Source of the DNA: Lachnospiraceae bacterium
GTDB taxonomy: Bacteria; Bacillota; Clostridia; Lachnospirales; Lachnospiraceae
Reading direction: 5' to 3'
DNA: 64,000 bases
Assembly: GCA_017517305.1 (NCBI GenBank)
Contig: JAFWZV010000008.1
Location: 1 to 64,000 of the forward strand
Both the position numbers and the translations under genes were made by a program. The notes beneath the pieces were generated by a model, which was given only the letters and a program-made list of their open reading frames with translations, was not told the origin of the DNA and searched no databases. Below, in pieces: positions 1 through 64,000 of this stretch (the stretch's first letter is position 1; each line of letters begins with the position of its first letter).

Positions 1-1
1 C

Positions 2-655
2 AAGGAAACCATATTAGAGGTTGGTCTTATAGTAATAGGTGGCTATGGAACTTCCAAGTACGCAGGAATGTTAAGTAAGTATACGGGAGGACTTGGAGGT
101 TCGGTAAGACCAGCAAAGGTAACTGGTGATGCTGTTGGTACGAGTACGAAGGTGGTTGACGTAGCAACGGATTCAGCTGGTGGAAACCAAGGGTTGTCTT
201 ATCAGTTGATTATAAATGAGGGTGGTAAAAATCCTAATTGGGAAGCACATAATATTGTAAACTATGCAAAATATAAAGAGGTGTTGAGAACAGCAGAAGC
301 CGCTAATCCATTGGTTGAAAGCTTAAGGACTACAGGTAAATTACCTTCAAATTATATTACAAAAGCAGAAGCAATGAAGAGTGGATGGAAACCAGGAAAG
401 GCGTTAGGAAATTTTGTAGACGATGCTCAAATTGGTGGAGATAAATTATTGAACAAGGATAGTATTGCACCGAATGCACTTGGTAGAGAGTGGTATGAGG
501 CGGATGTTGGTTTAAGTAACTCTATGTCTAGAGCAAAGCAAGCTGGGACTAGATTGCTATACTCTAATGATGGTCTGTTGTATATTACATATGACCACTA
601 TAAAACAGCTTATTCAATAGGAATATGGAAATATATTTATGGAGGGATGATATGA
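2..655 (+). CDS. Polymorphic toxin, C-terminal part with barnase-type RNase tip (5' end outside window)
   Basis: The reading frame is open to the left window edge, so this is the 3' end of a longer gene. The last 110 or so residues align with barnase: LPSNYITKAEA, the YEAD motif carrying the general-base Glu (bases 497-499), a downstream SRA and TRLLYS carrying the two active-site Arg, and DHYKT carrying the catalytic His (bases 596-598). All key residues are present, so the RNase should be active. Upstream is a Gly-rich pre-toxin stretch and the junction EGGKNP (bases 218-235). The barstar gene overlaps the stop codon. By family knowledge this is a secreted toxin used against competing bacteria; the delivery part is not visible. 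Confidence 0.88.
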   Translation, partial: KETILEVGLIVIGGYGTSKYAGMLSKYTGGLGGSVRPAKVTGDAVGTSTKVVDVATDSAGGNQGLSYQLIINEGGKNPNWEAHNIVNYAKYKEVLRTAEAANPLVESLRTTGKLPSNYITKAEAMKSGWKPGKALGNFVDDAQIGGDKLLNKDSIAPNALGREWYEADVGLSNSMSRAKQAGTRLLYSNDGLLYITYDHYKTAYSIGIWKYIYGGMI

Positions 656-951
656 ATGATGTGAGAGCAGATGAAGAAATTCGATTAGATGTGTCAAATA
701 TTTATACTTCAAAGGATTTTCAAAAATATTTGCAAAACAATTTGCAATTTCCAGATTTTTATGGGATGAACTGGGATGCATTTTGGGATACAATTACAGG
801 TCTTATAGAATTGCCTGAAACAGTTGTTATAGAGGGGTGGATAGATTTAGTTAAAAATTTACCTAACGATGCGAATATGTTCAGAGAATTGTTACAACGT
901 TACAATACAGAATATCCAATGTGTAAATGTATAATAAGATATTTGGATTAG
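652..951 (+). CDS. Barstar-family immunity protein
   Basis: This 99-residue protein matches the barstar inhibitor fold: FPDFYGMNWDAFWDTITG is the conserved helix that plugs the barnase active site, and the length is close to barstar (about 90). The start at 652 is chosen because GGAGGG lies at 641-646 and the ATG overlaps the toxin stop as ATGA, implying translational coupling. A longer frame from 625 has no ribosome site. The protein should stay in the cytoplasm and neutralise the preceding RNase. Confidence 0.9.
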   Translation: MNDVRADEEIRLDVSNIYTSKDFQKYLQNNLQFPDFYGMNWDAFWDTITGLIELPETVVIEGWIDLVKNLPNDANMFRELLQRYNTEYPMCKCIIRYLD

Positions 952-1056
952 AAATATCGTTAGGATTTTATTTTGTGAAATTATTTGACAAGTTATGTAT
1001 TATTTGTTGATGTGAGTTGAGACCAGCTATGCATAACAAGTGTTTATTTGGTCTAA

Positions 1057-1452
1057 ATCCTATATGATTCGAATGTAGTCGAGGGTGGTAAAAACCCAAT
1101 AAAACCATTTGAAGTTACAACGTATAAGGATTTTACTGTACGTTCTGTGGTTGGTGACGGTCTTGAAGGACATGAAATGTGGCAACATGCTAATTTAAAA
1201 CAAAATGGATATGCAACAACAAGAATGTCTATATTGGCGTCTAAAAACAATCCAGTTATGGCTTTGCCTCATGATATACATGCTGATGTGAATAGACAAC
1301 AATATCTTTTTGATGGGAAAAATCAAACACCTTTTGATAATATTATATATAATGCAAATATTATGTATAACAATAAAGATATTCCAAATAAACAAGTTAC
1401 AAGACATTTAATAGAAGCATTAAAACATTTAGATGATATAGGAGGAAATTAA
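1057..1452 (+). pseudogene. Orphan polymorphic-toxin C-terminal tip (displaced cassette)
   Basis: The frame opens just after a TAA at 1054-1056 and has no credible start or ribosome site; the first start-like codon is GTG at 1147 without an SD. It carries VVEGGKNP, the same junction motif as the intact toxin upstream, then a different tip with GHEMWQH and ALPHDIHADVN. These His-rich segments suggest a metal-dependent nuclease tip, but I do not recognise the exact family. It looks like a toxin end without the N-terminal delivery part, kept silent next to its immunity gene. It could also be a decaying remnant. The 3' end runs straight into the next gene's ribosome site. Confidence 0.65.
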
Positions 1453-1453
1453 T

Positions 1454-1864
1454 TTGAAATATTATGATCTGTTGGTCAAAGCTACCATTGATGAAGATTT
1501 TTATTCTTCAAATGAGATAATATTATCAATAATAAAAGAAGATGATTCAATAGAGTATGTTGATAATTTATTACATTTTATGGAGGAAAATCCTGATGTT
1601 GATTATGGAATGCCAGGACCTTTAGTACACTATATGGAGAAGTATTATAATAATGGGTATGAAGAATTGCTATATAATTCTATTAATAGAAATCCAACTG
1701 TTCATACATTATGGATGCTAAATAGGATTTTGAATTCTCCCATACTTAAGGAGAAAGAAAAATATTTTCTTTTGTTAAAACAAGTGGCAGATAATAATGA
1801 GTCAGAGATAATAAAGGAACATGCTAATATGTATTTGCAGTATCAAATGGAAAATAGATTATAG
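1454..1864 (+). CDS. Candidate immunity protein for the orphan toxin tip (Imm30-like, tentative)
   Basis: A 136-residue acidic, helical, cytoplasmic protein starting at TTG with AGGAGG at 1440-1445, eight bases upstream. It starts one base after the orphan toxin tip ends, the position expected for an immunity gene. The repeated helical pattern and the segment TLWMLNRILNSP recall the Imm30 immunity family, an identification made from memory only. No signal peptide or membrane segment is visible. A strong hairpin terminator follows. Confidence 0.6.
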   Translation: MKYYDLLVKATIDEDFYSSNEIILSIIKEDDSIEYVDNLLHFMEENPDVDYGMPGPLVHYMEKYYNNGYEELLYNSINRNPTVHTLWMLNRILNSPILKEKEKYFLLLKQVADNNESEIIKEHANMYLQYQMENRL

Positions 1865-1901
1865 TAACTTCATATTAGAGATTCAATGTTATGAATTCAG
1901 T

Positions 1902-1930
1902 CCAGCTATGCACAATGCATGGCTGGTCTT
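1902..1930 (+). terminator. Terminator after the toxin/immunity array
   Basis: An 11-bp stem pairs CCAGCTATGCA (1902-1912) with TGCATGGCTGG (1916-1926), with one G-U pair and a 3-base loop, followed by TCTTTT. The same 11-mer recurs at 1023-1033 after the barstar gene. Confidence 0.8.
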
Positions 1931-1977
1931 TTAATATTATATTGAAGTTGTGTTTTATATACTATAGATATAAGCTC

Positions 1978-2005
1978 TTTGTTGTCTAAGGAACAAGTAT
2001 ATAAT
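1978..2005 (+). promoter_or_regulatory. Probable eno promoter
   Basis: A perfect TATAAT lies at 2000-2005 with a weak TTTGTT at 1978-1983, 16 bp apart. Transcription would start near 2012, about ten bases before the leader hairpin. The -35 box is weak, so confidence is moderate. Confidence 0.45.
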
Positions 2006-2021
2006 CTTTAATTTACAAAAA

Positions 2022-3376
<1,355 letters not shown>

Positions 3377-3387
3377 GGAAAAAACTA

Positions 3388-3414
3388 TTGCAAAGCCTTA
3401 TTTCTTGTGATAAT
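3388..3414 (+). promoter_or_regulatory. Probable secG promoter
   Basis: TTGCAA at 3388-3393 and an extended -10 (TGTGATAAT, 3406-3414) with a 15-bp spacer lie in the eno-secG gap. Confidence 0.45.
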
Positions 3415-3455
3415 ATAACAAAAGTGTGATTTGATTATATTAGGAGGAAATAACA

Positions 3456-3686
3456 TTGAGAACAGCGTTAGTAATAGCTTTATTAATAATATGTGTGCTT
3501 TTAGCAATTGTAGTAATGATGCAGGAGGGCAAAGGTGGTGGACTTACTGCTGTAAGTGGTAATGGTGAGTCTTACTGGAATAAGAACAAGGGTAAGTCTA
3601 AGGAAGCGATTTTATCTAAGATTACAATCGTTCTTGGAGTTGCTTTTATGGTAATTGCCTTACTTATATCATCAAAATTTATATAA
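3456..3686 (+). CDS. secG: Preprotein translocase subunit SecG
   Basis: A 76-residue protein with two membrane helices (about 2-20 and 52-72) and the SecG loop MQEGKGGGLTAVSG between them. SecG assists SecYE in moving proteins across the membrane. The start is TTG at 3456 with AGGAGG at 3442-3447. It sits between eno and rnr, a neighbourhood common in Firmicutes, and is closed by a terminator. Confidence 0.93.
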   Translation: MRTALVIALLIICVLLAIVVMMQEGKGGGLTAVSGNGESYWNKNKGKSKEAILSKITIVLGVAFMVIALLISSKFI

Positions 3687-3695
3687 GATTATTAC

Positions 3696-3727
3696 AGTGC
3701 TTTGAGTTATATCAAGGCACTTTTTTA
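3696..3727 (+). terminator. Rho-independent terminator after secG
   Basis: AGTGCTTTGA (3696-3705) pairs with TCAAGGCACT (3712-3721) with one G-U pair, followed by a T-run. Confidence 0.8.
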
Positions 3728-3849
3728 CTTTATACTTTATTTAAAGTATGGTAAAATTAGGTATAGGGGAATTTAAACTATGGGTTCATTGAATTTATTG
3801 CCTATATAACGGATTATATAATTGTTATGGCATCAAGGAGGTGCTTGTT

Positions 3850-5994
3850 ATGGGAGAAAAGAGAGAATTAATTAAAAGTAAGCTTTATGATTTTATATGT
3901 GATGATATGTATAAGCCCATGAAGCTTAAGGATATACGATTTTTGTTACAGGTGTCAGATTCTGACAAGAAAAAGGTTGAGGAGGCATTAGGTGAGCTTG
4001 TTGCTGAGGGCAAGATTGAGCTTACTCCTAAGGGCAAATATAAGAAGATAGATAGTAACCTTTTAGTTGGTACATTTATTGGTAATAAAAAGGGCTTTGG
4101 CTTTGTAAAGGTTGAGGGAATGAAGGATGATTATTTTATTCCTGCTAAGTATTGCTTTGATGCATTTCACGGGGACAGAGTACTTATTAAGCCATTAAAG
4201 GATGCCACTTCTGGAAGAAGAAGTGAAGCACAGATTATGAAGGTGCTAGAGAGAGGTATGTCAACTGTGGTTGGTACCTTCGAGAAGCAGGATCATTTTG
4301 GCTTTGTTATAGCTGACAATCAGAAGGTTTCTGATGATATATTCGTAAGTAAGTCTGATTCTATGGGTGCTATGACCGGACATAAGGTTGTATGTAAGAT
4401 TACAAGCTATGGTGAGTCTGGAAAGTCTCCAGAGGGTAAAATTGTAGAGATATTAGGACATGTTAATGATCCTGCTACAGACATAATGTCAGTGGTTCGT
4501 GCATATGATATACCTATGGAGTATCCTGAGAAGGTTATGGATTCTCTTAAAGATATTCCAGATGAGGTTGACCCTGCTGATATTGAGGGAAGACATGATT
4601 TTAGGGATTTACTTACAGTTACTATAGATGGTGAGGATGCTAAGGATTTAGATGATGCTATTACCTTGTCTTTTAAGGATGGCATATATACTCTTGGTGT
4701 TCATATTGCTGATGTAACTAACTATGTTAAGGAGAAGTCACCTCTTGATAAGGAGGCTCTTAAGAGAGGTACAAGCTGTTATTTGGTAGATAGTGTTATA
4801 CCTATGATACCTCATAAGCTTTCTAATGGTATTTGTTCTCTTAATGCCGGTGTGGACAGACTTACACTTAGCTGTGTTATGGACATAGATAAGAAGGGTA
4901 AGCTTATTAATCATTACATCTGCGAGGGAGTAATTAATGTTAATGAGCGTATGACCTATACGGATGTGGCTAAGATTCTTGAGAGAGCAGAGGATGCTCC
5001 TTTGAATCGCTATGATTATCTGGTTTCTACCTTTGATCTTATGAAGGAGCTTTCAGAGATTATTCGAGAGAATCGTCATAAGAGAGGCTCTATAGATTTT
5101 GATGTTCCTGAGACTAAGATTATAGTTGATGAGAATCACAAGCCTATAGAGATTAAGCCATATGATAGAAACCCTGCTACTAAGATTATAGAAGATTTTA
5201 TGCTTATGGCTAATGAAACTGTAGCTGAGGATTTCTTCTGGCAGGAGCTTCCATTTGAGTATAGAGTTCATGAGAAGCCTGACCAGGAAAAGATATCTAT
5301 ATTGAATGGATTTATTAATAATTTTGGATTATTCTTCAAGGCATCCTTAGAGGACGTACATCCTAAAGAGTTACAGAAGATTTTGAAGCAGATAGAGGGA
5401 GAGCCATATGAAGCACTTATTACTAAGATGATGCTTCGCTCCATGAAGCAGGCAAGATACTCAACAGAGTGTACTGGACATTTTGGCTTATCATGTAAAT
5501 ATTATTGTCACTTTACATCACCTATTAGAAGATATCCTGACTTACAGATTCATAGAATCATTAAGGAACATTTAAGAGGTGAGCTTAATGATAAGAGAAT
5601 TAAGCATTATAATAGAATATTGCCTACAGTTGCCAATGATAACTCTAGTAAGGAGCGTCGTGCTGAGGAAGCTGAGCGTGAGGTTATAAAGCTTAAGGAA
5701 ATTGAATATATGTCAGAGCATATAGGAGAAGAATTCGATGGTGTTGTATCAGGTGTTACATCTAGCTATATATTTGTAGAGCTTGACAATACTGTAGAAG
5801 GTGCTGTATCAGTGGCATATATGTATGATGACTGTTATTATTTTAGTGAGGAGTCCTATTCTATGATAGGTGAGAACACTAAGAAGAGATATCAGTTAGG
5901 AGACAAGGTGAGAATTAAGGTTTTGAAATGTGATAAAATTAAGAAAACCATTGATTTTTCAATAATTAATGATAATATAGAAAGGGCTGAATAA
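3850..5994 (+). CDS. rnr: Ribonuclease R
   Basis: A 714-residue 3'-5' exoribonuclease that degrades structured RNA and cooperates with tmRNA in clearing faulty mRNA. Domain order is an N-terminal winged helix (about 1-70), two cold-shock OB domains (about 70-220), the RNB catalytic domain with [12 protein letters not shown] near 260 and [13 protein letters not shown] near 553, and a C-terminal S1 domain (about 625-710). ATG 3850 is preferred over GTG 3841 because AAGGAGG (3835-3841) overlaps the GTG and is eight bases from the ATG. smpB starts one base after the stop, so the two are co-transcribed. Confidence 0.95.
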
Positions 5995-5995
5995 A

Positions 5996-6466
5996 TTGGC
6001 TAAGGAAAAAGGCACAAAGTTAATAGCCAACAACAAAAAAGCATATCATGATTATTTTATAGAAGATACCTATGAAGCGGGAATAGCTCTTGCCGGAACA
6101 GAGGTTAAGTCTTTAAGAATGGGTAAATGTAGCATCAAGGAATCCTTTATTCGAGTTGAGGATGAGGAAGTATTTGTTTATCAGATGCATATTTCACCCT
6201 ATGAAAAGGGTAATATATTTAATAAGGACCCTCTTCGTGTAAGGAAGCTTCTTCTTCACAAAAGTGAGATAAGAAAGCTTATAGGTCATCAGAAGATGAA
6301 GGGGTATACACTTATTCCGTTAAAGGTTTATTTTAAGGACAGCTTGGTTAAGGTTGAGATAGGTCTTGCCAGAGGTAAGAAGCTATATGATAAGAGAGAT
6401 GATATTGCTAAGAAGGACGTAAAGCGCGAGGCTGAGCGTGATTTCAAGGTTAGAAATCTAGGATAA
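5996..6466 (+). CDS. smpB: SsrA-binding protein SmpB
   Basis: 156 residues, the usual SmpB length. It binds tmRNA and delivers it to stalled ribosomes. Family motifs seen are [27 protein letters not shown], and the basic C-terminal tail with [14 protein letters not shown]. The start is TTG at 5996, with AAAGGG nine bases upstream inside rnr. Order rnr-smpB-ssrA is the classical trans-translation cluster. Confidence 0.96.
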
Positions 6467-6489
6467 TTACTATAAGAGGTACTATTGAT

Positions 6490-6918
6490 ATGAGTCAGGC
6501 AAAGGTTGATAAGTATAAAGAAGAGAAAAAAAACAGAGAGAAAAACGTTAAGAAGGCCAGAGTGAAAAAGGTTGCAGGAGTTCTTGCTGGTGCAGCAATA
6601 GTGGGAATGATAATCGGATTTCCTTTGGGACGTATTATGTATAACCATTACTATGAGGATAAGCAGAAGAATGCAACTGTTACAGCTGGCGTATATGATT
6701 ATTGGTTTCAGCAGTACTGGAATCTAAATCATGCTGACAAGTTTGCTTCATCGTCATCATATACTCCTGAATCAGGATTATCGGACGAGGAAATTGATGC
6801 ACTTGTAGATGAATTAAGCTCTTCATCAGATGCTGTTATTCTTACACCTGATGACCTTAACCAGGATGCATTAATAGATGCCCTAGAGGATGATGCTTCT
6901 ACCACAGAAGCTCAGTAA
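6490..6918 (+). CDS. Small single-pass membrane protein of unknown function
   Basis: A 142-residue protein not recognised by name. It has a highly basic N-terminal helix (residues 1-32), one membrane helix (about 33-56, with VLAGAAIVGMIIGFPLG), and a Ser/Asp/Glu-rich acidic tail rich in YYWFQQYWN-type aromatics early on. The positive N-terminus predicts the tail lies outside the cell. It sits between smpB and ssrA, only ten bases before the tmRNA. A role in trans-translation is not implied by its sequence. Confidence 0.7.
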   Translation: MSQAKVDKYKEEKKNREKNVKKARVKKVAGVLAGAAIVGMIIGFPLGRIMYNHYYEDKQKNATVTAGVYDYWFQQYWNLNHADKFASSSSYTPESGLSDEEIDALVDELSSSSDAVILTPDDLNQDALIDALEDDASTTEAQ

Positions 6919-6928
6919 ATATAAACCA

Positions 6929-7271
6929 GGGGTTGTACTGGTTTCGACGGGGGTTTAGAAATTATGGTAGCCATCGGTGGCCCTGGACCACCTTACAAAC
7001 GGGAATTAAATATAAACGCTAACGACAATTACGCGTACGCTGCCTAGTGGCAGCTGTCAGATCTAGGCTCCCCGCAGCTTAGAACCCTGGCATCGAACTT
7101 GCGGGAAACTCACTAGCCTAAGCTTTGCGGTTGGTGAAAATTTATGAAGCTACTAAGATGTGAAGCCTGTCTATGGGCGTCATGTCAAGGGAATGTAAAA
7201 ACATAAGACTGTGATGGGAGAAGCTATAATGGAAGAGCTTTCGGACGCGGGTTCGATTCCCGCCAGCTCCA
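6929..7271 (+). ncRNA. ssrA: Transfer-messenger RNA (tmRNA)
   Basis: The 5' end GGGGTTG pairs with CAGCTCC at 7264-7270 to form the acceptor stem, with G-U wobbles. The TTTCGACGGGGG segment and the T-arm GGGTTCGATTCCCGCC are diagnostic. The tag frame reads ANDNYAYAA and stops at TAG 7045-7047; the resume codon is probably GCT 7018. The CCA end is not encoded, because ACTT follows. It lies downstream of smpB. Confidence 0.96.
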
Positions 7272-7351
7272 CTTGAACACCAAGAATTAAACTTTGAATT
7301 AGAGTTTATTATCTTAAATAATGTGTTCTGTGTGATATATAGAATCAAGTA

Positions 7352-7384
7352 ATAAAGAACGGCTAGAAACCGTTCTTTATTTGC
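7352..7384. terminator. Bidirectional terminator between ssrA and the minus-strand nuclease gene
   Basis: ATAAAGAACGG (7352-7362) pairs with CCGTTCTTTAT (7370-7380), with A/T-rich flanks on both sides, serving the two convergent genes. Confidence 0.8.
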
Positions 7385-7386
7385 AT

Positions 7387-8451
7387 TTATATACATTTTT
7401 CAATAATATGTCTTGCGTAGGCAGTTAGCATATCTAAATCCTGAAGGAAGGAATCGACCAGTTCAATAAAGGTTTCTTTGTCCTTGTAATTACGCTTATA
7501 TCCTGATATTATTCCACTGTCAACTTGGGTTATAAAATGTCCTTTACGTCTGGTGTAGCAGGTTTCTTTTTTGGCCTGTTCTCTATAATTTTTGTCTACA
7601 TATGTTGCTACACTTTTATGAACTGCCATATCCTCAGCTGGTAGATAGTAGTATTCCTTGTAATTATCAAAGAAAAACTTTAATTCTTCAGTAAGTATTG
7701 GTACATTTATTGTTGCTTCTTTTTTGTGTCCGGTAATTATAATATCATGAGTTCCAAGGGTTATTCGTCTTGGCATAGAATAATTAAGGGTAAGAGAAAA
7801 CAGTAATCGATTGTCTCTTACAGACATTTTCTGAACTACAAAACTACCAGCTTTTAGCTTGTTGTAAGCTAGTAAAGATGAGGAATATAGGAGCCCTTCT
7901 ATATCCTCGTAGTTATGCTGCAGTACAAGCTGTCGTCCGGAAGGCATTTTAAGTCTAAGGTAATCCTCATATACCTTTATTAAATCTCCACCAGTATACT
8001 TGTCTAATCTATTAATACCTAAGAATTTCTCGATGCTTTTTTGTTTGAGATTATCAAGATGTAGAACATTCTTAAATGGTTTAATTATCTTGTATAAATC
8101 AATACTTTCTATATTGTCGAAGGAATAATCCATATCGAATTTTTTTAGCTTTTTGTTCACATATGGAATGTCAAAGCCGTCACCATTATAATTAAATATA
8201 TATTTTTTATCCTTTATAAATGTGAAGAAATCTATAAGAATTTCTCTCTCGGATATTCCGTCATTGTTAAACCACTGTGTAATATACCATTCATTATCCT
8301 GGTAATATGCACAGCCGATAAGGTACAATATGGTTGTCTCGGCTGTAAAACCAGTGGTTTCTATGTCGAATGCTACAACATCCTCAGGGTTAAAATAATC
8401 CTGCAGTACAAGATATTCATGAATACGAGCCTTGTTTGTTATTTTTTCCAT
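7387..8451 (-). CDS. YprB-type ribonuclease H-like protein
   Basis: 354 residues with a DEDD/RNase H-like exonuclease core: FDIETTG at 28-34 with Asp29 and Glu31, and NYNGDGFDIPY near 87-98. This fits the YprB_RNaseH-like family, whose cellular role is poorly defined. The C-terminal half is unassigned. The ATG at 8451 has AAGGAGG just upstream. The gene is a single minus-strand unit within a plus-strand region. An exact substrate cannot be given. Confidence 0.75.
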   Translation of the reverse strand: MEKITNKARIHEYLVLQDYFNPEDVVAFDIETTGFTAETTILYLIGCAYYQDNEWYITQWFNNDGISEREILIDFFTFIKDKKYIFNYNGDGFDIPYVNKKLKKFDMDYSFDNIESIDLYKIIKPFKNVLHLDNLKQKSIEKFLGINRLDKYTGGDLIKVYEDYLRLKMPSGRQLVLQHNYEDIEGLLYSSSLLAYNKLKAGSFVVQKMSVRDNRLLFSLTLNYSMPRRITLGTHDIIITGHKKEATINVPILTEELKFFFDNYKEYYYLPAEDMAVHKSVATYVDKNYREQAKKETCYTRRKGHFITQVDSGIISGYKRNYKDKETFIELVDSFLQDLDMLTAYARHIIEKCI

Positions 8452-8479
8452 ATGGTACCTCCTTAACTTTATTTTTGTA

Positions 8480-8488
8480 ATTATAACA
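8480..8488 (-). promoter_or_regulatory. Extended -10 promoter of the YprB-like gene
   Basis: Read on the minus strand the sequence is TGTTATAAT, an extended -10 element, about 30 bases before the start codon. No good -35 box is visible. Confidence 0.5.
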
Positions 8489-8569
8489 CGTTATTAATTT
8501 TTAAACCATATTAATTATTTGTTCATTTATATTTCAATATTTATTGACAATTTACATAACATTTTTAAC

Positions 8570-8597
8570 TTGTAATTTTTACTCGATATGATATAAT
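8570..8597 (+). promoter_or_regulatory. Promoter of the first divIVA-like gene
   Basis: TTGTAA (8570-8575), 16-bp spacer, TATAAT (8592-8597) preceded by TGA, giving an extended -10. Confidence 0.65.
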
Positions 8598-8632
8598 TTT
8601 ATATTAGAAATAACTGGACGGAGGATATTTAG

Positions 8633-9241
8633 ATGTTACAACCACTTGATATTAAGGCAAAAGCATTTAAGAAGGGCTTATTTGGTTATAAGACTAATGA
8701 GGTAGAGGATTTTAAGGAAACAGTATATAAGGAATACGAAGAACTATATAATAAGTTTGAGAAGATGTCTTCTGATTATGAGAAGCTTACTTCATCTCTT
8801 CAGGAGAACAGGCTTAAGATGTTTGAGCTTGAGAATAAGCTTGCAGAGGCTGAGAATGTTTCAACTGTAGGCGCAGATAATTCAGCTGCCAAGGCACAGG
8901 CAGATAAGATTATTAAGAATGCAGAGGCTGCTGCTAAGGATATTATAGCTAAGGCTAAGGCAGAGGCTGCTAAGTTTGAGAATACTGCTACTCCTAAGGC
9001 AGAGACTAAAGCAGAACCTGTTAAGGAACCAGAGGTTAAGGTAGAGCCTGTTAAAGAGGAGACAGCTTCATCAAGATTCTTTAAGAAGGCTGCAGAGGAA
9101 GCACCAGCTAAGAAACCATTTGCTGATGAGGATGACGATGATGAAATCTTTGTAGGCGAGATAGAGGATAATAGAAAGCCTGAGCGTATGATGATTGGTG
9201 ACGGTGAAGAAGAGGAAGAGATGGATTTCGAATTCTTATAG
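8633..9241 (+). CDS. DivIVA-domain protein (short paralogue)
   Basis: 202 residues. The first 60 form the DivIVA membrane-curvature domain: PLDIKAKAFKKGLFGYKTNE then a coiled coil. An Ala/Lys/Glu-rich coiled coil reaches about residue 110, and the tail is acidic and low in complexity, ending in DGEEEEEMDFEFL. DivIVA proteins gather at strongly curved membrane such as septa and poles and recruit partners. A longer paralogue with a similar N-terminus lies at 58110. It is a single-gene unit with its own promoter and terminator. Confidence 0.85.
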   Translation: MLQPLDIKAKAFKKGLFGYKTNEVEDFKETVYKEYEELYNKFEKMSSDYEKLTSSLQENRLKMFELENKLAEAENVSTVGADNSAAKAQADKIIKNAEAAAKDIIAKAKAEAAKFENTATPKAETKAEPVKEPEVKVEPVKEETASSRFFKKAAEEAPAKKPFADEDDDDEIFVGEIEDNRKPERMMIGDGEEEEEMDFEFL

Positions 9242-9253
9242 AATGTATTACAT

Positions 9254-9282
9254 AGGGTGTTGCATGTAGCAACACCCTTTTT
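9254..9282 (+). terminator. Terminator after divIVA-like gene
   Basis: AGGGTGTTGC (9254-9263) pairs perfectly with GCAACACCCT (9269-9278), followed by five T. Confidence 0.9.
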
Positions 9283-9306
9283 AGAAGTATTTAACAGGAG
9301 TTTAAA

Positions 9307-9912
9307 ATGTTTGCATATATTAAAGGTACAATAGAAGACATAGACACAGATTATATTGTTGTAGATAATAACAATATGGGCTTTAAGGTTATGACTAGTG
9401 CTAATGTTATATCGAAGGTTTCTCTTCATGAGGAAAGGACAATTTATACCTACATGAATGTAAGAGAGGATGATATTAGTCTTTTTGGATTTTTAACTAA
9501 GGACGAGATAACTGTGTTTAAGCTACTTATTGGTGTTAGTGGCATAGGTCCCAAGAATGCACTTGCTATTATGTCTGCTCTCACCATGGATGAGCTTAGA
9601 ATGGCTGTAATAGCAGGAGATTACAAGGCTATAGCCAAGGCTAATGGTGTTGGTCCTAAGACAGCACAAAAGGCTGTTATTGAGCTTAAGGACAAGTTTA
9701 AGCTTGAGGATGTATTTGGAACTGCTGAGGCAAGTGAAGATAACTTGTCAGATTCTAATGGAGATGATATTATAGGTGATGCAGTGCTTGCTTTGAATGC
9801 ACTTGGATATTCTGAGGCGGAATCATTTAGAATTGTTAAGAAGACTGCTTTAAATGGCAGATATGAAACTGTAGAAGAGCTTATTAAAGCATCTTTGAAG
9901 AATATTATGTAA
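9307..9912 (+). CDS. ruvA: Holliday junction branch migration protein RuvA
   Basis: 201 residues, normal length. An N-terminal OB fold (1-62: MFAYIKGTIEDID), a tandem helix-hairpin-helix region (LIGVSGIGPKNALAIM and ANGVGPKTAQKAVIELKDK), and a C-terminal domain that contacts RuvB (about 150-201). RuvA binds four-way junctions and loads the RuvB motor. AGGAG precedes the ATG. ruvB follows after 26 bases; no ruvC is present. Confidence 0.96.
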   Translation: MFAYIKGTIEDIDTDYIVVDNNNMGFKVMTSANVISKVSLHEERTIYTYMNVREDDISLFGFLTKDEITVFKLLIGVSGIGPKNALAIMSALTMDELRMAVIAGDYKAIAKANGVGPKTAQKAVIELKDKFKLEDVFGTAEASEDNLSDSNGDDIIGDAVLALNALGYSEAESFRIVKKTALNGRYETVEELIKASLKNIM

Positions 9913-9938
9913 TTGTAGGGGTTAAATTAGAGTAATAT

Positions 9939-10943
9939 ATGGAACGTATAATTAATGCGGATATAATAACCGAGGATGACAAAATTGAACAGGGACTTAG
10001 GCCCTCTACCTTAAGTGATTATATAGGCCAGGAGAAGGCTAAGAAGAATCTTAAGGTATTTATAGAGGCTGCTAAGCAGAGAAATGAATCCTTAGACCAT
10101 GTTCTCTTATATGGTCCGCCAGGTCTTGGTAAAACTACTTTGGCAGGAATTGTTGCTCAGGAGATGGGGGTTAATCTTAAGATTACCTCAGGACCTGCTA
10201 TAGAGAAGCCAGGTGAGCTTGCAGCTATACTTAATAACCTTGCCGAGGGGGATGTTTTATTTATAGATGAGATTCATCGTCTTAATAAGCAGGTAGAAGA
10301 GGTGCTTTATCCTGCTATGGAGGATTTTGCCATAGATATAGTTGTTGGCAAGGGAGCAGGTGCTAGGTCTATTCGTATAGACTTGCCTAGATTTACCTTA
10401 GTTGGTGCAACAACAAGAGCTGGTATGCTTACAGCACCATTAAGAGATAGATTTGGAGTTGTTAATAAGCTGGAATTCTATAATGTTATGGAGCTTATGC
10501 AGATAATTATTAGATCTGCCAGGGTTTTAGGCGTAAATATAGATGATGAGGGTGCTTTAGAGATTGCAAAGCGCTCAAGAGGTACCCCAAGACTTGCTAA
10601 TAGATTACTTAAGAGAGTAAGAGATTTTGCCGAAGTTGAATATCAGGGAGATATTAATTTCGATGTTGCTAAAACTGCACTTGATAGACTTGAGGTTGAT
10701 TCTCAGGGACTTGACAATGTTGATAGAAGTGTTCTTATGACTATGATTAATAAGTTTGGTGGTGGACCTGTAGGTTTGGATACCTTAGCTGCTGCCATCG
10801 GTGAGGATTCAGGAACCTTAGAGGATGTCTATGAGCCTTACCTTATAAAAAATGGCTTTATTAATCGTACACCTCGTGGTAGAATGGTAACAGAGCATTG
10901 CTATAAGCATTTTGGATTAGAGAATCTGATTAAGAAGGATTAG
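9939..10943 (+). CDS. ruvB: Holliday junction branch migration ATPase RuvB
   Basis: 334 residues, an AAA+ motor that drives branch migration on RuvA-bound junctions. Walker A is GPPGLGKTT, Walker B is LFIDEIHR, sensor 1 is GATTRAG, and sensor 2 lies in the [11 protein letters not shown] segment. The C-terminal winged helix ends with [14 protein letters not shown]. The ribosome site is weak, fitting coupling to ruvA. Resolution in this organism is probably by RecU, encoded at 33643. Confidence 0.97.
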
Positions 10944-10958
10944 TAAGGAGAGATACAA

Positions 10959-11363
10959 ATGGCTAAGAAAGTTGATATACCTGTAGTAATAAATGGTAAA
11001 GTATATACATTAAGTGGCTACGAGGGAGAGGATTACCTTCAGAATGTGGCTACATACATTAATAATAAGATTAATGAGTGTAAGGCATCTGATCAGTATA
11101 GAAGGATGAATACTGAGTATCAGGGAGTTTTGCTTGCACTTAATATTGCTGATGATTATTTCAAGGCTAAGAATCAGGCAGATAGTATGGTTTCTGAGGA
11201 TTCTAACAAAGAGCAACAGCTTTATGACCTTCGTCATGAGGTTATTGAAGCGCAGATTAAGCAGGAATCTGCTATGAGAATGATTGAGGAATATAAGGAG
11301 CAGATTAATGCGCTCCAGAGAAAGATTATCCAGCTAGAGGCTGAAAAGGGTAGAAATGATTAA
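10959..11363 (+). CDS. zapA: Cell division protein ZapA
   Basis: 134 residues. The N-terminal ZapA fold is seen in VDIPVVINGKVYTLSGYEGEDYL, followed by a coiled coil from about 65 to 130. ZapA bundles FtsZ filaments at the mid-cell ring. GGAGAG precedes the ATG. It overlaps the next gene by 8 bases, and lies downstream of ruvAB. Confidence 0.88.
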   Translation: MAKKVDIPVVINGKVYTLSGYEGEDYLQNVATYINNKINECKASDQYRRMNTEYQGVLLALNIADDYFKAKNQADSMVSEDSNKEQQLYDLRHEVIEAQIKQESAMRMIEEYKEQINALQRKIIQLEAEKGRND

Positions 11364-13758
11364 TTCTTATAAAAAACCTGAAATTTTGGCACCATGTGGT
11401 TCCTATGATATATTAATTGCCGCTATTAATGCAGGCGCTGACGCCTGTTATTTTGGCGGCAATAAATTTGGAGCCAGAGCATATGCCACTAATTTCGATT
11501 TACAAACTTCATTAAAAGCAATCGATTATGCGCATGTTCATGGCACATCTTTGTATCTTACTGTAAATACCTTGTTTAAAGACAATGAAATAAATGATTT
11601 ATACGACTATCTACTTCCGTATTATGAAGCTGGCTTAGATGCAGTTATTGTACAGGATTTAGGTGTATTTAAGTGGGTTAAGGAATTCTTTCCTGATATG
11701 CCTATTCACTGTAGCACTCAGATGAATATTACTTCAAAATACGCTGCCATGGGAATGAAGGAATTAGGTGCTAGTCGTATTGTCACTGCTAGAGAGATGA
11801 GTCTTGCAGAGATTTCAGAGATTAAGGATGAGATGGATATAGAGATTGAATCCTTTGTTCATGGTGCAATGTGTTATTCCTACAGCGGAAGATGCCTTAT
11901 GAGTTCTCTGGCTGGTGGTAGAAGCGGTAATAGAGGAAGATGCGCACAGCCATGCCGAAAATGTTATGATGGCCAGTATATTTTATCTATGAAGGATATG
12001 TGTACCCTAACAGATGTCCCACGTCTTATAGATGCAGGTATAGATTCTCTTAAGATAGAAGGGCGCATGAAGAATGAATACTATGTTGCATCTGCAGTTG
12101 ATGCGTATAATCAGATAGCGCAGGATTATTGTGACGGCTGTTACAGTGAGACAAAGGCCAATGAATTAAAATTCAAGCTGGCTAATATTTATAATCGTGG
12201 AGGCTTTTGCAAGGGATATTATTATATGTCTGGTGGTCCCGAGATGATATCCAAGGACAGACCTAATAATAATGGTGTTGAGCTTGGAAAGGTTACATTT
12301 GCCAAGAATGGTTTAATAGGATTAAAGCTTTATACTGATTTGTACAAGCAGGATGTTATTGAACTCATGACTATTGATGGTGAGGTAATAGAAATTACCT
12401 CTGGTGTTGAAGGTAAGAAGAATTCAGAGGTAAGTCTTAAATGTCCTAAGACTAGGCTGATTAAGCTTGGTGAAGTTGCTTTAAGAACACGATGTAACGA
12501 AATTATTAGCTCCATAGAGGAGAATATAATTAAAGCAATTCCCCAATATGATATATATGGAGATTTTTATGGTCACATTGGAGAGAAAATGTCTTTCACA
12601 TTAGGAAAAAATGTTGGAGATAAGTATTTTGAAGTGACTGTATATGGTAATGAAATAGAAGAAGCAACAGGGAAAAAGATTGATCCTAAGGATGTAGAAA
12701 GCAAGCTATCCCAGCTTGGCAATACATTTTATAATTTAGTTCAGCTTAAGCTTGATGTAGATGATGATGCATTTATTCCAGCAAGCGCTATAAAGAATAT
12801 ACGTAGAGCAGCTATCAGTGCTTTAGAAGAGAAGATATGCAATAATTATAAGAGACATGCACATGCAGGATATTTTGTTGATGAGGCTAGGAAAATTACT
12901 AACAATAATTCATCTATAGATAAGACAAAAATTCATGTAGGTGTTACAACTATTGAACAGTTAAGAGAAGTAGCTGAATATTGCTTTATAGATTGTATAT
13001 ATCTTAATTCTATGTTGTATAAGGGAGGTTTAAAGGACGGTATAATTGATAAGCTAAAGCTATCGGGTGTAAAACTATACTTAGAGCTTCCTACTGTGAT
13101 TAAGAATTCTTTTGATTTGGCTTTATATTTGCCAAATGGTCATATTGATGGTATATATATTAGAAGCATAGATGGATTATTTGCATATTTGGATTATTTA
13201 GGTATAAATCATGATAAAGCATATTCCTTGCAGATTGTTTGTGGGGAAGGTGTGTATGCATATAATTCTTATGCCAGAGAATTACTTAAGAAGCTTATAC
13301 CTAATGTTTTATTTGAGCTTCCTAGAGAGCTGAATAAAAAGGAATTATATTCTCTGGAAGGTGATAACAATCAACTAATATGCTATGAACACCAACCTGT
13401 TATGGTTTCCGCACAATGCGTTGTAAAGAATAAATTGGGTTGTAATAAATCTAATTCTATTATCAAAATCAGAGACGATAAGAATAATACATTTTATGCA
13501 AGAGCAGTGTGTCAAGAGTGCTGTAATATTATATATAATGGTGTTCCTTATATGATTTTAGATCAGGTTGATTTTAAGTTTCTCAATGATATAGGTGTGG
13601 ATACTCTTAAGATTAATTTCACTATTGAGAACAAGAAACAAGTGAAAGAAGTGCTTGATTATGTGATTAATTTTATTGATGAACATAATTCATCTGATAT
13701 TTTTAAAAATAGTAAATATAAATTTACAAGTGGACACTTTAATAGAGGAGTAGAATAA
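11356..13758 (+). CDS. Peptidase U32 family protein (long form)
   Basis: 800 residues. The N-terminal U32 domain (about 5-320) begins PEILAPCGSYDILIAAINAGADACYFGG and holds the signature around 165-200 (VHGAMCYSYSGRC, then GNRGRCAQPCR). The Cys-rich motif is typical of U32 proteins such as RlhA and TrhP that act in RNA hydroxylation, so peptidase is a historical label. The middle resembles the domain common in Clostridia U32 proteins, and the C-terminal third resembles a second, degenerate barrel with Cys pairs (RAVCQECCNII). It overlaps zapA by 8 bases and the next gene by 1. Substrate unknown. Confidence 0.85.
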   Translation: MINSYKKPEILAPCGSYDILIAAINAGADACYFGGNKFGARAYATNFDLQTSLKAIDYAHVHGTSLYLTVNTLFKDNEINDLYDYLLPYYEAGLDAVIVQDLGVFKWVKEFFPDMPIHCSTQMNITSKYAAMGMKELGASRIVTAREMSLAEISEIKDEMDIEIESFVHGAMCYSYSGRCLMSSLAGGRSGNRGRCAQPCRKCYDGQYILSMKDMCTLTDVPRLIDAGIDSLKIEGRMKNEYYVASAVDAYNQIAQDYCDGCYSETKANELKFKLANIYNRGGFCKGYYYMSGGPEMISKDRPNNNGVELGKVTFAKNGLIGLKLYTDLYKQDVIELMTIDGEVIEITSGVEGKKNSEVSLKCPKTRLIKLGEVALRTRCNEIISSIEENIIKAIPQYDIYGDFYGHIGEKMSFTLGKNVGDKYFEVTVYGNEIEEATGKKIDPKDVESKLSQLGNTFYNLVQLKLDVDDDAFIPASAIKNIRRAAISALEEKICNNYKRHAHAGYFVDEARKITNNNSSIDKTKIHVGVTTIEQLREVAEYCFIDCIYLNSMLYKGGLKDGIIDKLKLSGVKLYLELPTVIKNSFDLALYLPNGHIDGIYIRSIDGLFAYLDYLGINHDKAYSLQIVCGEGVYAYNSYARELLKKLIPNVLFELPRELNKKELYSLEGDNNQLICYEHQPVMVSAQCVVKNKLGCNKSNSIIKIRDDKNNTFYARAVCQECCNIIYNGVPYMILDQVDFKFLNDIGVDTLKINFTIENKKQVKEVLDYVINFIDEHNSSDIFKNSKYKFTSGHFNRGVE

Positions 13759-15158
13759 TGCTTAATATTATTTGTGAGGTGTCAAAGTATCTTATAATTA
13801 TATTTATGGTACTTTACACTGTTAAGTGCTTTTCTATTCTTGCATCAAAGGATGCCAAGGATAGAAGGAAAAAATTAAATAAGCAGATAGTGTATGTGTT
13901 TATAATACATTTTCTATGTTATCTAACAATGTATCTAAGAGAGGGCTCTCTTAAACTATTGATATTTTATGGAGTGCAGATATTTGTAGCTGTACTTTAT
14001 ATGGCTTTATTTCATTCTATATACAAGGAATCTTCTAGATTGCTTACAAATAATACAGCATTTTTGTTGCTTATAGGATATACAATGCTTACAAGACTTG
14101 ATTTTGGCTTAGCTATTAAGCAGTTTGTATTGGCTACAATTGCTCTTGGCGTTACTGCATTTATCCCTTATATTATGTCCAGATGGAAGAATCTTCGTAA
14201 TATGGGAGTATTCTATGGCATTGCAGGAATATTTTTATTGCTTACTGTATTTATCCCGGGACTTGGTTATGAAAGCTATGGTTCTCGTAACTGGATAAAG
14301 ATAGGAAGTCTTTCTATTCAGCCTATGGAGTTTGTAAAGATACTGTTTGTGTTCTTTGTGGCCTGTATGCTGGTTAAGGCTAATACATTTATGGATATTA
14401 TGGTAAATGCTATTATATCAGCCATATTTATGTTGGTTTTAGTTTTAGAAAAAGACTTAGGAGCAGCTGTAATCTTCTATATTACTTATGTTTGCATGGT
14501 ATATCTGGCAACCTCTAGACCAATTTTCCTTATAGGAGGAGTTGGACTTGGTGTGGGAGCGGTGCTGATGGCCGCGACCTTATTCAAAGACACCTTGTTC
14601 TATCATGTTATGGTTAGAGTTGAGGCATGGAAGGATCCTTTTAAGTTTATAGACACAGGAGGTTATCAGGTATCTCAGTCCTTGTTTGCCATAGGTACAG
14701 GTGGTTATATGGGAACAGGACTATATATGGGAAAGGCCGACTATATACCTGTTAGTGAAAGTGATTTTATCTTCTCGGCTATATGCGAGGAGATGGGTGT
14801 AGTATTCGGACTATGTCTTATACTAGTTATGCTTAGTGTATATATATCCTTTGCTGATATTGCTATGAAGGTTAGACAACCATTTTACAAATACGCAGCC
14901 TTCGGATATTCAATATTGTTTATTATACAAACACTTCTTAATCTAGGTGGTGTTACTAAGTTTATTCCATCTACAGGAGTAACCTTGCCTTTGGTTAGCT
15001 ATGGTGTAAGCTCCGTTACAAGTACATTGGTTATATTTGCTGTAATTCAGGGAGTGTATGTAATTCATAACAAAGAGGTTATAAAGAATGAAAAAGAAAA
15101 AGAAAGAATTAGAAGCGAGGCCGCAGCCCTTAACGCCAGAGCAGGAATTCCTAGCTAA
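13758..15158 (+). CDS. SEDS glycosyltransferase, FtsW/RodA/SpoVE family
   Basis: 466 residues with about ten membrane helices. SEDS motifs are GSRNWIKIGSLSIQPMEFVK, the catalytic loop around VEAWKDPF and SESDFIFSAICEEMG, and STGVTLPLVSYGVSS near the end. It polymerises lipid II into glycan strands with a partner class B PBP, which is the next gene. The first 130 residues add extra membrane segments compared with RodA at 52551. It starts with a TAATG overlap on the U32 gene. Whether it serves division or elongation cannot be told from sequence. Confidence 0.88.
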   Translation: MLNIICEVSKYLIIIFMVLYTVKCFSILASKDAKDRRKKLNKQIVYVFIIHFLCYLTMYLREGSLKLLIFYGVQIFVAVLYMALFHSIYKESSRLLTNNTAFLLLIGYTMLTRLDFGLAIKQFVLATIALGVTAFIPYIMSRWKNLRNMGVFYGIAGIFLLLTVFIPGLGYESYGSRNWIKIGSLSIQPMEFVKILFVFFVACMLVKANTFMDIMVNAIISAIFMLVLVLEKDLGAAVIFYITYVCMVYLATSRPIFLIGGVGLGVGAVLMAATLFKDTLFYHVMVRVEAWKDPFKFIDTGGYQVSQSLFAIGTGGYMGTGLYMGKADYIPVSESDFIFSAICEEMGVVFGLCLILVMLSVYISFADIAMKVRQPFYKYAAFGYSILFIIQTLLNLGGVTKFIPSTGVTLPLVSYGVSSVTSTLVIFAVIQGVYVIHNKEVIKNEKEKERIRSEAAALNARAGIPS

Positions 15159-16596
15159 GGAAAAGGAGCGGGCCCATAATAACAAATTAAAGAATAAACC
15201 GATTCTGGTTATAACCTATTCTATGATTTTTGTCTTTGTGGCAATGATAGCATATGTGATTTATTTTATGGAATTTGAAGCAGAGACTGTTATTGCAAAT
15301 TCTAGAAATATTAGACAGGATAATTTTGCTGATGATGTGGAGAAGGGGGATATTATTACCAGTGATGGAGTTGTTATAGCTACAAGCAACACAGACGAAG
15401 AGGGTAATACTTCAAGAAGCTATCCATATGGTAATACCTTTGCCCACGTTACAGGCTATGATAAGTATGGTAAATCCGGTCTTGAATTAGAGGGTAATTT
15501 CTATATGCTTCGTTCCCACATAAATATATTCGAAAAGGTTATAAAAGGTCTTTCAGAAGAGAAGAATCGTGGAGATAATATTGTTACCACAGTTGATTAT
15601 GATCTTCAGACTGCTGCCTATAATGCTATGGGATATTGTGAGGGAGCTGTAATAGCCATAGAGCCTTCATCTGGTAAGATTAAGGTTATGCTATCAAAGC
15701 CGGATTATAATCCTGAGGAGATAGATTATATATGGAATTATCTTCAAACTGAAGAGGGAGCAAGTAGTACCATACTTTTAAATAGAGCTACACAAGGACT
15801 TTATGCGCCAGGTTCTACATTTAAGGTATTGACTTTACTTGAGTATATTAGAGAAAACCCTACAAGCTATGATAATTATTCCTATGATTGTTATGGTAGT
15901 GAGATATTTACTGGTGTGGATATACATTGTAATGATGATACCTCACATTACACAGAATCTCTAAAGGATTCCCTTGCTTACTCATGTAATGTTTCCTTTG
16001 CAAATATTGGAACAGGCTTGGATTATGGTAAGTTTAGAGAGAATATGGACAAATTATTATTTAATAATAATCTTCCGTATGATGGAGATTATAGCGTATC
16101 TAGCTTTGATATTGATGCAAATAGTAGAACTGATGAATTACCTCAGACCGCTATAGGACAGGGTAATACTGAGATTACTCCATTACACAATGCTATGATT
16201 ATGAGTGCTATAGCAAATGGTGGCGTTCTTATGGAGCCTTATCTTATAGAGCGTATTGAAAATGATGATGGAGGCAAGGTAAAAAAGTTCAAGAGCAAGT
16301 CATATGGCTCTTTGATGACCAGCGAAGAAGCCCAAATTCTTACAGATTATATGGAATCAGTGTGTGATTATGGTACAGCATCAAGCTATTTCTATGGCAG
16401 CTCCTATGATGTTGCAGGTAAGACAGGAACGGCAGAATATGATAACGAGGGAAATTGTAATTCTTGGTTTGTAGGCTTTTCCAATCCTGATAATCCTGAT
16501 TTGGTGGTCTGTGTAATAGTAGAAGATTATAATACCTATGGTGTATCAGGAACCTGGGTTGCAAAGCAGATTTTTGACGCTTATTACAGTAAGTAG
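15088..16596 (+). CDS. Class B penicillin-binding protein (SEDS partner transpeptidase)
   Basis: 502 residues, bitopic: basic N-terminus, one membrane helix (about 38-58), dimerisation region, then the transpeptidase. Active-site motifs are APGSTFK (Ser243, Lys246), SCN (299-301), and KTGTAEY (Lys445). It cross-links glycan made by the upstream SEDS protein. The start lies 71 bases inside the upstream gene in another frame, with AAAGAGG before the ATG; the membrane helix position supports this start. Its size fits the PbpA type found beside RodA-like proteins. Confidence 0.9.
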   Translation: MKKKKKELEARPQPLTPEQEFLAKEKERAHNNKLKNKPILVITYSMIFVFVAMIAYVIYFMEFEAETVIANSRNIRQDNFADDVEKGDIITSDGVVIATSNTDEEGNTSRSYPYGNTFAHVTGYDKYGKSGLELEGNFYMLRSHINIFEKVIKGLSEEKNRGDNIVTTVDYDLQTAAYNAMGYCEGAVIAIEPSSGKIKVMLSKPDYNPEEIDYIWNYLQTEEGASSTILLNRATQGLYAPGSTFKVLTLLEYIRENPTSYDNYSYDCYGSEIFTGVDIHCNDDTSHYTESLKDSLAYSCNVSFANIGTGLDYGKFRENMDKLLFNNNLPYDGDYSVSSFDIDANSRTDELPQTAIGQGNTEITPLHNAMIMSAIANGGVLMEPYLIERIENDDGGKVKKFKSKSYGSLMTSEEAQILTDYMESVCDYGTASSYFYGSSYDVAGKTGTAEYDNEGNCNSWFVGFSNPDNPDLVVCVIVEDYNTYGVSGTWVAKQIFDAYYSK

Positions 16597-16607
16597 AATA
16601 TTATTCC

Positions 16608-16636
16608 TTGATTAGTAACCTTTAATTTGCTATAAT
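16608..16636 (+). promoter_or_regulatory. Promoter of the NUDIX gene
   Basis: TTGATT (16608-16613), exact 17-bp spacer, TATAAT (16631-16636) preceded by TGC. A short inverted pair GTAAC / GTTAC flanks the -10. Confidence 0.75.
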
Positions 16637-16680
16637 GTTACCAATGTATGTACACACCCTAAATAACAGGAGGAATTGCG

Positions 16681-17133
16681 ATGATAGAAGCAACTAGCTG
16701 TGGTGGTGTGGTAATCTTCAGAGGTAAAATATTATTACTCTACAAGAATTATAAGAACAAGTATGAAGGATGGGTTCTACCTAAAGGTACGGTAGAAAAG
16801 GATGAACAACACAACGAGACAGCATTACGAGAGGTTCGTGAAGAAACTGGTGTTAAAGCGCAAATTATCAAGTATGTTGGTAAGAGTAGCTATACCTTTA
16901 ATACCTCTTATGATGTTGTTAACAAAGATGTTCATTGGTATCTTATGATGGCTGACAGCTATTATAGCAAGCCACAGAAAGAAGAATATTTTATGGATTC
17001 AGGTTACTACAAGTACCATGAAGCGTATCATCTTCTTAAATTTCCTAATGAAAAACAAATTCTTGAGCAGGCATATGAGGAATATATGTCACTTAAGAAG
17101 AATAATTTGTGGGGAAGTAAGAAGTACTTTTAA
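16681..17133 (+). CDS. NUDIX hydrolase
   Basis: 150 residues. The Nudix box is complete: G-TVEKD-E-QHNETAL-REVREETGV (about residues 40-62), which binds the metal and hydrolyses nucleoside diphosphate linkages. The small size and the YKNYKNKYEGWVLPKGTVE lead resemble Ap4A or dinucleotide hydrolases, but the substrate cannot be set from sequence. GGAGG precedes the ATG. It is a single-gene unit with its own promoter and terminator. Confidence 0.85.
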   Translation: MIEATSCGGVVIFRGKILLLYKNYKNKYEGWVLPKGTVEKDEQHNETALREVREETGVKAQIIKYVGKSSYTFNTSYDVVNKDVHWYLMMADSYYSKPQKEEYFMDSGYYKYHEAYHLLKFPNEKQILEQAYEEYMSLKKNNLWGSKKYF

Positions 17134-17143
17134 GATGAAGCTA

Positions 17144-17172
17144 GAAAAACCCGATTTACTCGGGTTTTTCTA
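17144..17172 (+). terminator. Terminator after the NUDIX gene
   Basis: GAAAAACCCG (17144-17153) pairs with CGGGTTTTTC (17161-17170), with a T-run inside the right arm. Confidence 0.8.
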
Positions 17173-17200
17173 ATTATTATGACAGGAGATAAAGATTAAT

Positions 17201-18094
17201 ATGTCAGATGTAAAGTCAGATAATAAGAGCAATAACTCGAAGAAAAAGAACAAAAAACGTAATAGAATTATCTATAATATTTTACTTTGTGTCTTTATAT
17301 GTATATTTATTGGTTGTGCTATCTATCTTATTTCTTATTTTATGGAAAGTAAGAAAAGTGAGGATACAGTAGATGGTCTTAAAGATATGGTTATAGATGA
17401 AAGTCAGGATGAGGAAATAGTATTTGATAGTATGTATCCTGAGGTGGTCGTTGCCACAGAAACTGATGCAGGTGTTGTTGAGGAAATCAAATATATTAAT
17501 TTTGATGGTACCTTGGTGCAGAAAAAATATGCCAGATTATATAAATACAATCCTGATTTTGTTGGCTGGATAAAGATAGAAGACACTGATATCGATTATC
17601 CTGTTATGCAGTCAATGTACGAGGAAGAGTATTATATCTATAGAGATTATGATAAGCAAAGTAGCTCTGCAGGTACATTATTTGTAGATACTAGTAGCGA
17701 TATTGTTATGAGTGATAATATACTTATATATGGACATAATATGCACACTGGTAAGATGTTCCATGATTTGCTTGAATATGAAGACGAGGAGTTTTACAAG
17801 AATCATAAAACCTTTACATTTAATACAATTCATGGTGATGGAACCTATCAGGTTATAGCTGCATTTAGAACAAGAATATATGAGGTTGATTATACTGGCT
17901 TTAAGTATTATCAATTCTTTGACGCTGCTAATGAAGAAGAATTTATGGACTATGTGAAGAACTGTGTTAGTATGACTCCATATACTATAGAGAATGATGT
18001 GGAATATGGTGACAAGCTACTTACATTATCTACCTGTGCATATCATACTACCAATGGAAGATTTGTTGTTGTTGCTAAGAAGATTGAGGAGTAA
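17201..18094 (+). CDS. srtB: Class B sortase
   Basis: 297 residues with a cytoplasmic basic N-terminus, one membrane helix (about 25-48), an acidic linker, and the sortase domain. Catalytic residues are His179 in YGHNM, Cys279 in LSTCAY, and Arg287 in NGRFVVVA. Class B is suggested by FVGWIKIEDTDIDYPVMQ and the long region between His and Cys. Sortases attach secreted proteins to peptidoglycan or to pilin partners. No LPxTG or NPQTN-type substrate gene lies next to it, so the target is unknown. Confidence 0.88.
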   Translation: MSDVKSDNKSNNSKKKNKKRNRIIYNILLCVFICIFIGCAIYLISYFMESKKSEDTVDGLKDMVIDESQDEEIVFDSMYPEVVVATETDAGVVEEIKYINFDGTLVQKKYARLYKYNPDFVGWIKIEDTDIDYPVMQSMYEEEYYIYRDYDKQSSSAGTLFVDTSSDIVMSDNILIYGHNMHTGKMFHDLLEYEDEEFYKNHKTFTFNTIHGDGTYQVIAAFRTRIYEVDYTGFKYYQFFDAANEEEFMDYVKNCVSMTPYTIENDVEYGDKLLTLSTCAYHTTNGRFVVVAKKIEE

Positions 18095-18099
18095 GCGCC

Positions 18100-18128
18100 T
18101 TGACATATAAGTGAAAATATGCTATATT
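18100..18128 (+). promoter_or_regulatory. tRNA-Leu promoter with overlapping palindrome
   Basis: TTGACA (18100-18105), 17-bp spacer, TATATT (18123-18128) preceded by TGC. The -10 region sits inside a 12-bp inverted repeat, AAGTGAAAATAT / ATATTTTCACTT (18109-18135). Confidence 0.8.
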
Positions 18129-18139
18129 TTCACTTGTTC

Positions 18140-18222
18140 GCCGGTGTGTCGGAATGGCAGACGATGCAGACTCAAAATCTGTTGTGGGTAACCACGTGTG
18201 GGTTCAAGTCCCACCACCGGCA
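18140..18222 (+). tRNA. tRNA-Leu (anticodon CAA)
   Basis: Acceptor stem GCCGGTG pairs with CACCGGC (18215-18221). The anticodon loop CTCAAAA gives CAA, reading UUG. The T-arm is GGGTTCAAGTCCC, and a long variable arm fits a class II leucine tRNA. CCA is not encoded, because discriminator A is followed by CGA. Confidence 0.95.
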
Positions 18223-18224
18223 CG

Positions 18225-18260
18225 AAAGCCCTTAAGGAATGATTCCTTAAGGGCTTTTTT
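18225..18260. terminator. Bidirectional terminator between tRNA-Leu and sigE
   Basis: AAAGCCCTTAAGGAAT (18225-18240) is the perfect inverse of 18242-18257, with T-run on the plus strand. It lies between two convergent transcripts. Confidence 0.88.
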
Positions 18261-18261
18261 G

Positions 18262-18987
18262 TTATCCGATTCTCATCATTTCTCGTTTGAGACGTTTTAT
18301 TATTTTCTTTTCCAGCCTTGAGATGTATGACTGTGATATTCCTAGTAGGTCAGCTACTTCCTTTTGTGTCATTTCCTCATCCTCATGACCAATTCCAAAT
18401 CTTAATTCAATTATCATTCTTTCTCTGTCTGATAGAACAGTAAGGGCTTGCTCTAATAAGTTTTTATCAACCTCATCTTCAATATCTCTATATATAATAT
18501 CCTCATCTGTTCCTAATATGTCTGATAATAGGAGTTCATTTCCATCCCAATCTACATTTAATGGTTCGTCAAAGGATAGTTCAACCTTTGAACGCGTGCT
18601 TCTTCTTAGATGCATTAGGATTTCATTTTCGATACATCTGCTGGCATAGGTGGCAAGCTTAATGTTTTTATCTGATTTGAAGGTATTAATTGCTTTAATT
18701 AATCCTATAGTTCCAATAGAAATTAAATCCTCCACGCCAATTCCTGTATTGTCGAATTTTTTGGCTATGTAGACAACCAATCTAAGATTATGTTCTATTA
18801 ATGTTTGTCTTATAGAATCATCCTGATCAATACAATTTATTAGTTCTGCTTCCTCCTCTTGTGTTAATGGTGGTGGTAGTATTTCCGCTCCGCCTATATA
18901 ATGTACCTCATTTTTTGGATACATTAACAAATTTGCAAAGCTTTTGATGTTAAATTGGAACTTATTGTTACTAACTATACTAATCAT
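18262..18987 (-). CDS. sigE: Sporulation mother-cell sigma factor SigE (pro-form)
   Basis: 241 residues, closely matching Bacillus SigE. A pro-sequence of about 27-30 residues precedes [15 protein letters not shown], region 2 holds [21 protein letters not shown] and [13 protein letters not shown] then [18 protein letters not shown], and region 4 holds [20 protein letters not shown]. The sigma factor is made inactive and is cleaved by SpoIIGA. The start is preceded by GAGAGGAG. It sits 22 bases after spoIIGA in one operon. The usual next gene, sigG, is not here; tRNA-Leu lies downstream. Confidence 0.94.
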
Positions 18988-19009
18988 TTGAATTCTCCTC
19001 TCTGATGAT

Positions 19010-19867
19010 TTATAGGTTATTATTAAGTAGCACCTTGTATTCAGAGCTTTTTGGGAAGCTTGTTTGGCTAATGGCTGCTACAATATTTTTATACATTTTC
19101 TCATTGTTAATGATTAAATATTTGATTTTAAAGGCTGGCATTAATGCAAATTCATTACTTATAGTCTTATAGGGTACAGGATAAATGTGTTCTTCATCTA
19201 TAGATAGTTTAGCTAGAGCTTCGTAATTGCCAAATTCAATATACTCATTTATTTTTGAATATTCTGAGGCATTGACAAGCTCTTTAAGTAGTGAGGGATC
19301 TATAATTATTATAGGTTCTCCGGTTATTGAATCTATTAAGGAATTGCCAGTATCCATATATCCCTTGTTGTGTACAGTGATATTTTTTGTTGCGATTGTT
19401 ACATTTGTTAAGTTTTGCATATGCCGTCTATCTCGAGTTGATAAAATATGAATCATGGGTAAAAATGTGCATATTATTATAATTACAGGCATTATGATGG
19501 TGAAAGTTATTCTATCTCTAATGAAGAGTTGTATAATTCCCGCTAATATAATAGTTCCTAGTATGTTATATATTATTAATCTAATATATCCTTTTGTTGA
19601 TTTCAGCTTAAGAATAAATCTGACAAAGGATAGTACTAATAACAGATTTAAGCATATGTAAATACAACATTGTGCCAACTTATCATATGTAATTGTAGAT
19701 ATATAGATAAAATCTAATATGGTGGAGGAAACAAGACTCCATGCAATTAACTTAATGTGTGATGGCTTTTCACCGAATATTGCACAGGCTGCGTAGTAGG
19801 TTAGATAATTTATGACAAATATCCACAGTAGCAATATATCTGCATATACAACATAGCTCATGTTCAC
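19010..19867 (-). CDS. spoIIGA: Pro-sigma-E processing peptidase SpoIIGA
   Basis: 285 residues. The N-terminal half has about five membrane helices (residues 4-150), and the C-terminal half is a cytosolic aspartic peptidase domain with the [10 protein letters not shown] active-site motif (DTGN). By family knowledge it dimerises in the sporulation septum and cuts pro-SigE after a forespore signal. GGGAGGTG precedes the ATG. It is the first gene of spoIIGA-sigE and has Spo0A-like boxes upstream. Confidence 0.92.
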
Positions 19868-19888
19868 CTCCCTGAAGCAATTGATTTG

Positions 19889-19963
19889 ATTATAGGTGAA
19901 AATGCCCTGAATTTTGGTCGAAGGCTGAAATATAGCTGATAAACTTTTAAACCTAATTCGACA
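19889..19963 (-). promoter_or_regulatory. Spo0A-type control region of spoIIGA-sigE
   Basis: On the minus strand TATAAT lies at 19894-19889. A perfect 0A box TGTCGAA lies at 19963-19957 (minus strand), and a second near-match GGTCGAA lies at 19916-19922 (plus orientation). Relative to a start near 19883 they fall around -77 and -36, similar to the two-site layout of the Bacillus spoIIG promoter. No sigma-A -35 box is seen at normal spacing, as expected for a Spo0A-activated promoter. Confidence 0.6.
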
Positions 19964-19979
19964 TTTGGAAGGAGAAATA

Positions 19980-21668
19980 ATGGAAGAAAAGATAGGAACA
20001 GAGCTAAATATTGCTCTTGATACAGCTGAATACTTAAGAGAGAAAAGCTTGGACTTAAATACAGGTTATGACAAAGACCTTAGTCAATGGAGATTGATAA
20101 TAAGATATATTGGGGATATAGAAGCCTTGGCTATGGATTATTCTGTTGAATATACTGAGCTATTAGGTGGTTTTGCTATTGTTTTAATAGATGAGAGTGT
20201 TATAGAAGAATTTGCATCGGATAGTAGAGTTATATATATCGAAAAGCCCAAGCTGTTTTTTCAAGCAAGAACAACTATAAATGGTTTTGTTGAATCTTGT
20301 ATGAATGTTCCTTTTTATGAGTATGGCTTAAAGGGAAAAGGCATCACTGTTGCTATAATTGATTCCGGTATTGATATATATAATTCAGTTTTTATGGATG
20401 ATAATGGCTCTGTTACAAAAATAGTAGGTATATGGGACCAAACATTATATGGTAATCCACCAAGGGGATATAATGTTGGGACATTCTATAGCAGGGAGGA
20501 TATAAATGCTGCCTTAGAATCTGATGAAAAGCTATTTTTTAGTGAGGATATATCAGGACATGGTACAGCTGTAGCAGGAATTGTTGTTTCATGTACTCCT
20601 GAGGTTGATTTACTTATTATAAAATTGGATACCTATGATAGGGAACAATCTGATACCATAAGTTTGATGCTGGGAATAGACTTTGCTGTTAGGTATTCTA
20701 TAGATAATGAATTACCTATGGTGATTAATTTGAGCTATGGAAATAATTCAGGTGACCATAATGGGAATTCTGTTCTAGAAAGATATATTGATTATGTATC
20801 AGGTATTTCAAAAATTACATTTGTAGTTGGAGCTGGAAATGATGGTGTTTCAGGGAGACATGTACAAATTAATATGGAAAATGAAAGCTTTTACAGGAGA
20901 GATTTTCTAATACCAGAAGGTGAAAAAGGTATAAATATTCAAGTATGGCGTAATTATCAGGATCAATTCCATATGTTTTTACAAACTCCTAGGGGTGATG
21001 TTATAGGACCCTTTAATAATCTCAATGTTCTTATGAAATATTCTATAAATGACATGGATATAAGAGTTTTAAATTCTAGTCCATCACCAATTAATATAAA
21101 ACAAGAAACCTATATTAGTATAATTCCTTATAATGAGTTTATTGAATCTGGAATTTGGTCTATTATTATTAATCCCCAAAGTATCATAGATGGAAGAGTT
21201 GATGCTTGGTTACCTGTTGAGGGAAGTACTAATACAAATATTAGATTTTTAACACCATCTGAGAGTACAACACTTACCATTCCTTCAACTACAGATAAAG
21301 TTATAACAGTTGGTGCATATGATTCTAATTCTATGACCTATGCATCTTTTTCGGGACGTGGTAATACTGTTGATGGTATTGTAAAGCCCGATATTGTTGC
21401 TCCTGGAGTTGATATTGATGTGCCTGCAGTTGGAGGAGGATATACTTTGGTGTCTGGAACTTCATTTGCAGCACCCTTTGTTTCTTCTGCGGCTGCTATG
21501 CTTATGGAGTATGGGATAGTAGAAGGAAATGATATGTTTTTGTATGGAGAGAAGGTAAAGTCATATATAATTAGTGGAGCAAGACAAATATTAGGTATAT
21601 CATCTTATCCTGACATAAGAGTTGGCTGGGGAGCATTATGTGTTGATGAAAGTATACCTAAAGAATAA
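19980..21668 (+). CDS. Subtilisin-like serine protease, Csp-like family
   Basis: 562 residues, family S8. Catalytic residues are Asp128 in IIDSGID, His194 in SGHGTAVAGI, and Ser495 in SGTSFAAPF; Asn is present in VVGAGND. About 100 residues precede the protease domain, like the prodomain of clostridial Csp germination proteases, and a beta-rich insert of about 150 residues separates the VVGAGND and Ser blocks. No signal peptide is visible. ATG 19980 is chosen because AAGGAG ends six bases upstream; a TTG at 19965 precedes that site. It is divergent from spoIIGA, which suggests a sporulation or germination link (inference). Confidence 0.8.
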   Translation: MEEKIGTELNIALDTAEYLREKSLDLNTGYDKDLSQWRLIIRYIGDIEALAMDYSVEYTELLGGFAIVLIDESVIEEFASDSRVIYIEKPKLFFQARTTINGFVESCMNVPFYEYGLKGKGITVAIIDSGIDIYNSVFMDDNGSVTKIVGIWDQTLYGNPPRGYNVGTFYSREDINAALESDEKLFFSEDISGHGTAVAGIVVSCTPEVDLLIIKLDTYDREQSDTISLMLGIDFAVRYSIDNELPMVINLSYGNNSGDHNGNSVLERYIDYVSGISKITFVVGAGNDGVSGRHVQINMENESFYRRDFLIPEGEKGINIQVWRNYQDQFHMFLQTPRGDVIGPFNNLNVLMKYSINDMDIRVLNSSPSPINIKQETYISIIPYNEFIESGIWSIIINPQSIIDGRVDAWLPVEGSTNTNIRFLTPSESTTLTIPSTTDKVITVGAYDSNSMTYASFSGRGNTVDGIVKPDIVAPGVDIDVPAVGGGYTLVSGTSFAAPFVSSAAAMLMEYGIVEGNDMFLYGEKVKSYIISGARQILGISSYPDIRVGWGALCVDESIPKE

Positions 21669-21721
21669 GTAGTTAAATAATTTAATAATTAAATAATTTA
21701 CATAATATTAGGACCTAAGAC

Positions 21722-21750
21722 TTGTAAATATTATACATTTTTGATAAAAT
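21722..21750 (+). promoter_or_regulatory. Promoter of the chemoreceptor gene
   Basis: TTGTAA (21722-21727), 17-bp spacer, TAAAAT (21745-21750). This is a vegetative sigma-type promoter rather than a flagellar sigma type. Confidence 0.5.
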
Positions 21751-21791
21751 AATAGCAGATTTTTTGTATAACATACAAAGGAGGACGTATT

Positions 21792-23489
21792 ATGGAGAAC
21801 AAGAAAATTAAGAAAATATCTATGAGGGTATATTTGATTGGTGCAATGATTGCTATGATTTTATGTACCGGATTTTTGATGGTGTGGTTGTATTCGCCAA
21901 ATATTAAGCAAGAGGTTACAGATCTTAATCATCATTATATGGACGATGTTTCCCTTGCCTACGGTACTATGATTTCTGAAGAAATAATGCTTTCATCTGC
22001 AGATGAAATTTTGACATATGAATATCTTGCCCATGAGTTAGATGATGTAGGTATGGAGGATGTTGAAAGTAGCTATGTTTATGTGGTGTGCCCAGATGGA
22101 ACTATGCTATATCATCCAGACAAGAATAAGGTGGGGAATCCTGTTGAGAATGCAGTTGTAACTCAGATAGTTGCAGATATTGATGCAGGTAAGACTATAG
22201 AGAATGGTACAATTGAATATGAATATAAGGGTGCTATGAAGTATGCAGGTGTTTATGTACCTGAGGGACAAGAATTTATTCTTGTTATCACTGCTGATGA
22301 GGATGAGCTTTTTGTAGCCATTGATCACTTGAATAAACGAGGAGTGATAGCAATTGTAATTGCTGTTATAGTATTTGGTTTAATTGGTGGCGTTGTTGCA
22401 TGGATTCTTATTAGACCTATTACTGAACTTACTAAAGTAGTTGAGAAGATATCTCAGATGGATTTTACTGAGGATCCTATACAGGAGAAGCTTAACAAGA
22501 AGAAGGATGAGACTGGTATTATAAGTCGAGCTCTTGATTCTCTTAGATTAGCCTTAGTTGATGTTGTTGGAACAATCAAGGAGAAGAGTGATAATGTTAT
22601 GTATGCAGCAGATGCTCTTAATACAGATGCTGCAGAGACTTCAACAACTATGGAACAGGTTGAGAAGGCTGTAAATGATATTGCTCAGGGAGCAGCTTCA
22701 CAGGCTGAGGATACTCAGTCAGCTACTGAGAATGTTATTATTATGGGTAACATGGTTGAGGAGACTAACGAAGAGATAGCTAAGCTCCGTGAATATGCTG
22801 AGGAGATGAAGGAATCTACTTCTTTTGCTAAGGATATCCTTAGAGAACTTGGTGATGTAAATAGAAGAGCTGGTGAGTACATTGATGTAATTGCTGAGCA
22901 GACTAATACTACTAATGAGTCTGCCCTTAAGATTAGCGAGGCAACTAAACTTATTACTTCAATTGCTGAGGAGACTAACTTACTTTCTCTTAATGCTTCA
23001 ATTGAGGCGGCGCGTGCTGGTGAGCAGGGTAAAGGCTTTGCGGTTGTTGCTGCTGAAATTCAAAAGCTTGCTGAACAGAGTAATATTTCAGCGCAGCAGA
23101 TTGAGATTATTATTCAAGAGCTTCTTGTGGATTCAGAGAGAGCTGTTGAGACTATGTATGATGTTAAGGAGATTATCAGATTACAGAGTGATCATGTAGA
23201 GCAGACTGATAATGCATTTACTCAGATTATTAGTGGGGTTGAGCAGTCTAATAGAGCTATTGATAGAATCTCAGATAAGGCTGCACAGCTTGATGAAGCT
23301 AGAGTTGGTGTTGTAGATATTGTTCAAAACTTAACTGCTATAGCAGAGGAGAATGCTGCTGGTACAGAGGAGACATCTGCTTCTGCTACAGAGGTTTCAG
23401 CTATTGTAGAGGATATTTCTGATAAGTCAAATGGTCTTCGTCAGATTGCTGCTGATTTGGAAGACAGCATGTCAATATTTAGATTTTAA
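21792..23489 (+). CDS. Methyl-accepting chemotaxis protein
   Basis: 565 residues. Membrane helix 1 (about 12-33), an outside sensor domain of about 150 residues with [20 protein letters not shown] typical of a Cache fold, membrane helix 2 (about 187-207), a HAMP domain (about 208-262), and a long cytoplasmic signalling coiled coil. The conserved hairpin tip is [20 protein letters not shown] with [18 protein letters not shown]. It would pass an outside signal to CheA/CheW, which are not in this window. GGAGG precedes the ATG. Confidence 0.93.
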
Positions 23490-23510
23490 TTATTGTATGG
23501 AGGATTAGGA

Positions 23511-23999
23511 ATGAGAGTAGCTATAGTAATGGGTTCAACTAGTGATTTGCCAAAGCTTGAACCAGCTATTGATATATTGAAGGATTATGGAGTTAGTGTG
23601 GATGTAAGATGTTTATCAGCACACAGAGCGCATGCAGGTCTTTCTGCATTTATAGACGAAGCAAATAATAATGGTACTGAGGTTATTATTGCAGGTGCTG
23701 GAATGGCTGCTGCATTACCAGGAGTTGTAGCTTCACAGACCGTACTTCCTGTTATTGGTGTACCTATATCTGGTTCTGTGTTAGATGGCGTTGACGCACT
23801 TTATTCTATAGTTCAGATGCCACCTGGAATTCCAGTTGCTACTGTAGCTATTAATGGTGGAAAGAATGCAGCATATCTTGCTCTTCAGATAATGTCTATA
23901 AAGCATGAAGCTATCAAGGATAAGCTTCTTAGTTATAGAAAGGAAATGGAAGAGCAGGCTATGAAGGCTAATCAGGAGATAATTGCTAAATATAATTAG
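23511..23999 (+). CDS. purE: N5-carboxyaminoimidazole ribonucleotide mutase PurE
   Basis: 162 residues, standard PurE size. Motifs are VAIVMGSTSDLP, SAHRAH with the catalytic His, AGAGMAAALPGVVAS, and GVPISGSVLDGVDAL. It carries out a carboxylation step of de novo purine synthesis. ATG 23511 is preferred over TTG 23493 because GGAGG (23499-23503) lies between them. No other purine gene is nearby; its partner purK is not in the window. Confidence 0.95.
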   Translation: MRVAIVMGSTSDLPKLEPAIDILKDYGVSVDVRCLSAHRAHAGLSAFIDEANNNGTEVIIAGAGMAAALPGVVASQTVLPVIGVPISGSVLDGVDALYSIVQMPPGIPVATVAINGGKNAAYLALQIMSIKHEAIKDKLLSYRKEMEEQAMKANQEIIAKYN

Positions 24000-24020
24000 T
24001 AGTTAAATATTATAGAATTT

Positions 24021-24057
24021 ATAAGCCCATAATTTAAAGATTATGGGCTTATTATTT
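24021..24057 (+). terminator. Terminator after purE
   Basis: ATAAGCCCATAAT (24021-24033) pairs perfectly with ATTATGGGCTTAT (24040-24052), then TATTTT. Confidence 0.85.
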
Positions 24058-24077
24058 TAACGAGTATAGGTGTATAT

Positions 24078-26645
24078 ATGAAGAAAAAACTAGCGTTAGG
24101 CATTCTTGCACATGTGGATGCTGGAAAAACTACTTTATCTGAAGCTATACTGTACCACTCAGGTGTAATAAAAAGTTTAGGTAGGGTTGATAACAAGAAC
24201 ACATATTTAGATACTGAAGATATGGAGAAAAATAGAGGGATAACCATATTCTCAAAACAGGCTGTATTTGAAACAGATACAGCTTATTTTACGTTGGTTG
24301 ATACACCTGGTCACGTGGATTTCTCCGCAGAAATGGAGAGAACACTGCAGGTATTAGACTATGCTGTTTTGGTAGTAAGTGCAAGTGATGGTGTTCAGGG
24401 ACACACTAAAACATTGTGGAAATTGTTAAAACAATATAATATACCTGTGTTTATATTTGTAAATAAGATGGATCAGCCTGATAATGATAGTAATGAAATA
24501 TTACAGCTTCTTAAAAAGGAGCTTAGTGTTGATTGTATCCATTTTTCAAGAGGAACTATCTTAGATGATGAGCTTGAGCATATGGCAATGTTATATGCGG
24601 AATACACTAATGATGACAGCTTTCTTGATAAGTTCCTGGAGGAAGGTGCTCTTGATGATGATATTATTAGAGAACTTATTCTTCACAGACAGGTATTTCC
24701 GTGTTATTTTGGCTCTGCTTTAAAGCTTGAAGGAATAGATATATTTGTTGAAGGAATTAATCATTATACCATTAGTTCTAATTCTGCCACTTCTGAGGAT
24801 TTTGGTGCTAAGGTGTATAAGATTACCAGAGATGATAAAAATGAAAGACTAGTGCATCTAAAAATCACCAGTGGGGAACTTAAGGTAAAGGATAGAATTA
24901 AAGATGAAAAGATAAATCAAATTAGAATATATAATGGCAACAAATTCGAAACAGTTAATGCTGCAGATAAGGGTACAATATGTGCTGTTACAGGTTTAGA
25001 GAATATTGTTGCAGGTGATTCCTTGGGGGTTAATGAGCAAAGGTCTATGACCTTGTTAGAGCCTGTAATAAGTTATCAGATTATAATTCCAGATGGAATA
25101 AGTGCAAGACAAATTTATCCTAAGCTTAAGCAATTAGAGGAGGAAAATCCAGAGCTTTCCTTGAGTTGGAATGAGGACAAAGAAGAGATCAAGGTCAAGC
25201 TTATGGGACAGGTTCAAATTGAAATTCTTAAGGGTATTATAGAGAAGAGGTTTGGTTTTGTACCTGAGTTTGGCTTGGGAAGTATAAGCTACAAAGAAAC
25301 CATTTCTAACCAAGCTATTGGTGTGGGACATTTTGAACCGTTAAAGCATTATGCGGAAATACATCTAATGCTTCAGCCTAGTGAAAGAGGCTCTGGTATT
25401 ACAGTGGAAAGTAATTTAAGCGAAGATATTTTAGATAGAAATTGGCAACGCTTAGTTAAAACTCATGTGTTGGAGCGTACACATAGGGGTGTGTTAATTG
25501 GTGCACCTTTGACTGATGTTAAAATTACTATTACTAATGGTAGAGCTCATATCAAACATACTGAGGGTGGTGACTTTAGGCAAGCTACCTATAGAGCTAT
25601 TAGAAATGGCTTGATGTATGCTGATTCTCAGCTATTAGAACCATATTATGAATTTGAACTTAATATTCCTTCGGATATGATTGGGAGAGCAATGCTGGAT
25701 ATTGAAAATATGCATGGAAGCATGAATCCTCCAGAACAAAACGGTGAAATGGCCATAATATCTGGTAGATGTCCTGTTGCAACAATGAGGGATTATCAGG
25801 TTAATGTTAATGCTTATACTAAAGGTAAAGGAAGCTTGTCTGTTGGATTTTATGGTTATGATTTGTGTCATAATCAGGAGGAAATAGTTGAAAATTCCGG
25901 TTATGATCCATGTGAAGATATAAAAAATCCTCCATCCTCTGTATTTTGTGCTCACGGGGCAGGCTTTGTTGTGCCTTGGTATGAGGTCAGGGATTATATG
26001 CATCTTGATTTTGATGAAGAAAAAATAGATGAATTTATTCATATTGCTAATTATAGAAGAGAAAGCTTTGATTACTCTATTGGCACTGATGAAATAGATG
26101 CTATTCTGGGTAAAACCTATAATGCAAATTCCAAGTCAGGAAAACAGAGCTATAAAAAGAAGCGGGAAACAGATTATTTTGAGTATAACAAGGTAAAATC
26201 AAGTCCAAAAGTAAAAGAACAAGTATATATTATTGATGGATACAATGTTATATTTGCTTGGAAGGATCTAAAGGAACTCTCAAAACAAAATATAGATTCA
26301 GCAAAGGATCGATTAATATCAATTGTATCTGAATATAAAGCTATTATTGATACTAATATGATTATAGTTTTTGATGGATATAAGGTAAAGAACAATTTGG
26401 GAAGTCAAGATATTAAAGAAGACATATCTATCATTCATACAAAGGAAGGGGAAACGGCAGACGCTTATATTGAAAGATATGCAAATTCCAACAAGGATAA
26501 GTTAAATATTACTGTTGTGACTTCAGATAGTCTAATTAGACAGCTCACATCAGGTAATAACTGTAGAGTTGTTAGTTCTGTGGATTTTGAAAGAGAAGTA
26601 GATGCTGCTAAGAAGCAATTAAGGGACACATATAAATTAGATTAA
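24078..26645 (+). CDS. TetM-like translational GTPase fused to a Rae1/YacP NYN endoribonuclease domain
   Basis: 855 residues against about 640 for TetM. Residues 1-650 form an EF-G-like ribosome protection factor: P-loop AHVDAGKTT (11-19), switch RGITIFSKQ (52-60), DTPGHVDF (74-81), NKMD (128-131), then domains II to V. A basic linker (about 680-715) leads to a C-terminal NYN domain (716-855) that aligns with Bacillus Rae1: IIDGYNVIFAW with Asp720, IIVFDGYKV, TKEGETADAYIERYA, and VVTSDS. Rae1 is known to cut mRNA in the ribosomal A site. A fusion would place the nuclease where the GTPase binds. Tetracycline resistance should not be assumed. Confidence 0.88.
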   Translation: MKKKLALGILAHVDAGKTTLSEAILYHSGVIKSLGRVDNKNTYLDTEDMEKNRGITIFSKQAVFETDTAYFTLVDTPGHVDFSAEMERTLQVLDYAVLVVSASDGVQGHTKTLWKLLKQYNIPVFIFVNKMDQPDNDSNEILQLLKKELSVDCIHFSRGTILDDELEHMAMLYAEYTNDDSFLDKFLEEGALDDDIIRELILHRQVFPCYFGSALKLEGIDIFVEGINHYTISSNSATSEDFGAKVYKITRDDKNERLVHLKITSGELKVKDRIKDEKINQIRIYNGNKFETVNAADKGTICAVTGLENIVAGDSLGVNEQRSMTLLEPVISYQIIIPDGISARQIYPKLKQLEEENPELSLSWNEDKEEIKVKLMGQVQIEILKGIIEKRFGFVPEFGLGSISYKETISNQAIGVGHFEPLKHYAEIHLMLQPSERGSGITVESNLSEDILDRNWQRLVKTHVLERTHRGVLIGAPLTDVKITITNGRAHIKHTEGGDFRQATYRAIRNGLMYADSQLLEPYYEFELNIPSDMIGRAMLDIENMHGSMNPPEQNGEMAIISGRCPVATMRDYQVNVNAYTKGKGSLSVGFYGYDLCHNQEEIVENSGYDPCEDIKNPPSSVFCAHGAGFVVPWYEVRDYMHLDFDEEKIDEFIHIANYRRESFDYSIGTDEIDAILGKTYNANSKSGKQSYKKKRETDYFEYNKVKSSPKVKEQVYIIDGYNVIFAWKDLKELSKQNIDSAKDRLISIVSEYKAIIDTNMIIVFDGYKVKNNLGSQDIKEDISIIHTKEGETADAYIERYANSNKDKLNITVVTSDSLIRQLTSGNNCRVVSSVDFEREVDAAKKQLRDTYKLD

Positions 26646-26725
26646 TCGTTGTATTTTATGTAGTTTTGTGTTAACTTATTAATATCTATAGGAAACTATA
26701 ATTTTTACGAATGGGGGTTACTTAC

Positions 26726-27619
26726 ATGGATTTTAAGGGACTATGGACAACAATTAAGAAGAATGCAATACATTTATTTAAAAAAGCTAGAAAAGCCATT
26801 AAAAGATATATAAGAAAGCTTGTTAAGCACACAAAGGCAGGAGATTATAGCGTATTAATTTATACTATATTTGCTTTAGTTGCGCTGATTTTAATTATCG
26901 TTATGTTTGCTAATATCTTTTCACTTGGAGGAAAGAAAAAGAGCACTCTTGATATTACTACAACTGAGGTTGCAACACCAGCAGATGTTACAGAGGACCC
27001 ACAGATTGCAGCTCAGATGGCTTTAAAGCAGCAGGCTATGGATATTTATAGTAGGAATAAAGACTTTATCTTCTTAGTAGATGAAAATCATCCATTAGCT
27101 GAGGGCTATAGCTTTGAACATCATACATTAAACTGTGGTCTTGATATTGATAAGAGAATATATAATGATTTCTCTGAAATGTTAAATGCATGTAATATGG
27201 CAGGCTATGAATATAATATTATTAATGCTTATATAGATAAAGCAACACAGACAGAGCTTTATAACTCTGCTGTTGCACATTATGTAGATCAGGGACTTCT
27301 AGAAGAGGAGGCACAGGCTCAGGTAGGTAAATCAGTTGACAAGCCAGGTTGTAGCGAGCATGAGACAGGCTTGGCAATAGATTTAACCGATGTTGAGGTA
27401 TTGGGAGAAGAGGATTACAAGTCTACAAGAGGAACAGATCAGTGGCTTATGAATAATTGTCATAAGTATGGATTTATTAACAGATATCCAGCTAATAAGG
27501 TTAGTGTTACTGGTGTAAGTGATGAGCAGTGGCAGTTTAGATATGTTGGAAGAGAGGCTGCTGAATTTATGGCTGCAAATAATCTATCCTTAGAGGAGTT
27601 TATGGAGCTTGTTCAATAA
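26726..27619 (+). CDS. VanY-like D,D-carboxypeptidase fold, probably degenerate
   Basis: 297 residues with a basic N-terminus, one membrane helix (about 43-65), a Thr-rich linker, and a VanY/DacB-type domain. The SEHETGLAIDL motif keeps zinc ligands His212 and Asp219. The last motif, normally ExWH, reads EQWQ (267-270), so the third zinc His is replaced by Gln. The usual SxYRS substrate motif also reads NAYIDK. The fold is clear but activity is doubtful; it may bind wall peptides. ATG 26726 is chosen over 26711 because GGGGGT lies between them. The TPR gene follows after 24 bases. Confidence 0.8.
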   Translation: MDFKGLWTTIKKNAIHLFKKARKAIKRYIRKLVKHTKAGDYSVLIYTIFALVALILIIVMFANIFSLGGKKKSTLDITTTEVATPADVTEDPQIAAQMALKQQAMDIYSRNKDFIFLVDENHPLAEGYSFEHHTLNCGLDIDKRIYNDFSEMLNACNMAGYEYNIINAYIDKATQTELYNSAVAHYVDQGLLEEEAQAQVGKSVDKPGCSEHETGLAIDLTDVEVLGEEDYKSTRGTDQWLMNNCHKYGFINRYPANKVSVTGVSDEQWQFRYVGREAAEFMAANNLSLEEFMELVQ

Positions 27620-27643
27620 AATACTAATAGGGTTGGTTTTATT

Positions 27644-28555
27644 ATGACACCGAGAGAAGAGAAAAAAAGATTAAGAAGAAAAAAGAAAGCTATTAGAAAA
27701 GCGCTACATGTTCTTAATATTGCATTATTTATACTTGTGGTTATTATAACATTTGTAGGAATTTTCCATATATTTACACCTAAAAAGGCATATAGAAATA
27801 AAGGTGTTGATAGCTTTAATGCAGGTGAATATGAAGCTGCAATAGAACATTTTGATAAGGCTTTAGGCTATAATCAGTGGTTTTCTGATAAGCTTAATGT
27901 TGATATTTGTTATTATAAGGCGGATGCATATCTTAGATTAGAGATGTATCCAGAGGCTTATAATACTTACAAATATATATTAGATGAGTATTCTGATTCT
28001 CATTATAATGAGGAGGATGTGACTTATCTTATGACTATTACAGATGCACTTATAAGATTTTCTAAGGGGGAATATTATGGTTCTCATGGAACCTTTGTAG
28101 ATGCAGTAAGTAAGGGGTATACAGAGCTTGCTGTTTATGCGGCTATATGTTATGAGCATCTTGATGATTACGATAAGATGAAGGAATACTTTGATATATA
28201 TAGTAGAGAAGTTGGAATGGATGCATATCTGTGTTATAAATTTGCACAATATTACATTGAGCAAGAGGATTACAATACAGGCGCTGCATATACAAATCAG
28301 GGTTTAATGCAAGAGGATAAAACATATGAGAAGCAGCTTAGATATACTCAGATTGTATGTTATGAAAAGCTTGGTCAGTTTAATGAGGCCTTTGCATTGG
28401 TTAAAGAGTATGTGGAGCTTTATCCTGACGATATGAAGGGTGCAGACTTATATGCATATTTGGATACTAGAGTAAATATTTCTGAGGAACCTATCAATGA
28501 TATTTATGATTTGTATGGTGATGATAACTCAGATGATTATTTGGAAGAATATTAA
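27644..28555 (+). CDS. Membrane-anchored TPR-repeat protein
   Basis: 303 residues: a very basic cytoplasmic N-terminus (1-25), one membrane helix (about 26-47), then TPR-like helical repeats. The first repeat, NKGVDSFNAGEYEAAIEHFDKALGY, is clear, and others follow to about 270. The tail is acidic. TPR domains bind partner proteins, and the predicted location is outside the cell. It probably forms a unit with the VanY-like gene upstream. No specific function can be given. Confidence 0.78.
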   Translation: MTPREEKKRLRRKKKAIRKALHVLNIALFILVVIITFVGIFHIFTPKKAYRNKGVDSFNAGEYEAAIEHFDKALGYNQWFSDKLNVDICYYKADAYLRLEMYPEAYNTYKYILDEYSDSHYNEEDVTYLMTITDALIRFSKGEYYGSHGTFVDAVSKGYTELAVYAAICYEHLDDYDKMKEYFDIYSREVGMDAYLCYKFAQYYIEQEDYNTGAAYTNQGLMQEDKTYEKQLRYTQIVCYEKLGQFNEAFALVKEYVELYPDDMKGADLYAYLDTRVNISEEPINDIYDLYGDDNSDDYLEEY

Positions 28556-28573
28556 TAATTATAATGATGTATA

Positions 28574-28614
28574 AATATTATGGTTGTTTATTATATATGA
28601 ACAACCATAATATT
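28574..28614 (+). terminator. Strong AT-rich hairpin before hflX
   Basis: Bases 28574-28588 pair perfectly with 28600-28614 (15 bp, AACAACCATAATATT in the right arm) with an 11-base loop. No clean T-run follows, so it may be a weak terminator or an RNA stability element in the hflX leader. Confidence 0.5.
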
Positions 28615-28639
28615 ATTATGTCAACCAAAAGGTGATTGT

Positions 28640-29869
28640 ATGTTTGAGAATAAGGATTTAGAAGAAAAGGTAATATTGTTCTGTGTTGATCTTGATAATG
28701 GTGAGGATGTTGAGGTTAATCTTGATGAGCTGGAGGAGCTTGTTAAAACTGCAGGAGCAACTGTAGTAGGTAGGCTGGTTCAAAAGAAGGATGGCATTGA
28801 CAAGGCGACCTATATTGGATCTGGAAAAACTATGGAATTAAGAGAAATGGTTGAAGAGCTTGGTGCCACAGGTGTTGTGTGTGATGATGAGCTTAGTCCT
28901 ATGCAACTTAAGAATTTAGAAGAGGCTGTTGATACAAAGATTATGGACAGAACCATGGTTATTCTAGATATATTTGCAGGAAGAGCCACTACCAGAGAAG
29001 GTAAAATTCAGGTAGAGTTAGCTCAGTTAAAATATAGATCCTCTAGACTTATTGGTATGAGAAGCTCACTTTCTAGATTGGGTGGTGGTATTGGTACCAG
29101 AGGTCCTGGTGAGAAAAAGTTAGAGATTGATAGGCGTATAATCAGGGATAGAATTGCACAGCTTCAGCGAGAATTAGAAGATGTAAAATCTCACAGAGAA
29201 GTTATGCGTAAGCAAAGAATAGCTGGTGATTTACCAATTGTTTCCATTGTGGGATATACTAATGCAGGTAAATCAACCTTGTTGAATCATCTGACAGATG
29301 CAGGAGTTTTAGAGGAGGATAAGCTTTTTGCCACTTTGGATCCTACGTCACGTAATCTTAAGCTTTTAAATGGTCAGGAGATTATAATTACAGATACAGT
29401 TGGATTTATCAGAAAGCTACCTCATCATCTTATTAATGCCTTTAGGTCTACCTTAGAGGAAGCAAAATATGCTGATATTATTCTTCATGTTGTTGATGTA
29501 TCAAACCCTCAGGCTGATAGTCATATAATTACTGTTTATGAAACTTTAGATAGCTTAGGAGTTGAGAATAAAACAATAATTACTGCATTTAATAAGATTG
29601 ACAAGGTTGAGGAAATGCCTATTATAAAGGATTTTAAAGCTGATGCAATTGTGAATATCGCAGCTAAAAAGGAAATTGGCTTTGATAAGCTTATGGAAAC
29701 TTTAGCAGATGAGATAAATAAATGTAGAAAATATGTAGAGAAGCTTATCTCTTATAATGATGCAGGTATTATTAATAAAATTAGAAAGTCAGGTACCTTG
29801 CTTTCTGAAGAATATAGAGAGGATGGAATATTTATTAAAGCATATGTAGATGGTAGCTTTAATATTTAA
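28640..29869 (+). CDS. hflX: Ribosome-associated GTPase HflX
   Basis: 409 residues. The N-terminal HflX domain has KATYIGSGK and the glycine-rich GGGIGTRGPGEKKLE; the G domain has GYTNAGKST (205-213), DTVGFIRKLPHHLI, and AFNKID. HflX splits stalled or stress-inactivated 70S ribosomes. AAAGGTG precedes the ATG. rsmF-type and other RNA-related genes follow at short spacing. Confidence 0.95.
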   Translation: MFENKDLEEKVILFCVDLDNGEDVEVNLDELEELVKTAGATVVGRLVQKKDGIDKATYIGSGKTMELREMVEELGATGVVCDDELSPMQLKNLEEAVDTKIMDRTMVILDIFAGRATTREGKIQVELAQLKYRSSRLIGMRSSLSRLGGGIGTRGPGEKKLEIDRRIIRDRIAQLQRELEDVKSHREVMRKQRIAGDLPIVSIVGYTNAGKSTLLNHLTDAGVLEEDKLFATLDPTSRNLKLLNGQEIIITDTVGFIRKLPHHLINAFRSTLEEAKYADIILHVVDVSNPQADSHIITVYETLDSLGVENKTIITAFNKIDKVEEMPIIKDFKADAIVNIAAKKEIGFDKLMETLADEINKCRKYVEKLISYNDAGIINKIRKSGTLLSEEYREDGIFIKAYVDGSFNI

Positions 29870-29875
29870 TTATTT

Positions 29876-31246
29876 ATGGAATTACCAAAGTTATTTGAAG
29901 ACAATATGATACAGTTACTTGGTTCTGAGTATGAAAGCTATAAAGCATGCTTGGATAAGCCTATGTTTCATGGTATTAGAATTAATACCATGAAGATAAG
30001 TGTTGAGGATTTTCTTAAGATTAATCCATTTCACTTAAAACCTGTTCCATGGTGTAGTAATGGGTTTTATTATGACGAACAGTTAGATAAACCATCAAAG
30101 CATCCATATTATTATGCTGGTTTATATTATATTCAAGAGCCAAGTGCCATGACTCCTGCTGCAGTTATTCCTATTGAAAAAGGAGACAGAGTTTTAGACA
30201 TATGTGCTGCTCCAGGTGGTAAGTCTACAGAGCTTGCAGCTAAGCTTGATGGTACAGGAATAATCGTTTCAAATGATATTAGTGCTTCAAGAGCTAAGGC
30301 TTTACTTAAGAATCTAGAGGTTTTTGGTACCACCAATGCACTAATAATAAGTGAGCCACCATATAAGCTTTCTGAGCGCTTTACAGGATATTTTGACAAA
30401 ATCTTAATTGATGCCCCTTGTTCAGGAGAGGGAATGTTTAGAAAGTCTAACTCCATGATTACTGCATGGGAAAATAATGGTAATCAATTATTTAGTGATC
30501 TTCAGATAAGTATACTTAAGGAAGTTGTTAAGATGCTAAAGCCAGGTGGTAAAATTCTATATTCTACCTGCACCTTTTCGCCACTTGAGAATGAGAAATC
30601 AATAGAATATCTTTTAAGCTTAGATGACAGCTTAGAGTTATGTGATTTTGAGAAATATAAGGATTTTGATAATGGACACCCAGAATGGTCTAATTCGCAT
30701 GATGAATCTCTTGTAAAGTGTGCTAGGCTTTGGCCACACAGAATAGATGGTGAGGGACATTTTGTTGCCTTAGTTAAAAAGGAAGGTACATCTATAAATT
30801 CTGGTAATTCCGGAAGTTACCCTATTAAAAAAGCTAAGCTTACTAAGGAAACTGAGGAGTTTTTCAAGCTTTTTTCTAAGGAATTTGATGTTAATAGAAT
30901 TGAAATGTCACAGGATAAGCTTTACTTTATACCTGATACATTTCCGGCAGTGAGAGGACTTAGAATACTTAGATGTGGTCTTTATCTTGGTGAAATTAAA
31001 AAGAACAGATTTGAACCAAGCCAATCCTTGGCTATGAGCTTAAAAGCTTCAGATTTTCATAATGTGGTTAATCTTTGTGCTGAGGATGAAAGAGTAAACA
31101 AATATCTCAAAGGAGAGACCATTGAAGCCGATGGTAAAAATGGCTGGGTTTTGGTCTGTGTTGATTCATATCCTCTTGGATGGGGTAAACTTAATAATGG
31201 TATATTGAAGAATAAATATTTACCTGGTTGGAGGTTAATGTCATGA
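29876..31246 (+). CDS. 16S rRNA m5C methyltransferase, RsmF family
   Basis: 456 residues of the NOL1/NOP2/Sun family. SAM site VLDICAAPGGKSTELA, catalytic motifs DAPCSGEGMFRKS and YSTCTFSPLENE with the two active Cys, and a C-terminal PUA-like region (about 350-456, ending GWGKLNNGILKNKYLPGW). It methylates cytosine in rRNA or tRNA; the exact base is inferred only from homology. It begins 6 bases after hflX and overlaps the next gene by 4. Confidence 0.88.
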   Translation: MELPKLFEDNMIQLLGSEYESYKACLDKPMFHGIRINTMKISVEDFLKINPFHLKPVPWCSNGFYYDEQLDKPSKHPYYYAGLYYIQEPSAMTPAAVIPIEKGDRVLDICAAPGGKSTELAAKLDGTGIIVSNDISASRAKALLKNLEVFGTTNALIISEPPYKLSERFTGYFDKILIDAPCSGEGMFRKSNSMITAWENNGNQLFSDLQISILKEVVKMLKPGGKILYSTCTFSPLENEKSIEYLLSLDDSLELCDFEKYKDFDNGHPEWSNSHDESLVKCARLWPHRIDGEGHFVALVKKEGTSINSGNSGSYPIKKAKLTKETEEFFKLFSKEFDVNRIEMSQDKLYFIPDTFPAVRGLRILRCGLYLGEIKKNRFEPSQSLAMSLKASDFHNVVNLCAEDERVNKYLKGETIEADGKNGWVLVCVDSYPLGWGKLNNGILKNKYLPGWRLMS

Positions 31247-31998
31247 GTATTGCCATAGTCACTGGTGCATCTTCTGGAATGGGAAGAGAATTTGTGTATC
31301 AGATTAGCAAAAAGTATAAGACTATAGATGAGATATGGGTAATAGCAAGAAGATTAGATAAGCTTGAAGAATTATCCAAGGATATTGCCAATGTAAAAAT
31401 TAAAGCACTAAAATATGATGTTTCAAATGATGCAGATATGATTCGCTTCAAGATGCTTCTTATGCAAGAAAATCCTCAGGTTAGAGTGCTTGTGAATTCT
31501 GCTGGGTATGGGATAATAGGAAAGTTTGAAGAAATTGGCACTGATAACGTAGATATGTGCAAGGTTAATTGTGTAGGACTTACTAAGATGATAGATATGG
31601 TTATTCCTTATATGACATGTAATAGAGGAAATATATGGAATATTGCATCATCCGCAGCCTTTATGCCACAGCCATCCTTTGCAACCTATGCTGCAACTAA
31701 ATCTTATGTTTTAAGCTTATCAAGAGCATTGAATAAGGAACTTAAATCTAAAAATATTACTGTTACAGCAGTATGTCCCGGACCTGTTAAAACCGAATTT
31801 TTTGATAGGGCAGAGTTGCATCATAGTGCAAAGTTTTATAAAAAGCTTGGTATGGCAAAACCTGACAAGGTTGTAGAGCTTGCATTAAAGGATGGATATC
31901 ATGGCAAAGCAGTGTCTGTTTATGGTTTTACAATGAAGGCATTTAGGATATTGAGTAAAATATTGCCACATGAATTTATGCTTAAATTTATAAATTAA
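31243..31998 (+). CDS. Short-chain dehydrogenase/reductase
   Basis: 251 residues, classical SDR. NAD(P) site VTGASSGMGREF, NSAGYG, catalytic Ser in NIASSAAFMPQPS, YAATK with Tyr and Lys, and PGPVKTEFF. Substrate unknown; the YAATKSYVLSLSRALNKELK run resembles ketoacyl-type reductases. Start 31243 overlaps the upstream stop as ATGA and has GGAGG upstream; an in-frame TTG at 31228 lies before that site. Confidence 0.88.
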   Translation: MSIAIVTGASSGMGREFVYQISKKYKTIDEIWVIARRLDKLEELSKDIANVKIKALKYDVSNDADMIRFKMLLMQENPQVRVLVNSAGYGIIGKFEEIGTDNVDMCKVNCVGLTKMIDMVIPYMTCNRGNIWNIASSAAFMPQPSFATYAATKSYVLSLSRALNKELKSKNITVTAVCPGPVKTEFFDRAELHHSAKFYKKLGMAKPDKVVELALKDGYHGKAVSVYGFTMKAFRILSKILPHEFMLKFIN

Positions 31999-32017
31999 TA
32001 CTAGATGGAGAAAGTTT

Positions 32018-32593
32018 ATGAATAAGACTAACAAAGGAGAATATGGATATTTAAAAGCATATAAATTATCAAAGCTAACAATAATATTAGTATTATCAGT
32101 TATGCTGGCTGCAGTGGTAATAGGAACCATTTTGATGTATGGAGATACCTCAAGAGTAATAATAGTATTCGCAATATTATTATCCTTGCCTTTGGCAAAA
32201 TTTTTAATAGCATATATTATTGTTTCAAAGTTTAACCCACTTACCTTTGATCAGCATGCAAAAATAGCTAATAACTATAAAAATAAAGATAGTAGTCTTA
32301 TGTTTGATATTACAATTTCCCAGTATGAGGGTATTAAATTCTATCATTCAATGCTTATTAAGAATGGGAAAATATATGCTTTAGTACTTAATAAGGATTA
32401 CTCAGCTAAGAAAAAGGATTATGAAAAGTGGATTGCTGCTTGTATTACAGGTGATAAATATAAGTACAAGATTAGCGTGTATGATGACATTGATGAATAT
32501 ATTAAGAAGATTAATTCAGTCAGCGAGCCTAATGATAATAATAAGCTGATTGATAGGCATATTAGAGAGGAAATTCTGTCGGCAGGTGTTTAA
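32018..32593 (+). CDS. Two-helix membrane protein of unknown function
   Basis: 191 residues, not recognised. Two membrane helices (about 22-46 and 51-73) are followed by a cytoplasmic domain of about 115 residues with VLNKDYSAKKKDYEKWIAAC and a helix ISVYDDIDEYIKKINSV. It lies between the SDR and RluA-type genes with short gaps, so it is likely co-transcribed. GGAG lies before the start. Confidence 0.65.
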   Translation: MNKTNKGEYGYLKAYKLSKLTIILVLSVMLAAVVIGTILMYGDTSRVIIVFAILLSLPLAKFLIAYIIVSKFNPLTFDQHAKIANNYKNKDSSLMFDITISQYEGIKFYHSMLIKNGKIYALVLNKDYSAKKKDYEKWIAACITGDKYKYKISVYDDIDEYIKKINSVSEPNDNNKLIDRHIREEILSAGV

Positions 32594-32595
32594 AT

Positions 32596-33621
32596 ATGAT
32601 AGAGATTAATATTACGGATAATGAATCAGGTCAAAGACTGAATAAATATCTAATGAAATATCTTAATAGTGCACCATCATCATTTATATACAAAATGCTA
32701 AGAAAGAAAAATATAGTACTAAATGATAAAAAGGCACAGGGGGATGAATTACTTTCCCAAGGTGATGTTATAAAACTATATTTAGCTGATGACACTATAT
32801 CAAAATTTAAAACTACATCCAAAATCGTTAATAATGGTGCTACTGTTGGTAATAAGTCCTTTGTAACGGATTTGTCCAGAAAGCTTAATATCCTTTATGA
32901 GAATAAGGATATTATGGCCGTTCATAAGGATGCAGGTGTATTGTCTCAGAAGGCTAGCAAAGACGACTATTCTATCAATGAAGCTATATGTGATTATGTT
33001 GCAAATAACGATAAATATGATCACAGTGATACATTTAAACCATCTGTGTGTAATAGACTGGACAAGAACACTTCAGGCATTATTCTTGCTGGAATTACCC
33101 TTAGGGGGAGCCAATATTTGTCCAAAGCATTAAAGGATAGAAGCTTGGATAAGTTCTATTTTACAATAGTAAAAGGACAGCTCAAGAATAAAATCACTTG
33201 TCAGGCTTACATAAACAAGGATAGTGATAAAAATTTGTCAAAGGTTATAAGCCAGGAAGAGTATGATAAAATTAAGCAATCCAAGGATTTTGATAGTAAA
33301 AGCTATTCTAGGATTATGACTGAATTTATTCCTATTTCCTCTAATGGAGACAGTACACTTCTTAAAATCAAGCTGATTACAGGTAAATCACATCAGATAA
33401 GAGCTCATTTGAAATATTTGGGTTATCCAATGGCTGGTGATATAAAATATGGTCACAAGGCTTATAATATATATATGAAGAATAACTATAAGCTGTCAAA
33501 TCATTTGCTTCATGCAGGAATAGTATATTTAGATAAGAACACTGTTATAAATGATCCCCTTCCTGAAATTTTTATAAGAATTTGTAAGGGTGAGGGATTA
33601 GATTATAAGGGGATTTCATAA
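32596..33621 (+). CDS. RluA-family pseudouridine synthase with S4 domain (RluC-like)
   Basis: 341 residues. S4 RNA-binding domain at about 8-62 (LNKYLMKYL then KKNIVLNDKKA), catalytic domain with CNRLDKNTSGIILAG holding the active Asp, and ITGKSHQIRAHLKYLGYPM. It isomerises uridines in rRNA; a 23S target like that of RluC is inferred. No clear SD, consistent with coupling to the upstream gene two bases away. A second RluA-type protein is at 60985 and is not a near copy. Confidence 0.9.
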   Translation: MIEINITDNESGQRLNKYLMKYLNSAPSSFIYKMLRKKNIVLNDKKAQGDELLSQGDVIKLYLADDTISKFKTTSKIVNNGATVGNKSFVTDLSRKLNILYENKDIMAVHKDAGVLSQKASKDDYSINEAICDYVANNDKYDHSDTFKPSVCNRLDKNTSGIILAGITLRGSQYLSKALKDRSLDKFYFTIVKGQLKNKITCQAYINKDSDKNLSKVISQEEYDKIKQSKDFDSKSYSRIMTEFIPISSNGDSTLLKIKLITGKSHQIRAHLKYLGYPMAGDIKYGHKAYNIYMKNNYKLSNHLLHAGIVYLDKNTVINDPLPEIFIRICKGEGLDYKGIS

Positions 33622-33642
33622 TGTTTTAAAAGAGAGGTAATT

Positions 33643-34176
33643 ATGGCAACCTGGAATTCCAGAGGATTAAGAGGTTCCACACTTGAGGAGCTTATTAATA
33701 TTACTAACGAATTATATAGAGAAAAAGGTCTTGGTCTTGTTCAGAAGATTCCCACACCTATAACTCCAGTTAAAATTGATAAGGAAAATGGTAATATTTC
33801 CCTTGCTTATTTTGAAAAGGATTCCACTGTGGATTATATTGGTGTGGTTCAAGGAGTTCCTATATGCTTTGATGCCAAGGAATGTGCAGTTGACAAGTTT
33901 TCATTAAGAAATATTCACGAGCATCAGATTAATTTCATGAGGGATTTTGAAAAACAAGATGGTATAAGCTTTTTAATCATAATGTTTACTCATAAAAATC
34001 AGTTTTATTATATGAGATTTTCTGAGCTTGCTGAATATTTAGATAGGGTAGATGAGGGACATCCAAAATATTTTTCATATGATGAATTAGATCCTGAATA
34101 TTTTATAAAGGGTGAAGCTGGTGCTTTAGTACATTATTTAAAGGCACTTCAGCAAGATTTGAATAGTAGAAAATAA
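33643..34176 (+). CDS. recU: Holliday junction resolvase RecU
   Basis: 177 residues. It matches RecU in SRGLRGSTLEELINITN, KIPTPITPV, STVDYIGVVQG, CFDAKE with catalytic acidic and Lys residues, and IHEHQINFM. RecU is the Gram-positive replacement for RuvC and works with RuvAB, encoded at 9307. GAGAGG precedes the ATG. It is the last plus-strand gene before a bidirectional terminator. Confidence 0.92.
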   Translation: MATWNSRGLRGSTLEELINITNELYREKGLGLVQKIPTPITPVKIDKENGNISLAYFEKDSTVDYIGVVQGVPICFDAKECAVDKFSLRNIHEHQINFMRDFEKQDGISFLIIMFTHKNQFYYMRFSELAEYLDRVDEGHPKYFSYDELDPEYFIKGEAGALVHYLKALQQDLNSRK

Positions 34177-34182
34177 ATAACC

Positions 34183-34231
34183 TGAGTGTTTTGATATGTG
34201 GCATATCATTTTAGCACTCAGGTTTATTTTA
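34183..34231. terminator. Bidirectional terminator between recU and the ttcA-like gene
   Basis: CCTGAGTG (34191-34198) pairs with CACTCAGG (34215-34222), with A/T flanks that give T-runs on both strands. An inner GATATG/CATATC pair extends the stem. Confidence 0.75.
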
Positions 34232-34963
34232 TCTTTGTCTTTTGATTGCTTCAGGCCAACCTTCAAGATTTGCGTTACAGATAGCGGCAAATATTTTTTC
34301 TTTGCATCCAGGATTTTCTTGTTCTAAAGATTTTATATGTTGCTTAGCATATTCACGCTTTGTAAATCCATCTGCCGGACATTTGGCAGTTACTACCGGT
34401 AGCTTCATAGCTCTTTCAAATGCAGCGATTTCTCCCTCATTGCAAAACATAAGAGGTCTAATCATAGTAAGCTTACTTCTGTCTAAATAAGTGACAGGAG
34501 AGAAGGTGTGAATTCTTCCTTCAAATATAAGAGACATAAAAAATGTTTCAATTATGTCATCCTTGTGGTGAGCATAAGCAAATTTGTTACAACCAAGCTC
34601 CTTAATTTTATCATTTAAAGCACCCTTGCGCATTTTAGCACACAGAGAGCATGGGTTGCTTTCTTTTCTATAATTAAAAATAATATCATAGATTTCAGTT
34701 TTTTCTATATAGTAGGGAACATCTAGTTCTTCACATAATTTTTCGATTTCATCAGTATGAAAGCCAGGATATCCTAAATCTATAGTTATGGCGATTATAT
34801 CAAATTTTTTGGGATAAAAGCGTCTAAGATGAGCCATGCCATATAATAAAGCAAGACTATCCTTTCCACCAGAGATTCCAATGGCAATTTTATCGCCATC
34901 ATCTATCATTTGATATGTATCTATAGCGCGTCTTGTGTGACTTAAAAGTTTCTGTAGCTTCAT
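34229..34963 (-). CDS. TtcA-family PP-loop tRNA thiolation protein
   Basis: 244 residues. The PP-loop SGGKDSLALLYGMA, a CSLCAKMRKGAL Cys pair, and AYAHHKDDIIETFFMSL are the TtcA/CTU1-like pattern. TtcA adds sulfur to cytidine 32 in tRNA using an Fe-S cluster; the exact base here is inferred. TilS is a less likely reading because the C-terminal TilS domains are absent. GGAGG precedes the ATG. Confidence 0.85.
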   Translation of the reverse strand: MKLQKLLSHTRRAIDTYQMIDDGDKIAIGISGGKDSLALLYGMAHLRRFYPKKFDIIAITIDLGYPGFHTDEIEKLCEELDVPYYIEKTEIYDIIFNYRKESNPCSLCAKMRKGALNDKIKELGCNKFAYAHHKDDIIETFFMSLIFEGRIHTFSPVTYLDRSKLTMIRPLMFCNEGEIAAFERAMKLPVVTAKCPADGFTKREYAKQHIKSLEQENPGCKEKIFAAICNANLEGWPEAIKRQR

Positions 34964-34999
34964 ATTGCCTCCTACATTTTAAAAAAAGTTACAGATTGT

Positions 35000-35029
35000 A
35001 GTATAGCATATGAAAAATAAAAGTGTAAA
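35000..35029 (-). promoter_or_regulatory. Promoter of the ttcA-like gene
   Basis: On the minus strand TTTACA (35029-35024), 18-bp spacer, then TATACT (35005-35000) preceded by TGC. Confidence 0.6.
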
Positions 35030-35126
35030 GTACAGAAATGAATATAGAAATGAATCAATAAAGGGAGGTTTATTGTACATTTAATATATTATAGTACTAA
35101 CATAGAAACAATTTATGACACAAAAA

Positions 35127-35198
35127 CGAACAATTGTTCTAAAAAAATATTGACAAACATCTGTTCGTGATGTATATTATATATAGAACAACAGTTCG
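35127..35198 (+). promoter_or_regulatory. SOS promoter with three LexA-type operators
   Basis: A strong promoter, TTGACA (35150-35155) with 17-bp spacer and TATATT (35173-35178), carries three GAAC-N4-GTTC boxes: GAACAATTGTTC (35128-35139), AAACATCTGTTC (35155-35166, one mismatch, inside the spacer), and GAACAACAGTTC (35186-35197, over the start region). This is the Gram-positive LexA/DinR operator form. Confidence 0.85.
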
Positions 35199-35228
35199 GT
35201 GCGGATTAATTATGGAGGAGTGTGTAAG

Positions 35229-35549
35229 ATGGAGAGAGTGTTAAGATTTATTCATTATAATTTTAAGTTGTTTATTATTGGTTTGTGTGTACTGTTTGTT
35301 CTGGGGATTGGAGCATTAAGTACTCTTGATGCTGGAGGTAAGGCTAGTGCTTCCACATCTAATCAGAAGTATTTTATTTGTATAGAAATAAGTGAGGGAG
35401 ATACACTTTGGAGCATTGCAGATACTTATATATCAGAGGAATATTCTTCTGTTGATGAGTATGTGAAGGAAGTAAAGGAGCTTAACGATTTAAGCAGTGA
35501 CAAAATATTTTGCGGTGCAACTCTGGTGGTGCCATACTTTGCACCGTAG
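35229..35549 (+). CDS. YneA-like SOS cell division inhibitor (LysM)
   Basis: 106 residues: basic N-terminus, one membrane helix (about 13-33), a short linker and a LysM domain (about 50-103: ISEGDTLWSIADTY then FCGATLVVPY). Size and layout match Bacillus YneA, which delays division during the SOS response. The LexA-box promoter supports this. ATG 35229 has GGAGG at 35214-35218; a GTG at 35199 precedes it. lexA itself is not adjacent, unlike in Bacillus. Confidence 0.82.
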   Translation: MERVLRFIHYNFKLFIIGLCVLFVLGIGALSTLDAGGKASASTSNQKYFICIEISEGDTLWSIADTYISEEYSSVDEYVKEVKELNDLSSDKIFCGATLVVPYFAP

Positions 35550-35576
35550 GGTTTTACATAATTTTCCATACCTTGG

Positions 35577-35613
35577 GCCAGCCTGCTATATGTAGGTTGG
35601 CTCTCCTTTTTTG
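35577..35613 (+). terminator. Terminator after the yneA-like gene
   Basis: GCCAGCCTGC (35577-35586) pairs with GTAGGTTGGC (35592-35601), including two G-U pairs, then TCTCCTTTTTT. Confidence 0.8.
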
Positions 35614-35694
35614 AGTTGAAAAATCTGGTCAAGTATCATATAATTAATTGGTTAAGGGTTTAATAGATTTTCTTAACGGAAAGGATTTCGTTAT

Positions 35695-37143
35695 ATGAAT
35701 GATAATATACCGGTTATGGAACCGGATAGACAGTATTATTATATGGATAAATGTAAGGAGTTAATCCTTGATTTAAAAAAGGATAGAGATGTATTAACTT
35801 ATTCTGTTGTAACCTTTGGCTGTCAGATGAATGCACATGATTCGGACAAGCTTAAAGGCATATTAGAAACTATTGGCTTTGAAGAGGTAGAGGGTGAAGA
35901 TGCGGACTTTGTAATATTTAATACCTGTACAGTTAGAGAGAATGCCAATAAAAAACTGTATGGTCATCTGGGTCATCTAAAAAGCTTAAAGAAGAAAAAA
36001 CCACATATGATGATTGCTTTATGTGGTTGTATGATGCAGGAGCCACATGTTGTTGAAACTATAAAGAGCAAATATAGAATCGTAGATATAGTTTTCGGAA
36101 CTCATAACATTTATAAATTGTCGGAGCTTATATATAATAGATTAGTTACAGGAGAGAGAACCTTCGAAATATTGGATAAAAGCTATGAGACTGTTGAGAA
36201 GCTTCCGCAGAAGAGAAAATATTCTTTTAAGTCAGGGGTAAATATAATGTACGGCTGTAACAATTTCTGCAGCTATTGTATTGTTCCTTATGTTAGAGGC
36301 AGGGAGAAGAGTAGACCAGCTGATGATATTATTGCTGAGATACAAGATATTGCATCTAAAGGTGTTAAGGAAGTTATGCTTTTAGGGCAGAATGTTAATT
36401 CCTATGGTCAAATTTATGATTATGAGGATGGAAAGATAGTTAGAGTTCCTGAGAATGAAAAGGTTACATTTCCAGAGCTTCTTACTATGGTTTGTAGGAT
36501 AGATGGGATTGAGAGAGTTAGGTTTATGACTAGTCATCCAAAGGATTTATCTGATGATTTGATAGAAGTAATGGCCAAGGAGCCTAAGGTTTGTAAGCAT
36601 ATTCATCTTCCTGTTCAATCTGGTTCCACAGATATTTTGGCAAAGATGAATAGAAGATATACAAAGGAGCAGTATCTTGACTTAGTTTCGAGAATAAGGA
36701 AGGCTATACCGGATGTATCAATTACTACTGATATTATTGTTGGCTTTCCGGGAGAAACTGAGGATGATTTCCTTGAAACATTAGATGTAGTTAAGAAGGT
36801 AGAATATGATCAGGCATATACCTTCATATATTCAAAGCGAACGGGAACGCCTGCTGCCACTATGGATAATCAGATTCCAGATGAAGTTGTAAAGGATAGA
36901 TTCAACAGACTTCTTGCTACAGTTAATGAAATTTCTTATAAACGAGTGGGAAGATATGAAAATGTTGTAAAAGAGGTTCTTGTAGAGGAAATCAATCATC
37001 AGGACAAGGAGCTAGTTACAGGTCGTACAGAGGAGAACATTACTGTACATTTTAGAGGAGATAATAGTTTAATAGGCAATATTGTGCCAGTTAAGCTTTT
37101 ATCCTGTAAAGGATTTTATTATTTAGGAGAAAGAGAGATTTAA
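35695..37143 (+). CDS. miaB: tRNA-2-methylthio-N6-isopentenyladenosine synthase MiaB
   Basis: 482 residues. N-terminal UPF0004 domain with three Cys (FGCQMNAHDSD, FNTCTVRE, CGCMMQEP), radical SAM motif CNNFCSYCIVPYVRG, and a C-terminal TRAM domain (about 410-482). It adds the methylthio group to i6A37 of tRNA, the product of MiaA encoded at 43744. AGGAAAGGA-like site precedes the ATG. The N-terminal 35 residues extend beyond the domain, as is common in Clostridia. Confidence 0.95.
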   Translation: MNDNIPVMEPDRQYYYMDKCKELILDLKKDRDVLTYSVVTFGCQMNAHDSDKLKGILETIGFEEVEGEDADFVIFNTCTVRENANKKLYGHLGHLKSLKKKKPHMMIALCGCMMQEPHVVETIKSKYRIVDIVFGTHNIYKLSELIYNRLVTGERTFEILDKSYETVEKLPQKRKYSFKSGVNIMYGCNNFCSYCIVPYVRGREKSRPADDIIAEIQDIASKGVKEVMLLGQNVNSYGQIYDYEDGKIVRVPENEKVTFPELLTMVCRIDGIERVRFMTSHPKDLSDDLIEVMAKEPKVCKHIHLPVQSGSTDILAKMNRRYTKEQYLDLVSRIRKAIPDVSITTDIIVGFPGETEDDFLETLDVVKKVEYDQAYTFIYSKRTGTPAATMDNQIPDEVVKDRFNRLLATVNEISYKRVGRYENVVKEVLVEEINHQDKELVTGRTEENITVHFRGDNSLIGNIVPVKLLSCKGFYYLGEREI

Positions 37144-37148
37144 GTATC

Positions 37149-38801
37149 ATGAACAAACTAAAGCCAAAGTTGTTTTCTGTTATGAAAACATATAATAAGA
37201 GTCAATTTTTTAAGGATATTATAGCAGGTATAATAGTTGCTATTATTGCATTACCACTATCTATTGCTTTAGCAATAGCTTCAGGTGTTAGTCCTGAGCA
37301 GGGACTTTATACTGCCATTTTTGCAGGATTCTTTATCTCATTTTTAGGAGGTAGTAGAGTTCAGATTGGTGGACCAACTGCTGCATTTGTTGTTATTATT
37401 TATGGAATTGTTACCGAGTTTGGTATGGCAGGACTTACTATTGCCACAATTATGGCTGGTATTATGCTTATACTTATGGGTATTTTCAAATTTGGTAGTT
37501 TGATTAAGTATATTCCATACACTATTACCTGTGGTTTTACTGCCGGTGTGGCAATCGGTATATTTGCAGGTCAGATTAAAGATTTCTTAGGTCTTGATAT
37601 GGGATCTGTTCCAGCAGAATTCATCGAAAAGTGCAAGGAATATGCTAAGGTTATAACAACAGTTGATAGAGATACAGTTATTGTTGGTGTAATATCACTT
37701 GCAATTCTTATTGTTATGCCTAAGATATCCAAGGTTATTCCAGGTTCACTTGTTGCCATTATTGTAGCTACACTTTTGGTTAAGTTTACACCTCTTGAGA
37801 CAGCTACAATTGGTAGTGTATATGGTGAGTTATCCTCATCACTGCCAAAGCCATCAATTCCAGATGTTAATTTGGATATGATAAGTAAGCTTATGTCAAG
37901 TGCATTTACAATTGCTATACTTGCTGGTATTGAATCACTTTTGTCCTGCGTAGTATCAGATGGTATGATTAATAGCAGACATAGATCAAATATGGAGCTT
38001 ATAGGACAGGGTGTTGGTAATATTGCTTCAGGTATATTTGGCGGTATTCCAGCTACAGGTGCAATTGCAAGAACTGCTGCCAATGTAAAAAATGGTGGTC
38101 GTACACCTATAGCGGGCATGGTTCACGCATTAACACTTTTACTTATTCTTAAATTGTTTATGCCTTTGGCAGCGCTTATTCCTATGACAACTCTAGCAGC
38201 AATTCTTATTGTTGTTGCATACAATATGGGAGAGTGGAAGGAATTTTTCCATTTGATTAAGCATGCACCTAAGAGTGATGTTGCAATATTACTTGTAACA
38301 TTTTTACTTACAGTAATATTTGACCTTGTTGTGGCTATAGAATTTGGTCTTATTCTAACTGCGTTGCTATTTATTAAGAGAATGTCAGATGTTTCTTCTA
38401 TTAGAGGTTGGACTTATAGAGATGGAGAGGATGACAGCGAGGAAAATGATCCTATGCATATTGCTTTAAAGTCTGTGCCACAGGGAACTCTTGTATATGA
38501 AATAGATGGACCGATGTTCTTTGGTGTTGCTGATAATTTCCTTAATATTTCAGTTAAGGATGACACTAAGGTGCTTATTCTTCGTATGAGAAGTGTACCA
38601 GCTATGGATATTACTGCATTACAGTCCTTAGAGAAGGTTTATGATAAGTGTAAGAAGAAGGGTGTAACAGTGCTTTTGTCACATGTTAACGAGCAGCCTA
38701 TGAAGGTTATGGAGAAGGCTGGTTTTGCTGAGAAGATTGGTGCAGATAATTTCTGTGAGAATATTGATGCAGCTTTAGTTAGAGCTGGAGAATTGGTTTA
38801 A
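37149..38801 (+). CDS. SulP-family anion transporter with STAS domain
   Basis: 550 residues with about 10-12 membrane helices (residues 15-420), SulP markers GLYTAIFAGFFISFLGGSRVQIGGPT and GGIPATGAIARTAANVKNGGRTP, and a C-terminal STAS domain (about 435-545). The ion may be sulfate, bicarbonate or another anion; it cannot be set from sequence. It lies five bases after miaB and before mutS, a placement with no obvious functional meaning. Confidence 0.9.
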   Translation: MNKLKPKLFSVMKTYNKSQFFKDIIAGIIVAIIALPLSIALAIASGVSPEQGLYTAIFAGFFISFLGGSRVQIGGPTAAFVVIIYGIVTEFGMAGLTIATIMAGIMLILMGIFKFGSLIKYIPYTITCGFTAGVAIGIFAGQIKDFLGLDMGSVPAEFIEKCKEYAKVITTVDRDTVIVGVISLAILIVMPKISKVIPGSLVAIIVATLLVKFTPLETATIGSVYGELSSSLPKPSIPDVNLDMISKLMSSAFTIAILAGIESLLSCVVSDGMINSRHRSNMELIGQGVGNIASGIFGGIPATGAIARTAANVKNGGRTPIAGMVHALTLLLILKLFMPLAALIPMTTLAAILIVVAYNMGEWKEFFHLIKHAPKSDVAILLVTFLLTVIFDLVVAIEFGLILTALLFIKRMSDVSSIRGWTYRDGEDDSEENDPMHIALKSVPQGTLVYEIDGPMFFGVADNFLNISVKDDTKVLILRMRSVPAMDITALQSLEKVYDKCKKKGVTVLLSHVNEQPMKVMEKAGFAEKIGADNFCENIDAALVRAGELV

Positions 38802-38832
38802 TTAAGTTATATTACATACATTGAGGTGAAAA

Positions 38833-41454
38833 ATGGGAAAGTTATCTCCTATGATGGAGCAGTACGTAGCAACTAAAGAACAGTATAAGGACTGCATATT
38901 ATTTTATAGATTAGGTGATTTCTATGAGATGTTTTTTGAAGATGCGCTATTGGCTTCAAAAGAACTAGAAATTACACTAACCGGTAAAGAATGTGGTCTT
39001 GAAGAAAGAGCACCAATGTGTGGTGTTCCATATCATGCTGCAGATACATATATTAATAGACTTATTGAGAAGGGATATAAGGTAGCTATTGGAGAGCAGG
39101 TGGAGGATCCTAAGCAAGCAAAGGGCTTGGTAAAGCGTGAGGTTGTTAGGATAGTAACTCCAGGTACTAATATGTCTGCTGAAATTCTTGATGAGTCTAA
39201 GAATAATTACCTTATGAGCATTTCATATTATAATTTTAAATATGGTATTGCTGTAGCAGATATTAGTACTGGAATTTTTAAAACCTGTCATGTTAACTCT
39301 TCTGATAAAGTGATAGATGAGATTAATAAATATCAACCTTCAGAGATTATTTATCAGGATACATTTATTAATTCGGGTATTGATATTAGTCTTACTGTTG
39401 ATAAGCTTAAGATTGCTACAACTGAGGCCCCCACTCATTATTTTAATATTGATAGTTGCGAGATTTTATTAAAGAGACATTTTAATATTGCTAGCATTGA
39501 AGTTTTAGGACTTAGAGATTTCCCTGAAAGTGTTGTTTCATCAGGTGCCTTGCTACAGTATCTCTATGATACCCAGATGAATACACTTAAGCATATTAGT
39601 CATATAGAGCAGTATGCAGTGGATTCTTATATGATAATTGATTCTTCTACTAGAAGGAATCTTGAATTGACTGAAACCCTTCGCGATAAGCAGAAGAAGG
39701 GCTCTTTGTTGTGGGTTTTGGACAAGACCAAAACAGCTATGGGAGCTAGAAAGCTACGTGAATATGTGGAACAGCCTCTATTAGACAAGAATATGATAGA
39801 AGATAGACTTAATTCTGTAGAAGCTATGAATAACTCTATGATTACTAGAGAGGAACTTAGGGAATACCTAAATTCTATCTACGATTTAGAGCGACTTATG
39901 ACTAGAATATCTTTAAAAACTGCAAATCCTAGGGATATGCTTAGCTTTAAGAATTCTATTAGATATTTGCCGGATATTAAGAATTTACTTAAGGAAATTG
40001 AAGCTGATAGATTTAAGATAATTTATAATGATTTTGATGAGTTAACAGATCTTTTTGATTTGTTGGAGGCTGCAATTGATGAAGAACCACCTATCGCTAT
40101 TAAGGAGGGTGGAATATTCAAGCCAGGTTATCTAGAGGATATAGACAGATTGAAGCTTGCTAAGACCGAATGTAAGAATTGGTTGGCTGAGCTTGAAAAT
40201 GCCGAGAAGGAAGCTACTGGAATTAAGAATCTTAGAATCAAATACAATAAGGTTTTTGGATACTATTTTGAGGTTACTAATTCCTTTAAAAGTATGGTTC
40301 CAGATTACTTTATTAGGAAGCAGACCTTGGCCAATGCAGAGAGATATACTACTGATAAGTTGGATGAACTTTCTAACACAATTCTTGGTGCCGAGGATAA
40401 GCTTTATGCTTTAGAGTATGAAACATATGTTGCGCTTAGAGATACTATTGGAGATGCGCTAGTTAGAGTACAGAAGATGGCTCATTATATAGCAGAGCTT
40501 GATGCATTGGCATCTCTTTCAAAGGTGGCTGAAAAGAATAATTATGTTCGACCAAATATTAATGAGGATGGAATTATTGATATTAAGGCTGGAAGACATC
40601 CCGTAGTTGAAAAGATGCTTGATGCAAATTCATTTGTTTCAAATGATACGTATCTTAATAATTTAGAAAGTAGAATTTCCATAATTACAGGACCTAATAT
40701 GGCTGGAAAGTCAACATATATGCGTCAGACCGCACTTATTACCCTTATGGCGCAAATCGGTTCCTTTGTACCTGCAGAATATGCAAATATTGGTATATGT
40801 GACAGAATATTTACCAGAGTAGGTGCTTCTGATGACCTTGCATCGGGACAATCTACATTTATGATTGAGATGACTGAGGTGGCAAATATCCTTAGAAATG
40901 CAACTGCCAATAGTTTACTTATATTAGATGAGATTGGCAGAGGAACATCAACCTTTGATGGTCTTAGTATTGCTTGGGCTGTAGTTGAGTATATTGCTAA
41001 CAAGGATGTGCTTGGTGCAAAGACACTTTTTGCCACACATTATCATGAACTTACAGAACTAGAGGGTAAGCTTTCAGCAGTAAATAATTATTGTATTGCT
41101 ATTAAGGAGGATGGAGATAATATTGTATTCCTCCGTAAGATTATTAAGGGTGGCGCAGATAGAAGCTATGGTATTCAGGTTGCAAGACTTGCAGGAGTTC
41201 CTGAGGTGGTATTAAAAAGAGCAGATGAAATATGTGCTCAGCTTGTAGAATCTGATATTGCAAACAAAGCAAAATCTATTGAATCTAAGGAATTAAAAAC
41301 TAAGAAAACAAACGACTTTGAGCAATTTTCTTTATTTTCATCACCTGTTGAGATGGAGATTGCCAATGAACTTAAAACTATGGATTTAGATAATATGACA
41401 CCTATGAAGGCTATGCTATATCTACAGGAGCTTCAGGGTAGATTAAAGGGTTAA
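38833..41454 (+). CDS. mutS: DNA mismatch repair ATPase MutS
   Basis: 873 residues. The mismatch-binding domain has LGDFYEMFFEDA with the Phe-x-Glu wedge, followed by connector, lever and clamp domains. The ATPase has TGPNMAGKSTYMRQ, LILDEIGRGTSTFDG, and ATHYHELTELE. The C-terminal tail includes QFSLFSSP, resembling a beta-clamp binding peptide (QxxLF). GAGGTG precedes the ATG. mutL follows after 16 bases. Confidence 0.97.
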   Translation: MGKLSPMMEQYVATKEQYKDCILFYRLGDFYEMFFEDALLASKELEITLTGKECGLEERAPMCGVPYHAADTYINRLIEKGYKVAIGEQVEDPKQAKGLVKREVVRIVTPGTNMSAEILDESKNNYLMSISYYNFKYGIAVADISTGIFKTCHVNSSDKVIDEINKYQPSEIIYQDTFINSGIDISLTVDKLKIATTEAPTHYFNIDSCEILLKRHFNIASIEVLGLRDFPESVVSSGALLQYLYDTQMNTLKHISHIEQYAVDSYMIIDSSTRRNLELTETLRDKQKKGSLLWVLDKTKTAMGARKLREYVEQPLLDKNMIEDRLNSVEAMNNSMITREELREYLNSIYDLERLMTRISLKTANPRDMLSFKNSIRYLPDIKNLLKEIEADRFKIIYNDFDELTDLFDLLEAAIDEEPPIAIKEGGIFKPGYLEDIDRLKLAKTECKNWLAELENAEKEATGIKNLRIKYNKVFGYYFEVTNSFKSMVPDYFIRKQTLANAERYTTDKLDELSNTILGAEDKLYALEYETYVALRDTIGDALVRVQKMAHYIAELDALASLSKVAEKNNYVRPNINEDGIIDIKAGRHPVVEKMLDANSFVSNDTYLNNLESRISIITGPNMAGKSTYMRQTALITLMAQIGSFVPAEYANIGICDRIFTRVGASDDLASGQSTFMIEMTEVANILRNATANSLLILDEIGRGTSTFDGLSIAWAVVEYIANKDVLGAKTLFATHYHELTELEGKLSAVNNYCIAIKEDGDNIVFLRKIIKGGADRSYGIQVARLAGVPEVVLKRADEICAQLVESDIANKAKSIESKELKTKKTNDFEQFSLFSSPVEMEIANELKTMDLDNMTPMKAMLYLQELQGRLKG

Positions 41455-41470
41455 TTAAGGGGATACAAGT

Positions 41471-43627
41471 ATGATTAAATTACTTGATAAGACAACTATA
41501 GATAAGATTGCAGCTGGTGAGGTTATAGAGAGACCCTCATCTGTAGTTAAAGAGCTTCTTGAAAATGCCATTGACGCTCATGCTACATCAATTACAGTGG
41601 AGATTAAGGAGGGAGGTATATCCTTCATTAGAGTAACAGATAATGGTGATGGTATACCAAAGGATCAGGTCAGAACTGCATATATGCGTCATGCTACAAG
41701 CAAAATTGAGGATGCAACTGATTTGGAGAGCATAGCATCTCTTGGATTTAGAGGTGAGGCATTATCTACTATAGCTGCGGTATCTCAGACAGAGATGATA
41801 ACTAAAACTGCAGAGGACTTAGTTGGTGTCAAGTATGTTATACATGGTGGAGACGAAATAGAATATAAAGAAGTAGGTGTGCCTGAAGGTACAACTATAG
41901 TAGTTAGAAATCTATTTTTTAATACACCTGCCCGTAAAAAATTCCTTAAAACTCCTATGACAGAGGGCTCTTATATTAATGATTTGGTGCTTAGAATTGC
42001 ATTATCTCATCCAGAAATAGCATTTAAGCTTATTATTAATGGTCAGACAAAGCTTGATACTTCTGGCAATGGAAAGCTTAAGGATACATTGTATCAGTTA
42101 TTTGGTAGAGATATTACTTCTAATATCATAGAAGTTGATTATGAACAATCAGATATTAAGATAAAAGGTTTTATAGGCAAACCCTTTATTTCAAGAGGTA
42201 ATAGAGGCCTAGAAAATTATTTTATAAATAAACGATATATAAAGAGTAATATTGTTAATCGTGCTATTGAGGAAGGCTATAAAACCTTTGTAATGCAGCA
42301 TAAATTTCCGTTTACTGCCTTATTTATAGAGCTTCCACTTGATAAATGTGATGTAAATGTTCACCCTACCAAGATGGAGTTTAAGTATGATAATGAGAGA
42401 GCTTTGTTTGAGGCGGTGGCAAAGGCTGTTAAGGAGGCATTATCCTTTAAAGAGCTTATTCCAAAGGCGGAATATAATACTCAGACTAAGGTAATAAAAA
42501 GTGTAGAAAGACCTGCTGAGCCATATGAAACAAGAAGAGTTAATAATTCCTTAGCACCTCATAAAGCAGAAATTAATGAAAATAATGAGGCTACTACAGC
42601 TAGTTCAACAGCTACAAATACAGTTTCTTCTTCAAATACAGTGTCTGTTGCAAATACAGTAACCACCACATTAAAGCCTGCCAGTCAATCCAAGATTAAT
42701 GGTTATTCTGCTTCGTATAGTATTTTAGAGCAGATGAAAAAGCAGGATGAGGAGATAAAAAAGGATACAGATACAAAATCTAACATTAAAAATGAAGCTA
42801 AAATTGTAGATGAAAAAGAGCAAATTCAAGAAGCTACAGCGGTAGTAAAGGATGCTGGGTATAAATTTGCTTCATCGCCTTATGCTAAGTCCAATGCAAG
42901 TGTAGTAGAAGATAGTGCTGACAGAGGAGTTGATATAACTAATCTACTTAAGGATGATGGTGTTAAGCTTCAAATTAGCGCTAAGGATGAGGTTACTTAC
43001 GGCACTCAGGCTTCATTATTTGATGAGAAATTCTTATCTGAATCGGCTAGGAAAAAGCATAGACTTATAGGTCAGGTATTTGGAACCTATTGGCTTATAG
43101 AGTATGAGAATAATCTATATATTATGGATCAGCATGCTGCTCATGAGAAGGTAAAATATGAGGAGCTTATGTCTCAGCTTGAGACTAAAGAGGTCTATTC
43201 TCAACAGCTAATGCCTCCAATGGTTGTAACAGTTTCTTATGCTGAGAGAGAAGCTATACTTAATAATTATGATCTATTTATGAAATTTGGCTACGATATA
43301 GTAGAATTTGGCGGTAACGAGTTTAAAATTAATGCAGTACCTACAAACCTGTATGGCATTCATGGAAGAGAGATGTTTATGGAGTTTGTAAGCTCACTTA
43401 TAGATAATGCAGGATATATGTCTAATGAGGTATTTATTAAGAAGCTATCCACTATGGCATGTAAGGCAGCCATTAAGGGCAATATGAGAATTACCTTTGC
43501 GGAAGCTGATGCTTTAATTGAACAGCTATTAAAGTTAGAGAATCCGTACACTTGTCCTCATGGAAGACCTACAATAATTTCTATGAGTGAAAGAGAGTTA
43601 GAGAAAAAGTTCAAAAGAGTATTATAA
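41471..43627 (+). CDS. mutL: DNA mismatch repair protein MutL
   Basis: 718 residues. The N-terminal GHKL ATPase has AAGEVIERPSSVVKELLENAIDA, DNGDGI, and GFRGEALSTIAAVS. A Ser/Thr/Asn-rich linker (about 350-500) leads to the C-terminal dimerisation domain, where MDQHAAHEKVKYEE is the endonuclease metal motif (DQHAxxE) and CPHGRPT is the Cys-Pro-His motif. This predicts a nicking MutL as in organisms without MutH. Confidence 0.96.
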   Translation: MIKLLDKTTIDKIAAGEVIERPSSVVKELLENAIDAHATSITVEIKEGGISFIRVTDNGDGIPKDQVRTAYMRHATSKIEDATDLESIASLGFRGEALSTIAAVSQTEMITKTAEDLVGVKYVIHGGDEIEYKEVGVPEGTTIVVRNLFFNTPARKKFLKTPMTEGSYINDLVLRIALSHPEIAFKLIINGQTKLDTSGNGKLKDTLYQLFGRDITSNIIEVDYEQSDIKIKGFIGKPFISRGNRGLENYFINKRYIKSNIVNRAIEEGYKTFVMQHKFPFTALFIELPLDKCDVNVHPTKMEFKYDNERALFEAVAKAVKEALSFKELIPKAEYNTQTKVIKSVERPAEPYETRRVNNSLAPHKAEINENNEATTASSTATNTVSSSNTVSVANTVTTTLKPASQSKINGYSASYSILEQMKKQDEEIKKDTDTKSNIKNEAKIVDEKEQIQEATAVVKDAGYKFASSPYAKSNASVVEDSADRGVDITNLLKDDGVKLQISAKDEVTYGTQASLFDEKFLSESARKKHRLIGQVFGTYWLIEYENNLYIMDQHAAHEKVKYEELMSQLETKEVYSQQLMPPMVVTVSYAEREAILNNYDLFMKFGYDIVEFGGNEFKINAVPTNLYGIHGREMFMEFVSSLIDNAGYMSNEVFIKKLSTMACKAAIKGNMRITFAEADALIEQLLKLENPYTCPHGRPTIISMSERELEKKFKRVL

Positions 43628-43636
43628 ATAATAAAA

Positions 43637-43663
43637 ATTTACTATAATAATATTATGTTAACA
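43637..43663 (+). other. dif-like palindrome (site A)
   Basis: Left arm ATTTACTATAA, 5-base centre TAATA, right arm TTATGTTAACA. The right arm matches the XerD-side arm of dif sites (TTATGTTAAAT in E. coli). A second site with the same geometry lies at the end of the Xer-type gene. A third right arm, TTATGTAAACA, lies at 43714-43724 in the same gap. Confidence 0.35.
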
Positions 43664-43743
43664 AAAATGAATTTTGATATATTTCCAATAAAAAATAGTC
43701 GATAATAATAATTTTATGTAAACAAAGAGAGTGGCTATTATAT

Positions 43744-44697
43744 ATGAACAAAAATTTTGAAAAAAAATTAATAGTTCTTACAGGACCAACTGCAGTTGGC
43801 AAGACCGACCTTTCTATAAAGCTTGCCCAAAAGGTTAATGGAGAGATTATTTCTGCTGATTCTATACAGGTGTATAAGCATCTTAATATAGGTTCCGCAA
43901 AAATAACCAAGGAAGAGATGAATGGAGTAAGGCATCATCTTATAGACGTTTTAGATCCTAAGGAAAGCTTTAATATTGCTACATTTAAGTCTATGGCAGA
44001 TGAAGCTATAGCGGATATATACAGTAGAGGTAAGCTTCCTATTATAACAGGTGGCACAGGCTTTTATATTCAATCTGTTTTGTATGATGTTGATTTTACT
44101 GAGAATTTTGATGATGGTTATAGAGCTAAGTTAGAAGATTTGGCCAAGAATAAAGGTGGAGATTATCTTCATGAAATGTTGAGGGAAATTGATCCTGCTT
44201 CAGCAGAGGCTATTCATGCCAATAATGTAAAGAGAGTAATTCGAGCACTAGAGTTTAATCATCAGACAGGACAGCTTATTTCAGAGCATAATGCAACTGA
44301 ATCAGCTAAGAACTCTCCATATAATTTTGCTTATTTTGTTCTTAATTTAGATAGGAATACTTTATATTATAGAATTAATAAGCGTGTTGATATTATGCTA
44401 GAGCAAGGCTTGGTAGATGAAGTTAGATATCTTAGAGATGAACTTAAGCTTACTAAAGATATGGTATCTATGCAAGGTCTTGGGTATAAGGAAATACTTC
44501 AATATTTAGATGGAGAGATTAGTTTAGAAGAGGCTGTTTACATATTGAAGCGTGATACAAGGCATTTTGCCAAGAGACAGTTGACCTGGTTTAAGAGAGA
44601 AAAGGATGTAATCTGGGTTGATAAGGATATATTAGACACAGATAATTCACAGCTTGAGTTTATAATGAATGAACTTAAAGCTAGAAATATAATTTAG
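43744..44697 (+). CDS. miaA: tRNA dimethylallyltransferase MiaA
   Basis: 317 residues. P-loop LTGPTAVGKTDLS, substrate-binding ADSIQVYKHLNIGSAK, RHHLIDV, and GGTGFYIQ are the family pattern. It adds the isopentenyl group to A37 of UNN-reading tRNAs, the step before MiaB. The order mutS-mutL-miaA is common in Firmicutes. Confidence 0.95.
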   Translation: MNKNFEKKLIVLTGPTAVGKTDLSIKLAQKVNGEIISADSIQVYKHLNIGSAKITKEEMNGVRHHLIDVLDPKESFNIATFKSMADEAIADIYSRGKLPIITGGTGFYIQSVLYDVDFTENFDDGYRAKLEDLAKNKGGDYLHEMLREIDPASAEAIHANNVKRVIRALEFNHQTGQLISEHNATESAKNSPYNFAYFVLNLDRNTLYYRINKRVDIMLEQGLVDEVRYLRDELKLTKDMVSMQGLGYKEILQYLDGEISLEEAVYILKRDTRHFAKRQLTWFKREKDVIWVDKDILDTDNSQLEFIMNELKARNII

Positions 44698-44708
44698 GAG
44701 TATTACGT

Positions 44709-45992
44709 ATGGATAATTTAAGGGAGTATTACATACAACTTGGTGTTTCACCAAAGGTATATGATTTTTGTAGTGAAATTGAGAAAAGTCTTGAGAATAG
44801 ATTTAAGGATATTGATACTGTAACTGAGTTAAATCAGGTAAAGGTTATTAAGGCTATGCAGGAGTGTCGTTTTGCTGAGGAGCATATGAATGGAACTACT
44901 GGCTATGGTTATAACGATGCTGGTCGTGAGGTAGTTGAGGATATATATGCAAAGGTGTTTAAAACTGAAGCTTCACTAGTAAGACAGCAGATTACCTGTG
45001 GAACCCATGCCTTAGCTATTGCATTAGGTGGAAATCTTAGACCTGGTGATGAGATACTTTCTCCTTGTGGTAAGGTTTATGATACCTTAGAAGGAGTTAT
45101 TGGAGTAAGAGAATCCAAAGGTTCTCTTGCGGAGTTTGGCATTACATTTAAAAAGGTTGATTTGCTTCCTAATGGTGATTTTGATTACGAGAATATTAAG
45201 AAGAGTATAAATGAAAAAACTAAGCTTATTGAGATTCAGCGTTCAAAAGGATATGACGTAAGACCAACCCTATCTGTAAAGCAGATAGGGGATGTAATAA
45301 GCTTCATTAAGAGTATTAAGCCTGATGTTATCTGTATGGTAGATAATTGCTATGGCGAGTTTGTTGAGGTTATTGAACCTTCAGAGGTTGGAGCTGATAT
45401 GGTTGTTGGCTCATTGATTAAGAATCCAGGTGGTGGTCTTGCTCCTATAGGTGGATATATTTGTGGAACCAAGGAATGTATAGATAATTGTGCTTACAGA
45501 CTTACTAGTCCGGGACTCGGTAAGGAGGTTGGCGCTTCTCTAGGTGTTACAAGAAATATTGCACAGGGACTATTCATGGCCCCAACGGTCACTGCAGCAG
45601 CTCTTAAGGGAGCTATATTTGCAGCAAATGTATATGAAAAGCTTGGCTTTAAAACTGTTCCAAATGCCACAGAGGATAGGCACGATATAATACAGGCTGT
45701 TGAATTTGGCAAGCCAGAGCTTATACAGGCTTTCTGTGAGGGAATTCAAGCAGCGGCACCTGTTGACAGCTTTGTTACCCCTGTTCCATGGGATATGCCA
45801 GGTTATGATAGTCAGGTTATTATGGCTGCTGGTGCATTTGTGTCAGGTGCTTCAATTGAGCTTAGTGCAGATGCACCTATGAAGGAGCCTTATGCAGTAT
45901 ATTTTCAGGGAGGACTTACATATCATCATGCAAAGTTTGGTATTATGATGTCACTCCAAAAAATTGTAGAAAAAGAACTTATATCATGGTAA
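44709..45992 (+). CDS. PLP-dependent methionine-gamma-lyase-like protein (aluminium resistance family)
   Basis: 427 residues of the YnbB/aluminium-resistance family, which has a fold type I PLP enzyme core. The likely Schiff-base Lys is in GSLIKNPGGGLAPIGGYI; CGTHALAIALGGNLRPGDE is the cofactor phosphate region. The true reaction is not settled for the family; C-S lyase activity is a guess from homology. GGAG precedes the ATG. It follows miaA, as in many Firmicutes. Confidence 0.85.
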   Translation: MDNLREYYIQLGVSPKVYDFCSEIEKSLENRFKDIDTVTELNQVKVIKAMQECRFAEEHMNGTTGYGYNDAGREVVEDIYAKVFKTEASLVRQQITCGTHALAIALGGNLRPGDEILSPCGKVYDTLEGVIGVRESKGSLAEFGITFKKVDLLPNGDFDYENIKKSINEKTKLIEIQRSKGYDVRPTLSVKQIGDVISFIKSIKPDVICMVDNCYGEFVEVIEPSEVGADMVVGSLIKNPGGGLAPIGGYICGTKECIDNCAYRLTSPGLGKEVGASLGVTRNIAQGLFMAPTVTAAALKGAIFAANVYEKLGFKTVPNATEDRHDIIQAVEFGKPELIQAFCEGIQAAAPVDSFVTPVPWDMPGYDSQVIMAAGAFVSGASIELSADAPMKEPYAVYFQGGLTYHHAKFGIMMSLQKIVEKELISW

Positions 45993-46040
45993 AATAATAT
46001 GATGTTTTTATAAGAGATTTCATCATTTGGAGGGAGAAAT

Positions 46041-46301
46041 ATGGCAGGAGCAGCATATAAAAACTACTGGACATTGCTTATTATATTGTTAAGTGGAATT
46101 GTTTTAGGTGGTTTTATAGGATATTTATGTAGAAACGTTAGCTTTTTAAGCTGGCTAAATTATGGACAAACCTTTGGGCTTTCGTCTCCGGTTGTTCTAG
46201 ACTTGGGAATTATGGTGCTTACCTTTGGACTTACCATAAGTATAAATATTGCAAGTATTATTGGAATTATACTTGGAATTATAATATATAAGAAATTATA
46301 A
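46041..46301 (+). CDS. DUF4321-type small membrane protein
   Basis: 86 residues with an N-terminal helix (about 9-28) and a C-terminal membrane helix (about 52-84), and a GLSSPVVLDLGIMVLTFGLTI motif typical of DUF4321. Function unknown. GGAGGGAG precedes the ATG. It sits between the lyase-like gene and radC at the head of the mre block. Confidence 0.8.
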   Translation: MAGAAYKNYWTLLIILLSGIVLGGFIGYLCRNVSFLSWLNYGQTFGLSSPVVLDLGIMVLTFGLTISINIASIIGIILGIIIYKKL

Positions 46302-46338
46302 TCTTAAAGTCCCCTTTGGAGAGGTGGAAGGAGATTAT

Positions 46339-47022
46339 ATGTTAATTAAAGATATTGCAAGCTGTGAGAGACCCTATGAAAAGGCTATGGAATATGGAGT
46401 TGAAGCCCTTAGTGATGCTGAGCTTTTGGCCACAATTATTAGAACAGGCTCTAATGAATATAGTTCTATAGACCTAGCACATAAGATTTTAAATAATCAT
46501 TATCTCTATAAAGGTTTGGCTGGACTAAATTTTATGAGTAGAGACGATTTACTTAGTATTAAGGGTATAGGTAATACTAAAGCTACACAGCTTTTGGCAG
46601 TTGCAGAGCTTTCCACAAGAATGATTAAGCAGAGACTCATAAAAGAAATATCTTTTAATGATGCATCAACAATAGCTGCTTATTATCAGGAAAAGTGTAA
46701 ATACTTAAATAAGGAAAGATTGTATCTTATGATGTTTAATACGGCAAATGTGCTTATTAAAGAGGTATTATTAACTGAAGGAACAGTGAATCAATCCCTT
46801 GTTTCAGCTAGAGAAATATACCTTCAAGCCCTTAAATATGAAGCCGTAAATATTATTTTAGTCCATAATCATCCATCGGGAAGGGTGGAGCCAAGTTCAT
46901 CGGATTTAAGCAGTACATTCGATGTATACAAAGCCGGTAAAATGCTTGGTATAAGTTTATGTGACCATATAATTGTTGGTTTTGATGAGTATTATAGTAT
47001 GCATGAAAGAGGAATTATCTAA
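46339..47022 (+). CDS. radC: RadC-family JAB-domain protein
   Basis: 227 residues. An N-terminal helix-hairpin-helix (LLSIKGIGNTKATQLLAVAEL) and a C-terminal JAB/MPN domain with HNHPSGRVEPSSSD, the metal motif. Despite the name, a direct repair role is doubtful; the protein is common before mreBCD. ATG 46339 follows GGAAGGAG; GTG 46324 precedes that site. The stop overlaps mreC as TAATG. Confidence 0.92.
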   Translation: MLIKDIASCERPYEKAMEYGVEALSDAELLATIIRTGSNEYSSIDLAHKILNNHYLYKGLAGLNFMSRDDLLSIKGIGNTKATQLLAVAELSTRMIKQRLIKEISFNDASTIAAYYQEKCKYLNKERLYLMMFNTANVLIKEVLLTEGTVNQSLVSAREIYLQALKYEAVNIILVHNHPSGRVEPSSSDLSSTFDVYKAGKMLGISLCDHIIVGFDEYYSMHERGII

Positions 47023-47879
47023 TGAGGTATGATAGAAGAAAAGATATTAGTCCTAAATATTTGTTGTTAGCTTTTTCTATTATTTGTGTGGTGTTTTTGA
47101 TTATTTCATACTTTGCAGGGGATCAGCTAAAGCTAGTTAAGGATATTACAGGTAACATTGTATCACCTGTACAGCAGGGTATTAATAAGTTGGGAATATG
47201 GACTGACTCTAAGGTGGAAAATTTCAAAGAAATTCAAGCTTTAAATGAGGAAAATGCAGCATTAAAAGAAGAAATTGCAATGTACAAAACTGAGATAACT
47301 AACTATCAGAATAAGTTATCAGAGCTTGATGAATTAAGGGAATTATATGCTTTGGATGAGAGCTTTCCAGAATTTGAGAAAACTGGAGCAAGAGTATTTG
47401 CAAAGGATTCATCCTCATTTTTCTCAGTATTTTATATCGATAAGGGAACTGATGATGGTATAAAAGAGGGTATGAACGTGCTTTGCGGAGAAGGTGTGGC
47501 TGGTCTCGTAATAGAGTGTCATGATGATTATTCTAAGGTTAGAGGTATTATTGATGATAATTCTAGCATAAGCGCTAAAGTAATGCCTGCCAATGCTCTT
47601 TGTACAGTTGAAGGTAATCTCAGCTTTTATCAGGAAGGTTATATTATTGTTAAGAATATTGATAAGGATGCAAAGGTTAGCTTGGGAGATAAGGTGGTAA
47701 CTTCTCCTATATCAGATAGATATCATCAAGGAATAATAATTGGGTATGTTGCTGAGATTTCATATGATACTAATAACCTTACTATGACAGCTAAACTCAC
47801 ACCAGCAGCGGACTTTACCAATATATCAGAAGTATTAATTATACTTGATGAAAAGGAAAATCTTTTAGAAGAAAATTAA
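47022..47879 (+). CDS. mreC: Rod shape-determining protein MreC
   Basis: 285 residues: a membrane helix (about 13-32), a coiled coil (about 68-105), then a beta-rich outside domain with the MreC pattern INYIDKGTDDGIKEGM-like FYIDKGTDDGIKEGMNV and GDKVVTSPISDRYHQGI. MreC links the elongation PBP and MreD. mreB is not in the window, so it must be elsewhere. It overlaps radC by 1 base. Confidence 0.93.
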   Translation: MRYDRRKDISPKYLLLAFSIICVVFLIISYFAGDQLKLVKDITGNIVSPVQQGINKLGIWTDSKVENFKEIQALNEENAALKEEIAMYKTEITNYQNKLSELDELRELYALDESFPEFEKTGARVFAKDSSSFFSVFYIDKGTDDGIKEGMNVLCGEGVAGLVIECHDDYSKVRGIIDDNSSISAKVMPANALCTVEGNLSFYQEGYIIVKNIDKDAKVSLGDKVVTSPISDRYHQGIIIGYVAEISYDTNNLTMTAKLTPAADFTNISEVLIILDEKENLLEEN

Positions 47880-47893
47880 AGGAAATAATTTAG

Positions 47894-48406
47894 ATGAGAA
47901 GAGTAATAACCCTTGGGATTTTAATTGTAATTAATTTCTCATTACAGACAACTATATTTGGTTTTCATGATATAAGCAGTATAAGTCCTAATTTATTGCT
48001 TATTCTTACTATGTCCTTTGGTCTTATGAGAGGTCGTAAGGAGGGAATGTTAGTTGGATTTTTTAGCGGTTTTTTAGTTGATTTATTCTTCTTGGACATA
48101 TTAGGTCCTTATATGTTTTTGTATATGATTATTGGTTATACTAATGGATTTTTCCATAAGAACTTTATGATAGAGGATGTTATGCTTCCACTCATAATAA
48201 TATTAATTGATGATTTTGTGTTCAACATGGCTGTATATATTGTTGGGTTTGCCTTGTATAATAAGTTGGATTTTTCAGCTTACTTTTACGGAATAATCCT
48301 TCCGGAAATGTTAGCCACAGTACTGTTGACTATTATTGTATATAAAATATATGTAAATATTAATCGCTGGCTTAAGGCTAAGGCTTTAAGAAAGGAAATA
48401 GTATAA
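47894..48406 (+). CDS. mreD: Rod shape-determining protein MreD
   Basis: 170 residues, about five to six membrane helices, with the MreD-like GLMRGRKEGMLVGFFSGFLVDL. It acts with MreC in the elongation complex. It is followed at once by pbp2, whose ATG starts on the next base. Confidence 0.88.
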   Translation: MRRVITLGILIVINFSLQTTIFGFHDISSISPNLLLILTMSFGLMRGRKEGMLVGFFSGFLVDLFFLDILGPYMFLYMIIGYTNGFFHKNFMIEDVMLPLIIILIDDFVFNMAVYIVGFALYNKLDFSAYFYGIILPEMLATVLLTIIVYKIYVNINRWLKAKALRKEIV

Positions 48407-51250
48407 ATGATTTGGGAAATAATTCAGTCAATTAAAGAAACAATTTTAGATTATATAAAGCATAGATTATTCCCTATAACGGTAATTATTATTGTTATGT
48501 TTATTTTGCTTGTAAAACAGCTATTTACCCTTCAAATTGTTGAAGGTCAAAAGCATATGGAAAACTTTACTTATAAGTCCAAGAAGACATTAACAATTGA
48601 GTCTGTTAGAGGTAATATCTATGATAGAAATGGTAAGCTTTTGGCATATAATGAGCTTGCCTATTCTGTTGTGTTCAGTAATGATACTGCCATTGTTGCA
48701 GCGGCTGAGGCTAAGGGAATGGATGAAAATCAACTTAAAAATGAAATATTGTATAGAGCAATTACCATTCTTGAAAATAATAATGATAATCTTGCTATAG
48801 ATTTTAATATTGCTTTAGATGAGACTGGTGAGTATAAATTTTTGGTGAAAGAATCTCAGTTAAAAAGCTTTTTGAAGGATGTTTATGCGGTTACTGACTT
48901 TGATTCTTTGGAGGATAAGGAAAAGAATTCCACTGCTGATGATGTTGTGAATTATTTATGTGATGAAGTATTTGAGATTTCACCTGATTACAGCAAAGAG
49001 GATAGGTTAAAAATACTTGCTTGTAGATATAAGCTTTGGATGAATAGATATCAGCAGTATATGCCTGTTACCATAGCTTATGATATTAGTGAGGAAAGTA
49101 ATGCTTCTTTGGCTGAGTATAGTGATGAATTAATTGGAATTGATGTACAGGTTCAGGCACTTAGAAAATATAATGATGCAGTTTATTTTGCTCATATCAT
49201 TGGTTATGTTGGTGGAATCTCTGATGAAGAGCTTAAAACCTACAATGCAGAGTTACCTAAGGAAGACCAATATTCTAACAGTGAAATAGTTGGTAAAACT
49301 GGTATTGAGCAGTATATGGAGCATGAGCTTAGAGGTACTACGGGTTATGAGGTTATGTTTGTTGATAATCTTGGTAAACCAATTGAAATTGTAGAAACAA
49401 AGAATGCAGAGGCAGGAAATGATGTATATCTTACATTAGATTCTGATTTACAGAAGTATTGCTATGATACTTTGGAAAAGGAAATAGCTTCAATTCTTTT
49501 GGCGAATCTAACTGCAATTTATGATATTCCAGAGGGAGAAAATGCACAGATACCAATTTGTGATGTGTATTTTGGATTGTTTAATAATAATATTTTATCC
49601 TTAGATAAAATGAAGAGAGATGATGCATCTGTTCTAGAGAAGAAAACCTATTCCAATTATCTAGCTATGAAGGAAGAGGTAATGAATGAGCTTAATGTGA
49701 TACTTAGGGAAAAGCCAGTCAAAACTCTTGACTTGGAAGAGGAGTATCAGTATTACACAGAATATATTTGTGAGGTATTGAATGTTAACAATATTCTTAC
49801 AACATCTATGATTCCTTATAATGATGAGGAATTTATGGCATATTCAGAGGGTGAAACATCATTAGAGCATTATCTAAAGTATTGTATAAGTATAGAGGCT
49901 ATAGACATATCTAGCTTTGATGTTGAAAGCTCATATTATGATACTGATGAGGTATATGACCTTCTTTGCGAATATATTTTAAATTATTTAAGAACTGATA
50001 CGGAATTCGACAAACAGATAATTAGATTTATGATAGAATCAGACGAGATAACAGGAGAAGATGTAGTATATCTGTTATATGATCAGGAAGTGTTGAATAA
50101 GAAAAATGATATTGAATATGAGGAATTTGTAGCTGGTGCTTATCCTGCCTATGATTTTTTTGCAAAGAAGATTAAGAATCTAGAGATAACTCCTGCTATG
50201 TTAGCCTTAGATCCATGTTCAGGCTCAATTATAGTAACTGATATTAATACCGGTGATGTGTTAGCTCTGGTAACATACCCTAGTTATGATAACAATTATC
50301 TAACCAATGAGGTAGATTCAGAGTATTATAGTACCTTGCTAGAGGACAAGACCACACCACTTATTAATAGAGCAACACAGCATAAGACTGCGCCAGGTTC
50401 TACCTATAAGCTACTTACCGCTGTAGCTGGTGTTACTGAGAACAAAATTGATGCAAGTACACTTCTTACCTGTGATGGAGAATTTAATGAAATCGAACCT
50501 GCTGCCAGATGTTGGTTATATCCAGGTGGTCATGGAGGTATGGATTTAGAGAGTGCTATACAGGCTTCCTGTAACATGTATTTTTATCAGGTTGGTTATT
50601 GGCTTGCAACTAAGAATGAAAAATACAATGATTTACATGGTTTAAGTAAGCTTACAAAGTATGCTGAAATGTTTGGTTTTGATGCAGTATCAGGTGTTGA
50701 GCTTCCTGAAAGTGCACCAGAAATATCCAATAGTGATGCAGTTCGTACTGCCATTGGACAGGGTACAAATCTTTATACCCCTGTACAGATGGCTAGATAT
50801 GTAACTACTGTTGCAAATAGTGGTACATGCTATGACCTTACATTGATTGATAGAATAACAGATTATGAAGGAACTCTTGTAGAAGATAACAAAGCCAATA
50901 TTCATCGTGAATTAGATGAAATTGCACCTCAAACTTGGACTTCGGTACATGCAGGAATGAGAAGAGCTATAGTGTACGGGTCTAAGGATGATGAATTAAT
51001 TAAGCAAATTAATGTTGAAGTTGCTGGTAAAACTGGAACAGCACAGGAAAGTGAGGTTAGACCTAACCATGCACTTTTTGTTTCTTTTGCTCCCTATGAA
51101 GCTCCAGAGGTCTCAGTTACCTGTGTAATACAGTATGGATATTCTTCTGGTAATGCAAAAGAGCTTGCAAGCTTTGTATATGCATATATGTATGATTCTG
51201 AAAAGCTGGTTGGTGCTGAAATGTCAGGTAACACAGTTGTATCAGACTAG
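48407..51250 (+). CDS. mrdA: Class B penicillin-binding protein 2 (elongation type), long form
   Basis: 947 residues, against about 630-720 for usual PBP2. One membrane helix (about 20-42), a dimerisation region starting VRGNIYDRNGKLLAYN, and a transpeptidase with APGSTYK (Ser665, Lys668), SCNMYF, and KTGTAQE (Lys875). About 230 acidic residues (roughly 365-605) are inserted between QKYCYDTLEKEI and CSGSIIVTDINTGDVLAL. It probably pairs with RodA encoded at 52551. The position after mreCD supports an elongation role. Confidence 0.92.
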   Translation: MIWEIIQSIKETILDYIKHRLFPITVIIIVMFILLVKQLFTLQIVEGQKHMENFTYKSKKTLTIESVRGNIYDRNGKLLAYNELAYSVVFSNDTAIVAAAEAKGMDENQLKNEILYRAITILENNNDNLAIDFNIALDETGEYKFLVKESQLKSFLKDVYAVTDFDSLEDKEKNSTADDVVNYLCDEVFEISPDYSKEDRLKILACRYKLWMNRYQQYMPVTIAYDISEESNASLAEYSDELIGIDVQVQALRKYNDAVYFAHIIGYVGGISDEELKTYNAELPKEDQYSNSEIVGKTGIEQYMEHELRGTTGYEVMFVDNLGKPIEIVETKNAEAGNDVYLTLDSDLQKYCYDTLEKEIASILLANLTAIYDIPEGENAQIPICDVYFGLFNNNILSLDKMKRDDASVLEKKTYSNYLAMKEEVMNELNVILREKPVKTLDLEEEYQYYTEYICEVLNVNNILTTSMIPYNDEEFMAYSEGETSLEHYLKYCISIEAIDISSFDVESSYYDTDEVYDLLCEYILNYLRTDTEFDKQIIRFMIESDEITGEDVVYLLYDQEVLNKKNDIEYEEFVAGAYPAYDFFAKKIKNLEITPAMLALDPCSGSIIVTDINTGDVLALVTYPSYDNNYLTNEVDSEYYSTLLEDKTTPLINRATQHKTAPGSTYKLLTAVAGVTENKIDASTLLTCDGEFNEIEPAARCWLYPGGHGGMDLESAIQASCNMYFYQVGYWLATKNEKYNDLHGLSKLTKYAEMFGFDAVSGVELPESAPEISNSDAVRTAIGQGTNLYTPVQMARYVTTVANSGTCYDLTLIDRITDYEGTLVEDNKANIHRELDEIAPQTWTSVHAGMRRAIVYGSKDDELIKQINVEVAGKTGTAQESEVRPNHALFVSFAPYEAPEVSVTCVIQYGYSSGNAKELASFVYAYMYDSEKLVGAEMSGNTVVSD

Positions 51251-51266
51251 TGTAAAGAGGTGAATA

Positions 51267-51770
51267 ATGAAAAATCCCGTTATTATCAAAGGTGATAAGG
51301 GGGGGATTCATATAATCATAGAGCCTATGGCAAACATAGATGAGGTTTTATTTCAGCTAGAATATAAGCTTAAGGGGCCTCATAAAAGCTTTAAGAATTC
51401 CAAACCTATTAATGTAACCTTTGATGGAAAAGAATTAACGGATGATGAAAAAAGAGATATACTATTTGTTCTTAGTAAGGTAGGAATAAATGTATGTCAC
51501 AATCAAAAAAGACAAGATAAAAATATAGATAAAATATCAAATATACAGCCTGATAAAGACGGACTATTCTATATTGGTAATCTAAGGAATGGCCAGTCCA
51601 TAAATGCAAAATGCAGCATAGTTATCATTGGCAATGTAGAAAAGGGCGCATCTGTGTATTCGCAAGGAAATATTGTGATTACAGGCTCCCTCGATGGTAT
51701 TGCTAAAGCTGGTTGCCGTGGAAAAGAGAATGCATTTGTATATAGTTTAATATCAGGGAGGAATATTTGA
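51267..51770 (+). CDS. minC: Septum site-determining protein MinC
   Basis: 167 residues, shorter than the usual 210-230. A shortened N-terminal domain (1-75) is followed by the right-handed beta-helix: NLRNGQSINAKCSIVIIGNVEKGASV then GNIVITGSLDGIAKAGC. MinC blocks FtsZ assembly away from mid-cell when held by MinD. GAGGTG precedes the ATG. The stop overlaps the minD start by 1 base. Confidence 0.88.
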   Translation: MKNPVIIKGDKGGIHIIIEPMANIDEVLFQLEYKLKGPHKSFKNSKPINVTFDGKELTDDEKRDILFVLSKVGINVCHNQKRQDKNIDKISNIQPDKDGLFYIGNLRNGQSINAKCSIVIIGNVEKGASVYSQGNIVITGSLDGIAKAGCRGKENAFVYSLISGRNI

Positions 51771-52582
51771 TGAGTGAAGTGTTAGTTGTAACAAGTGGAA
51801 AGGGTGGAGTTGGAAAAACCACCACTACAGCCAATATAGGCTATGGCTTGGCTGGTTTAGGATATAAGGTATTACTTATAGACACTGATATAGGTCTTAG
51901 AAACCTTGATGTGGTTATGGGACTTGATAACAGAATAGTCTATAATTTAGTTGATGTAATCGAAGGGAGCTGTAGATCAAGACAAGCTATTATAAAGGAT
52001 AAGACCTATGATAATTTGGGATTACTACCTGCTGCACAAACCAGAGACAAAACTGCGATTTGTCCTGAGCAGATGAAGAAGCTGATTGAGGAGCTTAAAC
52101 CTGAATACGATTACATAATTATAGATTGTCCGGCAGGAATAGAGCATGGTTTTAAGAATGCAATTGCCGCTGCTAATAGAGCCATAATTGTTACAACACC
52201 AGAGGTATCTGCAATTAGAGATGCAGATAGAATAATAGGTATTTTAAATGCAAATGAGATGCCTAGAATAGATTTGATTATAAATAGAATACGTCAGGAC
52301 ATGGTTAGACGTGGAGATATGATGTCAGTAGATGATGTAGTTGATATCTTATCTATTAATCTTATTGGAACCTTATATGATGATGAAGAAATTGTAATAG
52401 CTAGCAATAGAGGAGAGCCTATAGCAGGAAGTAATTCCAAATCAGGTAAAGCTTATGATTACATAGCAAGAAGAATTGCAGGTATTACTACAAGCAAGGA
52501 TACTGAACAAAAGCTTAAGCTTTTTAAATGGATAAAGAAGAAGGGAAAAAATGTTCACAAAATTCAGTCTCAAGGATTATAA
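51770..52582 (+). CDS. minD: Septum site-determining ATPase MinD
   Basis: 270 residues. The deviant Walker A SGKGGVGKTTTTANIG, switch DTDIGLRNLDVVMG, and DCPAGIEHGF are clear, and the C-terminal amphipathic helix (EQKLKLFKWIKKKGK) serves as membrane anchor. ATG 51770 is chosen because GGGAGG (51756-51761) is eight bases upstream. No minE follows; rodA begins inside the 3' end. Confidence 0.95.
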   Translation: MSEVLVVTSGKGGVGKTTTTANIGYGLAGLGYKVLLIDTDIGLRNLDVVMGLDNRIVYNLVDVIEGSCRSRQAIIKDKTYDNLGLLPAAQTRDKTAICPEQMKKLIEELKPEYDYIIIDCPAGIEHGFKNAIAAANRAIIVTTPEVSAIRDADRIIGILNANEMPRIDLIINRIRQDMVRRGDMMSVDDVVDILSINLIGTLYDDEEIVIASNRGEPIAGSNSKSGKAYDYIARRIAGITTSKDTEQKLKLFKWIKKKGKNVHKIQSQGL

Positions 52583-53669
52583 TTTTAAATTGTTTTTTAC
52601 TGTTGTTGTCACTATTATTATAGGAATTATTTGTATTAATAGCGCTGATAGTTCATTTACAATAAGACAGATTATCGGTGCTGCAATGGGAATAACTATT
52701 ATGGCAGTTGTTTCTGCTATAGATTATGAATTTATATGTAAGTTCTATATGGCAATTTATGCAGTTAATGCTGTATTGCTTTTATTGGTTCTTCTCGTTG
52801 GTGTAGAGGTAAATAGTGCTACTAGATGGATTAATATAGGTGGAGACGGAGGCGTACAGTTCCAGCCATCTGAGTTTTCTAAGATTATGATGATTATTTG
52901 CTATTCAACTATTTTAGCAAAGCTCAGAAGAGATAATGAGTTGAATACTGTTAAAGGAATGGGCAAGATGGCTTTGGCTGCGGCAATACCTTTGGGACTT
53001 ATTGTATTAGAGCCGGATCTTTCAACTACCTTGTGTCTTACCTTTGTATTACTTACATTAATATATTTGGCTGGTATAAGCTATAAGCTTATTTTAATTG
53101 CGTTGCTTATATTTGTACCGATAGCAGGTAGCTTTATTATGTATATTCAAAGACCTGATCAGATATTACTTAAGGATTATCAGGTAGCCAGAATATTACA
53201 GTTTATATATCCAGATCAGTATGGTGAGGATTATTCACAGCAGAACAACTCTATTATGGCTATAGGTTCAGGTGAACTTACAGGTAAGGGACTGAATTCT
53301 TCAACCATAGCTACAGTAAAGGATGCAAACTTTATATCAGAGCAGCAGACTGACTTTATATTTTCTGTTATTGGAGAGGAATTAGGCTTTGTTGGAAGCG
53401 TATTCATTGTTGCAATTATATTGGCAATAGTGTTACAATGTATAAGTGTAAGTAGAAAAGCTAAGGACTTAAAAGGTATGCTTATTGCAGCTGGTGTGGC
53501 CTGTCTTGTTGGTTACCAGTCCTTTATAAATATTGGCGTAGCAACTGGATTATTACCTAATACTGGTATACCGTTACCATTTATAAGCTATGGACTAAGT
53601 TCTCTTATAAGTGTTTGTGCCGGTCTAGGTATTGTACTAAATATTAGTCTACAGAAAAAGTTTTACTAG
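52551..53669 (+). CDS. rodA: Rod shape-determining SEDS glycosyltransferase RodA
   Basis: 372 residues, about ten membrane helices. Motifs are SATRWINIGGDGGVQFQPSEF, the catalytic Asp region LEPDLSTTLCL, EQQTDFIFSVIGEELGFVG, and NTGIPLPFISYGLSSL. It polymerises lipid II with PBP2 in the elongation complex. Its ATG overlaps minD by 32 bases, with GAAGAAGGG as a ribosome site. It is shorter than the SEDS protein at 13758. Confidence 0.93.
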   Translation: MFTKFSLKDYNFKLFFTVVVTIIIGIICINSADSSFTIRQIIGAAMGITIMAVVSAIDYEFICKFYMAIYAVNAVLLLLVLLVGVEVNSATRWINIGGDGGVQFQPSEFSKIMMIICYSTILAKLRRDNELNTVKGMGKMALAAAIPLGLIVLEPDLSTTLCLTFVLLTLIYLAGISYKLILIALLIFVPIAGSFIMYIQRPDQILLKDYQVARILQFIYPDQYGEDYSQQNNSIMAIGSGELTGKGLNSSTIATVKDANFISEQQTDFIFSVIGEELGFVGSVFIVAIILAIVLQCISVSRKAKDLKGMLIAAGVACLVGYQSFINIGVATGLLPNTGIPLPFISYGLSSLISVCAGLGIVLNISLQKKFY

Positions 53670-53682
53670 GGGGAAATGGCTG

Positions 53683-54081
53683 ATGAATATAGGATTAATA
53701 GCACATGATTCTAAGAAAAAGTTAATGCAGAACTTTTGTATAGCCTACAGAGGCATTTTGTCTCATCATGAGATTTATGCTACTGGTACTACAGGTAGAA
53801 TGGTGGAGGATGTGACCAATCTTACTGTACATAAGTTTTTGGCTGGTCATACAGGAGGAGCTAATCAGTTGGGTTCTATGATAGAGGGGAATGAACTTGA
53901 TATGATGATTTTTTTAAGAGACCCTCAAACTAAGAAGCTTAATGATGTTGATATCAGTAAGATTTTTACTTTGTGTGATCTTCACAATATTCCACTTGCC
54001 ACTAATTTGGCCTCAGCAGAGCTTATGGTTAAGGCTTTAGATAGAGGGGATTTGGATTGGAGAGAATTATTTAAGCATTAA
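53683..54081 (+). CDS. Methylglyoxal synthase-like protein, catalytic Asp replaced
   Basis: 132 residues. The fold pattern of MgsA is clear: LIAHDSKK, ATGTTGRMV with the phosphate-binding Thr run, DMMIFLRDPQ, and NIPLATNLASAELM. The motif that in E. coli reads GGDQQ, with the catalytic Asp71, reads GGANQ here (Ala60). The enzyme turns dihydroxyacetone phosphate into methylglyoxal; activity here is uncertain. GGGGG precedes the ATG. It sits between rodA and dacA, away from glycolytic genes. Confidence 0.82.
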   Translation: MNIGLIAHDSKKKLMQNFCIAYRGILSHHEIYATGTTGRMVEDVTNLTVHKFLAGHTGGANQLGSMIEGNELDMMIFLRDPQTKKLNDVDISKIFTLCDLHNIPLATNLASAELMVKALDRGDLDWRELFKH

Positions 54082-54111
54082 ACTTAAATATTATAAAATA
54101 CAGGTGATAAA

Positions 54112-55098
54112 ATGTTTAGAAGCATATTAAAAAGTTTAATACCGGTCGTAATTATTTGTATATTCTTTCTTGTTGTAAGTATTTTAAATAATTCAGTAAA
54201 AGATGAGTATCCAGAGGCTTCTAATATGACCTTTGGAATTAGTGAGATGCTTAAAGCATCAGATACAACAGAATATACTTTGGATAATACAGTGGTTTAT
54301 CGCTCAGATAATACTAATGCTGAGCTTTTTGACGACTGTTATTATGCGTTGATGATTAATGAGACAGATCAAGAGGTTATAGCTGCCAAGAATGCTCATG
54401 AGAGAATGTATCCTGCTTCAATGACTAAATATATGACTGCTATGGTTGTTTGCGATAAGATTGAAAGTGGAGATATTAATCTTAATAGCACTGTAACGTT
54501 AACTAGAGACTATGATTTAACCTATGATGGTGTAGCCCCAGCAGATATATTCTATGGTGATGAAATATCTGTTAAGGACCTTCTATATGGATTAATGATA
54601 GAAAGTAATAATTATTATGCCCTTATTCTTGCGGATTATGTTGCAGGAAGTGAAGAGGCTTTTTGTGCTTTAATGAATCAGAAGGCTAAGAGTATTGGTG
54701 CTACAGGTACACACTACATGAATCCTCATGGACTTGATAATCCAGAGCATTATTCTACAGCATATGATATATATTTGATAACTAAGGAAGCCTATAAGTA
54801 TGATTTAATAAGAGAGATTGATGAATTTGATTCATATTCGTATTCTTATATTAGTTCAGAGGGTTATTTAATTAATAGAGAAATCTATCCAACAAACTAT
54901 TTCTTGAATGGTAATGTTGATTTGCCAGCAAATTATGATGTTCATGTATGGAAAACCGGTACAACTGATGGAGCTGGTAATGCTTTGTCTATGTATGTTA
55001 CTAAGAATGATAAAACATATATTGTTATTGCTGCATCTGGTGATTCAAAGCAGGTGTTATATGATGCTATGGTAAAGCTTCTTTGTCTTGTAAAGTAA
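54112..55098 (+). CDS. dacA: D-alanyl-D-alanine carboxypeptidase (DacA-type PBP5)
   Basis: 328 residues: N-terminal membrane helix (about 7-26), then an S11 peptidase with SMTKYM (SxxK), ESNNYY (SxN), and WKTGTT (KTG). It trims stem pentapeptides to limit cross-linking. There is no C-terminal PBP5 anchor domain, so it is held by its N-terminal helix. AGGTG precedes the ATG. Confidence 0.9.
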   Translation: MFRSILKSLIPVVIICIFFLVVSILNNSVKDEYPEASNMTFGISEMLKASDTTEYTLDNTVVYRSDNTNAELFDDCYYALMINETDQEVIAAKNAHERMYPASMTKYMTAMVVCDKIESGDINLNSTVTLTRDYDLTYDGVAPADIFYGDEISVKDLLYGLMIESNNYYALILADYVAGSEEAFCALMNQKAKSIGATGTHYMNPHGLDNPEHYSTAYDIYLITKEAYKYDLIREIDEFDSYSYSYISSEGYLINREIYPTNYFLNGNVDLPANYDVHVWKTGTTDGAGNALSMYVTKNDKTYIVIAASGDSKQVLYDAMVKLLCLVK

Positions 55099-55117
55099 CA
55101 AAAGGGTAAGAGTATTT

Positions 55118-56743
55118 ATGAGTAGAAATAATAACGTAGTTAAAATTAATAAGCCAATTAAGGTTAATGCTGCAACTTGTGTTGTTGCAGCAATTTTGTT
55201 GTATGTAATTATATGTGTTATTAAGATGGCTGCTAAAGAGCCTATATCAATTTACAGAGTTAGTAAAAGTAATGTGAATAATAACATAACCTTAAATGGC
55301 TTAGCTATAAGAGATGAACAGCTAATTAAAACAACTAATGCTGGTTATGTTTGTTACTATATTAGAGATGGAGAGAAAGTAATGAAGGGTTCAACAGTAT
55401 GCACTGTTGATGAAACCGGAAGCTTAGTTAATACTGTAGCAGATAGTGATGGGTTTGAAGCTTTGTTAAATGAAGAGGATTATGCTGATATTAGAGAGCT
55501 TATTAGTTTGTATAAGGTGTCTTACAGTGATGAAACATTTTTTGAGGCCTATAACTTTGAAAATAATGTAAATAACAAGGTTTTAGAGCTTACAAATGAA
55601 GTGATGATGCAACAAATTACTGACAATAATTTCTCAAATCTTAGTGGAATTAAGTCTTCATATAGTGGTATTGTAACCTATTATATAGATGGTTATGAGG
55701 GTTATGATATATCAAAGGTTAAAGCATCAGATTTTGATAAATCCAAGTATTCAAAGCAGACCTTAAAAACTGGAGAAATAGTATCAGCAGGTAGTGATAT
55801 AGTAAAGATAATTCCAAGTGAAAAATGGAATATTATAGCACCTATTACTGATCAACAGATTAGTGCCTTAGCTGATAGTGAGATGATTAGCTTTAAGATT
55901 AATAATTCCAGCTACATTGTATATATGCCGTATACAATTATTAATAGCGCAGATGGAAAGTATATCAATATTAGTTTAGATAAATATTTATACAACTATA
56001 TGGCAGAAAGATTTTTAACTATTGAAATCATTAGAGATCAGGACGAAGGTCTTAAAGTACCTAATTCAGCATTGGTAACAAAGGATGTTTATAAGATACC
56101 TATTAGCTATTTGACTGCAGGTGGAAATCAAAGTAACGAAAATAGATTTAATGTTCAGTCCAAGGATGAGAATGGAAATCTTGTGAATAAGTTGGTAGAG
56201 CCAACAATATTTAAGATTGATGAAGATTATTGTTATGTAGATCCTAGCTTCTTTGAGGATACAGATGTATTAGTTCCTAAGAACACTATAACTATGTCCT
56301 CTATGGAGAAGGTAGCCTATGCTGAAGGAAACTTATATGCTATTCCATTATCTTATCTAAATGCAAGTGTTACTGAAGGGCAGTCAGTTAAAATTTCAGT
56401 TCAGAGAAAAAAGGATGACGGCTCTGGTAGAATTAATGCTGATGTAGAGACAATGGTTTATCATATTATTGGTGATTATGCATACGTAGATTCAAGTGGA
56501 TTTAAAGATACAGATATTCTTGTTGAAGGAGATGCATCTTCTACTATTGCAGTATCTGTATTAGAGATAAAAAAGCTTGATGGGGTATATTTGGCTAATA
56601 GAGGTACTGCTGAATTTACTTATGTAACTGTTCTAAAAACAGTAGATGAATTTGCCCTTATTAAAAATGGTGAAGAAATAAATGTATATGATAATATTAT
56701 TCTTGATTCATCAAAGGTTGTAGAGAATCAGGTTATTTATTAG
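55118..56743 (+). CDS. HlyD-like membrane adaptor protein
   Basis: 541 residues. One membrane helix (about 18-38), a lipoyl-like segment (RDEQLIKTTNAGYVCYYIRDGEKVMKG), two repeated beta-rich units, each holding SYL and ending with DYCYVDPSFFEDTDVLV and DYAYVDSSGFKDTDILV, and a further beta domain. It resembles the periplasmic adaptor family, but no exporter gene is adjacent. It lies between dacA and yggS, next to sepF and divIVA. It may be a scaffold of the wall complex (inference). Confidence 0.7.
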   Translation: MSRNNNVVKINKPIKVNAATCVVAAILLYVIICVIKMAAKEPISIYRVSKSNVNNNITLNGLAIRDEQLIKTTNAGYVCYYIRDGEKVMKGSTVCTVDETGSLVNTVADSDGFEALLNEEDYADIRELISLYKVSYSDETFFEAYNFENNVNNKVLELTNEVMMQQITDNNFSNLSGIKSSYSGIVTYYIDGYEGYDISKVKASDFDKSKYSKQTLKTGEIVSAGSDIVKIIPSEKWNIIAPITDQQISALADSEMISFKINNSSYIVYMPYTIINSADGKYINISLDKYLYNYMAERFLTIEIIRDQDEGLKVPNSALVTKDVYKIPISYLTAGGNQSNENRFNVQSKDENGNLVNKLVEPTIFKIDEDYCYVDPSFFEDTDVLVPKNTITMSSMEKVAYAEGNLYAIPLSYLNASVTEGQSVKISVQRKKDDGSGRINADVETMVYHIIGDYAYVDSSGFKDTDILVEGDASSTIAVSVLEIKKLDGVYLANRGTAEFTYVTVLKTVDEFALIKNGEEINVYDNIILDSSKVVENQVIY

Positions 56744-56754
56744 AGGTGATGTAT

Positions 56755-57447
56755 ATGTTAAGAGAAAATCTTAAAGCTGTTCAGGATAAAATAGAAGCTG
56801 TTTGTGCAAAGGTAGGAAGAAATAGCAGTGAAGTTACTTTAATTGCGGTAAGTAAGACTAAACCATTATCTGATATTGAGGAACTTATTCAGTGTGGAAC
56901 TACTGAATTTGGAGAGAATAAGGTACAGGAGCTTGTTGATAAGTACGAGAAAGTATCAACTAAGGTAAATTGGCATCTTATTGGTCATTTGCAGACAAAT
57001 AAGGTAAAATATATCGTTGATAAAGCTTGTCTTATTCACTCTGTTGATTCCCTTAAGCTGGCAAAGGAAATTGATAAGGAAGCAAAGAAAAAGGATGTAA
57101 TTGTTGATATATTAATTCAGGTAAATGTAGCTAATGAGGATACAAAATTTGGATTAGAAACTGACGAAGTTTTTACACTTATCAATGAAGTTAGTATGTT
57201 AAATAATGTGAAAATTAAGGGGCTTATGACCATTGCTCCTTTTGTAGAAAATCCAGAGGAAAATAGGGTATATTTTAGGCAATTAAAGCAATTATTACTT
57301 GACATAAAATCAAAAAACATTGATAATGTTGATATGAGTATTTTGTCAATGGGTATGACTAACGATTATGAAGTTGCTATCGAAGAAGGTGCAACTATGG
57401 TTCGTGTAGGAACAGGCATTTTTGGAGAGCGCAATTATAATATATAA
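56755..57447 (+). CDS. yggS: YggS/YlmE-family PLP homeostasis protein
   Basis: 230 residues, a TIM-barrel PLP-binding protein. Motifs are LIAVSKTKP with the PLP Lys, FGENKVQEL, WHLIGHLQTNKVKY, and SMGMTNDYEVAIEEGATMVRVGTGIFG. It balances free PLP and has no known catalysis. Of the stacked starts GTG 56746, ATG 56749 and ATG 56755, the last fits the AGAGG at 56742-56746 best. It precedes sepF, as in the ylm cluster of Gram-positives. Confidence 0.93.
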   Translation: MLRENLKAVQDKIEAVCAKVGRNSSEVTLIAVSKTKPLSDIEELIQCGTTEFGENKVQELVDKYEKVSTKVNWHLIGHLQTNKVKYIVDKACLIHSVDSLKLAKEIDKEAKKKDVIVDILIQVNVANEDTKFGLETDEVFTLINEVSMLNNVKIKGLMTIAPFVENPEENRVYFRQLKQLLLDIKSKNIDNVDMSILSMGMTNDYEVAIEEGATMVRVGTGIFGERNYNI

Positions 57448-57464
57448 TTAAGGAGATTTTATCT

Positions 57465-58076
57465 ATGGCTAAGGAAACAGGTAAGAAAAGCTTCTTGGAC
57501 TTTTTTAAGATGAAAGAATTAGACGAAGACGAATTTGATGATGATTTATTTGATGAGGATGAAGATGATGAGGAAGATGATGAGGACGATTACACTCCTG
57601 TAAGATCATCTAGAAATAAAAAACAGGCACCTAAGAAAGCGCAAGGCTCTTATCAAGGTGGATATCAGAATCAACCTAATTATAATCAACAATATAATAA
57701 TTATGGCGGTAGACAGAGAGCAGTAGCTGCTCCTGCTCAGCAAAATAGAGTAGTAGAGTTTTCTAATCCTAGACCAAAATCGCCAAGCATGAATGAAGTT
57801 TATGTTATGATTCCACATGATTCTAGCGAATCACAGACTGTAACAGACTTCCTTAAGGCTGGTAAGACAATTGTTCTTAATATGTCAGGTTTAGATACTG
57901 TTACAGCACAGAGAATTATTGATTTTGTAGCTGGTTCAACCTATGCATTAGATGGCTCTTTGCAGGCTATATCTGATAATATATTTATAGCTGCACCAAG
58001 CTCTATAGAGGTATCAGGCGATTTGCGTCAGTTATTAAGTGATAATTCTGGAGCGCCTAATTTATATAGATACTAA
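57465..58076 (+). CDS. sepF: Cell division protein SepF
   Basis: 203 residues. An N-terminal membrane-binding helix (KKSFLDFFKMKEL), a disordered Asp/Glu then Gln/Asn/Tyr-rich linker (about 18-95), and the C-terminal SepF domain (110-203: MIPHDSSESQTVTDFLKAG then TYALDGSLQAISDNIFIAAP). SepF ties FtsZ to the membrane. AAGGAG precedes the ATG. The order yggS-sepF-divIVA is the usual ylm layout. Confidence 0.93.
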   Translation: MAKETGKKSFLDFFKMKELDEDEFDDDLFDEDEDDEEDDEDDYTPVRSSRNKKQAPKKAQGSYQGGYQNQPNYNQQYNNYGGRQRAVAAPAQQNRVVEFSNPRPKSPSMNEVYVMIPHDSSESQTVTDFLKAGKTIVLNMSGLDTVTAQRIIDFVAGSTYALDGSLQAISDNIFIAAPSSIEVSGDLRQLLSDNSGAPNLYRY

Positions 58077-58109
58077 AATAATACTTGATTTTTACAAGGG
58101 GGATAGAGA

Positions 58110-59276
58110 ATGCTTACACCAGTAGATATTCAGCAAAAAAGATTTCATGTAGGTTTGGGTTACGATAAAAAGGATGTTAATACCTTTTTTGAAGAAGTTT
58201 GTAAGTCCTATGAGGAGCTATACCGTTCAAATGCAGACTTAAAGGACAGAGTTATAACACTTACTGATGGTTTACAGAATTATAAGTCTAAGGAAGCAGC
58301 CTTAGAAAAATCTCTTATGCTTGCAGAGAAGGATGCAGAGGATACTAAGTCTAGTGCTAATAAGGAAGCTAAGAGTATAAAGTCAGAGGCTAAGGCTCAG
58401 GCTAAGACTATTCTTCAGGATGCTGAGGCAAGACTTGAAGAGATAAAGGCTGAGATAGCTTTACTTGAGACACAATATGCTGCATATAAAACTAATTTCT
58501 GTAATCTTATGAAGCGTCAGTTTGAGTTTATGAAGGAAGAAGATTTTGATGCAGATGCATATATTGATGAGAAGGCATTAGGTGTGCTTGTATCAGCAGG
58601 TGGTGGAGTTGCTTCATCATCTTCTAGTAGTGGAAGCTTTTCCTACACAGGAGATCCTCAGATGAGAGACGAGTCAACTCTTGGTGGCATGTCAAATGGT
58701 GGTGGCGGAATGAGTTCTAGAGAAGAGTTAAACAGTACAAGTGCTGTGTATACTTCTAATCTCGGTGCTAATGATAATTTCGTTGATCCATTTAATCCTA
58801 CTAGTAAGGGCAATGGTAGATATAATCCTTATGATAGCTTAAATCCTAAAAAGGACAGAACCAATGAGAAGCCTGAGGATAATGGTGAGAAGAAGACTAC
58901 ATTTACAGTAAATACTGGTAATAAGAATCGTGCCAGAAGAGGTCCTGTACCTCCACAGACTCAGGCAACATCTAATTCATCCACTTATACTAGTAGCTCA
59001 GCTAAGACAGAGGATGTTCAGGAGAAGAAGTATAATAAGGAAACTGTAACTGAAGAGCCAAAGTATACAGCAACTGAGGATGTTAAGCCAAGTAATAAAT
59101 TCAGCACTACAACAACTGAACCTGAGGAGAAGGATCCAATCCCAACTCTTAATCTAGATGATGATGTTGCAGAGATTATTGCTGATGTTGAAGAAAAGAT
59201 TAATGGACGTGCCCTTCTTGGAGAAGAAGATTCCAGCGATGGAGACACAGACGAATTTGGGTTTGAATTTATATAA
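58110..59276 (+). CDS. divIVA: DivIVA septum/pole protein (long paralogue)
   Basis: 388 residues. The N-terminal DivIVA domain is LTPVDIQQKRFHVGLGYDKKDV followed by coiled coils to about residue 145, including Ala/Lys/Glu repeats. The remaining 240 residues are low-complexity Ser/Thr/Asn/Lys and acidic, ending DTDEFGFEFI. Both DivIVA proteins of the window end in a similar acidic FEF-type tail. It is in the classic place after sepF. GGGGG precedes the ATG. Confidence 0.9.
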   Translation: MLTPVDIQQKRFHVGLGYDKKDVNTFFEEVCKSYEELYRSNADLKDRVITLTDGLQNYKSKEAALEKSLMLAEKDAEDTKSSANKEAKSIKSEAKAQAKTILQDAEARLEEIKAEIALLETQYAAYKTNFCNLMKRQFEFMKEEDFDADAYIDEKALGVLVSAGGGVASSSSSSGSFSYTGDPQMRDESTLGGMSNGGGGMSSREELNSTSAVYTSNLGANDNFVDPFNPTSKGNGRYNPYDSLNPKKDRTNEKPEDNGEKKTTFTVNTGNKNRARRGPVPPQTQATSNSSTYTSSSAKTEDVQEKKYNKETVTEEPKYTATEDVKPSNKFSTTTTEPEEKDPIPTLNLDDDVAEIIADVEEKINGRALLGEEDSSDGDTDEFGFEFI

Positions 59277-59305
59277 TTTACATAGTAGATAGGAGATTTC
59301 GGAAC

Positions 59306-60418
59306 ATGGCTATTTTAGAAGCATTAACTGTTCATCTTGATCAAAAGCCTATTTACAACATTGAGTATTCTGATAGCTTCCAGGGCTTAGCTGATTGTAT
59401 CGAAAAGCTTGGATACAAAGAGCGAAAGATTTGTGTGGTTTCAGAGAGTAATGTAGCATCCTTGTATTTGGATGCTATATTGCTTTTATTAGAGAAATGT
59501 TGTAAAAAAGCAGTATCATATGTTTTCCCTGAAGGTGAAGAAAGTAAGAATTTAGATACGGTAAAGGGATTATATGAGAAGTTAATTATTGAAAAGTTTG
59601 ATAGAAATGATGTCTTGATAGCCTTAGGTGGTGGAGTAGTAGGAGATTTAACTGGATATACAGCTGCTACATATCTAAGGGGAATTGACTTTATTCAGAT
59701 TCCAACAAGCTTACTATCTCAGGTTGATTCAAGCATTGGTGGTAAAACCGGTGTTGATTTTGATTCATATAAAAATATGGTTGGAGCATTTCATATGCCA
59801 AAGCTTGTATATATGAATTTGAAGGTATTAGATACATTAAGTATTAGACAATTTAACTCAGGAATGGGTGAAGTTGTAAAATATGGCTTTATAAAGGATA
59901 GAGCCTACTTTGATTGGCTTAATGCTAACAAAGCAAACATTATATCTAAGGACTTTGACACCTTATATGAAATGGTTAGAAGAAGCTGTCAGGTTAAGAG
60001 AAATGTTGTGGAGAACGACCCTACAGAAAAGGGAGAACGTGCACTTCTTAATTTTGGACATACTCTTGGCCATGCCATTGAAAAGTATATGAATTTTCAG
60101 CTTTTACATGGTGAATGTGTATTTATTGGTTCACTTTTGGCCACAATTATTTCATATAATAAGGGTTTAATTAGTGAAGAGGATAGGAATTTAATCTTTG
60201 ATACAATCAATGCTTTTGATGTGCCTAAGCTACCTAAGGATTTAGATATTGACAAGGTGGTTTCCTACACCAAGAATGACAAAAAGGTTACGGGAGACAA
60301 GATTAAATTTATATTGATTAAGAAAATAGGAGATGCTTATATTGATATGGACGTAACTGATGAGGATATGAAGCAGTCCATTGTTGAGCTATTAAAGACA
60401 TATGAAGGATGCAAATAA
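59306..60418 (+). CDS. aroB: 3-dehydroquinate synthase
   Basis: 370 residues. NAD site ALGGGVVGDLTGYTAATYLRG, substrate/metal region LSQVDSSIGGKTGVD, NMVGAFHMP, and FGHTLGHAIEK with zinc His. It carries out the second shikimate step. No other aromatic pathway gene is nearby. A slight GGAG lies before the ATG. The 3' end overlaps lspA by 17 bases. Confidence 0.93.
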   Translation: MAILEALTVHLDQKPIYNIEYSDSFQGLADCIEKLGYKERKICVVSESNVASLYLDAILLLLEKCCKKAVSYVFPEGEESKNLDTVKGLYEKLIIEKFDRNDVLIALGGGVVGDLTGYTAATYLRGIDFIQIPTSLLSQVDSSIGGKTGVDFDSYKNMVGAFHMPKLVYMNLKVLDTLSIRQFNSGMGEVVKYGFIKDRAYFDWLNANKANIISKDFDTLYEMVRRSCQVKRNVVENDPTEKGERALLNFGHTLGHAIEKYMNFQLLHGECVFIGSLLATIISYNKGLISEEDRNLIFDTINAFDVPKLPKDLDIDKVVSYTKNDKKVTGDKIKFILIKKIGDAYIDMDVTDEDMKQSIVELLKTYEGCK

Positions 60419-60971
60419 GCAGGAGAAGAGCATTCGCGTATTCTTCCTGCCAGTATTATTAATTTCATTATTAACAGCCATAGATCAATTTACTAAATAT
60501 ATAGTAACAAGTAGCCTAGAGCTATATGAATCAAAGCCTGTAATAGAAGGTGTATTCGAGTTTACCTATATACAAAATCGTGGAATGGCTTGGGGTATGT
60601 TTCAAGGTAAAATACCAATTTTCCTGATATTTACATGTATTGTATTGATATATGCATTTAGAATTTTGTACAATGTGGCAGATAATAAGAGATTTAAGTG
60701 GGTAAAATACGTTCTTATATTACTTATATCAGGTGCATTGGGAAATCTTATAGATAGAATTAAGCTGGGATATGTGGTTGATTTCTTCGATTTTGAATTA
60801 ATTAACTTTCCTGTGTTCAATGTAGCTGATATTTATGTGGTTGTAAGTATGTTTTCGGCTATGATATTACTTATGTTTGTATATTCTAATGAAGAATTAG
60901 ATGAAATATTAAGGATTAGACATAAGGACACAGCAGTTACAATAGAAGAATCAGCAGAAAAAGAGGATTAG
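60402..60971 (+). CDS. lspA: Lipoprotein signal peptidase II
   Basis: 189 residues with four membrane helices. Family motifs are QNRGMAWGM, GALGNLIDRIKLGYVVDFFDF with the first catalytic Asp, and FNVADIYVVVS with the second. It removes signal peptides from prolipoproteins. The acidic tail of about 30 residues is longer than usual. The start lies 17 bases inside aroB with only a weak ribosome site. Confidence 0.95.
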   Translation: MKDANKQEKSIRVFFLPVLLISLLTAIDQFTKYIVTSSLELYESKPVIEGVFEFTYIQNRGMAWGMFQGKIPIFLIFTCIVLIYAFRILYNVADNKRFKWVKYVLILLISGALGNLIDRIKLGYVVDFFDFELINFPVFNVADIYVVVSMFSAMILLMFVYSNEELDEILRIRHKDTAVTIEESAEKED

Positions 60972-60984
60972 GGAGTATATTATA

Positions 60985-61941
60985 ATGGATAATCAGTATT
61001 TTGATGACTCATTAGAACAGGATATTATAAATATTACAATTCAAGAAGAGTATGCTGATTATGTAGGCATAAGAATAGACAAATGCTTGTCTGAGCTTCT
61101 AACAGACTATTCTAGGGCTTATATTCAAAAATTATTGGATGAGAGCAATATTACAGTTAATAATAAGTCTATTAAGTCAAATTACAAGCTTAGAGCAGGT
61201 GATAATGTAGCAATATCTATACCAGAGCCTGAGGAATTGGAGATTTTACCAGAAAACATACCTCTTGATATAGTATATGAGGATAACGACATTCTTATTG
61301 TCAATAAACCTAAGGGAATGGTGGTGCATCCAGCACCTGGACACAGCACTGGAACCCTTGTAAATGCCATTATGTACCATTGTAAGGACTCATTATCAAC
61401 CATAAATGGCGTTTTAAGACCAGGAATCGTTCATAGAATCGATATGGATACCACAGGACTTCTTATGGTGTGTAAAAATGATGTAGCACACAGAGTTATG
61501 TCTGATAAATTTAAGGTTCATGATATTACCAGAGTATATACAGCAATATGTTATAACCATTTTACTGATGTTGAGGGAACCGTTGACAAGCCTATCGCAC
61601 GACATAAGGTGGATAGAAAGAAAATGTCTATAGATTCAAATGGCAGAAGGGCAGTTACCCATTATAAGGTTATAGAGGAGCTTTCAAATAACTTTTCTCT
61701 TATAGAATGTAGGTTGGAAACAGGACGTACACACCAAATTAGGGTACATATGGCCAGTATAAACCATCCATTGCTTGGTGATGATGTTTATGGGCCTAAA
61801 AATAAGCCATTTAAGACTGAAGGACAGGTACTTCATGCAGGAGTTCTTGGATTTGAGCATCCTATAACTGGTGAATATATGGAATTTAAGGCTGAACTGC
61901 CGGAGTATTTTGGGAAGATACTAGATAAGCTTAGAAAATAG
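60985..61941 (+). CDS. RluD-type pseudouridine synthase
   Basis: 318 residues. S4 domain (about 22-75: RIDKCLSELLTDYSRAYIQKLL), catalytic domain with HRIDMDTTGLLMVCKN and its active Asp, and LETGRTHQIRVHMASI. It modifies 23S rRNA; the helix 69 sites of RluD are inferred by family. The order lspA-rluD is very common. GGGAG precedes the ATG, and a terminator follows. Confidence 0.93.
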   Translation: MDNQYFDDSLEQDIINITIQEEYADYVGIRIDKCLSELLTDYSRAYIQKLLDESNITVNNKSIKSNYKLRAGDNVAISIPEPEELEILPENIPLDIVYEDNDILIVNKPKGMVVHPAPGHSTGTLVNAIMYHCKDSLSTINGVLRPGIVHRIDMDTTGLLMVCKNDVAHRVMSDKFKVHDITRVYTAICYNHFTDVEGTVDKPIARHKVDRKKMSIDSNGRRAVTHYKVIEELSNNFSLIECRLETGRTHQIRVHMASINHPLLGDDVYGPKNKPFKTEGQVLHAGVLGFEHPITGEYMEFKAELPEYFGKILDKLRK

Positions 61942-61950
61942 AATTTAGAT

Positions 61951-61981
61951 AAAAGGGACCATCAATGGTCCCTTTTATTTT
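61951..61981. terminator. Terminator after the RluD-type gene
   Basis: AAAAGGGACCAT (61951-61962) pairs with ATGGTCCCTTTT with a very small loop, then TATTTTAT. It also ends the opposing small minus-strand gene. Confidence 0.85.
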
Positions 61982-61983
61982 AT

Positions 61984-62118
61984 TTAATCATCATCAGGGT
62001 CATCAAATAAGTTTTGCCAAAAGCTTTTTTCTCCATATTCAATTGCTTGATCTATATTGGTATCTTTTTTGAATGAATAAATAATAAATAATATTAAAAT
62101 GATAACTAAATATTTCAT
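61984..62118 (-). CDS. 44-residue membrane peptide with strong ribosome site
   Basis: The frame reads a start at 62118 with AAGGAGG nine bases upstream, an N-terminal hydrophobic helix (residues 3-15, VIILILFIIYSF), a KK stop-transfer, then a soluble tail ending NLFDDPDDD. The strong SD and clean helix/tail layout argue for a real gene despite the small size. Its neighbours run on the other strand, and it shares a bidirectional terminator. Function unknown; toxin-like or regulatory peptides are possible but not shown. Confidence 0.6.
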   Translation of the reverse strand: MKYLVIILILFIIYSFKKDTNIDQAIEYGEKSFWQNLFDDPDDD

Positions 62119-62213
62119 TGATGAACCTCCTTAAATATATTTAGATTTAATTAGAGAGAGTGTGGTTTTAATAATTCCAACTATGCGCTAAACCCAGGTT
62201 TTACGAAAAAAGC
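62119..62213. other. Intergenic stretch upstream of the Xer-type gene
   Basis: Within the 180-base gap between the small peptide gene and the Xer-type gene, this part holds AAACCCAGG and related short A/C runs but no open frame. No further feature can be supported. Confidence 0.4.
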
Positions 62214-62242
62214 TGTACAAATCACCTGGATAGTGCTATAAT
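62214..62242 (+). promoter_or_regulatory. Promoter of the Xer-type recombinase gene
   Basis: TGTACA (62214-62219), 17-bp spacer, TATAAT (62237-62242) preceded by TGC, an extended -10. Confidence 0.65.
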
Positions 62243-62298
62243 TACATTATAGCTTGAAACCCGCATAATTGCTAGGTTTTTTAAGGAGGTATTTTATT

Positions 62299-63357
62299 TT
62301 GGCAGACATTTCTTACCATCAGGAAAATGAAATGAAAAATATTGAGCTTATTAGAAATATTTGCAATGAGCTTCCATCATATGTTAGGAATTTTTTTAGA
62401 GCCATACAGCAATCTAAGGCATCACGTACAAGGCTTGGTTATGCCAGGGACATTAAGACCTTTTATGAGTATATTGTCGAATGTTATACTGATGCTGATT
62501 TAAAAAGCCCTAAGGATGTATCTCTTGAGGTTTTATCTTCCCTTGATTCATCTTTTATTGAGGACTACATGGATCATCTTCAGATGTATAGAAAGGATGG
62601 ACGAATTATTACTAATGGAAAGGCTTCAATAAAGCGCAAAATCGTGTCTCTAAATGTATTTTACGCATATTATTACAAGAATGACCTTGTGACAGGCAAT
62701 CCTGTGGCTAAAATTGAACGTCCTAAGGTTCCGGACAAACAAATCGTTCGTATGGACGCTGCAGAGACGGCTCAGTTTCTAGATACCGTTGAATATGGCC
62801 TTAATTTGACTTCTAAGCAACAACAATACCATGAAAAGACAAAAATTCGCGATTTGGCCCTTTTAACCCTTATGTTAAGTACAGGAATCCGTATATCTGA
62901 ATGTATTGGTCTTGATATTAATCATGTTGATTTCGATAATATGTGTATTAAAATCATTCGAAAAGGTGGCAAGGAAGCCATTGTGTACTTTAGTGACGAG
63001 GCTTTAGAACCATTACAAGACTATATTGCTGAAAGAAAGAAAATAAATGCTGTTGATGGCCATGAAAAAGCCCTATTTCTCTCCTCCCAGAGAAAACGTA
63101 TCAGTGTACGGACTGTAGAATATCTCGTAAAAAAATATTCTCAGTCTGCAGTTCCTCTTAAGCATATTACTCCACATAAGCTTCGAAGCACCTATGGTAC
63201 AGCTCTTTATCAGGAAACCTCTGATATCTATCTGGTTGCTGATGTTTTAGGACACACAGATGTAAATACAACTCGTAAGCATTATGCTGATATTGACAAC
63301 GAGCGTAAACGTCTTGCAAGAAACAAGGTGCAGCTTAGGGAGAAAAATGACAAATAG
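62299..63357 (+). CDS. Xer-type tyrosine recombinase
   Basis: 352 residues. An N-terminal SAM-like core-binding domain (about 25-130) and a catalytic domain with STGIRISE (Arg), RKGGKE (Lys), TPHKLRSTYG (His, Arg), LGHTDVNTTRKHYADI (His, nucleophile Tyr). All catalytic residues are seen. The length and arm pattern resemble XerS-like single recombinases more than the 300-residue XerC/D. TTG 62299 is chosen because AAGGAGG (62284-62290) is eight bases upstream; the frame extends further upstream without an SD. A dif-like palindrome overlaps the stop codon. Confidence 0.85.
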   Translation: MADISYHQENEMKNIELIRNICNELPSYVRNFFRAIQQSKASRTRLGYARDIKTFYEYIVECYTDADLKSPKDVSLEVLSSLDSSFIEDYMDHLQMYRKDGRIITNGKASIKRKIVSLNVFYAYYYKNDLVTGNPVAKIERPKVPDKQIVRMDAAETAQFLDTVEYGLNLTSKQQQYHEKTKIRDLALLTLMLSTGIRISECIGLDINHVDFDNMCIKIIRKGGKEAIVYFSDEALEPLQDYIAERKKINAVDGHEKALFLSSQRKRISVRTVEYLVKKYSQSAVPLKHITPHKLRSTYGTALYQETSDIYLVADVLGHTDVNTTRKHYADIDNERKRLARNKVQLREKNDK

Positions 63358-63382
63358 TTACCATAATAATATTATGTAAACA
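63356..63382 (+). other. dif-like palindrome (site B) at the Xer gene stop codon
   Basis: Left arm AGTTACCATAA, 5-base centre TAATA, right arm TTATGTAAACA. The right arm matches Firmicute dif (TTATGTAAACT) except the last base. It starts within the stop codon of the recombinase. Site A at 43637 has the same geometry and orientation. Confidence 0.45.
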
Positions 63383-63459
63383 AACTATATTAATAAATTA
63401 ATTATAATCGTATACACAATAATTGTCAACGCTTATTTTAATATTAAAAAATTCAAAAT

Positions 63460-63488
63460 AAAAGGTACCATTTATTTTGGTACCTTTT
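63460..63488. terminator. Bidirectional terminator
   Basis: AAAAGGTACC (63460-63469) pairs with GGTACCTTTT (63479-63488) with a 9-base loop. It separates the recombinase from the convergent gene at 63511. Confidence 0.8.
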
Positions 63489-63510
63489 AGCATATGTATC
63501 ACTTATTTAA

Positions 63511-63870
63511 TTAGAAATCATCTATAACTCTATAATCATACTCTATACCTTGTTTATTGTTCCATATTTCGTCGTTGATTATAGTGCATAAATCTTTAAT
63601 TGCAATTAATAATTTTCTTGTATATGAATAATCTATGTTTTCTATATCATTAAAGTCTTCTTCTTGCAATTCCTCACTTAATTTTTTAACAATTACTTGC
63701 ATTGCTCCAATAGTAATTGGATAAATATATGTATCATTTGTTTCAATAGTCTCACAAAATATGCGTTTTACTGTATGACAATTACGCCATGGTTCGTGAG
63801 CATTTTCCCAAGCTAATGTAGAATACGCATTGCCTTTTCTCTTTTTTTCTATCCAAAAATCTAAACCCAT
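63511..63870 (-). CDS. Hypothetical protein, 119 residues
   Basis: Not recognised. The protein starts MGLDFWIEKKRKG, has no signal or membrane segment, and is Trp- and acid-rich, with AWENAHEPWRNCHTVKRIF near 20-40 and a helical middle (IGAMQVIVKKLSEELQ). The start at 63870 follows GGAAAGGA; a TTG at 63891 lies upstream of that site. The compact acidic makeup recalls immunity or prophage accessory proteins, but that is a guess. The upstream gene ends 17 bases before the start, so they are probably one operon. Confidence 0.6.
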   Translation of the reverse strand: MGLDFWIEKKRKGNAYSTLAWENAHEPWRNCHTVKRIFCETIETNDTYIYPITIGAMQVIVKKLSEELQEEDFNDIENIDYSYTRKLLIAIKDLCTIINDEIWNNKQGIEYDYRVIDDF

Positions 63871-63887
63871 GTTATAAATCCTTTCCT

Positions 63888-64000
63888 TCAATAATATTTA
63901 TCTTCTATATAAAAATCATCCATACAACATCTACCCATGGTGTATTCCAGCATAGAAAGCTCTGAATACTCATCCACTCCTACTCTATGCAATACTTGTT
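63888..64000 (-). CDS. C-terminal end of an unknown protein (cut by window edge)
   Basis: An open frame enters from the right edge and stops at 63888. The visible tail reads VLHRVGVDEYSELSMLEYTM then a Cys pair and DDFYIEDKYY. Nothing identifiable. It leads directly into the ribosome site of the gene at 63511. Confidence 0.4.
   Translation of the reverse strand, partial: QVLHRVGVDEYSELSMLEYTMGRCCMDDFYIEDKYY

Follow-up and report, generated by a model that had tools for sequence, protein, structure and literature searches.

The fusion gene and its neighbours

The window, that is, the whole 64,000-nucleotide stretch of Lachnospiraceae DNA that was analysed, contains an open reading frame of 855 codons that starts with ATG and has no internal stops (ORF list of the window). 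As the first-pass annotation had proposed from the letters alone, it encodes an EF-G/Tet-type GTPase followed in the same chain by a Rae1/YacP-type NYN nuclease, an order confirmed by Pfam and by a sequence search of solved proteins. The parts of the gene, and the surrounding features used below, are:

24078..26645, + strand: whole fusion gene, 855 aa, stop included (ORF call, Pfam)
24090..24767, + strand: GTPase (G) domain, aa 5-230 (Pfam GTP_EFTU, E 4.7e-53)
24804..25256, + strand: EF-G domains II and III, aa 243-393 (Pfam EF-G_D2, EFG_III)
25281..25622, + strand: EF-G/Tet domain IV, aa 402-515 (Pfam EFG_IV)
25320..25358, + strand: domain IV tip loop, aa 415-427, family signature GxGHFEPLRHYAE (alignment)
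25539..25577, + strand: domain IV loop III, aa 488-500, GRAHxKHTEGGDF; in TetM, GLYYSPVSTPADF (alignment to TetM)
25629..25877, + strand: EF-G domain V, aa 518-600 (Pfam EFG_C)
25890..26003, + strand: GTPase-family C-terminal signature SVFCAHGAGFxVPWxxVxxYMH, aa 605-642 (unfused C-termini, fusion alignment)
26004..26222, + strand: linker, aa 643-715, carrying a motif conserved around E672/I676 (fusion alignment)
26223..26633, + strand: Rae1/YacP NYN nuclease domain, aa 716-852, with a short C-terminal tail (Pfam, similarity to 5mq8/5mq9, alignment)
24021..24052, + strand: terminator-like hairpin in the gap that separates purE from the fusion gene, 25 nt upstream of the ATG
26711-29869: VanY-type carboxypeptidase, TPR protein and HflX-type GTPase, downstream of the fusion
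3841-7274: genes for RNase R, SmpB and tmRNA, close together

The first half is a translational GTPase of the EF2/EF-G family, with the motifs and domains II-V present. Its G-domain motifs AHVDAGKTT, DTPGHVDF and NKMD are kept, and their residues are invariant or at least 90% conserved across 57 aligned fusions. EF-G_D2 was matched at aa 243-318 and EFG_III at aa 328-393, the latter alone under its cut-off (23.0 against 27 bits). The NYN_YacP match at aa 718-852 is strong (E 5.8e-37, 127.7 bits, curated cut-off 24.6). By sequence, the best solved matches of the first 600 residues are TetO (4v6v) and TetM (3j9y/3j25), and those of the last 140 residues are Bacillus subtilis YacP (5mq8/5mq9, E 4e-17). 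Between the halves lies a linker of 71-164 aa (median 79) in the 57 fusions, all of which carry E672 and I676, and by our own reading of the sequence it may contain a helix. Against Pfam the linker gave nothing over cut-off, only weak HMG-box and weak peptidase matches. Because 56 other proteins of the same domain order align with the window fusion at 40-51% identity, an assembly artefact is ruled out.

Around the fusion we identified purE, a VanY-type carboxypeptidase that falls far short of the curated Van resistance cut-offs, a TPR protein, an RsmF-like methyltransferase and a GTPase with GTP-bdg_N, GTP-bdg_M and MMR_HSR1 domains, which we take to be HflX. When 13 fusion loci were compared, this order of neighbours recurred only in a locus of the same genus (L169); the neighbours were not kept in the 12 loci of other genera, which gave only a weak chemoreceptor match beside the fusion (L170). 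Elsewhere in the window, a subtilisin-like protein (19965-21668) resembles the germination proteins CspBA/CspC but scores under their curated cut-offs.

The hairpin before the gene leaves little room for a promoter of the fusion. Transcription attenuation as a feature of the family was rejected since hairpins of this kind are uncommon: among 118 fused genes, 22 have one within 300 nt and 6 within 60 nt (mean 1.1 in plain base shuffles).

Distribution of the fusion and of free Rae1

We searched for NYN_YacP in 120 genomes of the window's family and 216 of its class, two of them common to both sets (334 distinct genomes). With fused and stand-alone forms told apart by open-frame length, 175 genomes carry the fusion, 73 a stand-alone Rae1, and 86 have no detected Rae1, so that the function would be dispensable in the latter. 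Thus, the domain order is widespread in the family and class. The fused frames are 734-1038 aa long in 168 genomes, and in the remaining seven the gene is cut or split (G095, G098, G042, G299, G333, G258, G170); stand-alone frames measure 168-260 aa. One of the 86 genomes counted as lacking Rae1 (G250, 65% complete) holds a GTPase piece at a contig edge, which may be a cut fusion.

Does an active, separate Rae1 persist beside the fusion, as could be asked of the joint machine proposed at first pass? A complete separate Rae1 was found in 0/175 fusion genomes. Two of these genomes have an extra NYN piece, of 139 aa (G039) and 56 aa (G076), both at contig edges, and one (G252, 61% complete) has two fusions. 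The window's own genome, 98.7% complete, has a single PF05991 match, the fusion itself.

Across the phylum, 299 genomes were searched, and of the 18 fusions found, 12 lie outside the class. By our reading of record titles, 79/80 loci among the matches listed bear clostridial names, including Lachnospiraceae, Oscillospiraceae, Fusibacter and Anaerovorax. One fusion (L250) comes from a MAG contig whose title gives Thermoflexaceae, a family of Chloroflexota, which points either to a misnamed MAG or to transfer. At two loci (L070, 4517-7202; L158, 1633-4271) the GTPase and NYN parts stand in different, overlapping frames, through sequencing error, a real split or a frameshift.

We also looked for the linker and NYN part on mobile elements. 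Among records with a match, at least 80% of this query was covered in 2/49 plasmid and 2/11 phage records. The plasmid records include 12 from Clostridioides and 24 from Ligilactobacillus. At the 11 Clostridioides places among the matches listed (H5-H15), only the NYN part is present, annotated as NYN domain-containing protein; these proteins are possibly mobile Rae1-like nucleases. Two faecal records titled 'Bacteriophage sp.' (H16, H17) match linker and NYN over 93-99% of the query, for which bacterial DNA in the records is a possible cause.

The fusion as such has been known since 2015. Atkinson 2015 described Tet proteins of ten Clostridiales species that had gained a YacP-like NYN RNase domain, suggested a resistance mechanism using RNase activity and proposed a test of their ability to act as RNases on rRNA (PMC4342817). 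The window protein has the same domain order and is a member of this kind. To what the passages of that paper on these proteins describe, the present analysis adds the loss of free Rae1, the empty place in its operon, one origin, an unfused sister family and tip loops unlike those of Tet proteins. Among the matches listed, we recognised no other account of the fusion, the specialist Rae1 literature lying outside this search, and the literature among those matches yielded no report of a functional test.

Relation to tetracycline-protection proteins

Is the GTPase half a tetracycline-resistance protein? On the Tet model NF012153 the window protein scores 439 bits, under the curated cut-off of 775 bits, whereas the four proteins over the cut-off score 853-1001 bits. 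The EF-G-like domain layout is common to the window protein and TetM/TetO. The two differ in loop III, however, which reads YYSPVSTPADF in TetM/TetO and RAHxKHTEGGDF in the window family. TetM Pro509, an important loop III residue, sits in the drug site (PMC8161019); it aligns with Lys493 of the window protein and is not kept. Lysine occupies this position in 56/57 fused and 17/17 unfused family members, and proline does so in 4/4 tet rows and in L186. Over the two tip loops, 16 positions, including H418, H424 and H494, are invariant in all 74 family members, fused and unfused; in the first loop G415, G417, H418, E420, P421, L422, H424, Y425 and E427 are found in 74/74. Some tip positions, for example P421, D499 and F500, are common to tet proteins.

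A tree of GTPases (90 rows, quick search, SH-aLRT only) gave the GTPase family of the fusion a branch of its own (SH-aLRT 100), outside the branch that holds the tet and tet-like proteins (93). Cut, split or repeated loci were excluded from this tree, among them L070, L071, L072, L138, L156 and L158, as were nine EF-G or RF3-like rows (L034, L092-L096, L099-L101). Two labels should be read with this in mind: L186 is called tet-like though over the Tet cut-off, and L192 is called tet from its search score only. Elongation factor G shares domains I-V and the GTPase motifs with the window protein but is distant in the tree, and the QSGGRGQYG-type tip loop of the EF-G rows is absent from the window protein. 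The window's genome encodes a separate EF-G (L033) and, by tree place, a second EF-G-like gene (L035).

Genuine tet genes over the cut-off occur in 7/24 fusion genomes chosen for this check; the window's genome has none. The family is also set apart from TetM/TetO by its C-terminal signature. We conclude from these sequence comparisons that the GTPase family stands beside, not inside, the tetracycline-protection proteins, as a separate family with its own tip, because the model score, the replacement of Pro509 by lysine, the tip loops, the separate branch and the coexisting tet genes all point the same way. The housekeeping role favoured at first pass over acquired drug resistance is thus the better supported of the two. 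Names in databases vary: the record of such a protein from Agathobacter rectalis is named TetM/TetW/TetO/TetS family, and another is called 'translation factor GTPase family protein'.

Origin of the fusion

All 57 fused rows of the GTPase tree group in one clade (SH-aLRT 99), and 17 unfused rows form another group (88). Because the fused rows form a single clade, the tree supports one fusion event, the recipient apparently being a GTPase family with unfused members as well. Fission as the source of the unfused GTPases is disfavoured by their forming a group of their own beside the fused clade. In the tree of the NYN part, the fusions lie on one side of a branch with a weak support of 47.

Against the fusion model, unfused relatives from the class (13 genes of 645-729 aa in 12 genomes) reach 815-865 bits, and those from the window's own family (5 genomes, the copy in G099 being broken by a frameshift) reach 647-812 bits. 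The unfused proteins stop at or just past SVFCxxGxxFxVxWxxAxxxMHC; in the fusions this signature (aa 605-642), with S621, F623, C624 and G627 invariant in all 57, is followed by the linker and then the NYN domain. The terminal Cys/His signature SVFC...MHC of the unfused members (L139-L155) is perhaps metal binding. Complete copies of the fused and unfused forms were found together in none of the class genomes searched with the fusion model, and one genome (G189) has a second, cut piece.

Did the unfused GTPase and free Rae1 travel together? In the window's own family an unfused GTPase was found in 5/9 genomes with stand-alone Rae1, one of the five being the frameshifted copy, and in 0/12 without Rae1 (p = 0.006). 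Class-wide, the figures are 6/64 and 6/74 (p = 1), and the pooled p is 0.12, uncorrected for relatedness of the genomes. As the pattern of the family is absent class-wide, we do not take co-occurrence to prove coupling. Partners before a fusion should co-occur; since they show no class-wide association, the GTPase family can occur where Rae1 is lacking altogether and seems to serve a role apart from it.

Where did the nuclease come from? Stand-alone rae1 lies beside rlmB or sigH in 25/27 loci examined (of 73), and in B. subtilis yacO and rae1 are a co-transcribed pair (PMC6613710). The window fusion gene is not beside rlmB and sigH. Its genome has cysS, an ORF in the mrnC place, cysE, rlmB and a sigH-type gene in this order, the last two ORFs separated by 22 bp. 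The ORF between cysS and cysE has no NCBIfam match and is presumably mrnC. This 11 kb stretch contains no NYN match. Nor is there one within 1.5 kb of rlmB in 23/23 further fusion genomes checked, 12 of which show sigH near rlmB. Because this place is empty in fusion genomes and occupied in stand-alone ones, rae1 appears to have left its old place and to exist now as the tail of a GTPase.

The nuclease centre

The first-pass annotation had seen that the NYN part keeps its acidic residues and a 'TKExETAD' motif. The motif is there, reading TKEGETAD in the window protein, and the counterparts of B. subtilis D7, D53, D81 and D104 (D720, D766, D795 and D817 in the window protein) are invariant in 59/59 fusions and 27/27 stand-alone proteins. 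The fusion rows exclude L071, L069, L070 and L158, and the stand-alone rows exclude L097, the same gene as L064. We presume that the acids shown to be catalytic in B. subtilis Rae1 are among these four.

Other traits of the free enzyme are relaxed: (i) R118 is kept in 27/27 stand-alone proteins versus 23/59 fusions, and is Val831 in the window protein; (ii) an LExxR-type motif near the C-terminus is found in 24/27 versus 11/59; and (iii) a tail shorter than 40 residues occurs in 0/27 versus 15/59, the window protein having 21. Thus, compared with B. subtilis Rae1/YacP (5mq8, 5mq9), with which it shares the NYN domain by sequence and the four acids, the window protein is joined to a GTPase, where the former is a free enzyme encoded beside rlmB, and it has a shorter tail and a replaced R118. 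In B. subtilis, R166P, near the C-terminus, is listed among alleles taken as loss of function (PMC6613710); we infer that R166 falls in the LExxR-type motif. On one reading, R118 and the tail have relaxed because the GTPase took over docking, as would be expected of a fused nuclease; they could equally indicate a weakened nuclease.

Discussion

The fusion is real, widespread, conserved and under-studied. What does it do? We give a probability of about one half to the reading that it is a housekeeping, ribosome-associated, mRNA-cleaving factor, the sole Rae1 of its genome, working through a cycle in which the GTPase acts before the nuclease. The ribosomal A site is where Tet-type factors overlap EF-G (PMC8161019) and also where mRNA is attacked by Rae1 (PMC12320835). 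Because both are placed in the same site, the halves would act in turn. The earlier reading, of one machine that moves the obstacle and cuts the mRNA, therefore needs to be changed: we expect the halves to alternate in the A site. The other checks on that reading came out in its favour: the fusion is widespread, its acids are conserved, no complete separate Rae1 was found beside it, and housekeeping is preferred over resistance.

Judging from its sequence, the factor would act as follows. In its GTP form it would bind a paused ribosome whose A site is open or obstructed; GTP would then be hydrolysed and domain IV withdrawn from the A site. The NYN domain, tethered by the linker of ~70-160 residues, would enter the same A site and cut the mRNA, the 71-164 residues of linker allowing GTPase and nuclease to be exchanged. 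After the cut, trans-translation by the RNase R, SmpB and tmRNA encoded in the window could clear the ribosome and its product. The conserved domain IV tip would be suited to probing the decoding centre. A further step, possible but tentative, is that the protein is a self-delivering A-site nuclease, whose His-rich tip, peculiar to the family, would inspect the decoding centre of paused ribosomes and hand over to the tethered Rae1, so that mRNA cleavage in these bacteria would be gated by GTP hydrolysis.

Alternatively, the halves may be functionally independent, Rae1 doing its ordinary work and the GTPase an EF-G-like job, with the fusion fixing their ratio or keeping Rae1 near ribosomes. We hold this to be a serious alternative, though a minority one. 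It agrees with the long and variable linker (71-164 aa), with the 6/12 class genomes that have an unfused GTPase and no NYN match, and with the 58/64 class genomes that have stand-alone Rae1 and lack a GTPase of the fusion type. However, none of the 17 GTPases without NYN falls within the fused clade, no sampled complete gene of that clade has lost its NYN domain, and no fusion genome has a complete free Rae1; moreover, the E672/I676 motif is kept in 57/57 linkers, and the free-Rae1 traits are relaxed in fusions only.

The order of steps could also be the reverse, the NYN domain cutting first and the GTPase then splitting or resetting the ribosome with its truncated mRNA, much as EF-G recycles ribosomes with RRF (PMC4342817). 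The complete GTPase motifs would allow this. The sequence gives it no preference over the cycle in which the GTPase acts first, however, and the window already encodes SmpB, tmRNA and RNase R; we find it unlikely. That the nuclease is directed at rRNA or tRNA instead of mRNA, for example at the rRNA of faulty or recycled subunits reached through the GTPase, is highly improbable, given that its only solved NYN relatives are B. subtilis YacP/Rae1, a nuclease of A-site mRNA (PMC12320835). We give the least credence to the idea, suggested by Atkinson and implied by the Agathobacter rectalis record, that the fusion is a ribosomal protection protein against tetracycline to which an RNase has been added: TetO and TetM are indeed its closest solved proteins, but tetracycline resistance as the main role is disfavoured by the model score (439 bits against a cut-off of 775 that four proteins exceed with 853-1001), the replaced Pro509 in the tip loop, the separate branch (support 100) apart from tet and tet-like proteins, and the true tet genes that 7/24 checked fusion genomes carry besides.

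Returning to the housekeeping factor, we see two consequences. At least one public record labels such a protein as a tetracycline-resistance protein against the sequence evidence, which could distort resistome counts in gut bacteria. The other concerns how Rae1 selects the ribosomes that it enters. In 175/334 sampled genomes of the family and class the nuclease is permanently joined to the kind of factor that visits the A site, and the free enzyme is absent; the choice of ribosome by Rae1 can therefore be tested with one protein. If the fusion is indeed a self-delivering A-site nuclease, it would be a one-protein trigger of ribosome rescue and the form that Rae1 normally takes across much of the Clostridia.
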